Shown here: one piece after another, positions 1-64,000 of the stretch
Layout: every line of letters begins with the position of its first letter
Numbering within the stretch: the stretch's first letter is position 1
NCBI RefSeq assembly: GCF_003330765.1
Contig: NZ_CP024902.1
Span: 1,054,001-1,118,000 of the forward strand
Direction of reading: 5' to 3'
DNA length: 64,000 nt
From: Burkholderia pyrrocinia
Lineage (GTDB): Bacteria; Pseudomonadota; Gammaproteobacteria; Burkholderiales; Burkholderiaceae
Notes under the pieces: model-generated
Told to the model about the DNA's origin: nothing
Databases searched by the model: none
What the model saw: the letters and a program-made list of their open reading frames with translations, nothing else
Made by a program: the position numbers and the translations under genes

Positions 1-497
1 TAGCCGAATCCGTGCTCGCCGCGCGGCGTGTCGACGATCTCGCCGGCCCAGCGCCCTTCGGCGAACAGCGGCTCGGGATCGTCCGCATGGCGCACGAGCG
101 CGAGCACGCAGCAATAGTATGCGCGCCGGTCGTCGACGCCGCGCAGTTGCTCGACGAGATACGCATTGTTCGCCGCGTCGCCCTTGTCGCGGCCGGCGCG
201 CTGCGCGTAGCGCGCCGAATAGACGCCGGGCGCGCCGCGCAGCACGCGCACGCACAGGCCCGAATCGTCGGCGATCGCCGGCAGTCCGGTGAGCCGCGAC
301 GCGTGACGCGCCTTCGTCAGCGCGTTCTCGATGAACGTGCCGAACGGCTCTTCCGCCTCGGGCACCGCGAGGTCGCCCTGCGGGACGATCTCGATGCCGA
401 CCGTCGAGAACAGCGCGGTAAATTCGCGCAGCTTGCCGGGGTTGTTCGACGCGAGAACGATGCGCGACAGCGGTGCGATGGTGCGCTCGTCAGGCAT
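1..497 (-). CDS. rdgB: RdgB/HAM1 dITP/XTP pyrophosphatase, 3' part cut by window edge
   Basis: Non-canonical purine NTP pyrophosphatase: hydrolyses dITP and XTP to monophosphates so that deaminated purines are not incorporated into nucleic acid. Translating the minus strand from the ATG at 497-495 gives [20 protein letters not shown] followed by GKLREF, the family's N-terminal nucleotide-binding signature (S/T-x-N-x-x-K). The last visible codons read GEHGFGY, the conserved G-x-G-F-G-Y-D-P segment. About 165 codons are present; the C-terminus lies outside the window. The start codon lies inside the end of rph (8-bp overlap), so the two genes are translationally coupled, a common pairing in beta-proteobacteria. 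Confidence 0.93.
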
Positions 498-1230
498 GGC
501 CGGCGCCCAGGACGTCCTTCTGGCGTTGCACGAGCTCGCCGATCCCGCCTTGAGCGAGGTCGAGCAGCGCGTTCATCTCGGCGCGCGAGAACGGCACGCC
601 TTCGGCCGTGCCCTGCACTTCGACGAAGCCGCCGGCGCCCGTCATCACGACGTTCATGTCGGTGTCGCAGCGCGAATCTTCCGCGTAGTCGAGGTCGAGC
701 ACCGGTGCGCCTTCGTACACGCCGACCGAGATCGCCGCCACGTGGTCGGTGATCGGCGAGCGCGTGAGCTTGCCGGCCGCGATCAGCTTCGACACGGCGT
801 CGTGCGCGGCGACGAATGCGCCGGTGATGCTCGCCGTGCGCGTGCCGCCGTCGGCCTGGATCACGTCGCAGTCGATGTGGATCGTGCGCGGGCCGAGCGC
901 CTCGAGATCGAACACCGCGCGCAGCGCGCGGCCGATCAGGCGCTGAATTTCCTGCGTGCGGCCGGTCTGCTTGCCGCGCGCGGCTTCACGGTCGCTGCGC
1001 GTGTGCGTCGCGCGCGGCAGCATCCCGTATTCGGCGGTCAGCCAGCCTTGTCCGCGCTCGCGCAGGAATTCGGGCACGCGTTCGGCGACGCTCGCGGTGC
1101 AGAGCACCTTGGTGTCGCCGAATTCGACCAGCACGGAGCCTTCGGCATGTTTCGTGTAGTGGCGCGTGAGGGCGACCTTGCGCAGTTCGTTGGCGCGGCG
1201 GCCGCTCGGGCGGGAAAGGGAGGACGTCAT
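490..1230 (-). CDS. rph: Ribonuclease PH
   Basis: Phosphorolytic 3'-5' exoribonuclease that trims tRNA precursors downstream of the CCA end, using phosphate and releasing nucleoside diphosphates. The 246-residue product begins [19 protein letters not shown] and carries the RNase PH core: [11 protein letters not shown] near residue 38, then [16 protein letters not shown] and [19 protein letters not shown] in the middle, the last being the active-site/phosphate region. Length matches full-length enzymes (about 240 residues). It runs into rdgB with overlapping stop and start. It is divergent from yicC, and the roughly 170 bp between them must hold both promoters. Confidence 0.96.
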
Positions 1231-1402
1231 GTGGGAATCGCGGAAGGAGAGGAAACCCCGATTTTAGCGCCGAACGGCGGGCTTGCCCGGCGGGGTGGTC
1301 CGCAAAAATGGGATAATGCGCGCTTCCCGCCCCGCGCTTTCCGATGCGCCGGGCGCCTCGACATATCCCTGCCCGCGAGGGCATCCTGACGGCGAGACAA
1401 CC

Positions 1403-3017
<1,615 letters not shown>

Positions 3018-3075
3018 CGCGGGGGCCGAGGGACATAAGGTAGAATAAGGACTATATTCAGAAGGAATTACCAAC

Positions 3076-3279
3076 ATGGCTCGCATTACCGTCGAAGACT
3101 GCCTGAAGCAAATCCCGAACCGCTTCGAACTGGCGCTCGCCGCCACCTATCGCGCGCGGCAGCTCGCGCAAGGCCATACGCCGAAGATCGAAAGCCGCGA
3201 CAAGCCGACCGTCATCGCGCTGCGCGAGATCGCCGCCGGCCAGGTCGGCGTCGAGATGCTGAAGAAGGTGCCGGTGTAA
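3076..3279 (+). CDS. rpoZ: RNA polymerase omega subunit
   Basis: 67-residue omega subunit, which chaperones beta' folding and forms part of the ppGpp site 1 on RNA polymerase. The sequence starts [20 protein letters not shown] and continues with ATYRARQL, the conserved omega core. A good ribosome site AAGGA precedes the ATG. It sits directly upstream of the (p)ppGpp synthetase/hydrolase with a 63-bp gap, the usual rpoZ-spoT linkage. The short A/T-rich stretch 3040-3065 (containing TAGAAT and TATATT) just upstream may hold a promoter internal to the cluster. Confidence 0.96.
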
Positions 3280-3342
3280 CGCGCATCCGGCCCGTTCCAG
3301 CCATGTAATCCACGCGCGCAACGACTCGACCTGGAGGCGAAT

Positions 3343-5709
3343 ATGAGCACCACCCCATCGTCCGCCTCCGCGGATTCGACCACCGAAGCCACGGCCCGGT
3401 CGCCTGCGCGCCAGTACATCGACGCGGTCCTCGAACAGTCCTTCCGGCATCTGTTCGGGCCGACCGCCACTCCGGAGCAGCCGCGCAAGCACGGCGTCGT
3501 TTCGATTGCGAAACTGACAGCCGCGCTTGCCGAGTATCTCGCTCCGGACGAAATCAAAGAGGTCAAGGCGGCGTTCCACTTCGGTGACGAAGCCCACCTC
3601 GGTCAATATCGCCAGAGCGGCGAGCCCTACATCACCCATCCCGTCGCCGTCGCGGAAATCTGCGCCGGCTGGAAGCTCGACGCGCAGGCCGTCATGGCCG
3701 CGCTGCTGCACGACGTGATGGAAGACCAGGGCGTGACCAAGAGCGAGCTTGCCGAGCGGTTCGGCCCGAAGGTCGCCGAACTGGTCGACGGCCTGTCGAA
3801 GCTCGACAAGATGGAGTTCCGCAGCCGCGAGGAAGCGCAGGCGGAAAACTTCCGCAAGATGCTGCTCGCGATGGCACGCGACGTGCGCGTCATTCTCGTC
3901 AAGCTCGCCGACCGCCTGCACAACATGCGCACGCTCGGCGCGGTGCCGATGGAAAAGCGCCGCCGCGTCGCACGGGAAACGCTCGACATCTACGCGCCGA
4001 TCGCGCACCGGCTCGGGTTGAACAACACGTATCGCGAGCTGCAGGACATGAGCTTCGCGAACTTCAACCCGCATCGCTACGCGACGCTCGAGAAGGCCGT
4101 GAAGGCCGCGCGCGGCAATCGCCGCGAAGTGATCAGCAAGATCCTCGAAGCCGCGCAGCGCGCGATGGCCGACGCGAAGATCGACGCCGAGATCACCGGC
4201 CGCGAAAAGACCATCTACAGCGTCTACCGCAAGATGCGCGACAAGCAGCTGTCGTTCTCGCAGGTGCTCGACGTGTACGGCTTTCGCGTCGTCGTCGAGA
4301 GCGCGCTCGACTGCTACACGTGCATCGGCGCACTGCACGCGCTGTACAAGCCCGTGCCCGGCAAGTTCAAGGACTACATCGCGATCCCGAAGATCAACGG
4401 CTATCAGTCGCTGCACACGACGCTCGTCGGCCCGTTCGGCGCGCCGATCGAGTTCCAGGTGCGCACGCGCAAGATGCACGAGATTGCCGAGGCGGGGGTC
4501 GCTGCGCACTGGCTGTACAAGAACGGCAGTGCGGATCTCAGCGACGTGCAGAAGCGCGCGCATCAGTGGCTGAAATCGTTGCTCGACATCCAGAGCGAAG
4601 CCGGCGATTCGAGCGAATTCCTCGAGCACGTGAAGATCGACCTGTTCCCCGACGCGGTCTACGTGTTCACGCCGAAGTCGAAGATCATGGCGCTGCCGCG
4701 CGGCGCGACGGCGCTCGATTTCGCGTATTCGATCCACAGCGATCTCGGCAACCAGTGCGTGGCCGTGAAGATCAACAACGAGCTGCTGCCGCTGCGCACC
4801 GAACTGAAGAGCGGCGATATCGTCGAGGTGATCACCGCGCCGTATTCGAAGCCGAACCCGGCATGGCTCGGCTTCGTGCGCACCGGCAAGGCACGCTCGG
4901 CGATTCGTCACTACCTGAAGACGATGCGCCTGAACGAGTCCGTGCAGCTTGGCGAGCGGCTGGTCGACCAGAGCCTGAAGGGCTATGGCCTTGCGCTGGC
5001 CGATGTCGAGCCGGAAGTGTGGGAGAAGCTCGTGCAGTGGACGGGCAACAAGAGTCGTCAGGAAATCTTCGCGGACATCGGTCTCGGCCGCCGCGTCGCC
5101 GCCGTGATGGCCAAGCGCATCGAGGTGCTGATGAGCGGTCGCGACGCGGACGATGATCTGCCGAAGTCCGAGCGGCATCCGGCGCATCATGCGCCGCCGG
5201 TGGTGATTACCGGCACCGAAGGGATGTCCGTGCAGTTGTCGGCATGCTGCCGGCCGATTCCGGGCGACGCGATCATGGGTTACATCGGCATCGGCCTGGG
5301 GATGGCGATTCATACGACCGATTGCCGCGTGGCGCAACGCATTCATCGCCGCGATCCGGGCCGCTGGATCGACGTCGAATGGGCGCCGCAGCCGGGCCGC
5401 CTGTTCGATGTCGCGGTGAAGGCGCTCGTGAAGAACACGAAGGGCATTTTTGCGCGCGTCGCAGCGGACATCACGTCGGCCGACGCGAACATCGTTCATA
5501 TCGCGATGGACGAGGATCTGACGCACGAATCGACGGTGCTGCGCTTCGTGATCCAGGTCAGCGACCGTGTGCATCTCGCCAACGTGATGCGGCGCGTGCG
5601 AACCAATCCGGACGTGATGCGGATCATGCGAGAGCGGTCGACCGACGACGGCGCGCATGCACGGCACGACGGCGGCATGCGCATCGAGCGCGAGCGACAG
5701 GATTATTGA
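3343..5709 (+). CDS. spoT: Bifunctional (p)ppGpp synthetase/hydrolase (Rel/SpoT)
   Basis: 788-residue long RSH protein controlling the stringent response. Domains in order: HD hydrolase with an intact HDVMED motif (about residues 123-128); synthetase domain with REKTIYSVYRKM, YGFRVVVES and GYQSLHTT; TGS domain starting around DLFPDAVYVFTPKS; a helical/zinc-finger-like region with CCRPIPGD; and a C-terminal ACT domain (VAADITSADANIVHIAM). The intact HD motif argues for hydrolase activity, unlike hydrolase-dead RelA. Start ATG at 3343 is preceded by GGAGG. Downstream is a clear intrinsic terminator. Upstream in-frame alternatives are absent. Confidence 0.95.
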   Translation: MSTTPSSASADSTTEATARSPARQYIDAVLEQSFRHLFGPTATPEQPRKHGVVSIAKLTAALAEYLAPDEIKEVKAAFHFGDEAHLGQYRQSGEPYITHPVAVAEICAGWKLDAQAVMAALLHDVMEDQGVTKSELAERFGPKVAELVDGLSKLDKMEFRSREEAQAENFRKMLLAMARDVRVILVKLADRLHNMRTLGAVPMEKRRRVARETLDIYAPIAHRLGLNNTYRELQDMSFANFNPHRYATLEKAVKAARGNRREVISKILEAAQRAMADAKIDAEITGREKTIYSVYRKMRDKQLSFSQVLDVYGFRVVVESALDCYTCIGALHALYKPVPGKFKDYIAIPKINGYQSLHTTLVGPFGAPIEFQVRTRKMHEIAEAGVAAHWLYKNGSADLSDVQKRAHQWLKSLLDIQSEAGDSSEFLEHVKIDLFPDAVYVFTPKSKIMALPRGATALDFAYSIHSDLGNQCVAVKINNELLPLRTELKSGDIVEVITAPYSKPNPAWLGFVRTGKARSAIRHYLKTMRLNESVQLGERLVDQSLKGYGLALADVEPEVWEKLVQWTGNKSRQEIFADIGLGRRVAAVMAKRIEVLMSGRDADDDLPKSERHPAHHAPPVVITGTEGMSVQLSACCRPIPGDAIMGYIGIGLGMAIHTTDCRVAQRIHRRDPGRWIDVEWAPQPGRLFDVAVKALVKNTKGIFARVAADITSADANIVHIAMDEDLTHESTVLRFVIQVSDRVHLANVMRRVRTNPDVMRIMRERSTDDGAHARHDGGMRIERERQDY

Positions 5710-5734
5710 CGCGTGCCCCTTGGGCGATCGTTCT

Positions 5735-5764
5735 ACGGCGGCCAACGGCCGCCGTTTTCGTTTG
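5735..5764 (+). terminator. Intrinsic terminator after spoT
   Basis: A perfect GC-rich stem CGGCGGCC/GGCCGCCG with loop AAC, followed by TTTTCGTTT. It lies 25 bp after the spoT stop codon and ends the yicC-gmk-rpoZ-spoT run. Confidence 0.85.
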
Positions 5765-5854
5765 TGCTGCGGAGCGAAAGTGGGGCTTGTCTTGCGTCCT
5801 TCCGAAGTCGGTCGGGCGCAAGATGTCTTGATGCGAGTGACGGAAGAGGGAAAA

Positions 5855-5893
5855 CAGAAAAGAAAAAGGGCTTTCCCGGAGGAAAGCCCTTTT
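5855..5893 (-). terminator. Intrinsic terminator of the tRNA-Arg transcript
   Basis: On the minus strand AAAGGGCTTTCC pairs with GGAAAGCCCTTT around a 4-nt loop (TCCG) and is followed by TTCTTTTCTG. It lies immediately 3' of the last tRNA-Arg in the direction of transcription. Confidence 0.85.
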
Positions 5894-5897
5894 AAGG

Positions 5898-5974
5898 TGG
5901 CGCGGCTGGCAGGATTCGAACCCACGACCCCTTGGTTCGTAGCCAAGTACTCTATCCAACTGAGCTACAGCCGC
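5898..5974 (-). tRNA. tRNA-Arg(ACG), copy 1 (most distal)
   Basis: 77 nt on the minus strand, starting GCGGCTG and ending CAGCCGC-G-CCA, so CCA is encoded. The anticodon loop CT-ACG-AA closes on CTTGG/CCAAG, giving anticodon ACG (read as ICG), arginine. The T-arm has the usual GGTTCGAATCC. It is the last of three identical copies in one direction, opposite to the flanking spoT and greB genes. Confidence 0.98.
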
Positions 5975-6035
5975 ACGCAAAGCGGTACTGCTTAACTGTC
6001 GGAACCTTCTGCGATGGGAAGGCCCCCAAAAAAAG

Positions 6036-6112
6036 TGGCGCGGCTGGCAGGATTCGAACCCACGACCCCTTGGTTCGTAGCCAAGTACTCTATCCAACTG
6101 AGCTACAGCCGC
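6036..6112 (-). tRNA. tRNA-Arg(ACG), copy 2
   Basis: Identical over all 77 positions to copies 1 and 3, with encoded CCA. The 61-nt spacer to copy 1 contains a short CCTTC/GAAGG hairpin and a run of seven A on the plus strand. The three copies probably form one precursor transcribed from the greB side towards spoT. Confidence 0.98.
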
Positions 6113-6178
6113 ACGCAAAACAAAAAAGCTACTACTTCGAACTGAAAGGGCCTTCGGTTTGGAAGGCCCTTGAAAAGG

Positions 6179-6255
6179 TGGCGCGGCTGGCAGGATTCGA
6201 ACCCACGACCCCTTGGTTCGTAGCCAAGTACTCTATCCAACTGAGCTACAGCCGC
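6179..6255 (-). tRNA. tRNA-Arg(ACG), copy 3 (promoter proximal)
   Basis: Identical to the other two copies. Upstream on the minus strand (6256-6290) is an A/T-rich stretch reading CCTTTTTATACAACCCTGCTATAATTTCGC. It contains TATAAT (plus 6269-6274) with TTTATA/TTGTAT-like elements before it, a good promoter candidate for the tRNA cluster. The 66-nt spacer to copy 2 contains a GGGCCTTC/GAAGGCCC hairpin with little T-tail, perhaps an RNA-processing signal. Confidence 0.98.
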
Positions 6256-6386
6256 ACGCAGAAGCGAAATTATAGCAGGGTTGTATAAAAAGGGAAGCCT
6301 TATTCGCGAATTGCGCTGCACGGCCTTGCCGGGGCGCCCTTCGTGTACCCTTGGAGCATCAGTCATCCACGTGTTGAATCTGCATC

Positions 6387-6950
6387 ATGAACAAGGCGTT
6401 TGTCAAAGAGTCGGACGGTGACGACGACGATCTCGACCAGGCTCAACCCGCGATTCCGGCGGGCGCGAAGAACTACATCACACCGGCCGGCCACAAGCGG
6501 CTGAGGGACGAGTTGCTGAGCCTGATCGACGTCGAGCGTCCCGAGGTCGTGCGGCTCGTGTCGTGGGCCGCGTCGAATGGGGACCGGTCCGAGAACGGCG
6601 ACTACATCTACGGCAAGCGGCGGCTTCGCGAGATCGATCGCCGCATCCGCTTCCTGACGAAGCGGCTCGATCTTGCCGAAGTCGTCGACGCGAGCCGGCA
6701 GGAGAATGTCGACCAGGTGTTTTTCGGCGCAACGGTCGATTACGAGACGCCGGACGGCGAGGATCACACGATCACGATCGTCGGGATCGACGAGGTCGAT
6801 CTCGACCACGGCTGCGTCAGCTGGATTTCACCGGTCGCGCGTGCGCTGATCAAGTCGAAGATCGGCGATACCGTCACACTGATGACGCCGGCCGGCCCGC
6901 AGCCGATCGACGTGCTCGACGTCCGTTATCCGGTACCGGGCAAGGCCTGA
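6387..6950 (+). CDS. greB: Transcription elongation factor GreB
   Basis: 187-residue Gre factor that stimulates the intrinsic RNA cleavage activity of backtracked RNA polymerase. An acidic N-terminal extension (SDGDDDDLDQ) precedes the coiled-coil domain starting NYITPAGHKRLRDELLSL. Acidic residues at the coiled-coil tip lie in the segment NGDRSENGDYIYGKRRLREID. The C-terminal FKBP-like domain includes FFGATVDYETPDGEDHTITIVG and ends GPQPIDVLDVRYP. GreB rather than GreA is favoured by the YIYGKRRLREID segment and the length. It is convergent with the porin gene. Confidence 0.93.
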   Translation: MNKAFVKESDGDDDDLDQAQPAIPAGAKNYITPAGHKRLRDELLSLIDVERPEVVRLVSWAASNGDRSENGDYIYGKRRLREIDRRIRFLTKRLDLAEVVDASRQENVDQVFFGATVDYETPDGEDHTITIVGIDEVDLDHGCVSWISPVARALIKSKIGDTVTLMTPAGPQPIDVLDVRYPVPGKA

Positions 6951-6982
6951 GCGGCGGCCGGCGCAGTCCGGCAAAGAAAAAG

Positions 6983-7060
6983 AACAATCCCCACTCAGCG
7001 TAGTCCGCTGAGTAGGGATCGGGCTGACCATCTCATTAGCGCCCCGATGGGGCGCTTCGT
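6983..7060. terminator. Two hairpins between convergent greB and porin genes
   Basis: Hairpin 1 (6987-7017) pairs ACTCAGCG with CGCTGAGT around loop TAGTC, with flanking TCCC/GGGA. Hairpin 2 (about 7036-7055) pairs AGCGCCCC with GGGGCGCT around GAT, followed by TCGTCATCC. Neither has a classical T-run. The segment ATCGGG after hairpin 1 could alternatively pair with CCCGAT inside hairpin 2. They probably terminate greB. Confidence 0.5.
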
Positions 7061-7090
7061 CATCCGGCGTGCGGCGGATGCGCCGGTCGT

Positions 7091-8236
7091 TCAGAAGCGA
7101 TGACGCAGGCCGGCCGTGACCGCGATCTGCTTGTTGGTCGACGACGCGGCGCCCAGCCCGTTGATGTTGGCGCCGAGGTCGAGACCGTCGTTGTTGACCT
7201 TCTGGAATTCGCCCTGCAGGTAGACGTCGGTGCGCTTCGACAACGCATAGTCGGCTTGCAGGTTGAACTGGTGCCAGGTCGGCTTGTCGCCGGCCAGACG
7301 CCCCTGCGTGTACGTATAGGAGCCGGCAAGCGACAATGCCGGCGTCAGCGCGTAGCGGCCGTTGACTTCATAGTTGCTGAAGCGCGCGGTTCCACCGAGG
7401 CCCGTGATGCCGCCGGACACGCCGGACTGGCCCGCGCTGATCGCGCGGATGCCGGTCAGGCGCGTTTGCGTAAACACGAAACCGACCGTAGCGGGGCCGA
7501 ACCCGTAATTCAGGCCTGCGCCCCAGGTGCGCTGCACGCGTGACGCGAAGGTCCAGTCGCCGGTCACCGCGCCCGGATCGGTCGCTGCCTGCGCGAGCGC
7601 GTTCACGTCGCTGTTCAACTGCAAGTAGGCTGCGGCGAAGTTGAAGCCCAGGTAGCTGTACGACACACCGCCGCTATATGCGCGGTTGTTCGCGAAAGCC
7701 GACGAGTTCGAGAACCCGTACAACGCACCGAACTTGAGGCCGCCGTAGTTCGCGCTCTGGTACTTGACCGAGTTGTTGATCCGGAACGAGTTGTTCAGGT
7801 TGTCGTTGTCGAACGGGTGGGCGAACTGGGTGCCGCCGTATTGCGTACCGGTCAGCGACAGCGGCCCGAGATAGTCGACGACGCTGTCGTACTGCCGGCC
7901 CAGCGTCAGCGAACCGTAGCTGTCGTGCGCGAGGCCGACAAACGCTTGCCGGCCGAATTCGCGGCCGTTCTGTTTCAGCGCGCCGTTATTGATGCCGAAA
8001 CCATTTTCCAGCGTGAAGATCGCTTTCAGGCCGCCGCCGAGGTCTTCGGTGCCGCGCAAGCCCCAACGGCTGCCGTTGACCGAACCGCTCGTTTCCTGCC
8101 AGGCGCTGTGACCGCCCTGATTGTTCGTGTAGGTGATGCCTGCGTCGATCAGGCCGTATAGCGTAACGCTGCTTTGTGCATGGGCTGCCGTAACGAATAC
8201 ACCCGACAACGCGGTGACGATCAAGATTTTTTTCAT
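7091..8236 (-). CDS. Outer-membrane porin (OmpC/Porin_4 family)
   Basis: 381-residue general porin of the Burkholderia OmpC/OpcP type, forming trimeric 16-strand beta-barrels for passive uptake of small solutes. It has a signal peptide MKKILIVTALSGVFVTAAHA and a mature start QSSVTLYGLIDAGITY. Conserved segments are WGLRGTEDLGGGLKAIFTLE, FGRQAFVGL and LGRQYDSV, and the C-terminal strand is GLRHRF ending in Phe as needed for BAM recognition. The ATG is preceded by GGAGA seven bases away. A/T-rich sequence 8395-8406 offers a -10 (TATATT) with a weak TTAGAT 17 bp upstream, implying a leader of about 150 nt. The leader contains the sequence targeted by the sRNA candidate at 8636-8719. Confidence 0.93.
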   Translation of the reverse strand: MKKILIVTALSGVFVTAAHAQSSVTLYGLIDAGITYTNNQGGHSAWQETSGSVNGSRWGLRGTEDLGGGLKAIFTLENGFGINNGALKQNGREFGRQAFVGLAHDSYGSLTLGRQYDSVVDYLGPLSLTGTQYGGTQFAHPFDNDNLNNSFRINNSVKYQSANYGGLKFGALYGFSNSSAFANNRAYSGGVSYSYLGFNFAAAYLQLNSDVNALAQAATDPGAVTGDWTFASRVQRTWGAGLNYGFGPATVGFVFTQTRLTGIRAISAGQSGVSGGITGLGGTARFSNYEVNGRYALTPALSLAGSYTYTQGRLAGDKPTWHQFNLQADYALSKRTDVYLQGEFQKVNNDGLDLGANINGLGAASSTNKQIAVTAGLRHRF

Positions 8237-8635
8237 GGATCTGTCTCCAAACAGGATGATGTCGATCGAACCTGCTGCCGGACGGGCATGTTTTGCTTGA
8301 CGCTGTGGCCGGCCCGGCAGAGCGGCGGTGCGCTTATCAGAAAGCCATCTGCAGTGTACGGAGTGCGCGAAGCGGAGGAAGGTTGCGCGTTAAGCAATAA
8401 TATATTTTGGAATCGGCAAAAATCTAAGAGTCCGCGCAAACGATTGCCCATCAAGGGTTTGCGGCGGTGCAACGAAAGAAATTGGTGGTCAGGGCGACGT
8501 AACGGGCGTTGCGTGATCGCGACAGGCAATCAGCAGCAGGCGGGGGTGGCCGAAGCGCGATTATTGACGCTTCGGCAATAGAGGTTTGTGTGGAGCATGG
8601 ATAATGAAAGGTTGTTCTCTCGCTATACTGCGATC
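8237..8635. promoter_or_regulatory. Porin upstream region with divergent promoters
   Basis: No protein gene is convincing here. It holds the porin Shine-Dalgarno (GGAGA, plus 8244-8248) and a minus-strand -10 candidate TATATT near 8400. On the plus strand, a -10 candidate TATACT at 8624-8629 is placed to start the candidate sRNA about 7 bp downstream. Open frames in this stretch lack typical Burkholderia codon bias. Confidence 0.5.
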
Positions 8636-8719
8636 TCTGCTTTCCGAAGCAGACTTTTTCGTTGACGGAAAAGATCTCCAAACCTTTGTCGGCGCGACTT
8701 CCCAGTCGCGCTTTTTTTT
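8636..8719 (+). ncRNA. Candidate trans/cis-adjacent sRNA with three hairpins
   Basis: About 84 nt. Hairpin 1 (8636-8653) is a perfect 7-bp stem TCTGCTT/AAGCAGA with a TCCG tetraloop. Hairpin 2 (8654-8673) is an 8-bp stem CTTTTTCG/CGGAAAAG with one wobble and loop TTGA. Then comes an unpaired linker 8674-8691. Hairpin 3 (8692-8711) is a perfect 8-bp stem GCGCGACT/AGTCGCGC with loop TCCC, followed by eight T: a textbook intrinsic terminator. No plus-strand protein gene precedes it, and on the minus strand the hairpin has no T-tail, so it does not serve the neighbouring minus gene. A -10 TATACT lies at 8624-8629. The linker contains TCTCCAAAC (8675-8683), complementary to the porin Shine-Dalgarno region. 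Confidence 0.72.
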
Positions 8720-8736
8720 GCCCGCTTTTCCGTGCG

Positions 8737-9003
8737 CTATTGCGCGTGCGAGCGCCGCTTGCGCTTGGCCGCAGGCGCGGCTTCCTTGGCTTCGGTCGGC
8801 GGCGGCGTGTAGGTCCAGTCTTCCATCACGTAGTGACGGGCATCCAGTGGCGATGCGAGCAGGTTCTGCCAGTGATCGCCGTGCCAGGTCGTATCGAACT
8901 CAGTGTCGCAAGGCGCTTCGCGAGCGGACTCGGCCAGCGCGCGGGACTTGCGACGTACGCGTCCGAGCCGGCTCGCGAAGCGCTTGATTGCGTCCAGCCA
9001 CAT
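8737..9003 (-). CDS. Small basic hypothetical protein
   Basis: 88-residue protein beginning MWLDAIKRFASRLGRVRRKS. It has no signal peptide or membrane segment. It is very basic at both ends (RRKSR; KRKRRSHAQ) with an aromatic middle (TTWHGDHWQNLL and VMEDWTYTPPP). I do not recognise a family. The gene is supported by an AAGGAGAAGG ribosome site before the ATG, coherent GC3 and its own divergent spacing from cspA. The basic, Lys/Arg-rich tail suggests nucleic-acid or membrane-surface contact, but this is only inference. Confidence 0.7.
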   Translation of the reverse strand: MWLDAIKRFASRLGRVRRKSRALAESAREAPCDTEFDTTWHGDHWQNLLASPLDARHYVMEDWTYTPPPTEAKEAAPAAKRKRRSHAQ

Positions 9004-9250
9004 GACCTTCTCCTTCCTTTCTGCGTTAAGTCAGCATCGCAATGTCCCCGGATTTCCGCAACCCGGAAAAAACCCGAGGATTTTACCGAGTCGATTTGTC
9101 CCCGGTAGGAATTTCGTGGTCGGAATTATTGATGATTCGATCCCGGTAACATTGACAGGTTTTTGATGCGAATCAATTAATAAAAGGCGATGGTGTACCG
9201 ATTCCAGTGGTATTAGCGCTTTTTCGATAAAACGGTCGCTAAAAATTTTC

Positions 9251-9280
9251 TTGACGCACCCGGATTGTCCAATTTATAAA
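9251..9280 (+). promoter_or_regulatory. Sigma-70 type promoter of the cold-shock gene
   Basis: TTGACG (9251-9256) and TATAAA (9275-9280) are separated by 18 bp in an A/T-rich block unusual for this genome. The predicted start near 9287 gives a leader of about 110 nt before the cold-shock ATG. Confidence 0.65.
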
Positions 9281-9350
9281 GTCAGCACTCCGTCCTCGGG
9301 CGGCGTGCTGGTGCGGGTGCTGGCGCAATGTTTCGGGATTTCGGGAAACG

Positions 9351-9370
9351 GCTATAAAAATAGCTTTTTT
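9351..9370 (+). promoter_or_regulatory. Terminator-like hairpin inside the cold-shock leader
   Basis: GCTAT (9351-9355) pairs with ATAGC (9360-9364) around AAAA and is followed directly by six T. It lies 26 nt before the ATG, so it cannot be an end-of-gene terminator. It could be a weak attenuator or an RNA thermosensing element melted or bypassed under cold shock. Confidence 0.45.
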
Positions 9371-9396
9371 GATCTAATCGAGTGGGGAACGAAGAC

Positions 9397-9600
9397 ATGG
9401 ATACCGGTATCGTGAAATGGTTTAACGATGCTAAAGGTTTCGGCTTTATTACGTCGGACAATGGCGGTGAAGATTTGTTTGCGCACTTTTCCGAAATCCG
9501 AATGGACGGCTTCAAGACGCTGAAGGAAAACCAGCGTGTTTCATTCGACGTGAAAGTCGGGCCGAAAGGCAAGCAGGCAGCGAATATCCAGGCGGTCTGA
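9397..9600 (+). CDS. Cold-shock protein (CspA family)
   Basis: 67-residue OB-fold RNA chaperone that binds single-stranded RNA/DNA. Both RNP motifs are intact: KGFGFI (residues about 13-18) and DLFAHF (about 26-31, the family's V-F-V-H-F position). It starts [19 protein letters not shown] and ends AANIQAV, typical of Burkholderia Csp proteins. The ribosome site GGGGAACGAAG precedes the ATG. Its promoter, structured leader and terminator make it a monocistronic unit. CspE-type proteins act as transcription antiterminators, so autoregulation through the hairpin in its own leader is possible. Confidence 0.96.
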
Positions 9601-9627
9601 CGCGCCACGCATTGCCGATCACGTCCG

Positions 9628-9656
9628 GCCCCCGCATTGCGGGGGCTTTTTGTTTT
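9628..9656 (+). terminator. Intrinsic terminator after the cold-shock gene
   Basis: Stem GCCCCCG/CGGGGGC with loop CATTG, followed by TTTTTGTTTT. It lies 28 bp after the stop codon. Confidence 0.9.
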
Positions 9657-9741
9657 CCGGGGGCGGAACATTCCGGTCCGCACTGGCCGCGAACACGCAT
9701 GCCGGTGCATACTCACGGAAGCACCGTTTCCCTGTCTTTTC

Positions 9742-10869
9742 ATGTCCGATTCCCTTCCGTCCGATCCCGCCGGCGAACTGCCGCTCGTCTTCGTCGACCT
9801 TGAAACCACCGGCGGCTCGTCCGCCGAGCACCGCATCACCGAAATCGGCGTGGTCGAAATCGGCCCGCTCGGCGTGTCGACGTGGACGACGCTCGTCAAT
9901 CCGGGCCAGTCGATTCCACCGTTCATCCAGCAACTGACCGGCATTTCGGACGCGATGGTGCGCGATGCGCCGTCGTTCGCATCGCTCGCGCCGGCGCTAT
10001 TCGAGCGACTCGACGGCAAACTGTTCGTCGCGCACAACGCGAGCTTCGACCGCGGCTTCCTGCGTGCCGAATTCGAGCGCGCCGGCTTCGCATTCAATCC
10101 CGATGTGCTGTGTACTGTACGGTTGTCGCGCGCGCTGTTCCCGCGCGAATCGCGGCATGGGCTCGACGCATTGATCGAACGGCATGGCCTCGTCCCGGCT
10201 GCGCGCCACCGGGCGCTGGCGGATGCCGACCTGCTATGGCAGTTCTGGCGCCAGCTGCACGACATCGTGCCGCTCGAGCGGCTGCGCGACCAGATCGCGC
10301 GCACGACGCGCCACTTCCGTCTGGCCGGCGATCTGACCGAGGCCTGGCTCGATACCGCGCCCGCCGGGTGCGGCGCGTACGCGTTGTTCGGGGAGGGTGA
10401 CGAGGCGCTTTATGTCGGCCGCAGCGTGCGCGTGCGGCAGCGACTGCGCGCGCTGCTGACCGGCGAGCGCCGATCGTCGAAGGAAATGCGGCTTGCGCAG
10501 CAAGTGCGGCGCGTCGAATGGCGCGAGACCGGCAATGAGCTGGGCGCGATGCTCGCCGAAGCGCAATGGATCGCGCGGCTGCGCCCGTCGTACAACCGGC
10601 GCCCCGCGGCCGACACCGCCCGTGCAGGCGGTGTGCCCTGGCCGTTCGAAGGCGCCGTTGCATTCGAGGCGAACGGCGAGCGCCGCCTGTTTCATGTGAT
10701 CGACGGCTGGCGCTATCTCGGCTCGGCGGAATCGCTCGACGCGGCCGCGCGGCTGGTGGCCGACGGGACGGCCGGCACGTTCGAACCCTTCACCCATCGC
10801 TTGTTGCAGACGCATCTCGCGCGCGGCCTGCAGTTGATTCCGCTCGCTGCGCTTACGCTCGCGGGTTGA
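9742..10869 (+). CDS. DnaQ-like 3'-5' exonuclease fused to a GIY-YIG (UvrC-N/Cho-like) nuclease domain
   Basis: 375 residues. The N-terminal DEDDh exonuclease has Exo I VFVDLETTGG (Asp19, Glu21), Exo II VAHNASFDRGFL (about residue 92) and Exo III HRALADADLLWQFW (about residue 155). The C-terminal GIY-YIG module (about residues 210-300) shows GAYALFGEGDEALYVGRS, an arginine in VRQRL and a distal Glu in ELGAMLAEAQWI, ending RLRPSYNRRP. The same fusion is known as a DnaQ/UvrC-like protein in many proteobacteria and resembles DNA polymerase III epsilon joined to the Cho endonuclease; a DNA-repair role is inferred. The start at 9742 (MSDSLPSDPAGELP) is preferred over one 35 codons upstream that would overlap the csp terminator. 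Confidence 0.9.
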   Translation: MSDSLPSDPAGELPLVFVDLETTGGSSAEHRITEIGVVEIGPLGVSTWTTLVNPGQSIPPFIQQLTGISDAMVRDAPSFASLAPALFERLDGKLFVAHNASFDRGFLRAEFERAGFAFNPDVLCTVRLSRALFPRESRHGLDALIERHGLVPAARHRALADADLLWQFWRQLHDIVPLERLRDQIARTTRHFRLAGDLTEAWLDTAPAGCGAYALFGEGDEALYVGRSVRVRQRLRALLTGERRSSKEMRLAQQVRRVEWRETGNELGAMLAEAQWIARLRPSYNRRPAADTARAGGVPWPFEGAVAFEANGERRLFHVIDGWRYLGSAESLDAAARLVADGTAGTFEPFTHRLLQTHLARGLQLIPLAALTLAG

Positions 10870-10898
10870 GCGAGGCGGCGCGATCCGCGCCCGCTGCG

Positions 10899-11492
10899 TC
10901 AGCCGATCGCGCTTGCACCGCCGGCCGAGCAGACGTGCGACAGCGCGGTGTCGAGTGCTTGCGTCTGCGTGGAGTCATAGCGCGTGAGCGTCTTCCAGTT
11001 CGCGATGCTGCGCGCGAGCCGCGCCTGGCAATCGGGCGCATCGCGCAGCGGCGCGACCTGCGCGAGGCCCGCGAGCATTTTCTGCGTCAGTCGGTCGAGC
11101 GCCGGGCGTGTGCTGGTCGCGAGATCGGGCGGCGTGCCTTCGGGCGGCCGCGTCGCGCGCCATGTCGCGAACAGCGCGTTCTGCACGTCCTTGCTCGCGG
11201 TGATCTGATCCTCGAAGAACGTTCGGGCGAATGCCGGATCGACGCCGGCCTGTGCTGCGCGCTTCTCGACCGATGCGAGCAGTGCCGCTTCGCGCGGTCG
11301 GTCCTCGATTGCCTTGTGATTCGCCCATTTCCATCGCGCGACCGGTTCGGCGAGCGCGAGGCGCTGCGATGCGAGCGCGACGACGTTGGTGAGTGCGGTG
11401 TCGTCACCGTCTGCGCTGGCGATGCGCGGAGACGAAAAGAGGGCGACACCGAGCACGGCGACAGCGAGGCTGGCACGAATGGTTTGCTTCAT
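10899..11492 (-). CDS. Secreted (periplasmic) chorismate mutase, AroQ-gamma type
   Basis: 197 residues. A clear signal peptide MKQTIRASLAVAVLGVALFS ends near residue 27, so the enzyme is exported. The mature part follows the AroQ helical pattern: ALASQRLALAEPVARWKW (catalytic Arg, Lys), then a conserved I-x-D-x-x-R-E segment at IEDRPREAALLASV, and later FFEDQITASKDVQ. Two Cys (DCQARL and SHVCS) could form a disulphide. It converts chorismate to prephenate outside the cytoplasm, separate from the cytosolic PheA encoded at 55161. Periplasmic chorismate mutases occur in several pathogens; the physiological purpose is unclear. Confidence 0.85.
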   Translation of the reverse strand: MKQTIRASLAVAVLGVALFSSPRIASADGDDTALTNVVALASQRLALAEPVARWKWANHKAIEDRPREAALLASVEKRAAQAGVDPAFARTFFEDQITASKDVQNALFATWRATRPPEGTPPDLATSTRPALDRLTQKMLAGLAQVAPLRDAPDCQARLARSIANWKTLTRYDSTQTQALDTALSHVCSAGGASAIG

Positions 11493-11715
11493 CGGAACGA
11501 TCGGGAGAGCCGGGCGGGCCGGACGTGGAAAACCAGAAGGATAGACGAAGACAGTCGCGCGGCGTAGCGACGCGACAGGGGAATCAGCAGGCGAACTGAT
11601 CCGGCACCGTCAGGCTATTGCGGCCCGGGTGCGAGGCGAATTGCGCGCGATGCGCAGAGATGAACCGCACGATAGCGATGATCGACACGTGGCGGTTACA
11701 GAACCGGGCAGTCGT

Positions 11716-11862
11716 TCACTTCGGCGAGTACAGCTTGTGCTGCTCGTCGAAGAATGCCCGAACGTGCTCGGGCAATTCGGCGAGGAATTCCACGCCGACG
11801 GGTTCCGGATCCGGGCTCATCACTTGCTCGGGCGGTGGCATGCGAGTTGGTCTTTCGTCCAT
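11716..11862 (-). CDS. 48-residue hypothetical protein
   Basis: Short ORF starting MDERPTRMPPPEQVMSPDPE and ending FFDEQHKLYSPK. It has Pro/Glu-rich acidic composition and no membrane or signal segment. A ribosome site TGGAG stands 8 bases before the ATG and codon choice is normal for the genome, so I consider it a real gene. It is divergent from the DUF2946/TonB receptor operon and shares the short A/T-rich palindrome region 11878-11900 with it. I do not recognise a family. It could be a small regulator or accessory factor of that operon. Confidence 0.55.
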   Translation of the reverse strand: MDERPTRMPPPEQVMSPDPEPVGVEFLAELPEHVRAFFDEQHKLYSPK

Positions 11863-11877
11863 GGTCGTTTCTCCAGC

Positions 11878-11900
11878 AGGTTGGATAATTATCAACCTCG
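11878..11900. promoter_or_regulatory. A/T-rich palindrome between the 48-residue ORF and the DUF2946 operon
   Basis: Arms AGGTTG and CAACCT flank GATAATTATC, itself a 10-bp palindrome, with one unpaired base between the outer arms. On the minus strand GATAAT could also be the -10 of the small ORF. The site looks like an operator for a dimeric regulator; the GATAAT repeats recall Fur boxes but are shorter than the 19-bp consensus. Confidence 0.4.
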
Positions 11901-12026
11901 CGCTTGGATTTATGCCAGAGGCGAATCGTTAGATTTTGTCTCTGTTGTATTAACGGCACATGCGCTGTGATGCGAAGTGCGATGCCGACTATTGCATCCT
12001 GCTCGATCGGCAACAATCGGGCCGCT

Positions 12027-12035
12027 TGGTATACT
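12027..12035 (+). promoter_or_regulatory. Extended -10 element upstream of the DUF2946 operon
   Basis: TGGTATACT matches an extended -10 (TGN-TATACT) 26 bp before the DUF2946 start codon; no good -35 is seen. Confidence 0.4.
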
Positions 12036-12060
12036 TGCGCACACTTTTTCCTGGACCGCG

Positions 12061-12450
12061 ATGAAACGAACGACGCGCTGGATCGGCCTCGTATGGCTGG
12101 CGCTGGTACTGAACGTACTGTCGCCCGTCATCGGCTACGCGCGTCTTGCGTCGAGCGGCTCCGGCGAGCTCACGCTCGAATTGTGCAGTGCAGCGGGTGC
12201 TCGCCAGGTCGTGCTCGCGCAGGCGGGCGGCAATCGCGACACATCGTCGTTCGACCATGCCGGCGTGCCGCACTGCGTGTACTGCCCCGGCTTCGCGGCG
12301 AACGTGGCGCTCGGCACGAGCCTGCCCGCGATGCCGGGCTTCGTGCGGACGTTCGCCTACCGTGCGGCCGCCCCGGCCGTTCCCGATTTTCCCCGCAAGG
12401 GCATCCGTCTCGCGCAGCCGCGCGCCCCGCCTGAAAACACCCCGATCTGA
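12061..12450 (+). CDS. DUF2946-type exported Cys/His protein
   Basis: 129 residues: a signal peptide/membrane anchor MKRTTRWIGLVWLALVLNVL, then one Cys in LELCSAAGARQVVLAQ and a conserved HCVYC motif (about residues 78-82). This pattern is typical of DUF2946 proteins, which are often encoded next to TonB-dependent receptors and copper-handling genes. A metal-binding or metal-sensing role at the membrane is inferred from the Cys/His pair and the neighbours. First gene of a four-gene operon; 127 bp separate it from the receptor start. I chose the ATG at 12061 because it gives an export signal, which the upstream in-frame start does not. Confidence 0.8.
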   Translation: MKRTTRWIGLVWLALVLNVLSPVIGYARLASSGSGELTLELCSAAGARQVVLAQAGGNRDTSSFDHAGVPHCVYCPGFAANVALGTSLPAMPGFVRTFAYRAAAPAVPDFPRKGIRLAQPRAPPENTPI

Positions 12451-12577
12451 TTGATGTCGTCCGCGCGCCCCGGTGGCGCGCGTGCCGCCCGCGGCCGGGT
12501 CCGCGTGCCGCGCCGTCCGTGCGCGGCGCGCGCGCTCGCGTCCGGCGGCGTCCGATCATGTTTTCAGGAATTCACTC

Positions 12578-14941
12578 ATGTCGTCTACCTTCGTCGCGCG
12601 GCCGTCGCGCGGCCGGCTCGCGCTCGCATGCGCGGCCGCTTTCGCTTGGCCCGCCGCCCATGCGGCATCGACGGACGATGCACGCGCCGATGCCGCCGTC
12701 GGTGGCGTCGAGCGTCCCGCCGGTGCCACCGCGCCGGCTTCCGCGGTCGCAATCGTGCCGCCGGCACCGGCCGGCGATACGCTGACCGCCGTCAGCGTGA
12801 CCGCGCAGCGGCAACCCGTCGATCCGGATACGCCGGCCGTCGTCCAGTCGATCACGCGCGAGCAGATCGATGCGCACACCAACGTCACCACCGAGGACGC
12901 GCTGAAGTACGCGCCGAACCTGATGGTCCGCAAGCGCTATATCGGCGACCGCAACAGCGTGTTTGCGGGCCGTGACTTCAACGAACTGCAGAGTGCGCGC
13001 GGGCTCGTCTACGCCGACGGCGTGCTGCTGTCGAACCTGCTCGGCTCGAGCTATGCGTACCCGCCGCGCTGGTCGCTGATTCCGCCTGACGACATCGCGC
13101 GCGTCGACGTGCTTTATGGCCCCTTTTCCGCGCTGTATCCCGGCAACGCGATCGGCTCGACCGTGCTGCTCACGACACGCCGCCCGGAAAAGCTCGAGGC
13201 GTCGCTGTCGACGCAATTCTTTACGCAGCGCTACCACGACGGCTACGGATTCGCGGACAGCTTCGGCGGCAATCACCAGACCGCGCGGATTGCGAACCGC
13301 GTCGGCCGGTTCTGGTTCGCGCTGTCGCTCGACCGGCTGGAGAACAACGGTCAGCCGATGCAGTACGCGAGTCCCAATCCGGCCTACAACCCGAAGCTGG
13401 GCGCCGCCGTGCCCGTGACGGGCGCCGCGACCGACATCGGGCCCAACGGCAAGCCGCGGACGATCGTCGGTGCGCAGACGATCGAACGGACCGAGCAGCT
13501 CAACGAGACGGTCCGGATGGGTTACGCGTTCACCGACCACGTCGACGCGACGCTCACGCTCGGGCACTGGGAAAACCATTACCGGCAGCACGGCGAAACC
13601 TTCCTGCGCGATGCGGCCGGCAATCCGGTCTACGGCGGCAACGTGTCGATCGGCGGCCAGAACATGACTGTCGCGCCGAACGCGTTCGCGCCGCAGCGCG
13701 GCGACCAGGAGAACTGGCTGTACGCGCTCGGCCTGAACGGCCGGCTCGATTCCGGCTGGCGGCTGTCGGGCGTCGTATCTGCGTACGACGTGTCGCGCGA
13801 CGTGCTGCGCGCGGCGTCGACCGCGCAGGGCGGCGCGGGCACGCTGTTCCAGGGCGACGGCACGGGCTGGCGCACGCTCGACCTGAAGGCCGAGGCGCCG
13901 GAAGTGAAGGGGCACACGTTCACGTTCGGCTATCACTACGACAACTACTTCCTGCGCAACGTCACGTACAACACGGCCGACTGGCTGGCCGGGCCGACCA
14001 CGTCGCTGTCGAGCGTCTATCGCGGCGACACGCGCACGCAGGCGCTGTTCGCGCAGGACGCGTGGCGTTTCGCGCCGGGCTGGCTCGCGACGCTGGGGCT
14101 GCGCTACGAGCGCTGGGATGCATATGGCGGCGCGCTCGGCAACGCGACCGGCACGCTCGGCTATGCGGAGCGCAGCGCGAACGCGCTGTCGCCGAAAGTC
14201 GCGCTGCAATGGGACGCGACGGACATCTGGCGCTTCCGGCTGTCGTTCGCGACCGGCACGCGTTTCCCGACGGTCGGCGAGCTGTTCCAGGGCACGATCT
14301 CGAACAACGCGATCGTCAACAACAACCCGAACCTGCAGCCTGAAAAGGCGATCGACTGGGACTTCACGGCCGAACGCGACGTGGGCGTCGGTGTCGTGCG
14401 CGCCAGCGTGTTCCAGAGCGACCTGCGCGATTCGATCTACAGCCAGACGACGGCGTCGGGCGCGACGACCGTCACCAATATCTCGAACGTCGACCGCGTG
14501 CGCGTACGCGGCGTCGAACTCGCGTTCAGCGGCGAGAACGTCGGGCTGAAAGGGCTCGCGATCGACGCGAACGTGTCGGCGAGCAACGCGCAGATCCTCG
14601 CCGATGCCGCGAATCCCGCCTATGTCGGCTCGCGCTTTCCGCGTATTCCGCGCATGCGCGCGAACCTGCTCGCGTCGTATCGCTTCGACGAGCACTGGCT
14701 CGCGAGCGTCGGCGTTCGCTACTCGGGCCGTCAGTTCAACACGCTCGACAACAGCGACGTGAATCCGGATGTGTACGGCGGCACGAGTTCGTTCACGGTC
14801 GTCGACCTGAAGGCGCGCTACCGCTTCGACCGTCACTGGACCGCGTCGGTCGGCATCGACAACCTGACGGACCGCCGTTACTACGTGTTCCACCCGTATC
14901 CGGGCCGCACTTTCTATGGAGAACTGAAATGGTCGCTGTGA
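12578..14941 (+). CDS. TonB-dependent outer-membrane receptor
   Basis: 787 residues. A signal peptide (MSSTFVARPSRGRLALACAA... ending in AHA near residue 29) is followed by a TonB-box-like start TLTAVSVTAQR. The plug domain has VVQSITREQIDAHTNVTTED and DDIARVDVLYGPFSALYPGNAIG. A 22-strand barrel follows, with FATGTRFPTVGELFQG, NPNLQPEKAIDWDFTAE and the C-terminal IDNLTDRRYYVFHPYPGRTFYGELKWSL ending in a hydrophobic residue. Such receptors import metal chelates, vitamin B12 or other scarce ligands using TonB/ExbBD. Operon partners with Cys motifs favour a metal (copper or a metallophore complex). The next gene starts 13 bp before this stop. Confidence 0.92.
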   Translation: MSSTFVARPSRGRLALACAAAFAWPAAHAASTDDARADAAVGGVERPAGATAPASAVAIVPPAPAGDTLTAVSVTAQRQPVDPDTPAVVQSITREQIDAHTNVTTEDALKYAPNLMVRKRYIGDRNSVFAGRDFNELQSARGLVYADGVLLSNLLGSSYAYPPRWSLIPPDDIARVDVLYGPFSALYPGNAIGSTVLLTTRRPEKLEASLSTQFFTQRYHDGYGFADSFGGNHQTARIANRVGRFWFALSLDRLENNGQPMQYASPNPAYNPKLGAAVPVTGAATDIGPNGKPRTIVGAQTIERTEQLNETVRMGYAFTDHVDATLTLGHWENHYRQHGETFLRDAAGNPVYGGNVSIGGQNMTVAPNAFAPQRGDQENWLYALGLNGRLDSGWRLSGVVSAYDVSRDVLRAASTAQGGAGTLFQGDGTGWRTLDLKAEAPEVKGHTFTFGYHYDNYFLRNVTYNTADWLAGPTTSLSSVYRGDTRTQALFAQDAWRFAPGWLATLGLRYERWDAYGGALGNATGTLGYAERSANALSPKVALQWDATDIWRFRLSFATGTRFPTVGELFQGTISNNAIVNNNPNLQPEKAIDWDFTAERDVGVGVVRASVFQSDLRDSIYSQTTASGATTVTNISNVDRVRVRGVELAFSGENVGLKGLAIDANVSASNAQILADAANPAYVGSRFPRIPRMRANLLASYRFDEHWLASVGVRYSGRQFNTLDNSDVNPDVYGGTSSFTVVDLKARYRFDRHWTASVGIDNLTDRRYYVFHPYPGRTFYGELKWSL

Positions 14942-16185
14942 AGTCGTTCGTTGCAGGCTGCGCGATGTGGCTCGCGGCGCTGTCGCCAGCCGGCGCGCAC
15001 GATGCGCCGAAGGCCGCCGATCCGCACGCCGCGCATATGAGCATGCAGGCCGCGCCTGCCCAGCAGAAGCCGTCGCTCGCGACGGGCGCCGCGTTCGATG
15101 CGCGTCACCGGCTGTGGGTTGCGTGGGTCGAAGGCGCGCACGTCGTCGTCGCGCATTCCGACGACGCGGGCCGCACGCTGTCCGCGTCCGTCACCGTCAA
15201 CGCGATGCCGGAGCCGATCTACACGAGCGCCGAGAATCGCCCGAAGATCGCGACGAGTCCGGACGGGCGCGCGGTGTACGTGTCGTGGTCGATGCCGCTC
15301 GATGCGCCGTACACGGGCATGGTGCGCTTCTCGCGTTCGCTCGACGGCGGCGCGACCTGGAGCGTACCCGTTACCGTGCATCGCGACCGGCAGGCGATCA
15401 CGCACCGCTTCGACATGGTGACTGTCGATCCGGCCGGCAACATCGCGATCGCATGGATCGACAAGCGCGATCTCGTTGCGGCGAAGGCGGCGGGGCAGGC
15501 GTACGAAGGCGCGGCCGTTTACTACGCGGTGTCGCGCGACGGCGGCGCATCGTTCGAAGCCGAACGCAAGGTGACCGACCACACGTGCGAATGCTGCCGG
15601 ATCGCGATGGCGATCGATCCGGCCGGACGCATCGAGGCCGTGTGGCGCAACGTGTTCCCGGGGCAGATCCGCGATCATGCGCTCGCCGTGCTGCCCGTAT
15701 CGGCATCGGCGCCGGTCGTGCCGGTGCGCGCGACGTTCTCGAACTGGCACGTCGAGGCGTGCCCCGAGCACGGGCCGGCGCTGGCGATCACGCCGGACGG
15801 CATGCGCCATCTTGCATGGTTCGGCGTCGTCGATGGTCGTGCCGACGTGTTCTATTCGCGCATCGGCGCCGATGGCCAGCCGCGCGGCACGCCGTGGGCG
15901 TTCGGCGCGAATCCCGCGGTGCCCGGCGAGCAGGCGTCGCATGCGGCGCTCGTCGCGCGCGGCGACGTCGTGTGGCTCGCATGGAAGGCGTTCGATGGCG
16001 ACACGATGCAGATCAAGCTGCGCCGGTCGGATGATCGCGGCGAGCACTGGTCGGCGCCGCGCGTGATCGCGTCGACGTCGGGCGCGAGCGACAACCCGCA
16101 ACTGCTCGACGATGCGGGCCGCATCTATCTGTCGTGGCGCACGCGTAACGACGGCTATCGGCTGATCGCCGTGGAGGGGGCGTAA
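14929..16185 (+). CDS. Exported BNR/sialidase-like beta-propeller protein with Cys cluster
   Basis: 418 residues with a signal peptide (MVAVKSFVAGCAMWLAALSP, cleaved near AHA). A His/Met-rich linker HAAHMSMQ follows, then repeated Asp-box (BNR) motifs such as SHDDAGRT-like HSDDAGRTLS, SLDGGATWS, SRDGGASFE and SDDRGEHWS, diagnostic of a six-bladed sialidase fold. The sialidase catalytic Arg triad is not obvious. A CECC motif (HTCECCRIA) and a second Cys in EACPEHGP are conserved-looking and could bind metal. It overlaps the receptor by 13 bp and the thioredoxin-like gene by one base, so it is translationally coupled. Periplasmic metal-binding scaffold is an inference. Confidence 0.8.
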   Translation: MVAVKSFVAGCAMWLAALSPAGAHDAPKAADPHAAHMSMQAAPAQQKPSLATGAAFDARHRLWVAWVEGAHVVVAHSDDAGRTLSASVTVNAMPEPIYTSAENRPKIATSPDGRAVYVSWSMPLDAPYTGMVRFSRSLDGGATWSVPVTVHRDRQAITHRFDMVTVDPAGNIAIAWIDKRDLVAAKAAGQAYEGAAVYYAVSRDGGASFEAERKVTDHTCECCRIAMAIDPAGRIEAVWRNVFPGQIRDHALAVLPVSASAPVVPVRATFSNWHVEACPEHGPALAITPDGMRHLAWFGVVDGRADVFYSRIGADGQPRGTPWAFGANPAVPGEQASHAALVARGDVVWLAWKAFDGDTMQIKLRRSDDRGEHWSAPRVIASTSGASDNPQLLDDAGRIYLSWRTRNDGYRLIAVEGA

Positions 16186-16667
16186 TGAAACGGCTGATTG
16201 CGTTGATCGGCGTCGTGCTCGCGAGCCTGCCGGCGTGGGCCGGCGGCGAACTGCAGCCGCTGCGTGCGGCCGACGTCGCGCGGTTGTATGCGACGGCGCA
16301 CGAGCGGCCGCTGGCGGTCGAGATCTGGTCGCTCGATTGCGGATACTGTCGCGAGAACGCCGCGCACCTGGTCGCGTGGCAGCGCCGGCATCCGGAAGTG
16401 CAACTCGCGATGGTCGCGATGGATGCGTACGACGACAACGGTGCGGCGATCTCGCAGGCGCTCGCGCAGATGAACCTGCCGCCGCAGGTCGCGCAGTATG
16501 CGAACGCGGAGCCGATGCCCGAGCGTCTGCGGGCGGCGCTCGATGCGGGATGGAGAGGGGAAATGCCGCGCACCGTGTGGATCGGACGCGATGGCGCACG
16601 CGAAGCGCGCAGCGGATTACTGACGGCCGACGTGCTCGACGGCTGGCTGCAGCGCGCGAGGCACTGA
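16185..16667 (+). CDS. Periplasmic thioredoxin-like (TlpA-type) protein
   Basis: 160 residues with signal peptide MKRLIALIGVVLASLPAWAG. The thioredoxin fold contains the redox motif CGYC (in SLDCGYCRENAAHL, about residue 47) and the cis-Pro region PRTVWIGRDG. The stop of the upstream gene and this start overlap (TAATG). It may keep the CECC and HCVYC cysteines of the operon partners reduced for metal binding. The operon has no obvious terminator within the next 80 bp before the convergent GlsB-type gene. Confidence 0.85.
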   Translation: MKRLIALIGVVLASLPAWAGGELQPLRAADVARLYATAHERPLAVEIWSLDCGYCRENAAHLVAWQRRHPEVQLAMVAMDAYDDNGAAISQALAQMNLPPQVAQYANAEPMPERLRAALDAGWRGEMPRTVWIGRDGAREARSGLLTADVLDGWLQRARH

Positions 16668-16745
16668 AAAAATGGTGGCGCGCGGCGAACGGGCCGCGCG
16701 CCGGCCTGATGCGAAAACGCGCCCGAAGGCGCGTGGAGAGAGGCG

Positions 16746-17000
16746 TCAGGCCGCTCGCTTGAATAGCCGGATCACGAACAGCAGGATCACCGCGCCGACG
16801 ACCGCGACGATCACCGAACCGATGAAGCCGCTGCCGATGCTGATGCCGAGCAGCCCGGCGAGCCAGCCGCCGATCACCGCGCCGACGATCCCGACGATGA
16901 TGTCGACGATCAGCCCGAAGCCGCCGCCCTTGACGAGCAAGCCGGCAAGCCAGCCGGCAATCGCGCCGATGATGAGCCACATAATCAAACCATGAGCCAT
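16746..17000 (-). CDS. GlsB/YeaQ/YmgE-family small membrane protein
   Basis: 84 residues, nearly all hydrophobic: three segments rich in glycine (LIMWLIIGAIAGWLAGLLV, LIVDIIVGIVGAVIGGWLAG and FIGSVIVAVVGAVILLFVI) ending RLFKRAA. This is the transglycosylase-associated (YeaQ/YmgE) family, often stress-induced; no enzyme activity is established. The start at 17000 (MAHGLIMW) has an AGGAGAGG ribosome site just upstream; a start 19 codons earlier would add an unrelated basic peptide. Confidence 0.9.
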   Translation of the reverse strand: MAHGLIMWLIIGAIAGWLAGLLVKGGGFGLIVDIIVGIVGAVIGGWLAGLLGISIGSGFIGSVIVAVVGAVILLFVIRLFKRAA

Positions 17001-17265
17001 GGTGGTCCTCTCCTTGTGTTGAGTCGAAACGACCGGACGTCGGCAGTGCCGCCGCAAGCTGGATGAAGGCGGCAGTGCGACCCGCCGCGCCGCCCACGCA
17101 ATGTAACGCGATAGGCGGGTCAGAATCGTTAAGTAATGTTATGCACCCTTAACCGGATTTTCCAGGGAATTCGTCTGCTTACGGCGCGGCTCGTGCGCGG
17201 ACGATGCGTGGCGAAATGAATTTGTAAGAAATGACTGCCGGTGGAAATCATGTCGGCCATGAGCC

Positions 17266-17478
17266 TCATCGTGCGTGCGCCGATGCCGACATGCCCGCAT
17301 CGGGCAGTCCGTCGCTTGCGTCGGCGATCAGCCGTGCGACGGTCGCGGTATCGCCGATCGTCTCGATCGACAGCAGTGCGAAACGGGCGAGAAAGAGCGA
17401 CGCATCGGCTTCACCGATACGGGTCATCGTGCGGCACAGGTCGGTGTAGAGGGTGTCGCGTTCGGCATCCGTCATCAT
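17266..17478 (-). CDS. DUF2783 protein linked to the FAD hydroxylase
   Basis: 70 residues starting MMTDAERDTLYTDLCRTMTR and containing FLARFALLSIETIGD, the DUF2783 pattern. These small proteins are found almost only beside FAD-dependent aromatic hydroxylases of the MhpA type. A strong AGGAGA precedes the first of two adjacent ATG codons. The hydroxylase stop TGA overlaps that ATG, so the two are coupled. Function is unknown; a partner or stabilising subunit of the hydroxylase is plausible. Confidence 0.8.
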   Translation of the reverse strand: MMTDAERDTLYTDLCRTMTRIGEADASLFLARFALLSIETIGDTATVARLIADASDGLPDAGMSASAHAR

Positions 17479-19208
17479 GCGGTCTCCTGAAGATCGGTTG
17501 ACGCGCACGGATGGAGCGCGCGTTCGAGTGCGGCGGCCACGTCGCCGGCGCGAGCATCGTGCCAACGGCCGAGTACATGGCCGTCCGGACGCACGAGATA
17601 GACGGTGCCGTCGCGCGCGCCGTACATGTCGAACAGCCGGCCGTTGTCGTCGTGGCCGCCGCAGGACGGTTGCCGCGGAGCCGCGTGCCGTGCGAGCGTG
17701 ACGAGCGCGAACGGTATCCGCGCATCCTGCAGGTGCCGTTCGAGATCGGCCAGCGATCGATCGGGTACGCCGTCGGCCGTGAAGCAGAGCGCGGTGAAGC
17801 GCGGGGCGACGAGATCGGTCAGGTGGCCGCGGCGTGTGTCGCTGCCGTGCGCCGCGTACAGCATCAGCGGGCATTCTGCGAGCACCGTGCCGGGCGCCGG
17901 GCCGGCTGCAAAGGCGTCGCGTTCGGCCGCGTTGAGCGGCGACGCCGCATACGCGATTGCCGATGTCTGGCGCGGGTTGATCAGCGAGCGCAGCGCCGGA
18001 TGCCGGACCGCGAGCGTCAGCACGGCCCTGCGCATCAGTTCGAATGCAAACGACGGCGGCGCCATGAACTCGGTGCTCTTCGTGCCGTAGCGCAGGTTCT
18101 CGTGTGTCGCGTACACGCGTTCGTCCGAGTAGCTGTCGAGCAGCGTATCCGCCGCGAGGCCGCGGATCACGCATGCGAGTTTCCATGCAAGGTTGTCGGC
18201 ATCGTCGATGCCCGAATTCGCGCCGCGCACGCCGAAGATCGGTACGAGATGCGCGGCGTCGCCGCAGAACAGCACGCGGTCGTGCCGGTAGCGTTCAAGC
18301 GTCAGCGCGTTTGCCTTGTAGATCGTGATCCAGATCGGCGACCAGTCGCCGCGCTCGCCCATCATGTCGAGCAGGTTCTGCACGCGCGGGATCACGTTCT
18401 CGGGCTTCACGGCCGCTTCGGCATCCTCGTCGTCGCGCAACTGGTAGTCGATCCGCCACACGTTGTCGGGCTGCTTGTGGACGAGTACCGTCGAACCCGG
18501 GTTCGACGACGGATCGAAGTACGCGAGCCGTTCGGTCGGCCGGTCGCTGTCGAGTGCGATGTCGACGATCACATAGCGGCCCTCGTAGCTCGTGCCGTGG
18601 AGCGACAGGCCGAGTGCGTCGCGCATCGTGCTGCGTCCGCCGTCGCACGCGACGACCCAGTCGGCGTCGAACGCGTAGCCGCCGAGCGGCGTGTCGACGT
18701 CCAGACGCACGCCGTCCGGCTGCCGGGCCACACCGGTGACCTTCGTCTGCCAGCGGATCTCGATGAGCTCGGGGCGCCGCCGCGCGGCGTCGAGCAGGAA
18801 CTGCTCGATGTGATACTGCGCGAGATTCACCATCGGCGGCAGCTTCTGGTTCTCGTCCTGCGGCATCGTGAAATGCAGCACTTCGTCGCGACGGTAGAAG
18901 CTGCGTCCGCCGGCCCATGGCAGCCCCACGCGCAGGAAGTCGTCGAGCGCGCCGAGCCGCTCGATGATCTCGAGACTGCGCCGCGAGATGCAGATTGCGC
19001 GGCTGCCGTGGCAGACCGAGTCGTCGGCCTCGATCAGCACGCTGCGGATGCCGTGGTTCGCAAGACCGAGCGCGACGGCGAGGCCCACGGGGCCGCCGCC
19101 GACGATCGCGACGCAATGCCGGCGCGTATCGATGCCGTCGTCGCAGTCCGGCAGATGCGCGGGATGGCGTTCGGCGACGAACGGGTAGCGCTTGAATTCG
19201 ATGTTCAT
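17475..19208 (-). CDS. FAD-dependent aromatic hydroxylase (MhpA/PheA-like monooxygenase)
   Basis: 577 residues. The FAD-binding GxGxxG is at CVAIVGGGPVGLAVALGLAN (about residue 34). The second FAD motif is LFCGDAAHLVPIFGVRGANS (about residue 305), followed by GIDDADNLAWKL. The C-terminal about 150 residues form a thioredoxin-like domain as in phenol and 3-(3-hydroxyphenyl)propionate hydroxylases. NADH-dependent ring hydroxylation of an aromatic acid is likely, but the substrate cannot be read. The start at 19208 (MNIEFKRYPF) is chosen because the 66 upstream codons are low-complexity. It is preceded by a LuxR-type regulator on the same strand. Confidence 0.85.
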   Translation of the reverse strand: MNIEFKRYPFVAERHPAHLPDCDDGIDTRRHCVAIVGGGPVGLAVALGLANHGIRSVLIEADDSVCHGSRAICISRRSLEIIERLGALDDFLRVGLPWAGGRSFYRRDEVLHFTMPQDENQKLPPMVNLAQYHIEQFLLDAARRRPELIEIRWQTKVTGVARQPDGVRLDVDTPLGGYAFDADWVVACDGGRSTMRDALGLSLHGTSYEGRYVIVDIALDSDRPTERLAYFDPSSNPGSTVLVHKQPDNVWRIDYQLRDDEDAEAAVKPENVIPRVQNLLDMMGERGDWSPIWITIYKANALTLERYRHDRVLFCGDAAHLVPIFGVRGANSGIDDADNLAWKLACVIRGLAADTLLDSYSDERVYATHENLRYGTKSTEFMAPPSFAFELMRRAVLTLAVRHPALRSLINPRQTSAIAYAASPLNAAERDAFAAGPAPGTVLAECPLMLYAAHGSDTRRGHLTDLVAPRFTALCFTADGVPDRSLADLERHLQDARIPFALVTLARHAAPRQPSCGGHDDNGRLFDMYGARDGTVYLVRPDGHVLGRWHDARAGDVAAALERALHPCASTDLQETA

Positions 19209-19383
19209 CGTTGGCTTCCACGGTGGTCTGGTTCGACGCGCACGCATCGATGCTGCGATGCGTGCAACGGGTCGGTGCAGTATGGAAGCCGGTCGTGCCT
19301 CGGTTGTCCCCATTTCGGGTACAGCGGGCGGATGCAGGCGGCGCGGGAGCGGGCGCGACAGGCTCAGCGCGCGCCGGGAGGAC

Positions 19384-20193
19384 TCAGGGCAGCAGGCACA
19401 GCGCAAACAGCTCGCGCTGGCTCGAGATGCCGAGGCGCCGGTACGCGCGTTTCTGGTAGGTGACGACGCTCGATGCCTTCACGCCGATAGTTTCGCCGAT
19501 CTCGTGCGCGGTCTGACCTTCGAGCACGCCGCGCAGCACGTCGAGTTCGCGCTTGGACAACCCGGGGCATGCACTGCGCAGCCGTGCGAGCATTCGTTGC
19601 GGGATGCCGACCTGCGTCGCGCCGGCGAGTGCGTAGTGATGCTTCGCGGCCTGCGCGATCAGCGGCGCGAGCGCTTCGATCGACGCGATCTCGCGCGGCT
19701 GGAACGCGCCGCTGCGATGCGCGCGGTACAGGTTGATCGACAGCCAGGTCGCATCGTCGGGCTGCATCAGCAGCGCCAGCCGGTCGGATACGTCGGGGCC
19801 GCGATAACACGCCGCACGATACGCTTCGTGATCGATCTCGTCGCCGGCTTGCTGGTGCAGCAGCAGGTCGTGGCGGCGTGCGCCGCGAGGTGCGGCCGAC
19901 ACGATGTGCTGATTGCCGTCGAGTGCGTAGAAATGCCGTGCGTAGGTGTCGGCGATGTCGCGCAGGTAGTGGCCGCCGCGACGATCGGCGACCGACATCG
20001 TGCGCGGGCGGTTGCCGAACTCGTACGCGAAGATCGTGCACTGCGTGATGGACAGCGCATCGTCGAACAGCTTCAGGACTTCGGCCGCGAATGCGCTCGG
20101 CGCGTTGCCCCCGATCGCGGCGACGAGGCTTGTTGCGCGGGACACGTCCAACTGCCCGGTGAGATTCGGTCGCTCGAGACGCCAGGTGCGCAT
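19384..20193 (-). CDS. LuxR-type HTH transcriptional regulator
   Basis: 269 residues. The C-terminal 65 residues are a LuxR/GerE HTH: LSKRELDVLRGVLEGQTAHE then IGETIGVKASSVVTYQKRAY. The N-terminal about 190 residues contain no recognisable receiver or acyl-homoserine-lactone Trp/Tyr signature; they are probably a small-molecule-sensing domain. It lies 175 bp upstream of the FAD hydroxylase gene on the same strand and may regulate it. The start at 20193 (MRTWRLERPN) is preferred because upstream codons are Pro/Arg-rich noise. Confidence 0.85.
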   Translation of the reverse strand: MRTWRLERPNLTGQLDVSRATSLVAAIGGNAPSAFAAEVLKLFDDALSITQCTIFAYEFGNRPRTMSVADRRGGHYLRDIADTYARHFYALDGNQHIVSAAPRGARRHDLLLHQQAGDEIDHEAYRAACYRGPDVSDRLALLMQPDDATWLSINLYRAHRSGAFQPREIASIEALAPLIAQAAKHHYALAGATQVGIPQRMLARLRSACPGLSKRELDVLRGVLEGQTAHEIGETIGVKASSVVTYQKRAYRRLGISSQRELFALCLLP

Positions 20194-20315
20194 GATGCGG
20201 GGAGAGGGCGGAGTGGTCCGGCGATTGTAATCGGCGGCGTGCGGCGCGTGAGTCGGGAGATGCCCGCAAGCGGAGGTGGCGCGGGGAGAGGGCGGGCGCA
20301 CGATTTCGGCGCCGG

Positions 20316-20356
20316 AAAAGAGAAAAGGTCTGACAAGCGATGCTTGTCAGACCTTT
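20316..20356 (-). terminator. Intrinsic terminator after tRNA-Thr
   Basis: A perfect 15-bp stem AAAGGTCTGACAAGC/GCTTGTCAGACCTTT with a 3-nt loop; on the minus strand it is followed by TCTCTTTTCC. Confidence 0.9.
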
Positions 20357-20362
20357 ATGTCT

Positions 20363-20438
20363 TGGTGCCGGAGATAGGAGTCGAACCTACGACCTTCGCA
20401 TTACGAATGCGCTGCTCTACCAACTGAGCTACACCGGC
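20363..20438 (-). tRNA. tRNA-Thr(CGT)
   Basis: 76 nt on the minus strand, GCCGGTG...ATCTCCGGCACCA with encoded CCA. Anticodon stem GCGCA/TGCG(A) and loop TTCGTAA give anticodon CGT for ACG codons, the commonest Thr codon class in this GC-rich genome. It is monocistronic with its own terminator. Confidence 0.98.
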
Positions 20439-20644
20439 AGCAGAGAAATGAAATTATATGGTCAAATCCGAGATCTTGGCAATAGGTTTTGCGAATTTTT
20501 TTCAGCTTGCAGCTGTTTCGCGAAACCATCGATCCGGCGGACTTCCCGCTTTCACTTCACTGCGATGCGACCGGTCAGGGCCACATCGCGAGGCGCGATT
20601 TTACTTGCGTCGCGCACCTCCGTCCAGTGCTGCAGTGCAAATTA

Positions 20645-21655
20645 TTAGGCGTCGTCGTGATAGCCCGTCACGCGCTCGACTTCATTCTTCGAACCGAGGA
20701 ACACGGGCACGCGCTGGTGCAGGCCCGTCGGCTGCACTTCCATGATGCGCTGCGTGCCGGTCGTTGCGGCGCCGCCCGCCTGTTCGACGATGAACGACAT
20801 CGGGTTCGCTTCGTACATCAGGCGCAGCTTGCCCGGGCGATCGGGCGTGCGCTTGTCGGCCGGGTACATGAAGATGCCGCCGCGGTTCAGGATCCGGTGC
20901 ACGTCGGCAACCATCGACGCGACCCAGCGCATGTTGAAGTTGTCGCCGCGCGGGCCGTCCTTGCCGGCGTTCAGCTCGTCGATGTAGCGCTTGACCGGGT
21001 CGTACCAGTGGCGGGCGTTCGACGCGTTGATCGCGTATTCGCGCGTGTCGGCCGGGATCTGCAAGTTGCTCTGCGTGAGTACCCACGAGCCGACTTCGCG
21101 GTCGAGCGTGAAGCAGTTCACGCCGTTGCCGGTCGTCAGCACGAACACCGTTTGCGGGCCGTAGACGGCGTAGCCGGCCGCGACCTGCTCCGTGCCGGGT
21201 TGCAGGAACGATTCCTCGGTCGCCTGCTTGCCGTCCGGGCAGCGCAGCACCGAGAAGATCGTGCCGATCGACACGTTCACGTCGATGTTCGACGAACCGT
21301 CGAGCGGGTCGAACACGAGCAGGTATTCGCCGCGCGGGTAGTTCGCGGGGATCGGGAAGAACGTTTCCATTTCTTCCGACGCCATCGCGGCGAGGTTGCC
21401 GCCCCATTCGTTCGCGTCGAGCAGGATCTCGTTCGACAGGATGTCGAGCTTCTTCTGCACTTCGCCCTGGACGTTCTCGCTGTCGGCGGTACCGAGCGCT
21501 TCGCCGAGCGCACCCTTCGACACGTTGTAGCTGATCGCCTTGCACGCGCGTGCGACGACTTCGATCAGCAGGCGCAGGTCGGCGGGGAGGTTGTTGGTCT
21601 CACGTTGCTGTTCGATCAGGAACTTCGACAGCGTGGTGCGGCGGGCAATGGACAT
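20645..21655 (-). CDS. fbp: Fructose-1,6-bisphosphatase class 1
   Basis: 336 residues; gluconeogenic hydrolysis of fructose-1,6-bisphosphate. It starts [20 protein letters not shown]. The metal/phosphate site [20 protein letters not shown] (about residue 110) and the substrate segment [20 protein letters not shown] (about residue 270) are intact. Length fits class 1 enzymes. It is the next gene downstream of pepN on the same strand, but an intrinsic terminator lies between, so it probably has its own promoter in 21656-21870. Confidence 0.97.
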
Positions 21656-21865
21656 GACAGACTCCGAAAGGCCAAAGAATCCTTGAATGGTCGCAATTTT
21701 ACCCGCCGTGCTTCCCGTGCCGCCGGCTTTTTTCGTCCGGTTACATGGCCGGGCGGCCGAATCGGCCCGGGTTCCTGCTTCGGCGACGGGCGGGATGCGC
21801 ATGGCAGCGGCGGCAAATCGCGCGATCAGACCCCGCGATTCCGCCCGGTTCCGGTTGCACTTGCG

Positions 21866-21901
21866 CAATAAAAAACCGGCGCCGCGACAGGCGGCGCCGG
21901 C
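21866..21901 (-). terminator. Intrinsic terminator after pepN
   Basis: Stem CCGGCGCCGC/GCGGCGCCGG with loop CTGTC on the minus strand, followed by TTTTTTATTG. Confidence 0.9.
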
Positions 21902-21933
21902 TGTATCGCGCGGGCGCGATGCGAGCGATTGCG

Positions 21934-24627
21934 TTACGCGAGCGCCTTCTCGACGATCTCGCGCACGTCGCGCGATTTCGCGCCGGCGGCGACCTGTTCG
22001 AGCGCTTCGCGCATCCGGTCGCGCAGCGCGGGCGTGAAGCGGCGCCACAGTTCGAGCGAGCGGGCAAGGCGCGCGGCGACCTGCGGGTTGATCGCGTCGA
22101 GCGCGAGCACCTGTTCGGCCCAGAACGCGTAACCCGAGCCGTCCGCCGCGTGGAATTGCGCGGGGTTGGCCGCGCAGAAGCTGAAGATCAGCGAGCGCGC
22201 GCGGTTCGGATTCTTCAGGTTGAACGCGGGATGCGCGAACAGCTTGCGAACCTTCGCGAGGGTCGGCTGCGCGGGCGTGCCGCGTTGCGCAGCCTGCATC
22301 GCGAACCACTTGTCGATCACGAGCGCTTCCTTCTCGAAACGGCGATAGAAGTCGTCGAGCGCATGCTCGGCCGGCCCGTTCGCGCCCGCGGCCGCGGCGG
22401 ACAGCAGCGCGCCGAGCGCAGCCGCGCGATCGGTCATGTTGTTCGCCGCGTCGTACTGCGCGGTCGCGAGGCGCACGGCATCGGCCGGGTCGTCGAGTTC
22501 GGCGAGATACGCGAGCGCGAGATTCTTCAGCGCACGGCGGCCGGCGGCCTCCGGCGTCGGCTCGTATGCGCCGGGCGTCTGGTGCTGTTCGTACGCGGCG
22601 AGCCAGTCGGCGCGCAGCGCGGTCGCGAGCTGGCGACGCACGAACAGGCGTGCGCGATGCACGGCGGCCGGATCGGCCTCGGCCATCTGGTCGGCGAGAT
22701 AGGTTTCCGACGGCAGCGTCAGCGCGAGTTCGCGGAACGCCGGCGACAGCGTCGCGTCGGCCAGGACGCGGCGGAACGCGGCGACGAAGTTCTCGCCGAG
22801 CGTGAGCGGCTCGTTCGCGGCGGCACGCGCGGCGAGCGTCAGCAGCGCGCGCGTCGCGAGGCGCTGGCCGGCCTCCCAGCGGTTGAACGGATCGCTGTCG
22901 TGCGCGAGCAGGAACGCGAGGTCGTCGTCGCTGTAGTCGTACTCGACGATCACCGGCGACGAGAAGTTGCGCAGCAGCGACGGCAGCGGTTCTGCCGGTA
23001 CGTCGATGAACGTGAAGGTCTGCTCGGTGTCGGTGAAGTCGAGCACACGCGTCGTGCCCGATGCGGCGGCTTCGCCGTCGAGATGCAGCGGCAGGTCTCG
23101 GCCGTCGCGGCCGATCAGGCCGATCGCGAACGGAATCAGCAGCGGCCCCTGCTGGGTGTCGCGCGCGGCCGGCGACGCGTCGCCGTAGCCCTGCGCGAGC
23201 GTGACCGTATAGCGGCGCGCGGCCGCGTCGTACGCGGTGCGCACCGACACGCGCGGCGTGCCGGCCTGGCTGTACCAGCGCTCGAACTGCGCGAGGTCGC
23301 GCCCGTTCGCGTCGGCCATCGCGTGACGGAAGTCGTCGCAGGTCACCGCATGGCCGTCGTGGCGCTTGAAGTACAGGTCCATCCCCTTGCGGAAGCCGTC
23401 GCGGCCGAACAGCGTCTGGTACATCCGCACGACTTCCGAGCCTTTCTCGTAGACGGTCATCGTGTAGAAGTTGTTGATTTCGACGTAGCTCTCCGGGCGC
23501 ACCGGGTGCGCCATCGGGCCCGCGTCCTCGGCGAACTGCAACTGGCGCAGCACGCGCACGTCCTCGATGCGCTTGACCGCGCGGGCCGCCGATTCGACCT
23601 CGTCGCCCGCGGCCATGTCGGCCGAGAATTCCTGGTCGCGGAACACCGTCAGACCTTCCTTCAGGCTCAGCTGGAACCAGTCGCGGCAGGTCACGCGGTT
23701 GCCCGTCCAGTTGTGGAAGTACTCGTGGCCGACCACCGACTCGATGTTCGCGAAATCGGTGTCGGTCGCGGTCTCGGGGTTCGCCAACACGTACTTCGTG
23801 TTGAAGATGTTGAGCCCCTTGTTTTCCATTGCGCCCATGTTGAAGTCGCCGACCGCGACGATCATGAAGCGGTCGAGATCGAGTTCGAGGCCGAAGCGCT
23901 TCTCGTCCCAGCGGATCGAGTGGATCAGCGAATCCATCGCGTGACGCGTCTTGTCGAGATCGGCCGGCTCGACCCACACCTGCAGCAGCTTTTCCTTGCC
24001 CGAGCCGGTCGTGATCGTCTCCTCGATCGCGACGAGCGTGCCCGCGACGAGCGCGAACAGGTAGCTCGGCTTGCGGAACGGGTCTTCCCACTTTGCGAAG
24101 TGGCGGCCGTCGGGCAGGTCGCCCGAATCGACGAGGTTGCCGTTCGACAGCAGCACCGGGTACGCGGCCTTGTCGGAGCGCAGCGTCACCGTGTACGACG
24201 CCATCACGTCGGGGCGGTCGAGGAAGTAGGTAATGCGGCGGAAGCCTTCGGCTTCGCACTGCGTGAAGAAGTTGCCGCTCGACACATAGAGGCCCGACAG
24301 CGTCGTATTCTGGTCGGGCGCGCACGCGCTTTCGAGCGTCAGCTCGAATGCATCGGGGACGTTCTCGACGGTCAGCCCGTGTTCGTGCGCGCGCACGGCG
24401 CCGTGCGGCGCGCCATCCAGCCGTGCGCCGAGAAATTCGAGCGCTTCGCCCATCAGCTCCAGGTGCGGCGCGGGCGCGGCGTCCGGATTGCGGCGCACGC
24501 GCATCGTATTCCTGACGATCGTGCGGGCCGGCGCGAGATCGAATTCGAGTGCGACGGAATCGATGAGGAAGGCCGGCGGCGTGTAGTCGGCGCGGCGGAT
24601 CACGGTGGAGGAGGCGTTGTCGGACAT
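21934..24627 (-). CDS. pepN: Aminopeptidase N (M1 zinc metallopeptidase)
   Basis: 897 residues, cytosolic broad-specificity aminopeptidase. It has the exopeptidase motif [11 protein letters not shown] (about residue 267) and the zinc motif [14 protein letters not shown] (HExxH, about residue 302), with the third ligand Glu in [15 protein letters not shown]. Length agrees with E. coli PepN (870). The start at 24627 ([18 protein letters not shown]) is the expected one; an upstream in-frame ATG adds 23 unrelated residues. It is divergent from the DUF4136 lipoprotein gene. Confidence 0.97.
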
Positions 24628-24814
24628 GGTCGTCGAGATTGGTGGAATGGGGGACGGGCCGGCGGCGCGGGCCGGGCGAACCGGGCCATTGTACAAAGGC
24701 TTGCGGCTGCGTGCCGCGCGAACTTTTTACCGGTTCCGGCAGTCCGCGTATTATCGGCATCCCGTTACGGTTCGCGCGGTGCGACGAACGGGTGATGGAT
24801 CGACGAGGATCAAC

Positions 24815-25513
24815 ATGAAACGCGAATGGATTCAACGCAGTGCGGGCTGGGCGGCGGTGCTGTGCGTGGCGCTGCTGACGGGCTGCACCAGCTACGTGAC
24901 GACCCAGGTCACGGCCTTCTCCGACTGGAGCGGCAGCGACGCGACACGCACCTATGCGTTCACGCGCACCGATGCGCAGAAGAACAGCATCGAGCAGTCG
25001 ACCTACGAGCCGATCGTCGCAGGCGAACTGTCCGCATATGCGTTCCGGCAGGTGCCGCAGGCGCAGGCGCGGTATCTCGTCGGGCTGACCTATGCGGTCG
25101 GCAGCGATCTCGTGACGGTGCCGCAGCCGGTCTACTACGATCCGTGGTTCGCGCCCGGGCCGTACTGGCGGCGCGGCCCGTGGGGTCCGTGGGGGCCCTG
25201 GGGGCCGATGCCGGCCGGCTATGTCGCGCAGACGTACCAGGTGTTCGACTACATGCTCGGCATCCGTATCACCGAGCGCGCAACGGGCAAGGAGGTCTAC
25301 AACGTATCCGCACGCACGACCGGCGACAACGGCACGCTGCTGTACGCGATGCCGTTCCTGGCACGCAGCGCGCTCGCCGATTTCCCGCTGTCGAACGGCG
25401 CGGTCCGCTCGGTCCGGCTGCCGGTCGACAAGCGTGGCGGGCCGGCGGCGCCGGCCGCCAACGAGCGCGCGGTGCCGGCTGCGCCGGCTTCGGGCGCAGC
25501 CGTCGCGAAGTAG
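24815..25513 (+). CDS. DUF4136 lipoprotein
   Basis: 232 residues with a lipobox at LLTGCTS (Cys about residue 21), so it is probably anchored to the outer membrane. The body matches the DUF4136 pattern: [16 protein letters not shown] near the start, [14 protein letters not shown], then a Gly/Pro/Trp-rich tract ([16 protein letters not shown]) before [20 protein letters not shown]. The C-terminus is an Ala/Pro-rich tail. Function unknown. The start ATG follows GAGGATCAAC. Confidence 0.87.
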
Positions 25514-25565
25514 CGCGGCGTCGGCATCGGCGCGGCCGCCCGGCCGCGCCGGCCACCTCCGTCCG

Positions 25566-26138
25566 TCAGACCCCGACGCCCAGCAGCGCCAGCGCGCCGA
25601 GCACGACGAACAGCACGGCCGCGATCCCGTGTACGAGCTTCGTCGGCAGACGGTGCGCGAAGCGGTCGCCGAGCAGGATCGCGGGCACGTTCGCGAGCAT
25701 CATCCCGAACGTCGTGCCGGCCACGACGCCGATGTAGTCCTGGAAGCGAGCGGCAAGCGCGACGGTCGCGATCTGCGTCTTGTCGCCCATTTCCGCGAGG
25801 AAGAACGCCACGAGGGTCGCGCCGAACACGCCGAGCCGCGAGCGGTTGGCATTGGCTTCGTCGGCATCGAGCTTGTCCGGCACCAGGATCCACAACCCCA
25901 TCGCGATGAACGAGAACGCGAGCGTCCAGCGCATGATCGACGGCGTGACGAGCACGCCGAGCCATTCGCCGAGCGCGCCTGCGAAACCGTGGTTGACGAG
26001 CGTCGCGACGAGTACGCCGAGGATGATCGGCACCGGCTTGCGATAGCGCGCGGCCAGCACGAGGGAAAGCAGTTGGGTCTTGTCGCCGATTTCAGCGAGG
26101 GCGACGGCGCCGGTGGAAATCAGGAAGGCTTGGGTCAC
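25566..26138 (-). CDS. TMEM165/GDT1-family manganese exporter (UPF0016)
   Basis: 190 residues, six predicted membrane segments in two repeats, each with the family motif E-x-[22 protein letters not shown] near the start and [18 protein letters not shown] in the second half. These proteins export Mn2+ (bacterial MneA/MneP-like function). I place the start at the GTG 26138 (VTQAFLIST), since longer in-frame options run back into the riboswitch. The upstream yybP-ykoY riboswitch makes Mn2+-dependent induction very likely. Confidence 0.9.
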
Positions 26139-26212
26139 GTATGGGGTTCCGCGGGCCGGCGTTGTGCGTGCGAGCGACGATCCACGGCGCGCCGGGCCCT
26201 GATGCGGCGCAC

Positions 26213-26346
26213 TGTGAACCATCGGTCTCGCCAGGCCTAGGTGGCTGCGCCCGCCATGGCCAAACGGCCAAGTCTGTTGACGGACGCCTCCGTCACGATG
26301 CGCGCCGGTAGCGCGGGACATCGAGCGGAGCGGCTACTCCCCAATG
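26213..26346 (-). promoter_or_regulatory. yybP-ykoY manganese riboswitch
   Basis: On the minus strand the sequence shows the family's conserved blocks in order: GGGGAGTAGCC (plus 26332-26342), then GTCAACAGACTTGGC and finally GGCCTGGCGAGACC (near plus 26225-26238). The blocks are separated by helices as in the Rfam yybP-ykoY fold. TAAAAT about 13 bp upstream (plus 26355-26360) may be the -10. About 75 nt separate it from the exporter GTG, room for an expression platform. Confidence 0.88.
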
Positions 26347-26499
26347 AGCGGCGGATTTTAGCACGGCGCGTCACGCACGGGAAAGCGGTCGAACTGCCGC
26401 GCGGAGCGTCGGAGCGCGATCGGCGCGGGGCGCGTTCGACTGTCCGGCATGCGCGGTGGCGGACGCGCGCGCATGCCGGGACGGGCGCCCGGCGGGCCG

Positions 26500-27816
26500 T
26501 TACGCGGCGGCGCGGCGTGCCGCGCCGCGCTCGTGGACGAGCGCGCCGGCCGCATAGGTGCGATACACCGCGCGGTCGTCGCCGAGCAGCGCGAACGCGA
26601 ACAACAGTTCCTCGAGCGAATCCGCGCGCTTCGTGCGACGCGCGAGCAGCGGCGTCGCCTGCGGATCGAGCACGATGAAGTCGGCCTCGGTGCGCGGCGC
26701 GAGCGTGCCGACCGTGTCGGCGAGGTCGAGCGCCTGCGCGGCGCCGGCCGTCGCGAGCCAGAACATCCGCGTCGCGGTCAGGTGGTGGCCCGACAGCCGC
26801 GCGACCTTGTGTGCTTCGTTCATCGTCTGCAGCATCGAGAACGACGTGCCGCCGCCGACGTCGGTGGCGAGCGTCACGGGCACGTCGTATTCGCCGGCCT
26901 TGTCGAAATCGAACAGCCCGCTGCCGAGGAAGAAGTTCGACGTCGGGCAGTGCGCGACGACGGTGCGTGTCTCGGCCATCCGGCGGCGGTCCTCGTCGTC
27001 GAGGTGGATGCAGTGACCGTACACCGCGCGCGGCCGCAGCAGCCCGTAGCGGTCGTAGATGTCGAGATAACTGCGATGGCCGGGGAACAGCTCGGCCACC
27101 CATTTCACCTCGTCGACGTTTTCCGCGACGTGGCTTTGCACGAACACGTCCGGATGGCGGCGCGCGAGTTCGCTGCACGCCTCGAGTTGCGCCTCGGTCG
27201 ACGTCGGCGCGAAGCGCGGCGTGAGCGCGTACATCTGGCGGCCTTTGCCGTGCCAGCGGCCGATCAGCTCGGCGCTGTCGTCATAACCCGATTGCGCGGT
27301 GTCGCGCAGGAATTCGGGGCAGTTGCGGTCCATCAGCACCTTGCCCGCGATCATCCGCAGGTCGCGCGCGTCGCTCGCCGCGAACAGCGCGTCGGCCGAC
27401 TGCTTGTGCACCGTGCAGTAGACGAGCGCGCTCGTCGTGCCGCACGCGAGCAGTTCGTCGACGAAGAAGTCGGCGACTTCGCGCGCATGCTCGGGATCGC
27501 CGAACTGGCGCTCGGTCGGGAACGTGTACTTGTCCAGCCACGGCAGCAGGCCCGGTGCCGGCGACGCGATCATGTCCGTCTGCGGATAGTGGATGTGCGT
27601 GTCGATGAAGCCGGGCACGATCAGCTTGTCGCGCAGGTCATGGACGATCGCGTCGCGCGCGAGCGTCGCGGCGAGCTGCGCATACGGGCCGGCCGCGACG
27701 ACCTTGCCGTCGTCGACGATCAGGAGGCCGTCGGTTTCGTAGTTCGCGGCCTGGCTCGATTGCGCCGGGTCGCCGTTGAAGGTCAGCAGTTGGGAACGAA
27801 AAGCGGTTTGCGTCAT
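26500..27816 (-). CDS. guaD: Guanine deaminase
   Basis: 438 residues of the amidohydrolase superfamily; deaminates guanine to xanthine. Metal-binding HxH is in VPGFIDTHIHYPQTDMI (about residue 70). Further ligands and substrate residues are in PRFAPTSTEAQLEA, VQSHVAENVDEV, GHCIHLDDED and TLATDVGGGTSFSM, all typical of GuaD. It lies downstream of adenine deaminase and xdhC on the same strand, so the three form a purine catabolic set: adenine to hypoxanthine, guanine to xanthine, and maturation of xanthine dehydrogenase. Confidence 0.95.
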   Translation of the reverse strand: MTQTAFRSQLLTFNGDPAQSSQAANYETDGLLIVDDGKVVAAGPYAQLAATLARDAIVHDLRDKLIVPGFIDTHIHYPQTDMIASPAPGLLPWLDKYTFPTERQFGDPEHAREVADFFVDELLACGTTSALVYCTVHKQSADALFAASDARDLRMIAGKVLMDRNCPEFLRDTAQSGYDDSAELIGRWHGKGRQMYALTPRFAPTSTEAQLEACSELARRHPDVFVQSHVAENVDEVKWVAELFPGHRSYLDIYDRYGLLRPRAVYGHCIHLDDEDRRRMAETRTVVAHCPTSNFFLGSGLFDFDKAGEYDVPVTLATDVGGGTSFSMLQTMNEAHKVARLSGHHLTATRMFWLATAGAAQALDLADTVGTLAPRTEADFIVLDPQATPLLARRTKRADSLEELLFAFALLGDDRAVYRTYAAGALVHERGAARRAAA

Positions 27817-28142
27817 GACGAATGGTCCTGCATCAAGGTAAGGCGAACAGAGGAAATCGATCGACGCCGCGCGGGCGACGGCATGGATGGCACCGCCCGC
27901 ACGGGTGCGGGACGGCGCTTCGCGAGCGGTCGCGGCACGCTGCGTGCGGCACGACCGGATGCGATTGCACAGGCGAGTGCGGCGGCCGGGGCCGCCATCG
28001 CGTGGTCGCCGGCGAACCTCGCTGCGATTGCGCTCGCGCTGCGCGCACGCATGCGATCGGCCCGGCGCAAGGCCGGACCGGTTGTCGCGAAGCGGATGCC
28101 GTTGCCGTGTTTCATCTGTCTAGCGCACCTCGATGCCGGCCG
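27817..28142. other. Intergenic stretch between guaD and adenine deaminase genes
   Basis: 326 bp of GC-rich sequence. Overlapping open frames have Arg/Ala-rich, low-complexity translations and no shared family signal. I see no terminator or RNA gene. It may hold a promoter for guaD. Confidence 0.5.
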
Positions 28143-29186
<1,044 letters not shown>

Positions 29187-30191
29187 TCAGTAGGTAGGGG
29201 AAGCCTGCGCGGGCGCGTTCGCCTCGACGGCCTGCAGCAACTGCGCGGCCACCGAGATCGCGATGACTTCGGGCGCCTTGTCGATGATGCCTTCGACACC
29301 GATCGGGCAGCGCATCCGCGCGACCTGCGCCGGGTCGATGCCGATGGCCGCGAGGCGATGATCGAACTGCACGCGTTTCGCGTGCGAGCCGGTCATCCCG
29401 AAGTACGCATAGTCGCCGCGTCGAAGGATGCGCTCGGCCAGCACGAAATCGAGTGCGTGGTCGTGCGTCATCACGACGAAGTAGGACTGCGGCGGCGCCG
29501 CGTCGACGGCGTCTGCCGGGGAAGCGGCCGCGTCGATCGCGAGATTGCCGATGCCGGCGAGCGCATCGGCCGGCGGGAACACCGCATCGGGCCCGTCGAT
29601 CCAGCGCACGTTGCACGGCAGCGTCGCCAGCACCTTCACGAGCGCGGTGCCGATGTGCCCGGCGCCGAATAGCATGACGGGGAACGCATACGGCGCGATC
29701 GTTTCGGTCATCAGCGATACGCCGCCGGTTTCCCACAGCAGGCAGTCGGCACGCGCGGCCTGCGATTCGGGCTCGCTCAGCAGCGGCGCGCCCGGCGAGG
29801 GGCCGAATGATACGCTACGCACGGTCGCGGCGCCTGCCGCGACGCGCTTCGCGAGCGACATGATCCAGCCGAGATCGCCGACGTCGAGCCGCTCGAACGC
29901 GAGTACGACCGCACCGCCGCAGCACTGGCCGAGGCTCGGGCCGAGCGCGAGCCGCTCGAGCCTGCGCGCGTGGGGCACGTGCGCGCCATCCTTCAGCAGG
30001 TGCCGAGCGATCTCGATCGCCTTCCATTCCAGATGACCGCCGCCGATCGTATGGCGGGCCATGTCGCGCGTGACGAGCATCTTGGTGCCGGCTTCGCGCG
30101 GCGCGGAGCCGTCGGTGTGCGCGACCGTCACGAGCACGGCCGCTTCGCCGTGCGCGAGCAGTTGCTGCAGATCGCCGAGCCAGGCTTCCAT
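29187..30191 (-). CDS. xdhC: Xanthine dehydrogenase accessory protein XdhC
   Basis: 334 residues. The N-terminal XdhC domain has TDGSAPREAGTKMLVTRD and TIGGGHLEWKAIEIARHLL. The C-terminal Rossmann-like domain has MLFGAGHIGTALVKVLATLP and VMTHDHALDFVLAERIL. XdhC binds molybdenum cofactor and delivers its sulphurated form to xanthine dehydrogenase. The start at 30191 (MEAWLGDLQQLL) is preferred over one 10 codons upstream. The expected structural genes xdhA and xdhB are not upstream here: the next gene is dsbB after a 593-bp gap. Confidence 0.93.
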   Translation of the reverse strand: MEAWLGDLQQLLAHGEAAVLVTVAHTDGSAPREAGTKMLVTRDMARHTIGGGHLEWKAIEIARHLLKDGAHVPHARRLERLALGPSLGQCCGGAVVLAFERLDVGDLGWIMSLAKRVAAGAATVRSVSFGPSPGAPLLSEPESQAARADCLLWETGGVSLMTETIAPYAFPVMLFGAGHIGTALVKVLATLPCNVRWIDGPDAVFPPADALAGIGNLAIDAAASPADAVDAAPPQSYFVVMTHDHALDFVLAERILRRGDYAYFGMTGSHAKRVQFDHRLAAIGIDPAQVARMRCPIGVEGIIDKAPEVIAISVAAQLLQAVEANAPAQASPTY

Positions 30192-30784
30192 CAGCACGCT
30201 CCGTTCGGGACGACGCGGCACGACACGCGGCGCGGGCTGGCGGGCGCGGCGGCAACGAGGACGGACGGGAGCGGGGCAGGCCGGCCGCTCGGCCGATGCG
30301 GTGCGGCGGCGGCGCGCTGACGGCGCGCGCGAACGGCGCCGCCGGACGCGCGGACGCCATGAGGGTGACGGATGCGGATGGTTTGCGTTGTCATGATGAA
30401 TTCAGTCGACATTGCGGATCGGGCGCGCGTTACGCAGGGGGTGGTGAGACCGCCTGGCCTCGCGCACGTAGATCGCCATCCAGTCACGAAGATAGCACCG
30501 CAATGCGGCGGGAACATCGCCGGGCGGTGATCCGGGCTATCAGGAGGCGATCATGTCGATCATAGGCCCGTCGCGCGGTAGCGGGGCGCCGATGCGTGCG
30601 CATCGGGCCGAAACGCATGCGTGACGGGGCGCTGGTGCGGAAGTCGCGCGACGCGCGTTCGCCCGGAAATCCGGGCGGCGGCGGATTAGGTGTTTACGCG
30701 CGGCCGGCTAGGTGCGGCCGGCCGGATGCTGTCTGCGAAAGCGTCCGGCAGGGCCGCGCGCAGGGGAGGCGCGAAACCGGCCGG
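30192..30784. other. 593-bp gap between xdhC and dsbB
   Basis: No convincing gene. A plus-strand 23-codon frame (30553-30624, MSIIGPSRGSGAP...) follows a perfect AGGAGG five bases before its ATG. A minus-strand frame with normal start MTTQTIRIRHPHG (from 30394) ends by overlapping the xdhC ATG but becomes Arg/Ala/Pro-rich. Either could be a leader peptide; neither is well supported. The promoter of the purine operon must lie here. Confidence 0.45.
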
Positions 30785-31297
30785 TCAGGCCGCGAGCTTG
30801 CGGCGATGGCGCCAGAGGCTCGCGACGACGGCAATCAGGATCGCGGCGAAGCCGATCAGCGCCCAGCCGGGCAGCAGGATGCCGAAGATCGGCGGGTAGA
30901 CGGTCTCGCACAGCCCGGCGACCTTGAACATGCCGGGGAACCACTGCGCGGGCGGCAGGCTGTCGACGATCGGCTGCAGCGTGTCGAAGCCGCAGCTGAA
31001 GCCCGGATTCATCTGGATCGACAGGTGCCGTGCGGCCGTGCCGACGCCGCCGGCCGCGGCGATTGCGATCAGCAGCTCGAGCACCCAGATTACGCGCCAG
31101 TTGCGGATCCCGGCGGCGAGGAACGCGAAGATCCCGATCGCGGCGAAGAAGTAGCGCTGGATGATGCACAGCGGGCACGGATCTTCGTTCTTCACGTACT
31201 GCAGGTACAGCGCACCGGCCAGCAGGGCGATGCACACCCATCCGAGCAGCATCAGCAGGCGGCGTTCGCGGCGTAGCGCAAGCGTGTAGTCGTTCAT
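30785..31297 (-). CDS. dsbB: Disulfide bond formation protein B
   Basis: 170 residues, four membrane helices. The first redox pair is CPLC in [16 protein letters not shown] (about residues 41-44). The second periplasmic loop has Cys in GFSCGFDTL and [13 protein letters not shown]. DsbB reoxidises DsbA with ubiquinone. The start [15 protein letters not shown] at 31297 is chosen since the 31 residues upstream are not membrane-like. An A/T-rich TAAAAT about 40 bp upstream (plus 31341-31346) may be its -10. Confidence 0.94.
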
Positions 31298-31435
31298 GTC
31301 GGCGGGGTTCCTCGTGGGTCGGTCCGGAAAACAATCGCGCGATTTTAGCGCGAATGGTCTGGCACGAAACTGACAGCGCGCGTGCGGCACCCTGCCGCAC
31401 CGCGCGCGCCGCCCCCCGTCAATCGGTTTGCGCGG

Positions 31436-32812
31436 TCAGCGGATCGTTTTCAGCACGGCCTCTACCGACTGGCCGATCGCGAGCAACGCGTCGTCGCGAT
31501 GCGGCGCCGCCGCGAGCATCAGGCCGACTGGCGCCGCGTCGCGCGGATGGCACGGCAGCGACAGCGCGCACGCGTCGAGGAAGTTGAACGCGCTCGGGTT
31601 GCGCAGGATCAGCGCATTGGTGCGCGTGAACGCGGCCTCGTCCGCTTCGAGTTCGGCGATGCGCGGCGGCACGACCGGCACCGTCGGCGCGACAAGCGCA
31701 TCGAAGCGCGACCAGACCGTGTGCGCGGCTTCGTCGAGCATCGCGGCGCGCGCGGCGAGCAGGTCGAGATAGTCGGCCGCGCTCGCGGGTTCGCCCTTCA
31801 GGATCCGCGTGAGCACGCACGGGTCGTACTGGTCGCGATGTTGCGCGAGCAGCGGGCGATGCCACGCGTAGGCCTCGATCGGCGAGAAGCCGAAGCGATT
31901 GATGTCCGGCAGCCGGTCGAGCGCAGGGAAGCGCACTTCCGTGACGATCGCGCCGGCGGCTTCGAGATGCTTGAGCGCGGCGTCGAGCGCGGCCGCGACG
32001 TCGGCATCGACGCCGTCCGTCACGTAGTTCGTCAGCACGCCGAGCCGCACGCCTTCGAGCGGCCGCGCGGCCGGCACGTGCGGTTCGAGGCCTGCGAGCA
32101 TCCGGTCGACGAGCGCGCAGCATGCGACCGTCAGGCCGATCGGGCCGAACGAGTCGAGCGTGGTCGACAGCGGCACGCCGCCTTGCGTCGGGATCCGGTT
32201 CGCGGTCGGCTTGAAGCCCGTCAGCCCGCACAGTGCGGCCGGAATGCGGATCGAGCCGCCCGTGTCGGTGCCGAGCGCGACGGCGGCCATCCCGTCGGCG
32301 ACGGACGCGGCCGCGCCGGACGACGAGCCGCCGGAAATCCGCGCATCGCCCGGCACGTCGCGGTGGTACGGCGAGCGCGGATTGCCGAAGTGCGGATTCA
32401 GCCCGAGCCCCGAGAACGCGAACTCGCTCATGTTCGTGCGGCCGACCAGCACCGCGCCCGCGCGCTTGAGCCGCGCGACGGCCACCGCATCGGTGCTCGC
32501 GGCCGGCGCGCCGTCGAGTACGCGCGAACCCGCCCGCGTCACCTGGCCCGCGACGTCGAACAGGTCCTTGACCGACACGGGAATGCCCGCGAGCGGCGAC
32601 AGCACGGTGCCTGCGGCGCGCAGCCGGTCGTGCGCATCGGCGGCCGCGCGCGCGTTGTCGGCATCGACTTCGGTGAAGACGACGGCGCCCTGGCCCGACG
32701 GATCGGCGATCCGGTCGAGCGCGGCGTCGACGAGCGCGCGGCTCGTGGTCCGGCCGGCGGCGAGGTCGGCGGCGAGCTGGGCGAGCGGGGGGAAGGGCGT
32801 GAAAGTGGTCAT
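31436..32812 (-). CDS. Amidase-signature family hydrolase
   Basis: 458 residues of the Ser-cisSer-Lys amidase family. Lys82 is in IPVSVKDLFDVAG, the Gly/Ser-rich stretch GGSSSGAAASVADGMA spans about 161-175, and the nucleophile Ser187 sits in DTGGSIRIPAALCGLTGFKP. It hydrolyses an amide or carbamoyl substrate that cannot be read; it is not GatA because no GatC/GatB genes are nearby. The start codon is 90 bp downstream of the stop-side end of the co-oriented GntR gene, which probably controls it. Confidence 0.88.
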   Translation of the reverse strand: MTTFTPFPPLAQLAADLAAGRTTSRALVDAALDRIADPSGQGAVVFTEVDADNARAAADAHDRLRAAGTVLSPLAGIPVSVKDLFDVAGQVTRAGSRVLDGAPAASTDAVAVARLKRAGAVLVGRTNMSEFAFSGLGLNPHFGNPRSPYHRDVPGDARISGGSSSGAAASVADGMAAVALGTDTGGSIRIPAALCGLTGFKPTANRIPTQGGVPLSTTLDSFGPIGLTVACCALVDRMLAGLEPHVPAARPLEGVRLGVLTNYVTDGVDADVAAALDAALKHLEAAGAIVTEVRFPALDRLPDINRFGFSPIEAYAWHRPLLAQHRDQYDPCVLTRILKGEPASAADYLDLLAARAAMLDEAAHTVWSRFDALVAPTVPVVPPRIAELEADEAAFTRTNALILRNPSAFNFLDACALSLPCHPRDAAPVGLMLAAAPHRDDALLAIGQSVEAVLKTIR

Positions 32813-32819
32813 GGGCGGC

Positions 32820-33500
32820 TCAGGGGCGAAGATGTTGAAGAAGCGTGGAGCGGAACGAATCGATATGGCCTTCGACGGCCGCGCGCGCGCCGGCGGCGTC
32901 GCGCGCGGACAGCCGTTCGAACAGTTCGCGATGCTCGTGCTGGACGTCGGCTAGATGGTGAGGTTCGGACAGCGTGACGAACCAGAAGCGCAGCGAACGC
33001 TCGTGCAGCGCGCGCAGGATCTCGGCGAGGACCGCATTGCGCGCGGCCGCGGCTATCGCCTGATGAAACGCGCGATCGAGTTCCATCATGCCCTCGACGT
33101 CGTGCGTATCGACGCAGGCTTGCCCGTCGTCGAGCAGCGCGGCCATGCGCGCGAGATCGTCGGGCGCTGCATGGCGAGCGGCGAGTTCGGCACAGTGCGC
33201 TTCGTTGATGCGCCGCACGTCGATCACCGCGACGATGTCGTCGAGCGACAGCGGCTGTACCATCAACCCCTTGCGCGGCATCACGGACAGCAGCCCTTCG
33301 AGCACGAGCCGATGCACGGCCTGGTGCACCGGCGTGCGGCCGATCCCCGTGCGCGCGACGAGGTCGGCTTCGTTGAGCGCGGCGCCCGGCTTCAGGCGCA
33401 TCGTGATGATGTCGCGCTGGATCAACGCGTAGGCTCGGTCGGCGAGACTGACCGCCGACGCGGCGGGCCGGTCGCGAGAGACGTCGGTCAGGGCATTCAT
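32820..33500 (-). CDS. GntR/FCD-family transcriptional regulator
   Basis: 226 residues. The N-terminal winged helix has ADRAYALIQRDIITMRLKPG and LVARTGIGRTPVHQAVHRLV. The C-terminal FCD all-helical ligand domain shows DVRRINEAHCAELAARH, MMELDRAFHQAIAAAARN and HRELFERLSARDAAGARAAV, with His residues that typically hold a metal near the effector. It is followed 7 bp later by the amidase gene, so likely the local regulator of amide catabolism. A perfect palindrome at 33582-33593 upstream is a likely operator. Confidence 0.9.
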   Translation of the reverse strand: MNALTDVSRDRPAASAVSLADRAYALIQRDIITMRLKPGAALNEADLVARTGIGRTPVHQAVHRLVLEGLLSVMPRKGLMVQPLSLDDIVAVIDVRRINEAHCAELAARHAAPDDLARMAALLDDGQACVDTHDVEGMMELDRAFHQAIAAAARNAVLAEILRALHERSLRFWFVTLSEPHHLADVQHEHRELFERLSARDAAGARAAVEGHIDSFRSTLLQHLRP

Positions 33501-33581
33501 GCGGGTTGCGGCGCGGTGGCCGGACGGGGCGCGATCATGGCGCGGGCGCTCGGAAAGCGTGGACGATGCCTGGATATTATT

Positions 33582-33593
33582 GTGATATATCAC
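33582..33593. promoter_or_regulatory. Palindromic operator candidate upstream of the GntR gene
   Basis: GTGATATATCAC is a perfect 12-bp palindrome in an A/T-rich block (33573-33597) within GC-rich surroundings, 82 bp upstream of the regulator ATG. FCD-type GntR regulators bind short palindromes; autoregulation is inferred. Confidence 0.5.
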
Positions 33594-33780
33594 TGGTGTC
33601 CAGTGCGAGCGACGAGACTTCGATGTCGCCTGCATGCGAACGGGGACGCTCCCCGGCGTGGTTTGCCACCAACTTGCAACAATATCGACAGGATGTTGCA
33701 GGTTTGCCGTGCGATCGTGCACTGAAGCATAATGAACCCTCGTCTATCGATACGCGTGAGCGACGTACCAGACCATCGTC

Positions 33781-34950
33781 ATGAGCGAATACACGCCTTC
33801 CCCGGCCGGTCTGCCCGGCACCCTTTCCCCTTCTTCCGATTCTCCCCGTCCCGATCCGGCGAAAACGCCTGATGCGCCGGCAGCGCAGGCCGCCGCGCAG
33901 AACGTCGCCGTGGACGGCGCGTCGCCGGTCACGGCTGCGTCCGAGCCGGGTGCGCCCGGCGCGACGGGCGCTGCCGTGCCGCCTAAGCCTGGCGCGCCGC
34001 CGCCCGGGTTCGGCGCGGCGCCCGATTTCGACACGCCGCGGCCGCCGCCCGCGAACGCGCAGAATGCGCCGCCGGCCTACCTGAAGCAGAGCGACACGCC
34101 GTGGTCGGTGTTTGGCCGGATCGTTGCCGCCCGCGCGCGCCGGCTGTTCGACCGCGCCGGCCAGCGCATCACGCAGCGCACGCTGCGCATCGGCGTGTCG
34201 GCGCGGATCTTCCATCCGGAACCGGGTGCGAAGGGGCTGCGGGGCAAGACGCTGCAGTATCTCGAGGAATCGATCGCACACTGGGTGATGTCGCGCGATG
34301 TGCTCGTATTCATGATTCCGACCGTCGGCCACCAGGGCATGATTCACCCGAGCAACATCCGCCTGCGCGACTACGCGAAGCATCTCGACGGCCTGCTGCT
34401 GCAGGGCGGCGCCGACGTGTCGCCGCAAACCTACGCGGCGTCGGACGCTCGCCCCGAATGGCCGGGCGATCGTGTGCGCGACATGTACGAACTCGAACTG
34501 CTGCACGAGTTCGTCGAGTCCGGCAAACCCGTCCTCGGCGTGTGTCGCGGCTGCCAGCTGATCAACGTCGCGTTCGGCGGCTCGCTGTATCAGGACATCG
34601 CCACCGATGTGCCGACCGCGCATGCGCACGTGAGCGAGCATTACGACCAGCATCGTCACGCAATCCGCTTCCCCGACACGTCGACGCTCGCGAGCATGTT
34701 TCCCGGGCGCAGCGAAGCGATCGTCAACTCGATCCACCATCAGGCGATCCGCGATCTCGGCCGCGATCTGAACATCGAGGCCGTGTCGGCCGGCGACGGG
34801 ATCATCGAGGGCATCCGCCATCGGCGTTCGCCGTTCGTCGTCGGCGTGCAATGGCACCCCGAGTTCCATCGGGCGGGCGGCTCGGAGCTGCTCGACTGCA
34901 CGCCGCTGCTCGATGCGTTCCTGCGCGCGTCGCGCGAAACCCGCCTGTAG
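33781..34950 (+). CDS. Class I glutamine amidotransferase / gamma-Glu-GABA hydrolase (peptidase C26) with long N-terminal extension
   Basis: 389 residues. Residues 1 to about 130 are Pro/Ala-rich and probably disordered. The catalytic domain starts around TLRIGVSARIF and has LLLQGGADVSP, nucleophile Cys255 in VLGVCRGCQLINVAFGG, and the His-Glu dyad in VGVQWHPEFH. This is the PuuD-like family that cleaves gamma-glutamyl amides such as gamma-glutamyl-GABA in polyamine catabolism; the substrate is not proven by sequence. The ATG at 33781 has no strong ribosome site, so a start slightly downstream in the disordered region is possible. Confidence 0.85.
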   Translation: MSEYTPSPAGLPGTLSPSSDSPRPDPAKTPDAPAAQAAAQNVAVDGASPVTAASEPGAPGATGAAVPPKPGAPPPGFGAAPDFDTPRPPPANAQNAPPAYLKQSDTPWSVFGRIVAARARRLFDRAGQRITQRTLRIGVSARIFHPEPGAKGLRGKTLQYLEESIAHWVMSRDVLVFMIPTVGHQGMIHPSNIRLRDYAKHLDGLLLQGGADVSPQTYAASDARPEWPGDRVRDMYELELLHEFVESGKPVLGVCRGCQLINVAFGGSLYQDIATDVPTAHAHVSEHYDQHRHAIRFPDTSTLASMFPGRSEAIVNSIHHQAIRDLGRDLNIEAVSAGDGIIEGIRHRRSPFVVGVQWHPEFHRAGGSELLDCTPLLDAFLRASRETRL

Positions 34951-35065
34951 AAAGCCACATTCCTTGCATCGCGCGAAGGCCGGCCGCATCCCGATAAATT
35001 CGAGATGCGGCCGTTTGGTTCTGAACGATAATCGCGAGTTCCGATTCGTTCGCCGGAGTCCAACG

Positions 35066-35764
35066 TTGGCTTTCCAGAATTTTTCCGCTGCACGATGCGC
35101 AACGTGGATCGTTGCACTGGCCGCCTGCGCGCAAGCGGGCGCGGCCTGGTCCGCCGACGCGACCGCGCCTGTCGCCGGTACGCGTCCGGCGGTAACGAGC
35201 CTGAGCGGCGATGCGTCGCCAGCGGCCTCCGCCGCCGCCGCGACGGATGCAACCGCGCAAGGCAACGTCGCCGAACTGACGCAGATGCTGCACGACGGCC
35301 GGATCGTCGAGATGCGCACGACGTACAACGGCAGTTACGGCGCGAGCCTGATGTTCGATCCGCGCGAGATGACGTACTACGTTGCGCTGTTCCAGGACAG
35401 GAATCTGTGGCGCGTGATCCGGTCGCAGGAGAAGAACCGCGCGGAGATGGTGTACGCGAACTTCGTCCAGCAGACCGTGCAACTCGCCGATATCGAAATC
35501 TGCCGTACCGAGTTGCAGGCGCAGAAGGCGTTTCTCGAACGCGTGATCGCGCTGCAGGCGAATCGTGCGCAGCAGTTGCAGGCCGACCTGGGCGTCGCGC
35601 GCAGCCAGCAGGCCGAAGTCGCGCAGCGGCAGAGGTCGGCCCAGGAGCAGACACAGGCGCTGCAGGTCGAGAAGCGGGCCGCGCAGTTGCAGTTGCGCGA
35701 TCTGCAGGAGCAGGTGCGGCAGCTCGAGAAGCAGACCGAGACGGGGCTGCCCGCGCACAAGTAA
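35066..35764 (+). CDS. DUF2968 exported coiled-coil protein
   Basis: 232 residues if the TTG at 35066 is used. This start gives a signal peptide (LAFQNFSAARCATWIVALAA to a cleavage after AWSA) and has GGAG ten bases upstream; no ATG lies between it and residue about 75. The middle contains the DUF2968 core (ELTQMLHDGRIVEMRTTYNG, then SLMFDPREMTYYVALFQ). The C-terminal 90 residues are a long Gln/Glu/Leu coiled coil. Probably periplasmic; function unknown. An intrinsic terminator follows. Confidence 0.82.
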   Translation: MAFQNFSAARCATWIVALAACAQAGAAWSADATAPVAGTRPAVTSLSGDASPAASAAAATDATAQGNVAELTQMLHDGRIVEMRTTYNGSYGASLMFDPREMTYYVALFQDRNLWRVIRSQEKNRAEMVYANFVQQTVQLADIEICRTELQAQKAFLERVIALQANRAQQLQADLGVARSQQAEVAQRQRSAQEQTQALQVEKRAAQLQLRDLQEQVRQLEKQTETGLPAHK

Positions 35765-35800
35765 CGATTCGTCGGACAGACGGGGCGAGACGAACGAAAC

Positions 35801-35830
35801 CCGGCGAAGCGGTCTGCGCCGGTTTTTTTA
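35801..35830 (+). terminator. Intrinsic terminator after the DUF2968 gene
   Basis: CCGGCG/CGCCGG stem with a 10-nt loop, followed by seven T. Confidence 0.8.
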
Positions 35831-35975
35831 TTGGGCGGCCGTCGCCCGGTGCTGATCGCGTTCACAGTGCTGACCCTGCTGTCGGCCTGCCCGGCCGTGC
35901 TGTGGCTTGTCGGCACCCCGTCGTTCCTGCGGCTGCTCGCGGTCGAACTGTGGCTGTCGTTTTTTTCGTCTGTGT
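35831..35975 (+). pseudogene. Relic of an MFS transporter (MHS-type), about 45 codons
   Basis: The plus frame from 35831 reads GRRPVLIAFTVLTLLSACPA then VLWLVGTPSFLRLLAVELWL and SFF. This matches the cytoplasmic loop (GRRP) and following membrane helices of metabolite:H+ symporters. It begins right behind the DUF2968 terminator without a start codon or ribosome site. After SFF it loses membrane character and runs into the end of the convergent TPR gene. It is a deletion remnant of a once full-length (about 430-residue) transporter gene. Confidence 0.6.
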
Positions 35976-37814
35976 TCAGGCTTCGCGCAGCGCGCCGGCG
36001 ACCGCGGCTGCCACGTCGAGCCATTGTCCCGGCGCGGGCTGGCGGGCGATCCTGGCATGCGGATACCACGGGCAATCGTCGCCGGTGAACCAGCGCCAGT
36101 CGGGCGCGAACGGCAGCATGACCCACAGCGGCTTGCCGAGCGCGCCCGCGAGGTGCGCGACCGCCGTATCGATCGTGACGACGCCGTCGAGCCGCTCGAT
36201 CAGTGCGGCCGTGTCGGCAAAGTCGTTGAACCGGCCGTCGAGGCGATGCACGCGCGGATGCGCGTCGACGCGCACGCGTTCATCGTCGTCGAGTGCGGGC
36301 TGCAGCACGATCCAGTCGATGTCCGGCAGCGCGAGCAGCGGCGCGAGCGCGTCGAACGGCATCGAGCGGTTTTCCTGCGCCTGCCGGCGCCCCGACCAGG
36401 CGAGGCCGAACTTGCGCTTCGATTGCCCGCCGAGCGAGCCGCGAAAGCGCCGGCCGGCGCCGTCGGGGGCATCGAGGTAGCGCGAGCCCGCGACGATGTC
36501 CTCCGGCTGAAGCCCGAGCAGGAACGGCAGGCTCATCAGCGTGCAGGCGACATCCGCCGCAGGCGGCTTCGCGGCACCTTGTGCGACGAGCGTCACGCGC
36601 CAGCGCGACGCGGCCGGCGCCAGCAGCGCGACGAGTTCCGGCTGGACTTCGAGCACGACACGCGCGCAGCGTGCGCGGGCGAGCGGCACGAAGCGGACGA
36701 ACTGCAGCGTGTCGCCGAACCCCTGTTCCGCGCGGATCAGCAGTGTGCTTGACGCAATCGGCTCGCCTTGCCAGCGCGGCAGCGTGCCGAGCGGTGTCGC
36801 GCCCGGCGTCTCGTGGCGCGCTTCGTACGCGGGCAGGCCGCGCGTGAAGTCGCCGAGCGTCAGCAGCGTGACCGCGCGGTGCAGCCGCGCGAGCGTGAGA
36901 TCGGGCGCGACGCGCAGCGCCTGGTCGAATGCGCGCAGTGCCATCTCGTGCGCGCAGAGCGCGTGATGGGCGTTGCCGAGATTCAGCCAGGCCAGGCTGA
37001 ACGACGGATCGAGACCGACGGCGCGCTCGTAGTAGGGCAGTGCGTCGCGGTGGCGCGCCTGCGCGCACAGTGCGTTCGCGAGCCCGAACAGCGCGAGCGG
37101 AAACGGCGGATGCAGCGCGAGCGCGGCTTCGAACGCGGCGGCCGCGTCGGCATGCCGGCCGACCGCATCGAACGTGTTGCCGAGATTGAAATGCGCGGCG
37201 ACGAAGCGCGGCTGCGCGGCGATCGCGGCCTGGAAGTGCGCGATCGCGTCGTCGGCGCGGCCCATCGCATTCAGCGCCATCGCGAGGTTGTTGTGCGCGC
37301 CCGCATGCCCCGGCCGCAGTTCGAGCGCGCGACGGAAAGCGGCGAGCGCGCCGTCGTGGCGGCCGAGCGCGTTCAGCGCGTTGCCGAGATTGTTGTGGAT
37401 CGATGCGTCATCGGGCGTGAGCCGGAGCGCGCGGCCGAATGCATCGATCGCATCGTCGTGGCGCTGTAGCGCCGCATACGCGTTGCCGAGGTTGTAGTGC
37501 GCGAGCGGAAATTCGGGCGCGAGCGTCAGCGCGTTGCGAAAGCGGTCGATCGCTTCGTCGAGCCGGCCGAGCGCTTTCAGCGCGTTGCCGAGATTGAGCT
37601 GCAGCGCGGCATCGTCCGGACGCAGCGCGACGGCGCGGCCGACGAGATCGGCCGCCTCGGCGTGCTGGCCCTGCTGGTGCCGCAGCACGCCGAACAGATG
37701 CAGCGCGTCGGCGTCGGCGGGGTTGGCGGCGAGCGCGGCGCGATAGCCGTGCTCGGCCTCGGCGAGGCGGCCTGCGCGGTGTGCGGCATACGCTCGGTCG
37801 AATTCGGAATCCAT
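35976..37814 (-). CDS. TPR-repeat protein with C-terminal glycosyltransferase-like domain
   Basis: 612 residues. Residues about 5-390 are some eleven tandem 34-residue TPRs with consensus such as HYNLGNAYAALQRHDDAIDA, HNNLGNALNALGRHDGALAA and HFNLGNTFDAVGRHADAAAA. The C-terminal about 230 residues contain LLIRAEQGFGDTLQFVRFVP, FGLAWSGRRQAQENRSMPFD and VVTIDTAVAHLAGALGKPLW, the pattern of GT9/heptosyltransferase-like or SPINDLY-type enzymes. No signal peptide. It may glycosylate proteins or a surface glycan. The start MDSEFDRAYAAHRAG at 37814 is preferred over one 24 codons upstream. It is divergent from the FAD monooxygenase. Confidence 0.87.
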   Translation of the reverse strand: MDSEFDRAYAAHRAGRLAEAEHGYRAALAANPADADALHLFGVLRHQQGQHAEAADLVGRAVALRPDDAALQLNLGNALKALGRLDEAIDRFRNALTLAPEFPLAHYNLGNAYAALQRHDDAIDAFGRALRLTPDDASIHNNLGNALNALGRHDGALAAFRRALELRPGHAGAHNNLAMALNAMGRADDAIAHFQAAIAAQPRFVAAHFNLGNTFDAVGRHADAAAAFEAALALHPPFPLALFGLANALCAQARHRDALPYYERAVGLDPSFSLAWLNLGNAHHALCAHEMALRAFDQALRVAPDLTLARLHRAVTLLTLGDFTRGLPAYEARHETPGATPLGTLPRWQGEPIASSTLLIRAEQGFGDTLQFVRFVPLARARCARVVLEVQPELVALLAPAASRWRVTLVAQGAAKPPAADVACTLMSLPFLLGLQPEDIVAGSRYLDAPDGAGRRFRGSLGGQSKRKFGLAWSGRRQAQENRSMPFDALAPLLALPDIDWIVLQPALDDDERVRVDAHPRVHRLDGRFNDFADTAALIERLDGVVTIDTAVAHLAGALGKPLWVMLPFAPDWRWFTGDDCPWYPHARIARQPAPGQWLDVAAAVAGALREA

Positions 37815-37944
37815 GACGCGATAACTGACGGAAAGCGCGTATTTTCCCACACCGCGCGGAGGTGCCGCGCGTCGGCCGGTCGGCATATGGCCCCGTCACG
37901 CGGAGCGGCGTAGACTTGCAGGGTCGCGTGTCATCGAGGTTCGC

Positions 37945-39591
37945 ATGGCTGACACACTGTCCGATATCCCGCCCGTGCTGATCGTCGGCGCGGGGCCGAC
38001 CGGTCTTGCCGCGGCGATGAGCCTCGCGCGGGCTCGCGTACCGGTGCGCATCATCGATCGGCTCGCTGCGCCCGCGCCGTATTCGCGCGCGATCGGCATC
38101 CAGGCGCGCACGCTCGAACTGCTGGAGCAGCATCGTGCGGTCGAGCCGTTTCTCGCGCTCGGCCATCGCGCGCATGCGGCCGCGCTGCATGCCGACGGCC
38201 GCGTGATTGCGCGGCTCGATTTCGATCCGCTGCAAACACGCTATCCGTATCTGCTGTTTCTCGACCAGCGCATCACCGAGCGCCTGCTCGCCGAGCACCT
38301 GGCCCGGCTCGGCGTGACGGTCGAGCGCGGCGCGACGCTGACCGCATGCAACGCGGGCGGCACGTCGCTCGACGTGTCGATCCGCAGCGCCGACGGCCGC
38401 GACGAGTCGTTCGCGCCGTCGTACCTGATCGCCGCCGACGGCGCACACAGCACGGTCAGGCATCTGCTCGGCCTGGGCTTCGCCGGGCATGCGTACGAAC
38501 AAACTTTCCTGCTCGCCGATTTCGCGGCCATACCCGACTGGCCGGACGAAGAGATCCACCTGTTCACCACGCCCGAAGGCATTGCAGGCCTGTTTCCGAT
38601 GGGTGGCGGCCGTTACCGGCTCGTGGCCGACCGGCCGCCCGGCAGTGACGCGTCGCCCGATGCGCCGACCCCGTCGCTCGCGGAATGCGACGCGATCGTG
38701 CGTGCCCGTGCGGGCGTGTCGATCTCGCCGAGCGATCTCGCATGGTCGTCCTATTTTCACCTGCACAGCCGGATGATCGACCGGCTGCGTCACGGCCGCG
38801 TGTTCTTCGCGGGTGACGCCGCGCATGTCCACAGCCCGGCCGGCGCGCAGGGCATGAACACCGGCATTCAGGAAGCATTCAATCTTGGCTGGAAGCTCGC
38901 GCGCGTGCTCGGCGCGGGTACGCCCGAGCGGCTGCTCGACACCTATCACGCGGAGCGCCATCCGATCGAGCGCGACGTGTTGCGACAGACCAGTCTTGTC
39001 ACGCAGATCGTCGAAGCCGAGCGTGGCGCGATGAAGCTGCTGCGCGATCATGTCGTGCCGCTGCTGGCGTCGTTCGGGCCGATGCGCGATGCGGTGCGGC
39101 GCACGGTCAGCGAGCTCGGCGTGCAGTACCGGAAGAGCCCGCTCACGCTGGAGCGCGTGCTCGACGGCGGGCCGCGCGCAGGCGAGCGGGCGCCCGATGC
39201 GCTCGTGCACGTGATCGACGGGCCGCTCGGTCAGGCGCCCGGAACGGCGCGGCTATACGACCTGCACGATCCGGCGAGTTTCACGCTGCTGCTGCTGGAA
39301 GAGCCGGCGAATGCCGACGCCAGCGAGGCGCCACCCATGGCGGCCGATGCGCAGGCGCTCGTGCAGGGGCTCGAACGGATCATGCCGGATGCGGTGCGCG
39401 TGTGGCGCGTCGCCGATGCCGAAGGCGACGGTGCCGCCGGGCTTGCACAGGAGTACGGCCGCTCGCGGCCGTCGTTTTACCTGCTGCGCCCCGATGGCTA
39501 CGTCGCCGCGCGCGGGCGCACGCCGACCGACGCGAGCGCGCTGCTGCGCCACTGCGAAAACTGGTTCGCGGGCATGTCGCCGCCCGCGTAG
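37945..39591 (+). CDS. FAD-dependent monooxygenase (phenol-hydroxylase/PHBH-like)
   Basis: 548 residues. The FAD motif VLIVGAGPTGLAAAMSLARA is at residue about 11; the second is VFFAGDAAHVHSPAGAQGMN then TGIQEAFNLGWKLARVLG. A C-terminal thioredoxin-like domain (about residues 400-548, ending in RPSFYLLRPDGYVAARGRTP) is typical of phenol 2-monooxygenase and rifampicin/tetracycline-modifying relatives. It hydroxylates an aromatic or polyketide-like substrate with NAD(P)H; substrate unknown. It has no obvious operon partner and converges on the formate dehydrogenase genes with an 8-bp gap. Confidence 0.85.
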   Translation: MADTLSDIPPVLIVGAGPTGLAAAMSLARARVPVRIIDRLAAPAPYSRAIGIQARTLELLEQHRAVEPFLALGHRAHAAALHADGRVIARLDFDPLQTRYPYLLFLDQRITERLLAEHLARLGVTVERGATLTACNAGGTSLDVSIRSADGRDESFAPSYLIAADGAHSTVRHLLGLGFAGHAYEQTFLLADFAAIPDWPDEEIHLFTTPEGIAGLFPMGGGRYRLVADRPPGSDASPDAPTPSLAECDAIVRARAGVSISPSDLAWSSYFHLHSRMIDRLRHGRVFFAGDAAHVHSPAGAQGMNTGIQEAFNLGWKLARVLGAGTPERLLDTYHAERHPIERDVLRQTSLVTQIVEAERGAMKLLRDHVVPLLASFGPMRDAVRRTVSELGVQYRKSPLTLERVLDGGPRAGERAPDALVHVIDGPLGQAPGTARLYDLHDPASFTLLLLEEPANADASEAPPMAADAQALVQGLERIMPDAVRVWRVADAEGDGAAGLAQEYGRSRPSFYLLRPDGYVAARGRTPTDASALLRHCENWFAGMSPPA

Positions 39592-39599
39592 CGGCGCGG

Positions 39600-39851
39600 T
39601 CAGGCGCTCGCCGCGGCGGGCACGAGCGATGCACGGTGCGCGGCGATCGCATCGAGCACGATCGGTGCCGCGCGTTGCGCGGCTTCGCTCGACGGATCGT
39701 CGAGCGCGGCGAGAAACGCACGCCGCATCCGCGGTTCCCAGAAGCGCCGGATATGTTCGGCGATGCCGGTCAGCGCTTCGTCGCGATCGGGCATCGATTC
39801 GAAGAATGCGCCGATCTGGTTGGCCATGTCGATCAGGTGTCCATTGTCCAT
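39600..39851 (-). CDS. fdsD: Formate dehydrogenase delta subunit
   Basis: 83 residues starting MDNGHLIDMANQIGAFFESM, with the conserved IAEHIRRFWEPRMRRAFLAA. This is the small delta subunit of cytoplasmic NAD-dependent formate dehydrogenase, required for assembly or activity in relatives such as Cupriavidus. It follows fdsA by only 7 bp and is the last gene of the operon. Confidence 0.93.
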   Translation of the reverse strand: MDNGHLIDMANQIGAFFESMPDRDEALTGIAEHIRRFWEPRMRRAFLAALDDPSSEAAQRAAPIVLDAIAAHRASLVPAAASA

Positions 39852-39858
39852 CGCAGCC

Positions 39859-42810
39859 TCACTTGCCTGACGTCACGGTGGCGGGCGCTGCCGCGCGGCG
39901 CTCGAGCAGGTCGATCTGCTCCGCGTTGAAGCGCGCGTACGCTTGTTGCCAGTCGGACGGCTGCGCAACCGGCATCACCTGCACGGCCGTCACCTTGTAT
40001 TCGGGGCAGTTCGTCGCCCAGTCGGAGCTGTCCGTCGTGATCACGTTCGCGCCCGATTCGGGGAAGTGGAACGTGGTGTACACGACGCCCGGCTGCATGC
40101 GTTCCGTCACGAGCGCGCGCAGCACCGTATGTCCGGCACGCGATTCGATGCCGACCCAGTCGCCGGCCCGGATCCCGCGATCCTGCGCGTCGTGCGGATG
40201 GATCTCGAGGCGATCCTCTTCGTGCCACCGGACGTTTTCGGTCCGGCGCGTCTGCGCGCCGACGTTGTATTGCGACAGGATCCGGCCCGTCGTCAGGATC
40301 AGCGGATAGCGCTGCGTGACCTTTTCCGGCGTCGGAATGAACTTGGTGATCACGAACCGGCCCTTGCCGCGCACGAACTCGTCCGTATGCATGGTCGGCG
40401 TGCCTTCCGGCGCGTGTTCGTTGCACGGCCACTGGATGCTGCCGAGCGCGTCGAGCTTCTCGTACGACACGCCCGAGAAGGTCGGCGTGAGCCGTGCAAT
40501 TTCGTCCATGATTTCCGACGGATGCGTGTAGTGCATGTCGTAGCCGAGCGCCTGCGACAGCAGCAGCGTCACTTCCCAGTCCGCGTAGCCCGCGAGCGGC
40601 GGCATGACCTTGCGCACGCGCGAGATGCGGCGCTCCGCGTTCGTGAACGTGCCGTCCTTCTCGAGGAACGTCGAGCCCGGCAGGAGCACGTGCGCATATT
40701 TCGCGGTCTCGTTCAGGAAGATGTCCTGCACGACGATGCATTCCATCGCCGACAGCGCGGCCGACACGTGCTGCGTATTCGGGTCAGACTGGACGATGTC
40801 CTCGCCCTGGCAGTAGAGCCCCTTGAAACTGCCGTCGAGCGCCGCGTCGAACATGTTCGGGATGCGCAGCCCCGGTTCCGGCTGCAGCTTGGCCGACCAC
40901 GCTTGTTCGAACTGCGTGCGCACGATTTCGTCGCCGATGTGCCGGTAGCCGGGCAGTTCGTGCGGGAACGAGCCCATGTCGCACGAGCCCTGCACGTTGT
41001 TCTGGCCTCGCAGCGGATTGACGCCGACGCCTTCGCGACCGATGTTGCCGGTCGCCATCGCGAGGTTCGCGATGCCCATGACCGTCGTCGAGCCCTGCGC
41101 ATGTTCGGTGACGCCCAGGCCGTAATAGATCGCGGCATTGCCGCCCGTCGCATAGAGGCGCGCGGCGGCGCGTACCAGCTCGGCCGGCACGCCCGTCACG
41201 TCCGCGGTCGCCTCGGGCGAATTGTCGGCGCGCGACACGAAATCGCGCCATTGCTCGAATGCGCGCGTCTCGCAGCGCTCGGCGACGAACGCGTCGGCAA
41301 CGAGCCCTTCGGTGACGATCACGTGCGCAAGCGCGTTGACGATCGCGACGTTGGTACCCGGGCGTAGCTGCAGATGGTGCGTGGCCTTCACGTGCGGGCC
41401 GTCGACGACCTCGATGCGGCGCGGGTCGATCACGATCAGCTTCGCGCCTTCGCGAACGCGCCGCTTCAGCCGCGAGCCGAACACCGGGTGGCCCTCGGTC
41501 GGGTTCGCACCCATCACGACGATCACGTCGGCCTGGCCGACCGATGCGAAAGTCTGCGTGCCGGCCGATTCGCCGAGCGTCGTCTTGAGGCCATAGCCGG
41601 TCGGCGAATGGCACACGCGCGCGCAGGTATCGACGTTGTTGTTGCCGAACGCGGCGCGCACGAGCTTCTGCACGAGGTAGGTTTCCTCGTTCGTGCAGCG
41701 CGACGACGTGATGCCGCCGATCGAATCGCGGCCGTACTTCTGCTGCAGCTTGCGGAATTGCGTCGCCGCGTAGGTGAGCGCTTCCTCCCAGCTCACTTCG
41801 CGCCACGGGTCGGTGATCTTCTCGCGGATCATCGGCTTCGTGATGCGGTCCTTGTGCGTCGCATAGCCCCACGCGAAGCGTCCCTTCACGCACGCGTGGC
41901 CCTCGTTCGCGAGGCCGTTCTTGTGCGGCGTCATGCGCACGACCTGCGTGCCCTTCATTTCGGCCTTGAACGAGCAGCCGACGCCGCAGTACGCGCAGGT
42001 CGTGACGACCGAGTGTTCGGCCTGCCCGAGCTGCACGACGGATTTTTCCTGCAGCGTGGCCGTCGGGCATGCGGCCACGCAGGCGCCGCACGACACGCAT
42101 TCCGAAGCCATGAACGATTCGCTTTCGCCCGCGGCGACGCGCGATTCGAAGCCGCGCGCCGTGATCGTCAGCGCGAACGTGCCCTGCGTTTCCTCGCAGG
42201 CGCGCACGCAGCGGTTACAGACGATGCACTTCGACGGATCGTACGTGAAGTACGGGTTCGATTCGTCCTTGCGGTCGTGCAGGTGATTCGCCCCATCGAA
42301 GCCGTAGCGCACTTCGCGCAGCCCGACGACGCCCGCCATGTCCTGCAACTCGCAGTCGCCGTTGGCGGGGCAGGTGAGGCAGTCGAGCGGATGGTCGGAG
42401 ATGTACAGCTCCATCACGTTGCGACGCAGCGACTGCAGCCGGTCCGACTGCGTGCGCACCTTCATGCCCGCTTCGGCAGGCGTCGTGCACGACGCCGGAT
42501 AACCGCGCCGGCCTTCGATCTCGACGAGGCACAGCCGGCACGAGCCGAACGGCTCGAGCGAATCGGTCGCGCAGAGCTTCGGGACGTTGACGCCGGCTTC
42601 GATCGCTGCGCGCATCACCGACGTGCCGGCCGGCACCGTCACCGGCTGGCCGTCGATTTCGAGCGTGACGTCGGTATCGGCATGCCGCTGCGGCGTGCCG
42701 TAGTCGGTATCGTCGAACGGGTCGCGGGCGCGCGCCTGGGCGGCGCTCTTGCACGCGCATTGGCCCGAGCCGCAGCCGCCTTGGCGGACGTTGTTGGTGT
42801 CGAGGGACAT
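39859..42810 (-). CDS. fdsA: NAD-dependent formate dehydrogenase alpha subunit (Mo-pterin)
   Basis: 983 residues, catalytic subunit oxidising formate to CO2. N-terminal [2Fe-2S] ferredoxin domain (CATDSLEPFGSCRLCLVEIE), HxxxC cluster (HPLDCLTCPANGDCELQDMA), two [4Fe-4S] sites (CIVCNRCVRACE and CVSCGACVAACP), then the molybdopterin module with CAYCGVGCSF and a cysteine Mo ligand in TCARVCHSPTGYG, so it is not a selenoprotein. The C-terminal cofactor domain ends near PEYKVTAVQVMPV. Electrons pass through these clusters to the flavin subunit FdsB. The start MSLDTNNVRQGGCGSGQC has AAGGAG before it. Confidence 0.97.
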   Translation of the reverse strand: MSLDTNNVRQGGCGSGQCACKSAAQARARDPFDDTDYGTPQRHADTDVTLEIDGQPVTVPAGTSVMRAAIEAGVNVPKLCATDSLEPFGSCRLCLVEIEGRRGYPASCTTPAEAGMKVRTQSDRLQSLRRNVMELYISDHPLDCLTCPANGDCELQDMAGVVGLREVRYGFDGANHLHDRKDESNPYFTYDPSKCIVCNRCVRACEETQGTFALTITARGFESRVAAGESESFMASECVSCGACVAACPTATLQEKSVVQLGQAEHSVVTTCAYCGVGCSFKAEMKGTQVVRMTPHKNGLANEGHACVKGRFAWGYATHKDRITKPMIREKITDPWREVSWEEALTYAATQFRKLQQKYGRDSIGGITSSRCTNEETYLVQKLVRAAFGNNNVDTCARVCHSPTGYGLKTTLGESAGTQTFASVGQADVIVVMGANPTEGHPVFGSRLKRRVREGAKLIVIDPRRIEVVDGPHVKATHHLQLRPGTNVAIVNALAHVIVTEGLVADAFVAERCETRAFEQWRDFVSRADNSPEATADVTGVPAELVRAAARLYATGGNAAIYYGLGVTEHAQGSTTVMGIANLAMATGNIGREGVGVNPLRGQNNVQGSCDMGSFPHELPGYRHIGDEIVRTQFEQAWSAKLQPEPGLRIPNMFDAALDGSFKGLYCQGEDIVQSDPNTQHVSAALSAMECIVVQDIFLNETAKYAHVLLPGSTFLEKDGTFTNAERRISRVRKVMPPLAGYADWEVTLLLSQALGYDMHYTHPSEIMDEIARLTPTFSGVSYEKLDALGSIQWPCNEHAPEGTPTMHTDEFVRGKGRFVITKFIPTPEKVTQRYPLILTTGRILSQYNVGAQTRRTENVRWHEEDRLEIHPHDAQDRGIRAGDWVGIESRAGHTVLRALVTERMQPGVVYTTFHFPESGANVITTDSSDWATNCPEYKVTAVQVMPVAQPSDWQQAYARFNAEQIDLLERRAAAPATVTSGK

Positions 42811-42827
42811 GCAGGGCTCCTTCTGGG

Positions 42828-44405
42828 TCAGGCCGCAGCCTTGACCGGGCCCGACGCGGCATCTTTGCCCGCGGCGAGTCCGAAATCTTCGGGGAAATGA
42901 TCGAGCGCGGACAGCACCGGGTAGGGCGTCATCCCGCCCATCGCGCACAGCGAACCGGCCAGCATCGTGTCGCACAGGTCGCGCAGCAGCGTGGCTTGCC
43001 GCTCCGACGTATCGCCGTGGCGAATGCGCGCGATCGTCTCGACGCCGCGCGTCGAACCGATCCGGCACGGCGTGCACTTGCCGCACGATTCGATCGCGCA
43101 GAACTTCATCGCATACTCGGCAAGCTCGGCGAGGTTCGACGTGTCGTCGTGCAACACGATGCCGCCGTGGCCGACGACCGCGCCGATCGCCGTGTACGCT
43201 TCGTAGTCGAGAGGCACGTCCCACTGGTGGTCGGGCAGGTAGGTGCCGAGCGGGCCGCCGACCTGCGCGGCGCGTGCGGGCCGGCCGCTTGCCGTGCCGC
43301 CGCCGAAGTCGAACAGCAGCTCGCGCAGCGTGACGCCGAACGCGAGCTCGACGAGGCCGCCATAACGGATGTTGCCCGCGAGCTGGAACGGCAGCGTGCC
43401 GCGCGAACGGCCCATGCCATAGTCGCGATAGAACGCGGCGCCGCGCGCGAAGATCACGGGCGCCGTCGCGAGCGTGATCACGTTGTTGATGACGGTCGGC
43501 TGGCCGAACAGGCCGGCGAGCGCGGGCAGCGGCGGCTTCGCGCGCACGACGCCGCGCTTGCCCTCGAGCGATTCGAGCAGCGCCGTTTCCTCGCCGCACA
43601 CGTACGAGCCCGCACCTTTCGCGACGTGCAGTTCGAACGCATGCGCGGAGCCGAGCACGCGTTCGCCGAGCCAGCCGGCTTCGCGCGCGCGGACGATCGC
43701 GGCTTCGAGCGTCGCGATCGCGTGCGGGTACTCGCTGCGCACGTAGATGTAGCCGACCGTCGCGCCCGTTGCGATGCCCGCGATGATCATCCCTTCGATC
43801 AGGCAGTACGGATCGCATTCCATGATCAGGCGGTCGGAGAACGTGCCCGAATCGCCTTCGTCCGCGTTGCAGACGATGTACTTCTGCGCGGCGCTCGCGT
43901 GCCGGACCGTGCGCCACTTGATGCCGGCCGGAAACGCCGCGCCGCCGCGGCCGCGCAGCCCCGATTCGATCAGCGTCTCGCACGCGGCATCGCCGTCGAG
44001 CGCGAGCGCGTTCTTCAGGCCGGCGAGGCCTTCGTGTTGCAGATAGTCGTTGATCGACAGCGGATCGGTCAGGCCGACGCGTGCGAACGTGAGGCGCTGC
44101 TGGCGTGCGAGATAGGGCAGCGCGTCGACGAGGCCGACACTGCTCGGATGCGTGCCGCCTTCGAGCCAGTTTGCGTCGAACAGGGACGGCACGTCGGCTG
44201 CCGACAGGTTCGCATAGCCGACGCGGCCGGCGGCCGTGCCGATCTCGACGAGCGGCTCGAGCCACAGCAGCCCGCGCGAGCCGTTGCGGACCAATTCGAT
44301 TGCGACGCCGCGCCGTTCGGCTTCAGCCGCGATCGCGGCGGCGAGCGCGTCGGCGCCGAGTGCCAGCGCGGACGAATCGCGCGGAACGTAGATGCGGGTC
44401 GTCAT
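42828..44405 (-). CDS. fdsB: NAD-dependent formate dehydrogenase beta subunit (FMN/NAD)
   Basis: 525 residues, NuoF-like. An N-terminal thioredoxin-like (NuoE-type) segment of about 130 residues precedes the flavin core: SGLRGRGGAAFPAGIKW (NADH/FMN), GAGSYVCGEETALLESLEGK (FMN) and the [4Fe-4S] motif IESCGKCTPCRIGS followed by a distal Cys in MLAGSLCAMGG. It transfers electrons from FdsA to NAD+. Its ATG overlaps the fdsG stop by 4 bp, indicating translational coupling. Confidence 0.97.
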   Translation of the reverse strand: MTTRIYVPRDSSALALGADALAAAIAAEAERRGVAIELVRNGSRGLLWLEPLVEIGTAAGRVGYANLSAADVPSLFDANWLEGGTHPSSVGLVDALPYLARQQRLTFARVGLTDPLSINDYLQHEGLAGLKNALALDGDAACETLIESGLRGRGGAAFPAGIKWRTVRHASAAQKYIVCNADEGDSGTFSDRLIMECDPYCLIEGMIIAGIATGATVGYIYVRSEYPHAIATLEAAIVRAREAGWLGERVLGSAHAFELHVAKGAGSYVCGEETALLESLEGKRGVVRAKPPLPALAGLFGQPTVINNVITLATAPVIFARGAAFYRDYGMGRSRGTLPFQLAGNIRYGGLVELAFGVTLRELLFDFGGGTASGRPARAAQVGGPLGTYLPDHQWDVPLDYEAYTAIGAVVGHGGIVLHDDTSNLAELAEYAMKFCAIESCGKCTPCRIGSTRGVETIARIRHGDTSERQATLLRDLCDTMLAGSLCAMGGMTPYPVLSALDHFPEDFGLAAGKDAASGPVKAAA

Positions 44406-44902
44406 GCGGCCTCCGGGGTGTGGGCAACCGCATCGGCGAGCAGCGCGTCGAATTTCTCCGGCGTGACCTTTGCGTGAAGCACGCCGTTGACCGTCAGCGA
44501 CGGCGACTGCGCACACAGTCCGAGGCAGTAGACCGATTCGAGCGCGACGGCGTCCGGCGCGTGCGCATCCGCGGCATCGCCGTGCGCCGCGTCGAACCGG
44601 CAGCCCGTGCGGGCTTCCGCGTGCGCGGCCAGTGCTTCGCAGCCCATGCTGCGGCACGCCTCGGCGCGGCACATCTGGATCGTCACGCGCGCGGGCGGCG
44701 CGGTGCGGAAGTGGTGGTAGTAGGTCAGTACGCCGTGCACTTCGGCGCGCGACAGGTTGAGCGCCCTGGCGAGCGGTGCGACGCAACCCGGCGGCACGTA
44801 GCCCGCGTCGTCCTGGATCGCGTGCAGGATCGCGACGAGCGACCGGCCGGCGCGCGCATGGCGCTCGACGAGCGCGTCGGGCGCATGGGAATTCGGGGAC
44901 AT
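44402..44902 (-). CDS. fdsG: NAD-dependent formate dehydrogenase gamma subunit
   Basis: 166 residues, NuoE-like [2Fe-2S] protein. Helical N-terminus (LVAILHAIQDDAGYVPPGCV and LSRAEVHGVLTYYHHF), then four cluster ligands: MCRAEACRSMGC early and VYCLGLCAQSP late. First gene of the fds operon, with TGGAGGAG before the ATG, and divergent from the regulator gene at 45034. Confidence 0.96.
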   Translation of the reverse strand: MSPNSHAPDALVERHARAGRSLVAILHAIQDDAGYVPPGCVAPLARALNLSRAEVHGVLTYYHHFRTAPPARVTIQMCRAEACRSMGCEALAAHAEARTGCRFDAAHGDAADAHAPDAVALESVYCLGLCAQSPSLTVNGVLHAKVTPEKFDALLADAVAHTPEAA

Positions 44903-44921
44903 CGGTTATGCTCCTCCAAAG

Positions 44922-44954
44922 TCTCATATGCGCTCGAACTTCATATAATGCGCA
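44922..44954. promoter_or_regulatory. Direct repeats in the fdsG-regulator divergent region
   Basis: TCATATGCGC (44924-44933) and TCATATAATGCGC (44941-44953) form a direct repeat 17 bp apart (start to start), overlapping the likely fds promoter. They are candidate binding sites for the divergently encoded regulator. Confidence 0.4.
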
Positions 44955-45033
44955 TCGCGACTTCGTTCTGATTGATTTCGACCAACGATAAGCGGAAGAT
45001 TTCGAGGTCGCAATAGGAAATCGGAGTGCATAA

Positions 45034-46140
45034 TTGATTCGCATCGAATGCGACGCGTATCTGACCGTACGCGACACGGAAGGTCGCACGGCCAGCCTGT
45101 CTGACGTCGCGCCATTGCTGGAACTCGTGGCCGACACGGGCAGCATTGCGCAGGCTGCGCAAGCGAAAGGGCTGTCCTACCGGCACGCGTGGGGCATGCT
45201 GCGTGCGCTGGAAGCGTGCATCGGCGGGGAGTTGATCGAAACCGCGCGCGGCAAGGGATCGACGCTGTCGGAACTCGGGCAGGCCGTCGTCGATGCGCAG
45301 CGCCTCGCGCGCAGCCGCCTTGACGGGAACCTGCGCACGCTGGCGGCCGAGGTGGCCAGCGACCTCAACCGGCGGCTCGCACAGCGCGATGGCGCCGTGC
45401 GCATCCACGCGTCGCACGGCTACGCGGTCGCGACGCTCGTCTCCGCGCTCGTCGATGCGCAGGCGGCCGTCGACATCAAGTATCGCGAGAGCGTGGAGGC
45501 CGTGCAGGCGCTCGCACGCGGCGAATGCGACCTCGCCGGTTTCCATCTGCCACGCGGCGCGTTTCGCGCGGAGTGCGCGCAGATCTACCGGCCGTGGCTC
45601 GACGACACGCGCCACGTGCTGATCCACCTGACGCGCCGTCAGCAGGGGCTGTTCGTGCCGCGGGGCAACCCGAAGCAGGTCCGCGGGCTTGCGGACCTCG
45701 CGCGCAATGACATCCGCTTCGTCAACCGCCAGCCGGGGTCGGGCACGCGCATGCTGCTGGATCTCGCGCTGCGCGCGATCGGCATCGATCCCGAGCGCAT
45801 CGATGGCTATGCGTCGGCCGAGCTCACGCATTCGGCGATCGCGGCATTCGTCGCGAGCGGGATGGCCGATCTCGGCTTCGGCGTCGAGCCGGCCGCCCAC
45901 CATTTCGGGCTCGACTTCATCCCGGTCGTCGACGAGGACTATTACTTCGCGTGCGAACGCGCGCGGCTCGACGTGCGGCCACTCGCCGGTGTGCTGGCGT
46001 TGCTGCGCGACGCGCGCTTCGTCGAGCGCGTCGCCGATCTCGACGGCTACGATCCGGCCGCATGCGGGACGCTTACAAGCATCGCGACGGGGCTGGCCGG
46101 CGGCGACGGCACGAGCGTGCCGGACGGCAATTCCCGGTAA
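45034..46140 (+). CDS. fdsR: ModE/LysR-like regulator with substrate-binding domain, probable FdsR
   Basis: 368 residues. An N-terminal winged helix of the ModE/LysR kind (LLELVADTGSIAQAAQAKGL followed by SYRHAWGMLRALE) is joined to a periplasmic-binding-protein-like domain (RIHASHGYAVATLVSALVDA, GECDLAGFHLPRG, QPGSGTRMLLDLALRAIGID, HSAIAAFVASGMADLGFGVE). Such proteins sense formate, molybdate or related anions. The start is TTG at 45034 (MIRIECDAYLTVRD), with GGAG eight bases upstream. Its position divergent from fdsG supports local control of formate dehydrogenase; the gene symbol is by context. Confidence 0.78.
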   Translation: MIRIECDAYLTVRDTEGRTASLSDVAPLLELVADTGSIAQAAQAKGLSYRHAWGMLRALEACIGGELIETARGKGSTLSELGQAVVDAQRLARSRLDGNLRTLAAEVASDLNRRLAQRDGAVRIHASHGYAVATLVSALVDAQAAVDIKYRESVEAVQALARGECDLAGFHLPRGAFRAECAQIYRPWLDDTRHVLIHLTRRQQGLFVPRGNPKQVRGLADLARNDIRFVNRQPGSGTRMLLDLALRAIGIDPERIDGYASAELTHSAIAAFVASGMADLGFGVEPAAHHFGLDFIPVVDEDYYFACERARLDVRPLAGVLALLRDARFVERVADLDGYDPAACGTLTSIATGLAGGDGTSVPDGNSR

Positions 46141-46241
46141 CGGGGACGCGATCGAACCGCGCTGCAGCAGCGGGGGATTTGCGCTACGCTTGCCGCTTGA
46201 TCAACGTTCCAACAAGCACGCCGTTCAGGCGTCATCCCGCC

Positions 46242-46511
46242 ATGAAATTTTCCGTTCCCCTCGCCGCGGCAGCGTTGACCGCGGGGCTGCTGGTCACCGC
46301 TTCGCCGTTTGCGTTTGCGCAGAATTCCCCGGGCGTGCCCGGCGGCATCCTGAGCGAACAGTTTCGCCTGAACGAGCATCCGCAGATGCCGTTCGCGGCG
46401 TCGGCGCCGTCGCAGAAATACCAGGGCAGCAAGAAGTCGGCATTGCGCCGCAAGGGCGACCTGGGCGACCCGAACGGCTGTAACCTGAAGTGCCCGATGG
46501 ATAGCCAGTAA
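46242..46511 (+). CDS. Small secreted protein with C-terminal Cys pair
   Basis: 89 residues. Signal peptide MKFSVPLAAAALTAGLLVTA ends near FAFA. The mature part is about 63 residues, Gln/Pro/Ser-rich, with a basic KKSALRRKGDLG segment and a C-terminal CNLKCPMDSQ. No known family recognised. The Cys-x3-Cys could form a disulphide or bind metal. No ribosome site stronger than AGGCG precedes the ATG. Confidence 0.7.
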   Translation: MKFSVPLAAAALTAGLLVTASPFAFAQNSPGVPGGILSEQFRLNEHPQMPFAASAPSQKYQGSKKSALRRKGDLGDPNGCNLKCPMDSQ

Positions 46512-46891
46512 GCGCGTGGGCAAGCGCGTCTGCGTCGTGGTCGTGCGGCGCCGGTTCGACAGGCAGGCGATGTGCCCACGCACCGGCTTGGCCGCCTGAC
46601 CGGCGACTGCGCGAATCCCGTGCGATTCTGATTTTTGTTCGAGCCCCGCGAAGCGTTGCCGCTTCGCGGGGCTCGTGCTTTCTGGCGAGGCGTTACGCGA
46701 CGCGATGCCAGGCGAAGCCGGCGTTTGCGCCTCGCCGGTCCGGCAGTCGATCTAGGGTTAACCCGCGAATCAGGAAGGATGCCTTCCGGAAACCTGCCTT
46801 ATTCTTAAGCATCAGCTTACATAAACTTCGGTTTGTCAGCGATGAACAAGGTGTTCACCGCGAACACAGACAAATCTGGAGGTAGGTCATC
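46512..46891 (+). other. Intergenic stretch with strong hairpin and DUF4148 promoter region
   Basis: A perfect 15-bp stem GAGCCCCGCGAAGCG with loop TTGC lies at 46641-46674. It lacks a T-run but probably ends the upstream transcript. A/T-rich sequence at about 46799-46830 (TTATTCTTAAGC, TTACATAAACT) likely holds the promoter of the DUF4148 gene. I see no gene. Confidence 0.55.
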
Positions 46892-47245
46892 ATGAAGTCG
46901 CTCGTTCAAGCTGTTGTCGTTGCTGCCGCTCTCGTTGCCCCGGTCGTGTCGTTTGCCCAGTCGGGCTCGGCGATCACTCGTGCGCAGGTCCGCGCCGAAC
47001 TGGTTCAGCTCCAGCAGGCCGGTTACAACTCCGCCCGCGGCGAAGATCCGCACTATCCGGAGGCGATCCAGGCCGCAACGGCGCGTGTTGCGGAGCAGCA
47101 GCGCAGTGCGCTGGCGCAAGCGCAAGGTGCCGATGCCAGCGGGTACGGTGCGCAGGCACAGGGCGCATCGGCATCGGGTTCGCGTGCAATGGGCGTACGT
47201 CCGGCCAGCGCTGAAGAAATGAAGTCGCTGTATCGCGGCAGCTGA
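46892..47245 (+). CDS. DUF4148 small exported protein
   Basis: 117 residues with a signal peptide MKSLVQAVVVAAALVAPVVS. The DUF4148 core ITRAQVRAELVQLQQAGYNS follows, then ARGEDPHYPEAIQAATARVA, then a Gly/Ala/Ser/Gln-rich tail. These short periplasmic proteins are abundant, multicopy and mostly of unknown role in Burkholderia. AGGTAGG precedes the ATG. Confidence 0.92.
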   Translation: MKSLVQAVVVAAALVAPVVSFAQSGSAITRAQVRAELVQLQQAGYNSARGEDPHYPEAIQAATARVAEQQRSALAQAQGADASGYGAQAQGASASGSRAMGVRPASAEEMKSLYRGS

Positions 47246-47361
47246 GCCGCGCATCGCCCGGTGTGCGTGAGCGCCGGGTGCGACGACGCGCCGTGCCCGA
47301 GGCCGTGGCAACCGGGCGGGCCGCTTTTTCGGAAGGAGCGGGGCGTGTGCGTTTCGCCGGC

Positions 47362-47397
47362 AACAAAAAACCCCGCAGACTTGCGTCATGCGGGGTT
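47362..47397 (-). terminator. Intrinsic terminator of the tmRNA gene
   Basis: AACCCCGCA/TGCGGGGTT with an 11-nt loop, followed on the minus strand by TTTTGTTG. Confidence 0.9.
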
Positions 47398-47417
47398 CGT
47401 GCGGCGAACGCGGTGTT

Positions 47418-47787
47418 TGGTGGAGGCGGCGGGAATCGAACCCGCGTCCAGAAGCGCTCTACGACTAGTTCTACATGTTTAGTTCAGTCATTTGATTTAA
47501 CCGCAGCGACGCGGACGAACACGCTGCACTACGGCGATTCGCTAGATTTTCGACCCTGGTGTCGCGACGCCGACAGGGCTTAACTGACGTAAATGACCTC
47601 TGGCGGTATTGCTACCGGTCTTGCGACACTAGCCCGTCAGTGAACTAGGCAGAGGACGGCGGCCCTTAGGCTGCCAGTGCGAACGTTTCGTCGTTTGCAG
47701 TTACGATTTTCCCATTGATTAACGAGGTGACGGGTCCTCGACATGCCCTAGCCGCTTCACAACCCCTGTCGAAACCAGGTCGCCCCC
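47418..47787 (-). ncRNA. ssrA: tmRNA (SsrA)
   Basis: 370 nt on the minus strand. The acceptor stem GGGGGCG pairs with CGCCTCC before A-CCA; the T-arm has GGTTCGATTCC. The internal frame GCA AAC GAC GAA ACG TTC GCA CTG GCA GCC TAA encodes the degradation tag ANDETFALAA. It rescues stalled ribosomes together with SmpB. It starts 17 bp downstream of the gph stop codon on the same strand and has its own terminator. Confidence 0.98.
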
Positions 47788-47803
47788 GCGGTAAGATCAA
47801 TCA

Positions 47804-48520
47804 TTATAGCCCAACATCGCGCAGCAGTTCGCGCAGTTCCTGCGTCGTGTCGACGAGATGCTGGGCCTGCCAGTCGGCCGGCGCGGCGCCGTCGCCGCAG
47901 TAGCCGTACGCGGCCGCGACCGTCGCCATGCCGGCGGCGCTGCCGGCCTGAATGTCGCGCAGGTCGTCGCCGACGTAGACGATGCGTGCGGGCGCGAGCG
48001 TCAACTGGTCGGCTGCATGCAGCAGCGGGGCCGGATGCGGCTTCGGGTGCGGCGTTGTGTCGCCCCCGACGACGCAGGCGGCGCGCGGGGCGAGGCCGAG
48101 CAGATCGACGAGCGGCGCCGTGAGCCGCATTGCCTTGTTCGTGACGATGCCCCAGCGCACGCCGCGCGCATCGAGTTCGTCGAGCACGTCGCCGATGCCG
48201 GGGAACAGCGCCGTATGCACGCACAGATCCGTCGCGTAGTTGGTCAGGAACTCGTCGCGCATCGCTTCGTAGCCGGGCGTTTGCGGATCGATGCCGAACG
48301 CGCCGCCGAGCAGGCCGCGTGCGCCGGCCGAGGCCAGCGGCCGCAGCACGTCGAGCGGCGTTTCGGGCAGGCCGCGTCCGCGCTGCATCTTGTTGACGGC
48401 AGCCGCGAGATCGGGCGCCGTGTCGGCGAGCGTGCCGTCCAGGTCGAACAGCACGGCATCGCAGTGCAGCAGGCGCGGTTCGTCGAGTGCGACCCGCGCG
48501 GTCGAAAGGGGAGTCGTCAT
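47804..48520 (-). CDS. gph: Phosphoglycolate phosphatase (HAD family)
   Basis: 238 residues. HAD motif I VLFDLDGTLADTAPDLAAAV (about residue 22), motif II/III ...GIVTNKAMRLTAPLV and GGDTTPHPKPHPAPLL, and motif IV VYVGDDLRDIQAGSAAGM. The cap-domain layout fits Gph, which dephosphorylates 2-phosphoglycolate. The ATG at 48520 (MTTPLSTARVALDEPRLL) lies 13 bp after the ubiG stop; ubiG-gph coupling is common in this group. Other HAD substrates cannot be excluded. Confidence 0.9.
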   Translation of the reverse strand: MTTPLSTARVALDEPRLLHCDAVLFDLDGTLADTAPDLAAAVNKMQRGRGLPETPLDVLRPLASAGARGLLGGAFGIDPQTPGYEAMRDEFLTNYATDLCVHTALFPGIGDVLDELDARGVRWGIVTNKAMRLTAPLVDLLGLAPRAACVVGGDTTPHPKPHPAPLLHAADQLTLAPARIVYVGDDLRDIQAGSAAGMATVAAAYGYCGDGAAPADWQAQHLVDTTQELRELLRDVGL

Positions 48521-48533
48521 GCCGGTCGGAGGG

Positions 48534-49232
48534 TCACGCGCCGCGGCGGCACGCGACGAGGTAGTTGATGTCGGTGTCGTTCGACAGCGCGAAGCGCTTG
48601 CCGATCGGGTGATACGTGATGCCCTTGATCTCCACGATGTGCAGATCCGTTGCGCGCACAAAGCCGGCCAGTTCCGACGGGCGGATGAAGCGCGCGTAGT
48701 CGTGCGTGCCCTTCGGCAGCATTTGCGCGATGTACTCCGCTCCGATCACTGCAAACAGATAGGACTTCAGGTTGCGGTTCAGCGTCGAGAAGAACACCCA
48801 GCCACCCGGCTTTACGAGCGTCGCGCATGCGGCGACGACATCGCCGGGTGACGGCACGTGCTCGAGCATTTCCATGCACGTGACGACATCGTAAGAGCCC
48901 GGTTCGCGCGCGGCGATCGCTTCGGCGGCGATGGCCTCGTAGTCGACCGAGATGCCGCTTTCGAGGCAGTGCAGGTCGGCGACGCCAAGCGCTTCGGTCG
49001 ACAGGTCGATGCCTTTCACCTGTGCGCCGAGTCCGGCCATCGACTCGGACAGGATGCCGCCGCCGCAGCCGATGTCGAGTGCACGCTTACCAGCCAGGTG
49101 CGCATGCGCGTCGATCCAGCCGAGCCGGACCGGGTTCAGGTCGTGCAGCGGCTTGAATTCGGCATTCGGATCCCACCACCGATGGGCGAGGTCGCTGAAT
49201 TTCTGGAGTTCGTGCGGATCGGCGTTGGTCAT
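48534..49232 (-). CDS. ubiG: Ubiquinone biosynthesis O-methyltransferase UbiG
   Basis: 232 residues. Begins [20 protein letters not shown] then [20 protein letters not shown], the UbiG signature. SAM motif I is [20 protein letters not shown] (about residue 56). It carries out both O-methylations of ubiquinone synthesis. The length matches UbiG (about 240). It is the first gene of the ubiG-gph pair. Confidence 0.97.
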
Positions 49233-49334
49233 GTCGGCAAGCGGGCTACGGAAGGAGGGCGGTGCAACGGTGCGTCAGCCCCGAGTATATAAGCGGGCGG
49301 ACGACGAGGCCAGCAAGCGCCCGGAGGGCATCAA

Positions 49335-49363
49335 TGAAAAAGCCCCGCCGGAGCGGGGCTTTG
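49335..49363 (-). terminator. Intrinsic terminator after ompA
   Basis: AAAGCCCCGC/GCGGGGCTTT with loop TCCG, followed on the minus strand by TTCATTG. Confidence 0.9.
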
Positions 49364-49383
49364 AAGCAGTCGAAAACCGCGGC

Positions 49384-50052
49384 TTACTGCGCCGGAACGG
49401 TCGTCTTCTGGACTTCTTGCGTACCAACCACTTCGACTTCCACGCGGCGATCCGGTGCGAGGCAGGCGATCAGCTGCTTGCGGTTCTTCTGGTTGCAGCC
49501 AGTCGTAACCGGGTTGCGCTTGCCCTTGCCTTCCGTGTACACCTTGTTGGCCGGCACACCCTTGCTGACCAGGTACGACTTCACGGCTTGCGCGCGGCGC
49601 AGCGACAGACGGTCGTTGTACTTGTCCGAACCGATGCGGTCCGTGTAGCCCGTTGCGACGACCACTTCCGTGTTCATGCCTTCGATCTTCGAAGCCAGTT
49701 CGTCCAGCTTCTGCTTGCCCACCGGCTTGAGCGTTGCCTTGTCGAAGTCGAACAGTGCGTCAGCTTGATACGTGATCTTCTGGCTCGTGATGGCCGGAGC
49801 GACCGGAGCGACCGGCGGCTGCGGTGCCTGGGCGACCAGTGCGCCATCGCACTTCGCGTTGGCGGTGGCCGGCGTCCAGAACGCATCGCGCCAGCAGAGC
49901 TCGTTCGTGCCGTTCATCCACACCCATTCGCCCGTGCCGTTCACCCAGTTGTCATTGACGGCTTGACGCGACGCCGGCACCGACTGTGCCGAAGCGGATG
50001 CAGCCATAACTGCGGTAGCTGCAATGAACGCGAGCTTTGAAAGTTTATTCAT
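49384..50052 (-). CDS. OmpA-family outer-membrane protein
   Basis: 222 residues. Signal peptide MNKLSKLAFIAATAVMAASA, then a Trp/Asn-rich segment with a Cys pair (WVNGTGEWVWMNGTNELCWR ... NAKC) and a Pro/Val linker. The OmpA_C peptidoglycan-binding domain spans about residues 105-205 (DALFDFDKATLKPVGKQKLD, VVATGYTDRIGSDKYNDRLS and the Arg of SLRRAQAV). There is no eight-strand barrel, so this is a periplasm-facing anchor of the beta-proteobacterial OmpA type. The A/T-rich leader (about 80-100 nt) has TATACT upstream at plus 50130-50135. AGGAGA precedes the ATG. Confidence 0.94.
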   Translation of the reverse strand: MNKLSKLAFIAATAVMAASASAQSVPASRQAVNDNWVNGTGEWVWMNGTNELCWRDAFWTPATANAKCDGALVAQAPQPPVAPVAPAITSQKITYQADALFDFDKATLKPVGKQKLDELASKIEGMNTEVVVATGYTDRIGSDKYNDRLSLRRAQAVKSYLVSKGVPANKVYTEGKGKRNPVTTGCNQKNRKQLIACLAPDRRVEVEVVGTQEVQKTTVPAQ

Positions 50053-50484
50053 ATTTCTCCTCTCGAAATTGAGATTACCGCAGGTTTACTGCGAGCCTGT
50101 TGACGGTGACAAGTCATACATTGCTCGAAGTATAACATTGGTGCGGTACAAAAAACGCGGCACCGCTCTGTGCTGTGTAGACTTCGAGCAGCGTCTAACC
50201 ATCAGTGCGTTGGCATTTTGCCATATCGTTCCCTTCCTACGAAAAAAAATCCTCCCCACCCTAAGATCGCCTCAACGTTTGTGGTGCATGCGCAACACCG
50301 GCCTGCCGTAACTTTTAGAAATTGTCAAGAGTGTGTCGGCGAAATTGCGCGGATGAATGCAGCTGTTTACTCGCGCGCGTGAAACAAGCATGGTGCGATC
50401 GTCCGCGACGTCGAGTCGCGTGTGATTTCGGTCGATTCACCGCCGCCGCGATTTTCGCTATTTATATATAGAGGGGGAGGCGAA
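50053..50484. other. Intergenic region between ompA and gyrA promoters
   Basis: About 430 bp, A/T-richer than its surroundings. It contains the ompA leader and promoter (minus), poly-A and poly-T tracts (about 50240-50250), and a short inverted repeat GCGAC/GTCGC near 50405-50421. A/T tracts ATTTTCGC/TATTTATATATAGA at 50450-50470 may be a supercoiling-sensitive element for gyrA. I see no gene. Confidence 0.5.
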
Positions 50485-50512
50485 TTGGCGGCTGATGGGC
50501 GCATGTTAGAAT
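50485..50512 (+). promoter_or_regulatory. gyrA promoter candidate
   Basis: TTGGCG (50485-50490) and TAGAAT (50507-50512) with a 16-bp spacer; predicted start near 50519 gives a 65-nt leader. Confidence 0.6.
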
Positions 50513-50585
50513 CTCGCGTTGCGTTGCGCATGCAGCGCCCACGCGAAAGGCGTTCGCCGTCTTCGCTCCGAAACGATACGGATAC

Positions 50586-53189
<2,604 letters not shown>

Positions 53190-53272
53190 AGAACGGATGA
53201 GACTCTGGCCGCCGCGGGCGTGAAGCGCCGCGGCCGGCGAGCAACCATTCATATTTCCAAAAGGGAGTGATG

Positions 53273-53872
53273 ATGCAAAAGCAATTCAAGCAACTGGTCC
53301 TGCTGGCTGCACTGGTGCCGACGTTCGCGATGGCGCAAGCGCTGTCGAATTCCGCACCGGCGCCGGCCGCGGCAGCTGCGCCGATCGACGCCGACAAGAA
53401 GGGTGCGATCAAGGATCTGCTCGACGCGATCGACGCGCCGAAGCTCGTGTCGGCAATCGGCAACAGCGCCGAGATGCAGGCCAAGCAGCTCGTGCCGGCG
53501 ATCCTGTCGGACGCGCTGTCGGAAAACAAGACGCTGAACGACAAGCAGAAGCAGGCTGCCGTTCCGTCGCTGCAAAAGAACGCGGTGCCGAAGCTGGTCG
53601 ACGGCGCGGGCAAGGTGTTCGGTACGCAGCAGTTCCAGAACGACGCGATGTCGGCTCAGTACGACGCATACGCGAAGTACTACAGCACGTCGGAGATCAA
53701 GGATCTGACGACGTTCTACAAGAGCCCGACGGGTCGCAAGTTCATCCAGGTTCAGGATCAGGTCGGCCGCGACGTGGTCAACGGCCTGATGCAGAAGTAC
53801 ATGCCGCAAGCGATTCAGGCGACGCGCACGCAGGCTGACAAGGAAGTCGCAGCAGTCAAGCCGGGCAAGTAA
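53273..53872 (+). CDS. DUF2059 exported protein
   Basis: 199 residues. Signal peptide MQKQFKQLVLLAALVPTFAM then AQA. DUF2059 core: MSAQYDAYAKYYSTSEIKDL and TTFYKSPTGRKFIQ near the end. Among three adjacent start codons (GTG, ATG, ATG) the last at 53273 has the best spacing from AAGGGAG. Conserved and usually found next to gyrA/serC in Burkholderia; function unknown. Confidence 0.9.
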   Translation: MQKQFKQLVLLAALVPTFAMAQALSNSAPAPAAAAAPIDADKKGAIKDLLDAIDAPKLVSAIGNSAEMQAKQLVPAILSDALSENKTLNDKQKQAAVPSLQKNAVPKLVDGAGKVFGTQQFQNDAMSAQYDAYAKYYSTSEIKDLTTFYKSPTGRKFIQVQDQVGRDVVNGLMQKYMPQAIQATRTQADKEVAAVKPGK

Positions 53873-53888
53873 GCTGTCCGGGCACGCC

Positions 53889-53975
53889 CCCGGCCGTTCG
53901 GCCGGGTTTGGCGGGAGCCTGACGACAGTGCGATAATGGCCGTTTGCGCGAGAGCGCAAGCGGCCATTTCTTTTC
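53889..53975 (+). terminator. Two terminator hairpins after the DUF2059 gene
   Basis: CCCGGCC/GGCCGGG with loop GTTC at 53889-53906, followed by TTTG. A stronger stem AATGGCCG.TTGCGC/GCGCAA.CGGCCATT with loop GAGA lies at 53935-53968, followed by TTCTTTTCT. Both lie before serC. Confidence 0.8.
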
Positions 53976-54044
53976 TGGCGCGGCTCATTTGCAACTGACA
54001 TGCGGCGGCAAGCCGCCGGTCGCGTCCCTCCCGAGGTTTTCACG

Positions 54045-55127
54045 ATGCGCGTCTTTAATTTCTCCGCCGGCCCTGCGGCGATGCCCGAGGAAGTGCTGCG
54101 GCAGGCCGCCGGCGAAATGCTCGACTGGCACGGCAGCGGCATGAGCGTGATGGAGATGAGCCATCGCGGCAAGGAGTTCATGTCGATTCACGAGGCCGCG
54201 CTGACCGACCTGCGCGACCTGCTCGGCGTGCCGGCAAGCCACCGGATCCTGTTCCTGCAGGGCGGCGGTATCGCGGAAAACGCGATCGTGCCGATGAACC
54301 TGCTCGGGTCGCGCAAGACTGCCGACTTCGTCGTGACGGGCTCGTGGTCGCAGAAATCGTTCGGCGAGGCGAGCAAGTACTGCACGCCGCATCTCGCCGC
54401 GACCGGCAAGACGGAAGACGGCTTCACGCGTGCGCCCGTACGCGCCGAATGGCAGCTGTCGGACGATCCGGCCTACGTGCATCTGTGCACCAACGAGACG
54501 ATCGACGGCGTCGAGACGTTCGAGATTCCCGATCTCGGCGACGTGCCGCTGGTTGCGGATGTCTCGTCGCACATCCTGTCGCGCCCGATGGACGTCGCGA
54601 AATACGGCGTGCTGTTCGGCGGCGCGCAGAAGAACATCGGGATGGCCGGCGTGACGGTCGTGATCGTTCGCGAGGATCTGCTCGATCGCGCGCTGTCGAT
54701 CTGCCCGTCCGCGTTCGAATGGAAGACCGTCGCCGCAAACAACTCGCTGTACAACACGCCGCCCACCTACGCGATCTACATCGCGGGCCTCGTGTTCCAG
54801 TGGCTGAAGCGGCAGGGTGGCCTCGAAGCGATCGAGGCCCGCAATCTCGAAAAATCGAAGCTGCTCTATGACACGATCGATGCGAGCAGTTTCTATCTGA
54901 ACAAGGTCGAGCCGGCAGCGCGTTCGCGGATGAACGTGCCGTTTTTCCTGGCCGACGAAACGCGCAATGAAGACTTCCTTGCCGGCGCAAAGGCGCGCGG
55001 GCTGCTGCAGCTGAAGGGCCACAAGTCCGTCGGCGGCATGCGGGCGTCGATCTACAACGCGGTGCCGCTCGACGGCGTGAAAGCGCTCGTCGAGTACATG
55101 AAGGACTTCGAGCAGCGCGGCGCCTGA
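54045..55127 (+). CDS. serC: Phosphoserine aminotransferase
   Basis: 360 residues, PLP-dependent. Starts [20 protein letters not shown], followed by [14 protein letters not shown]; the PLP Lys is in [14 protein letters not shown] (about residue 197). Makes 3-phosphoserine and can act in pyridoxine synthesis. I chose the ATG at 54045, giving the conserved start; the in-frame ATG 15 codons earlier is not family-like. First gene of serC-pheA-tyrA-aroA-cmk-rpsA. Confidence 0.97.
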
Positions 55128-55160
55128 CGGCGGCGCTGTTCAAACAGCACGGCAAAACGC

Positions 55161-56243
55161 ATGGACGACGAACTGAATTCCCGGCTGAAACCGCTGCGCG
55201 ATCGCATCGACGCGATCGACGCGCAGCTGATCGCGCTCCTGAACCAGCGCGCCGCGGTGGCGCTGGAGGTGGGCGAGGTCAAGAAGCATTTCAACGCGCC
55301 GGTGTTCCGGCCGGAGCGCGAGCTGCAGGTCATCGCGCGACTGCAGGACATGAGCGCGGGGCCGCTCGCGAGCGAGCACATCAGCGCGATCTGGCGCGAG
55401 ATCATGGCGGCGAGCCGCGCGCTCGAGCAGACCATCCACGTCGCGTTCCTCGGGCCGGTCGGCACGTATAGCGAACAGGCGATGCTCGAGTATTTCGGCC
55501 AGTCGATCGAAGGGCTGCCGTGCCCGTCGATCGACGAGGTGTTCCGCTCGGTCGAGGCCGGCGCGTCCGCGTTCGGCATCGCGCCGGTCGAGAATTCGAC
55601 CGAAGGGGCCGTGTCGCGTACGCTCGACCTGCTGCTGCAGACGCAACTGCTGATCAGCGGCGAGCTCGCGCTGCCCATCCACCACAACCTGCTCACGCAA
55701 GGCGGCACGCTCGACGGTGTGAAGCGCGTCTGCGCGCATGCGCAGGCGCTTGCGCAATGCCAGCAGTGGCTCGCCGCGAATGCGCCGCAGCTCGCGCGGC
55801 AGGCGGTGTCGAGCAACGCGGAGGCCGCGCGTCTCGCGGCGGCCGATCCAACCGTCGCGGCGATCGCGGGCGACCGTGCGGCCGCGCACTACGGATTGCA
55901 GATCGCGTTCTCGCTGATCCAGGACGATCCGCACAACCGCACGCGTTTCGTGATCGTCGGCAAGCAGCCGGCCGGGCAAAGCGGTCACGACCAGACGTCG
56001 CTGATCGTGTCGGTGAAGAATGAGCCGGGTGCCGTGTTCAAGCTGCTCGAACCGCTCGCGCGGCACGGCGTGTCGATGACGCGCTTCGAGTCGCGTCCGG
56101 CGCGCGTCGGCACGTGGGAGTACTACTTCTACATCGACATCGAAGGGCACCGGGACGATGCGGCGGTTGCGGCCGCGCTCGCGGAACTCGGCCAGAAGGC
56201 CGCGTTCCTGAAGATACTCGGTTCGTATCCGAGCGCACGCTGA
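55161..56243 (+). CDS. pheA: Bifunctional chorismate mutase/prephenate dehydratase (P-protein)
   Basis: 360 residues. Chorismate mutase domain (residues about 1-85: LKPLRDRIDAIDAQLIALLN). Prephenate dehydratase domain (VAFLGPVGTYSEQAMLEYFG, APVENSTEGAVSRTLD and catalytic NRTRFVIVG). C-terminal ACT domain with the Phe-binding ESRP motif (SMTRFESRPARVG), so feedback inhibition by phenylalanine is expected. Confidence 0.97.
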   Translation: MDDELNSRLKPLRDRIDAIDAQLIALLNQRAAVALEVGEVKKHFNAPVFRPERELQVIARLQDMSAGPLASEHISAIWREIMAASRALEQTIHVAFLGPVGTYSEQAMLEYFGQSIEGLPCPSIDEVFRSVEAGASAFGIAPVENSTEGAVSRTLDLLLQTQLLISGELALPIHHNLLTQGGTLDGVKRVCAHAQALAQCQQWLAANAPQLARQAVSSNAEAARLAAADPTVAAIAGDRAAAHYGLQIAFSLIQDDPHNRTRFVIVGKQPAGQSGHDQTSLIVSVKNEPGAVFKLLEPLARHGVSMTRFESRPARVGTWEYYFYIDIEGHRDDAAVAAALAELGQKAAFLKILGSYPSAR

Positions 56244-56429
56244 TGCGCGGCGGCCCGTCGCCTGCTCGCGCAGGCGTTGCGGCCAGGCGGGCAGGGCAGG
56301 CCGGTCGGCGCTGCCGAAGGCGGGTTCGGGCGGCATCCGGTGCAGGTTGCGCCGGGTGCGGGCCCGTTGCCCGGAATCTGGAATTCCGTGTGCGGGGCGT
56401 CGTTCCGCGCGCGTAACTTGGCTCATGTC

Positions 56430-57356
56430 GTGTCAGGCTTTGCATTCAACAAACTGGTCATCTTCGGTGTCGGCCTGATCGGCGGATCGCTGGCTCGCGC
56501 GCTGCGCGAGCGCGCGCCGGGCGGCGCGGGCGAGATCGTCGGCGTGGGCCGCTCACGTGCATCGGTCGAGCGCGCGCTGTCGCTCGGCGTGATCGACCGC
56601 GCGGCGGCGCTCGACGACGACGCGCAGTTGCGCGACGCGCTTGCCGGTGCCGATCTCGTGCTGCTGGCCGCGCCCGTCGCGCAGACGGGCCCGCTGCTCG
56701 CGCGCATCGCGCCGTGGCTCGCCGATGCGACGATCGTCACCGATGCGGGCAGCACCAAGTCCGATGTCGTCGCGGCCGCGCGCGAAGCGCTCGGGCCGCG
56801 GATCGCGCAGTTCGTGCCGGGGCATCCGATCGCCGGTCGCGAGTCGAGCGGCGTCGAGGCTGCGTTGCCGGACCTGTACGTCGGCCGCAACGTCGTGCTG
56901 TGCCCGCTGCCGGAGAACCCGCCCGAATCGGTCGCGCGGATCGACGCGATGTGGCGCGCGACCGGCGCCGACGTTCGCACGATGAGCACCGGGCAGCACG
57001 ATCGCGTGTTCGCGTCGATCAGCCATCTGCCGCACGTGCTGTCGTTTGCGCTCGTCGAGCAGATCCTCGGCGAGGCGGACGCGGAGCTGAAATTCTCGTA
57101 CGCGGCGGGCGGCTTCCGCGATTTCACGCGCATCGCGGCGTCGAGCCCGGAAATGTGGCGCGACGTGTGCGTCGCGAACCGCGCGGCGCTGCTCGACGAA
57201 CTCGACGGCTACACGCGCGTGCTCACGCGGCTGCGTGCGGCGATCGACGCCGGCGACGGCGCGGCGCTCGAAGCCGTATTCACGCGCTCGCGCGCTGCGC
57301 GCAAGGCATGGCAGGAGCGTGGCGGCAAGCCCGCTGCCGAACCGGTCAAGAAATAA
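56430..57356 (+). CDS. tyrA: Prephenate dehydrogenase
   Basis: 308 residues if started at GTG 56430 ([20 protein letters not shown]). Rossmann GxGxxG at residue about 13 binds NAD. Catalytic His is in [17 protein letters not shown], and the substrate region is [16 protein letters not shown]. Makes 4-hydroxyphenylpyruvate for tyrosine. No strong ribosome site precedes GTG, so the exact start is uncertain; a longer in-frame start at 56277 gives unrelated sequence. The 186-bp gap after pheA contains no aminotransferase gene. Confidence 0.92.
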
Positions 57357-57369
57357 CAGGACGATTCCC

Positions 57370-58674
57370 ATGGACTATCTCGATCTCGGCCCGTACTCCA
57401 GCGCATCGGGCACCGTGCGCCTGCCCGGCTCGAAGAGCATTTCGAACCGCGTGCTGCTGCTCGCGGCGCTTGCCGAAGGCGATACGACGATCACCAATCT
57501 GCTCGACTCCGACGACACGCGCGTGATGCTCGATGCGCTCGGCAAGCTCGGCGTGAGGCTCGCGCGCGACGGCGACACCTGCGTCGTCACGGGCACGCGC
57601 GGTGCGTTCACCGCGAAGACGGCCGACCTGTTCCTCGGCAACGCGGGCACGGCCGTGCGGCCGCTGACCGCCGCGCTCGCGGTGAACGGCGGCGACTATC
57701 GCGTGCACGGCGTGCCGCGCATGCACGAGCGGCCGATCGGCGATCTCGTCGACGGCCTGCGGCAGATCGGCGCGCAGATCGACTACGAGCTGAACGAAGG
57801 CTACCCGCCGCTGCGGATCAAGCCCGCGACGATCTCGGTCGACGCGCCGATCCGCGTGCGCGGCGACGTGTCGAGCCAGTTCCTCACGGCGCTTCTGATG
57901 ACGCTGCCGCTCGTGAAGGCGAAGGATGGCAAGACCGTCGTCGAGGTCGACGGCGAGCTGATCTCGAAGCCCTACATCGACATCACGATCCGGCTGATGG
58001 AACGCTTCGGCGTGGTCGTCGAGCGCGACGGCTGGCAGCGCTTCGTCGTGCCGGCCGGCGTTCGCTACCGCTCGCCGGGGCGGATCATGGTCGAGGGCGA
58101 TGCGTCGTCCGCATCGTACTTCCTCGCGGCCGGCGCGCTTGGCGGCGGCCCGCTGCGTGTCGAGGGCGTGGGGCGCGCGAGCATCCAGGGCGACGTCGGC
58201 TTCGCGAACGCGCTGATGCAGATGGGCGCGAACGTGACGATGGGCGACGACTGGATCGACGTGCGCGGCATCGGCCACGACCACGGCAAGCTCGAGCCGA
58301 TCGACATGGATTTCAACCTGATCCCCGATGCGGCAATGACGATCGCGGTCGCCGCGCTGTTCGCGAGCGGCACGAGCACGCTGCGCAACATCGCGAGCTG
58401 GCGCGTGAAGGAGACCGACCGCATCGCCGCGATGGCGACCGAGCTGCGCAAGGTCGGCGCGATTGTCGAGGAAGGCCCCGACTATCTCGTCGTCACGCCG
58501 CCGGAAACGCTCACGCCGAACGCGGCGATCGACACGTACGACGATCACCGGATGGCGATGTGCTTCTCGCTCGTCAGCCTGGGCGGCGTGCCCGTGCGGA
58601 TCAACGATCCGAAGTGCGTCGGCAAGACGTTCCCCGACTATTTCGACCGCTTCGCCGCGCTCGCAAAAGCCTGA
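57370..58674 (+). CDS. aroA: 5-enolpyruvylshikimate-3-phosphate synthase
   Basis: 434 residues. PEP/shikimate-3-phosphate binding motifs [18 protein letters not shown] (about residue 20), [17 protein letters not shown] (about residue 92) and the C-terminal [19 protein letters not shown]. Residues around [10 protein letters not shown] are those of class I, glyphosate-sensitive enzymes. Start at 57370 follows 13 bp after tyrA. Confidence 0.97.
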
Positions 58675-58687
58675 CCCGACTGTTCCG

Positions 58688-59374
58688 ATGAAATCGACCC
58701 GACCCTTTCACCCGACTCCCGTCATCACGATCGACGGCCCGACCGCTTCCGGCAAGGGCACCGTCGCGGCGCTCGTCGCGGCGCACCTCGGCTTCCACCT
58801 GCTCGACAGCGGCGCGCTGTACCGCCTTGCGGCGCTCGCCAGCGTGCGTTACGGCATCGCAGCGGAGGACATCGACGCGCTCGTGAAGCTGATCGACGAT
58901 CTCCATATCACGTTCCGCGAAGGCTGCGCGCAGCTCGACGGCGTCGATGTATCGAACGACATTCGCGCCGAAGCGGTCGGCAACCGCGCGTCCGCCATTG
59001 CCGTTCACGGGCCCGTGCGCACCGCGCTCGTCGCGCGCCAGCGTGCGTTCCGCAAGACGCCGGGCCTCGTTGCCGACGGGCGCGACATGGGCACGGTGAT
59101 CTTCCCGGACGCGGTGCTGAAGGTGTTCCTGACGGCCAGCGCCGAGGCACGCGCGACCAGACGGCATAAGCAATTGATGCAAAAAGGTTTTTCTGCTAAT
59201 ATAGATGACTTGCTCCGGGATCTTCGTGAACGTGATGCGCGCGACAGCAATCGCGCGGCCGCGCCGCTGAAGCCCGCGGCAGATGCCAGGCTGCTCGATA
59301 CGTCGGCACTTTCGGTTGATGAAGCAGTCGACCAGGTGCTGCAGTGGTACCGGGCGCTCGGCCAGCCCGCCTGA
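58688..59374 (+). CDS. cmk: Cytidylate kinase
   Basis: 228 residues. P-loop [20 protein letters not shown] (about residue 13) with [13 protein letters not shown], and the later [20 protein letters not shown] and [10 protein letters not shown] motifs. Phosphorylates CMP and dCMP. It starts 14 bp after aroA and precedes rpsA as in most proteobacteria. A/T-rich sequence in its 3' part (about 59170-59210, AAGGTTTTTCTGCTAATATAG) may contain the rpsA promoter. Confidence 0.97.
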
Positions 59375-59516
59375 GAAGGCGGGCAGCGGTAGGTGCTCCG
59401 CGTCGCAAGCGCGGAGCGTGTTTCGAACCCTTAACCCCGTGTGGTATTCGATCTGGCTCTTTCAGCCTGCCATTCCGGCCGGCGTGGCACAGCGATCCAT
59501 GCACAATCAGATTTTT

Positions 59517-61229
59517 ATGTCCGACCTGCAAACCTCCACCCCGAATACCGAATCCTTTGCGGCTCTGTTCGAAGAGTCGCTGACCCGCCAAGACATGCGC
59601 GCCGGCGAAGTGATTTCCGCCGAAGTCGTGCGCGTCGACCACAACTTCGTGGTCGTCAATGCAGGCCTCAAGTCCGAGGCTTACATTCCGATCGAGGAAT
59701 TCCTGAACGATCAGGGCGAGGTTGAGGTGCAGTCGGGCGATTTCGTGTCCGTCGCGATCGACGCACTCGAAAACGGCTACGGCGACACGATCCTGTCGCG
59801 CGACAAGGCGAAGCGCCTTGCATCGTGGCTGTCGCTGGAAAAGGCCCTCGACAACAACGAACTCGTCACCGGCACGATCACCGGCAAGGTGAAGGGCGGC
59901 ATGACCGTGATGGTCAACGGCATCCGCGCGTTCCTGCCGGGTTCGCTGGTCGACACGCGTCCGGTCAAGGACACGACCCCGTACGAAGGCAAGACGCTCG
60001 AGTTCCGCGTGATCAAGCTCGATCGCAAGCGTAACAACGTCGTGCTGTCGCGCCGTGCAGTGATCGAAGCCACGCAAGGCGAAGAGCGCGCGAAGCTGCT
60101 CGAGACGCTGAAGGAAGGCGCGATCGTCAACGGCGTGGTCAAGAACATCACCGACTACGGCGCGTTCGTCGACCTCGGCGGCATCGATGGCCTGCTGCAC
60201 ATCACCGACATCGCATGGCGTCGCGTGCGTCACCCGAGCGAAGTCCTGTCGGTTGGCCAGGAAGTCACCGCGAAGATCCTCAAGTTCGACCAAGAGAAGA
60301 ACCGCGTCTCGCTGGGCATCAAGCAACTGGGCGACGATCCGTGGGAAGGCATCTCGCGCCGTTACCCGTCGGGCACGCGCCTGTTCGGCAAGGTCACGAA
60401 CATCACCGACTACGGCGCATTCGTCGAAGTGGAATCGGGCATCGAAGGCCTCGTCCACGTGTCGGAAATGGACTGGACCAACAAGAACGTTGCGCCGTCG
60501 AAGGTTGTCCAGCTGGGCGACGAAGTCGAAGTCATGGTCCTCGAGATCGACGAAGACCGTCGTCGTATCAGCCTCGGCATGAAGCAGTGCAAGCCGAATC
60601 CGTGGGATGACTTCAGCCGCAACTTCAAGAAGGGCGACAAGATCACGGGCGCAATCAAGTCGATCACCGACTTCGGCGTGTTCATCGGTCTGCCGGGCGG
60701 CATCGACGGCCTGGTCCACCTGTCGGACCTGTCGTGGAGCGAAACCGGCGAAGAAGCCGTTCGCAAGTACAAGAAGGGCGACGAAGTCGAAGCAATCGTG
60801 CTCGGTATCGACGTCGAGAAGGAGCGTATTTCGCTCGGCATCAAGCAGCTCGAAGGCGACCCGTTCAGCAACTACGTTGCAATGAACGACAAGGGTTCGC
60901 TCGTCGACGGCGTCGTGAAGACGGTCGATGCGAAGGGTGCGGTCATCACGCTGACGGGCGACATCGAAGGCTACCTGCGTGCGTCGGAAATCTCGCAGGA
61001 TCGCGTCGAAGACGCACGCAACGTGCTGAAGGAAGGCGACAAGGTCAACGCGATGGTGATCAACATCGATCGCAAGTCGCGCGGCATCAACCTGTCGATC
61101 AAGGCGAAGGATTCGGCCGAGCAACAGGAAGCGATCCGCGGCCTGCAATCGGACTCCAGCGCTGCTGCGACCGGTACGACCAACCTCGGCGCGCTGCTGA
61201 AGGCGAAGCTCGACGGCCAGAACCAGTAA
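59517..61229 (+). CDS. rpsA: 30S ribosomal protein S1
   Basis: 570 residues with six S1 RNA-binding domains (e.g. [40 protein letters not shown] and [20 protein letters not shown]). The protein begins [20 protein letters not shown]. The 142-bp leader after cmk contains a palindromic GCTCCGCG/CGCGGAGC hairpin (about 59394-59421). E. coli S1 autoregulates translation through its leader, so this hairpin could serve that role. Confidence 0.98.
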
Positions 61230-61251
61230 GCCTCACGAGGTCTGCTGAAGT

Positions 61252-61575
61252 ATGACCAAATCCGAGTTGGTCGCGCAGCTGGCATCGCGATTTCCGCAAC
61301 TTGTCCTCAAGGATGCGGATTTCGCGGTGAAAACGATGCTCGATGCGATGTCTGATGCCCTGTCGAAAGGGCATCGCATCGAAATTCGGGGTTTCGGCAG
61401 CTTCGGCCTCAACCGTCGCCCGGCGCGCGTCGGACGCAACCCGAAGTCGGGGGAGAAAGTGCAGGTGCCCGAGAAGTTCGTGCCGCACTTCAAGCCTGGC
61501 AAGGAATTGCGTGAACGCGTCGACGGCCGTGCCGGTGAACCGCTGAAGGCTGACGATCCGGACGACGAGCGTTGA
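61252..61575 (+). CDS. ihfB: Integration host factor beta subunit
   Basis: 107 residues of the HU/IHF family: [37 protein letters not shown], then [25 protein letters not shown], with the intercalating Pro in the arm. The C-terminus has a short acidic tail (KADDPDDER). It is 22 bp downstream of rpsA, the conserved rpsA-ihfB order, and is followed by an intrinsic terminator. Confidence 0.97.
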
Positions 61576-61621
61576 GCGTCGTTCGGTTTGCCCGGAACCC
61601 GTCCGGCGAAGGCTGAAAAGA

Positions 61622-61648
61622 AAAGCGCCCCTTGCGGGCGCTTTTTTC
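61622..61648 (+). terminator. Intrinsic terminator after ihfB
   Basis: AAAGCGCCC/GGGCGCTTT with loop CTTGC and six T. Confidence 0.9.
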
Positions 61649-61785
61649 ATTTCCGGCGACCGTGACTCAATGGGTGCGTGCAGGATGTGCGCAGCCGCCG
61701 AAACGCTTCCTTTACAATACGGGTCGATTCGGTGCGACGAAGGGGAGTCGCGCGCCGCGGCAAACCTCAACAAAGAGAGGGCTTC

Positions 61786-62079
61786 ATGAAGTTTATCGTC
61801 TGGCTGATCCGGGTACTGGTGTTCGTACTGTTGCTGGTGCTCGCGCTGGCCAATACGCAAACCGCGACGCTGAATTTCGTTGCCGGCTACGCATGGCAGG
61901 CGCCGCTGATCCTGATCGGTCTGGCATTCTTCGCTGTGGGGCTGCTGGCCGGCCTGCTGTCTGCGCTGCCTTCGATCTTCCGCCTGCGTCTCGAGAACGG
62001 GCGCCTGAAGCGCGATCTGCGCGCGGCGCGCGAAACGCCTGCCGTCATCGACCAGCCGCCGATGCCGCCCGTCATTTAA
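61786..62079 (+). CDS. lapA: LapA-domain membrane protein
   Basis: 97 residues: MKFIVWLIRVLVFVLLLVLA starts the first membrane helix; a second helix is LIGLAFFAVGLLAGLLSALP, followed by a cytoplasmic tail (RLRLENGRLKRDLRAARE). This is LapA (YciS), partner of LapB in regulating LpxC and lipopolysaccharide synthesis in enterobacteria. GAGAGG precedes the ATG. It is 53 bp upstream of lapB. Confidence 0.9.
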   Translation: MKFIVWLIRVLVFVLLLVLALANTQTATLNFVAGYAWQAPLILIGLAFFAVGLLAGLLSALPSIFRLRLENGRLKRDLRAARETPAVIDQPPMPPVI

Positions 62080-62132
62080 CACGGACGCCGCGCGATCATC
62101 GCGCGGTTTTCGTCTCTGCTTCGATATTTCGC

Positions 62133-63305
62133 ATGGATCTGGATTTTTGGTGGTTGCTCGCGATTCCGGTCGCGTTCGCGCTCGGTTGGGCGGCGTCACG
62201 CTATGACCTGAAGAATCTCCTGTCGGAGAGTGCCAACCTGCCGCGATCGTATTTTCGCGGCCTGAATTTTCTGTTGAACGAACAACCCGACAAGGCGATC
62301 GACGCGTTTATCGAGGTCGCCAAGCTCGATCCCGAGACGGTCGAGCTGCACTTCGCGCTCGGCAACCTGTTTCGCCGTCGCGGCGAAACCGACCGTGCGA
62401 TCCGCGTGCACCAGAACCTGCTGAGCCGCACGGATCTGCCGGTCAACGAGCGCGACCACGCGCTGTACGAACTCGGCCAGGATTTCCTGAAAGCCGGCCT
62501 GCTCGATCGCGCGGAGGAGGCGTTTCACAAGCTCGCCGACGGTGACTACGCGCTCGGCGCACAGCGGGCGCTGCTGACGATCTACGAGATCGAGAAGGAC
62601 TGGAACAAGTCGATCGATACCGCAAAGCGCATCGAGTCGATGAGCGACAAACCGCTCGGCGCCGAAATTGCGCAGTTTCACTGCGAACTCGCGCAGGACG
62701 CGCTGCAGCGCAAGAACGCGGCCGCGGCGGCCGAGCAATTGCGGCTCGCGCTGGCCGTGAACCCGCAGAACGTTCGCGCGACGATCCTGTCCGGCGATGC
62801 CGCGGAGGCGGACGGCAACCACGCGGCCGCGATCGAGTACTGGAAGCGCGTCGAAGCGCAGAACCCGGCGTATCTGCCGCTCGTCGCCGACAAGCTGATG
62901 AAGGCCCATGTCGCGCTCGGCAAGAACGTCGAAGGCGCCGAGCTGCTGATGGGATATGTCGACCGCTATCCGTCGAACGACCTGCTCGACATCGCGTATC
63001 AGCACATCGCCGGGTTGAGGGGGCAGGATGCGGCGCACACGCTCGCGCGCGCGCAGATGGAGAAGTCGCCGAACCTGTCGGGGATGCTGCACCTGCTCGA
63101 TGCGCAGATCGCGGCGGCTGACGAACCGCGTCGTAAGGAACTTGAAATGATGCGTGCGCTGATCAAGCAGCGCACGAAAAATCTGCCACGGTATACGTGC
63201 CAGAATTGCGGTTTCCGGGCACGGCTTTTCTACTGGCAGTGCCCCGGATGCAGCGGCTGGGAAACCTATGCGCCGCGCCGCGTCGAACCTGCGATGCCGG
63301 GCTGA
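62133..63305 (+). CDS. lapB: LPS assembly/LpxC regulator LapB
   Basis: 390 residues. N-terminal anchor helix MDLDFWWLLAIPVAFALGWA, a cytoplasmic TPR domain (LNFLLNEQPDKAIDAFIEVA, HFALGNLFRRRGETDRAIRV) and a C-terminal rubredoxin-like metal site CQNCGFRARLFYWQCPGCSG. LapB acts with FtsH in LpxC turnover in E. coli. The start at 62133 gives the expected anchor; earlier in-frame ATGs do not. Confidence 0.95.
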   Translation: MDLDFWWLLAIPVAFALGWAASRYDLKNLLSESANLPRSYFRGLNFLLNEQPDKAIDAFIEVAKLDPETVELHFALGNLFRRRGETDRAIRVHQNLLSRTDLPVNERDHALYELGQDFLKAGLLDRAEEAFHKLADGDYALGAQRALLTIYEIEKDWNKSIDTAKRIESMSDKPLGAEIAQFHCELAQDALQRKNAAAAAEQLRLALAVNPQNVRATILSGDAAEADGNHAAAIEYWKRVEAQNPAYLPLVADKLMKAHVALGKNVEGAELLMGYVDRYPSNDLLDIAYQHIAGLRGQDAAHTLARAQMEKSPNLSGMLHLLDAQIAAADEPRRKELEMMRALIKQRTKNLPRYTCQNCGFRARLFYWQCPGCSGWETYAPRRVEPAMPG

Positions 63306-63395
63306 TCCCGGCACGCGGAGCCAACGCGCTGCGGTTGCCGCCGGGCTCGTCCCGGCGGCCAAGTTAGTCAATTACCGGGAAGTACCGGAACATCT

Positions 63396-64000
63396 ATGAA
63401 AATCACCATCATCGGCACCGGCTATGTCGGTCTCGTAACGGGCGCATGCCTCGCGGAGATCGGTCACGACGTCTTCTGTCTCGACGTCGATTCGCGCAAG
63501 ATCGACATCCTGAACAACGGCGGGATGCCGATTCACGAACCGGGGCTGCTGGACATCATCGCGCGCAACCGCGCGGCGGCGCGCCTGCGCTTCTCGACCG
63601 ACATCGAGGCGAGTGTCGCGCACGGCGAGATCCAGTTCATTGCGGTCGGCACGCCGCCCGACGAGGACGGCTCGGCCGACCTGCAGTACGTGCTCGAGGC
63701 CGCACGCAACATCGGCCGCCACATGACGGGCTTCAAGGTGATCGTCGACAAGTCGACGGTGCCGGTCGGCACCGCGCAGCGCGTGCGCGGCGTGGTCGAC
63801 GAGGCGCTTGCCGCACGCGGGCTCGCGGGCAGCGTCGCGCATCGCTTCTCGGTCGTGTCGAATCCGGAGTTCCTGAAGGAGGGCGCCGCGGTCGAGGACT
63901 TCATGCGTCCGGACCGGATCATCATCGGCGTCGACGACGACGAGACGGGCACGATCGCGCGCGAGAAGATGAAGAAGCTTTACGCGCCGTTCAACCGCAA
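63396..64000 (+). CDS. ugd: UDP-glucose 6-dehydrogenase, 5' part cut by window edge
   Basis: First 201 codons: [20 protein letters not shown] (Rossmann NAD site), then [38 protein letters not shown] and [14 protein letters not shown], and [20 protein letters not shown], all of the UDP-glucose/GDP-mannose dehydrogenase family. [11 protein letters not shown] fits UDP-glucose 6-dehydrogenase, which supplies UDP-glucuronate for exopolysaccharide or Ara4N-lipid A synthesis. The catalytic Cys lies beyond the window. Confidence 0.92.

Follow-up and report, generated by a model that had tools for sequence, protein, structure and literature searches.

NcS25, a conserved small RNA next to a porin gene of Burkholderia pyrrocinia, and its probable target, a distant porin

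Introduction

A short element on the plus strand of the Burkholderia pyrrocinia genome, at 8636..8719 of the window (the whole 64,000-nt stretch of DNA analysed, from contig NZ_CP024902.1), lies next to a porin gene and carries nine nucleotides, predicted to be unpaired, that are complementary to the ribosome-binding region of that gene. A sequence-only reading of the locus took the element for a candidate small RNA (sRNA) that would block translation of its neighbour. The question raised by the locus is whether such an RNA exists and, if so, which porin it acts on. Porin sRNAs of this kind are well known from the enterobacteria, where MicF and MicC are Hfq-dependent and occlude the Shine-Dalgarno (SD) sequence of their targets.

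Identity and Structure of the RNA

Positions 8636-8720 of the plus strand match the Rfam family RF02869 (ncS025, 'Burkholderia sRNA 25') with 114.1 bits in cmscan, well above the curated gathering score of 46 that defines membership, and the match is full-length, covering model positions 1-85 of 85. The 84-nt RNA at 8636..8719 is identical over all 84 nt to the NcS25 RNA of B. cenocepacia NCTC13227. In B. cenocepacia, NcS25 has been mapped by dRNA-seq as an 84-nt transcript, and its Northern band is gone in a deletion mutant (PMC5688073; PMC10117139). It is encoded there between BCAL3007 and the porin gene BCAL3008 (PMC10117139), and the locus in the window has the same surroundings, with a BCAL3008-type porin adjoining and a hypothetical protein and a cold-shock protein gene downstream. 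Compared with NcS25 of B. cenocepacia J2315, no difference was found in the RNA, and both its neighbours and its predicted pairing with the ortholog of the porin BCAL3473 are alike; the strain alone differs. The candidate put forward from the sequence is thus a genuine sRNA with a published transcript, and it is not new: it belongs to RF02869 and is the already described NcS25, whose mode of action is in print.

The three consecutive plus-strand hairpins noticed in the sequence are present in the predicted fold, at 8636..8653, 8654..8673 and 8691..8712, with a minimum free energy of -29.2 kcal/mol (z = -2.81; equally good folding in 2 of 200 shuffles). The 3′ arm of hairpin 1 takes part in the predicted pairing with the coding start of BCAL3473, and hairpin 2 would open on that pairing, which involves NcS25 nt 11-45. 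Hairpins 2 and 3 are separated by a 17-nt linker (8674..8690), unpaired in the predicted fold, that carries the seed TCTCCAAAC at 8675-8683. Hairpin 3 is the stem of an intrinsic terminator (8691..8719), recognised from the sequence, the fold and a terminator scan; the eight T that follow it (8712-8719) had been read correctly, while the description as a perfect GC stem was slightly overstated, as 6 of its 9 pairs are G-C.

Further RNA matches lie elsewhere in the window, both on the minus strand. One is a match to the manganese (yybP-ykoY) riboswitch RF00080 at 26217-26354; the other is a set of three tRNA matches at 5901-6255, of equal score (64.8 bits) and about 140 bases apart, between an ORF ending at 5709 and an ORF starting at 6387.

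Upstream Region and Terminator

The putative -10 element of the NcS25 promoter is TATACT at 8624..8629, and this hexamer lies within 20 nt upstream of NcS25 in 50 of the 61 loci compared; a consensus scan returned no full sigma-70 promoter for NcS25. Farther upstream, about 76 nt before the start, alignment and pattern counts delimit a conserved element, ATTATTG-N9-CAATAGAGG (8560..8584, plus strand). Its shorter form, ATTRTT-N-AAYA, is found at this distance in 35 of the 61 loci against a mean of 0.2 and a maximum of 2 in 100 shuffles, figures to be read with the facts that the pattern was drawn up with the alignment in view and that the loci are related. The fuller form occurs at a single place in the own genome, at NcS25. 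This element, which goes unmentioned in the parts of PMC10117139 consulted, is possibly the site of a regulator. It is overlapped by a perfect 8-bp inverted repeat, CCGAAGCG / CGCTTCGG at 8550-8575, which is absent, by eye, from the 16 other loci aligned.

On the other side of NcS25, the terminator does not close any plus-strand gene of known kind, in agreement with the sequence-only reading, and no such gene lies upstream of the element either. A convergent minus-strand ORF ends at 8737 (8737..9003); it encodes an 88-aa hypothetical protein in the position of BCAL3007, with no Pfam or NCBIfam match at E 0.001. The NcS25 terminator has been called bidirectional and common to the downstream gene (PMC10117139). 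The stem motif could be located in 60 of the 61 loci, and on the minus-strand side not one of these 60 carries at least five T within the 8 nt that follow it; a scan of 8230-9020 returned no minus-strand terminator, so that the bidirectional nature of the terminator is doubtful. Because the minus-strand side carries no T run, transcription of the 88-aa gene could run on and produce an RNA antisense to NcS25.

The Distant Porin as Target

In B. cenocepacia, the loss of NcS25 raises the mRNA of a distant porin, BCAL3473, 83-fold in planktonic cells and 27-fold in biofilm (log2 of 6.4 and 4.8 in the deletion mutant, respectively); intact NcS25 complements in trans, and complementation is lost when NcS25 is mutated in the pairing region (PMC10117139). 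The authors report a pairing interval of -14 to +16 and propose that a seed from a single-stranded part of NcS25 covers the SD, with SD occlusion and RNase recruitment as the proposed means of repression (PMC10117139). The type of mechanism suggested from the sequence, a single-stranded linker over a porin SD, is therefore that of the published proposal, on another gene.

The own genome encodes 62 porins with a PF13609 domain, which were ranked by their predicted pairing with NcS25, with energies obtained from a simple duplex-plus-opening script, not IntaRNA. The first of the 62 is the porin at C1:562894-563913 (L021), which is taken as the BCAL3473 ortholog. NcS25 nt 11-45 are predicted to pair with its positions -12 to +16 (duplex -40.4, net -18.0 kcal/mol), an extended complementarity at the gene start that lies close to the published interval. 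At least 9 bases complementary to the linker region are found in the leaders of 9 of the 62 porins. Four porins other than L021 (L071, L056, L014 and L012) can pair with the NcS25 linker over 10-12 nt of their leaders, and are better predicted partners than the adjacent porin.

NcS25 is a trans-acting small RNA of the Burkholderiaceae whose linker, through its TCTCCA core, would seed on the SD of the distant porin mRNA, that of the BCAL3473 ortholog. From this seed, pairing would spread across hairpin 2 and hairpin 1 and reach the first codons, and the resulting duplex would block translation initiation and lower the level of the porin mRNA. The slight effect obtained with the published translational reporter (PMC10117139) counts against this explanation. 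Considering all the evidence, NcS25 almost certainly represses the distant BCAL3473-ortholog porin by linker-seeded SD pairing, and we infer that it acts in this strain as in B. cenocepacia.

By analogy with MicF and MicC, NcS25 would act in trans by base-pairing across the translation start of a porin, and its fold and predicted pairing provide what typifies such RNAs, an unpaired seed complementary to a porin SD. With regard to Hfq, what is visible in NcS25 is just the 3′ run of eight T.

Conservation in Relatives

At E 0.001, 163 of 299 genomes of the family have an RF02869 match; they are distributed over 8 of 25 genera, and in 153 of them the match lies above the gathering score. None of 14 control genomes has one in the same search, whose strict filters lose some weak matches. 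From the matches listed for the 163 genomes, 60 relatives were hand-picked to spread over the genera; second copies in G095, G128, G213, G013 and G285 did not enter the comparison. In three genomes of one genus (g11, presumably Pandoraea), the second-ranked porin hit was used because its start matches those of the other members of the genus.

An unchanged linker 9-mer is present in 57 of the 60 relatives (58 of 61 with the window). A BCAL3473-like gene is found at E 1e-110 in 47 of the 60, the remaining 13 being weaker, at E 1e-75. The TCTCCA core lies inside the longest linker match of the BCAL3473-like leader in 49 of 60, and 46 of 68 BCAL3473-like leader records, second copies included, have the start AAGTCGCTTCTCGC. 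In pairing with its own NcS25, the BCAL3473-like leader beats the adjacent porin in 55 of the 59 relatives compared, and the median is -13.95 for the former versus -4.75 for the latter (60 comparisons, window included). The BCAL3473-like candidate is no better than the neighbour in four genomes, G285, G078, G106 and G025. Orthology is unsure in part of the set, since in G285 candidate and neighbour are one gene, and the identity to L021 is just 49-58% for 15 candidates. As far as the sequences go, this genome and most of the relatives examined share both the RNA and its predicted pairing.

The leader of the adjacent porin behaves differently from the linker. Among the 59 relatives in which it is readable, the 9-nt match is found in 6, all from the genus of the window (6 of 12 inside, 0 of 47 outside), and in 50 of the 59 the linker 9-mer is intact and the leader has no 9-nt match to it. 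The match is therefore not kept wherever the linker is kept, which is the outcome that the sequence-only reading had itself named as refuting its choice of the neighbour. Taken together, conservation and the published data indicate that NcS25 likely acts on a distant paralog rather than on its neighbour.

The Adjacent Porin and Other Alternatives

The adjacent porin (7091..8236, minus strand) is a 381-aa protein in the position of BCAL3008, with a PF13609 score of 181.6 bits. The complementarity noticed at this gene is real: TCTCCAAAC occurs exactly twice in the window, both strands counted, at 8675-8683 in the linker and at 8244-8252, antisense to the porin leader, where 0.21 occurrences are expected and two copies are reached in 2 of 100 shuffles. 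On the porin mRNA the match (8244..8252, minus strand) reads GTTTGGAGA, which forms the SD region 7 nt upstream of the ATG at 8236. Nevertheless, in the NcS25 deletion mutant the change in BCAL3008 mRNA was 'not significant', in both planktonic and biofilm cells (PMC10117139). The neighbour leader of B. cenocepacia NCTC13227 (L250) has the same GTTTGGAGACAGATCC-ATG as the window and, as the type strain carries identical NcS25 and 9-mer, the match has in effect been tested by the BCAL3008 result, which very probably applies to the 9-mer of the window. PMC10155701 names NCTC 13227 as the type strain, and in PMC10117139 the entry for J2315, LMG 16656, bears a type-strain mark; from these two labels we infer that they are one strain.

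Other explanations of the locus have to be set against repression of the distant porin. It is hardly conceivable that the structure is a mere terminator or attenuator of a neighbouring transcript, with no sRNA. Its end is indeed a strong terminator, described as common to the downstream gene (PMC10117139), but the window has no plus-strand gene of known kind upstream of it, and the B. cenocepacia RNA has its own dRNA-seq start, a Northern band lost in the mutant and an activity that complements in trans (PMC10117139; PMC5688073); the start site and the Northern band rule this explanation out in that species. The adjacent porin as main target was likewise rejected, on the published negative, its place among the porins of the genome (rank 33 of 62, net -6.7 kcal/mol) and a match that is not conserved. 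BCAL3008 stayed flat at the mRNA level whereas BCAL3473, the genuine target, moved strongly at that level (PMC10117139). As the BCAL3008 data concern mRNA, they leave room for an effect on translation only. That NcS25 also represses the adjacent porin in this way, by the 9-nt SD pairing and in part of the genus Burkholderia, is unlikely, and this porin is not a demonstrated target of NcS25. In favour of such an additional role, the porin ranks second among 34 mechanically called gene starts of the window, being alone with at least 9 matched bases, and the match is found in half of the readable neighbour leaders within the genus (6 of 12) and, among named loci nearly identical to this one (35, of which 2 have no porin on the piece), in 28 of the 33 leaders that could be read. 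Outside the genus, it is missing from all 47 neighbour leaders, though the linker is kept in most.

The 9-mer before the neighbour is probably a feature of porin leaders in the genus, a strong SD with a U-rich upstream flank that paralogs share and that has nothing to do with sRNA control of this gene. The 9-mer is infrequent in the 20 nt preceding an ATG but does occur elsewhere, with 13 rows at 12 places in the 8.0-Mb genome against none for the reversed pattern. GTTTGGAGA before the ATG marks 5 of the 62 porins of the own genome, where several porins surpass the neighbour in their match to the linker; elsewhere it marks 8 of 266 porins in a set of six genomes with NcS25 and 1 of 152 porins in seven genomes without an RF02869 match, which were picked among 20 listed of 136 such genomes. 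Porin starts with the 9-mer were first assigned to porin places by eye, and in the seven genomes lacking RF02869 all 39 pattern rows were checked by tblastn, directly or as the second row of the same place, yielding one porin start. Fisher tests, a hint at most since related genes are counted as independent, give p = 0.034 for all NcS25 bearers versus non-bearers and p = 0.10 for the six other bearers alone. Bearers from outside the genus do not clearly exceed the non-bearers (4 of 206 versus 1 of 152 porins, p = 0.29), as expected of a leader feature unrelated to the sRNA. Against this explanation stands the excess within the genus, where the two genomes have 9 of 122 porins so marked versus 1 of 152 (p = 0.0036, with related genes again counted as independent).

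Concluding Remarks

From the sequence alone, an sRNA with experimental proof behind it and a mechanism of the right type were recovered, with the nearest gene taken as the target in place of BCAL3473 or its ortholog. In the genus of the window, several porin leaders, that of the neighbour included, match the NcS25 seed by 9-12 nt. A joint, rather improbable reading of these leads is that NcS25 might hold back the translation of many porins while hardly changing their mRNA levels, with its own synthesis set by a regulator at the -76 element and opposed by antisense transcripts running in from the 88-aa gene. If this were true, NcS25 would be a regulated multi-porin brake, with a bearing on the permeability of the Burkholderia outer membrane.
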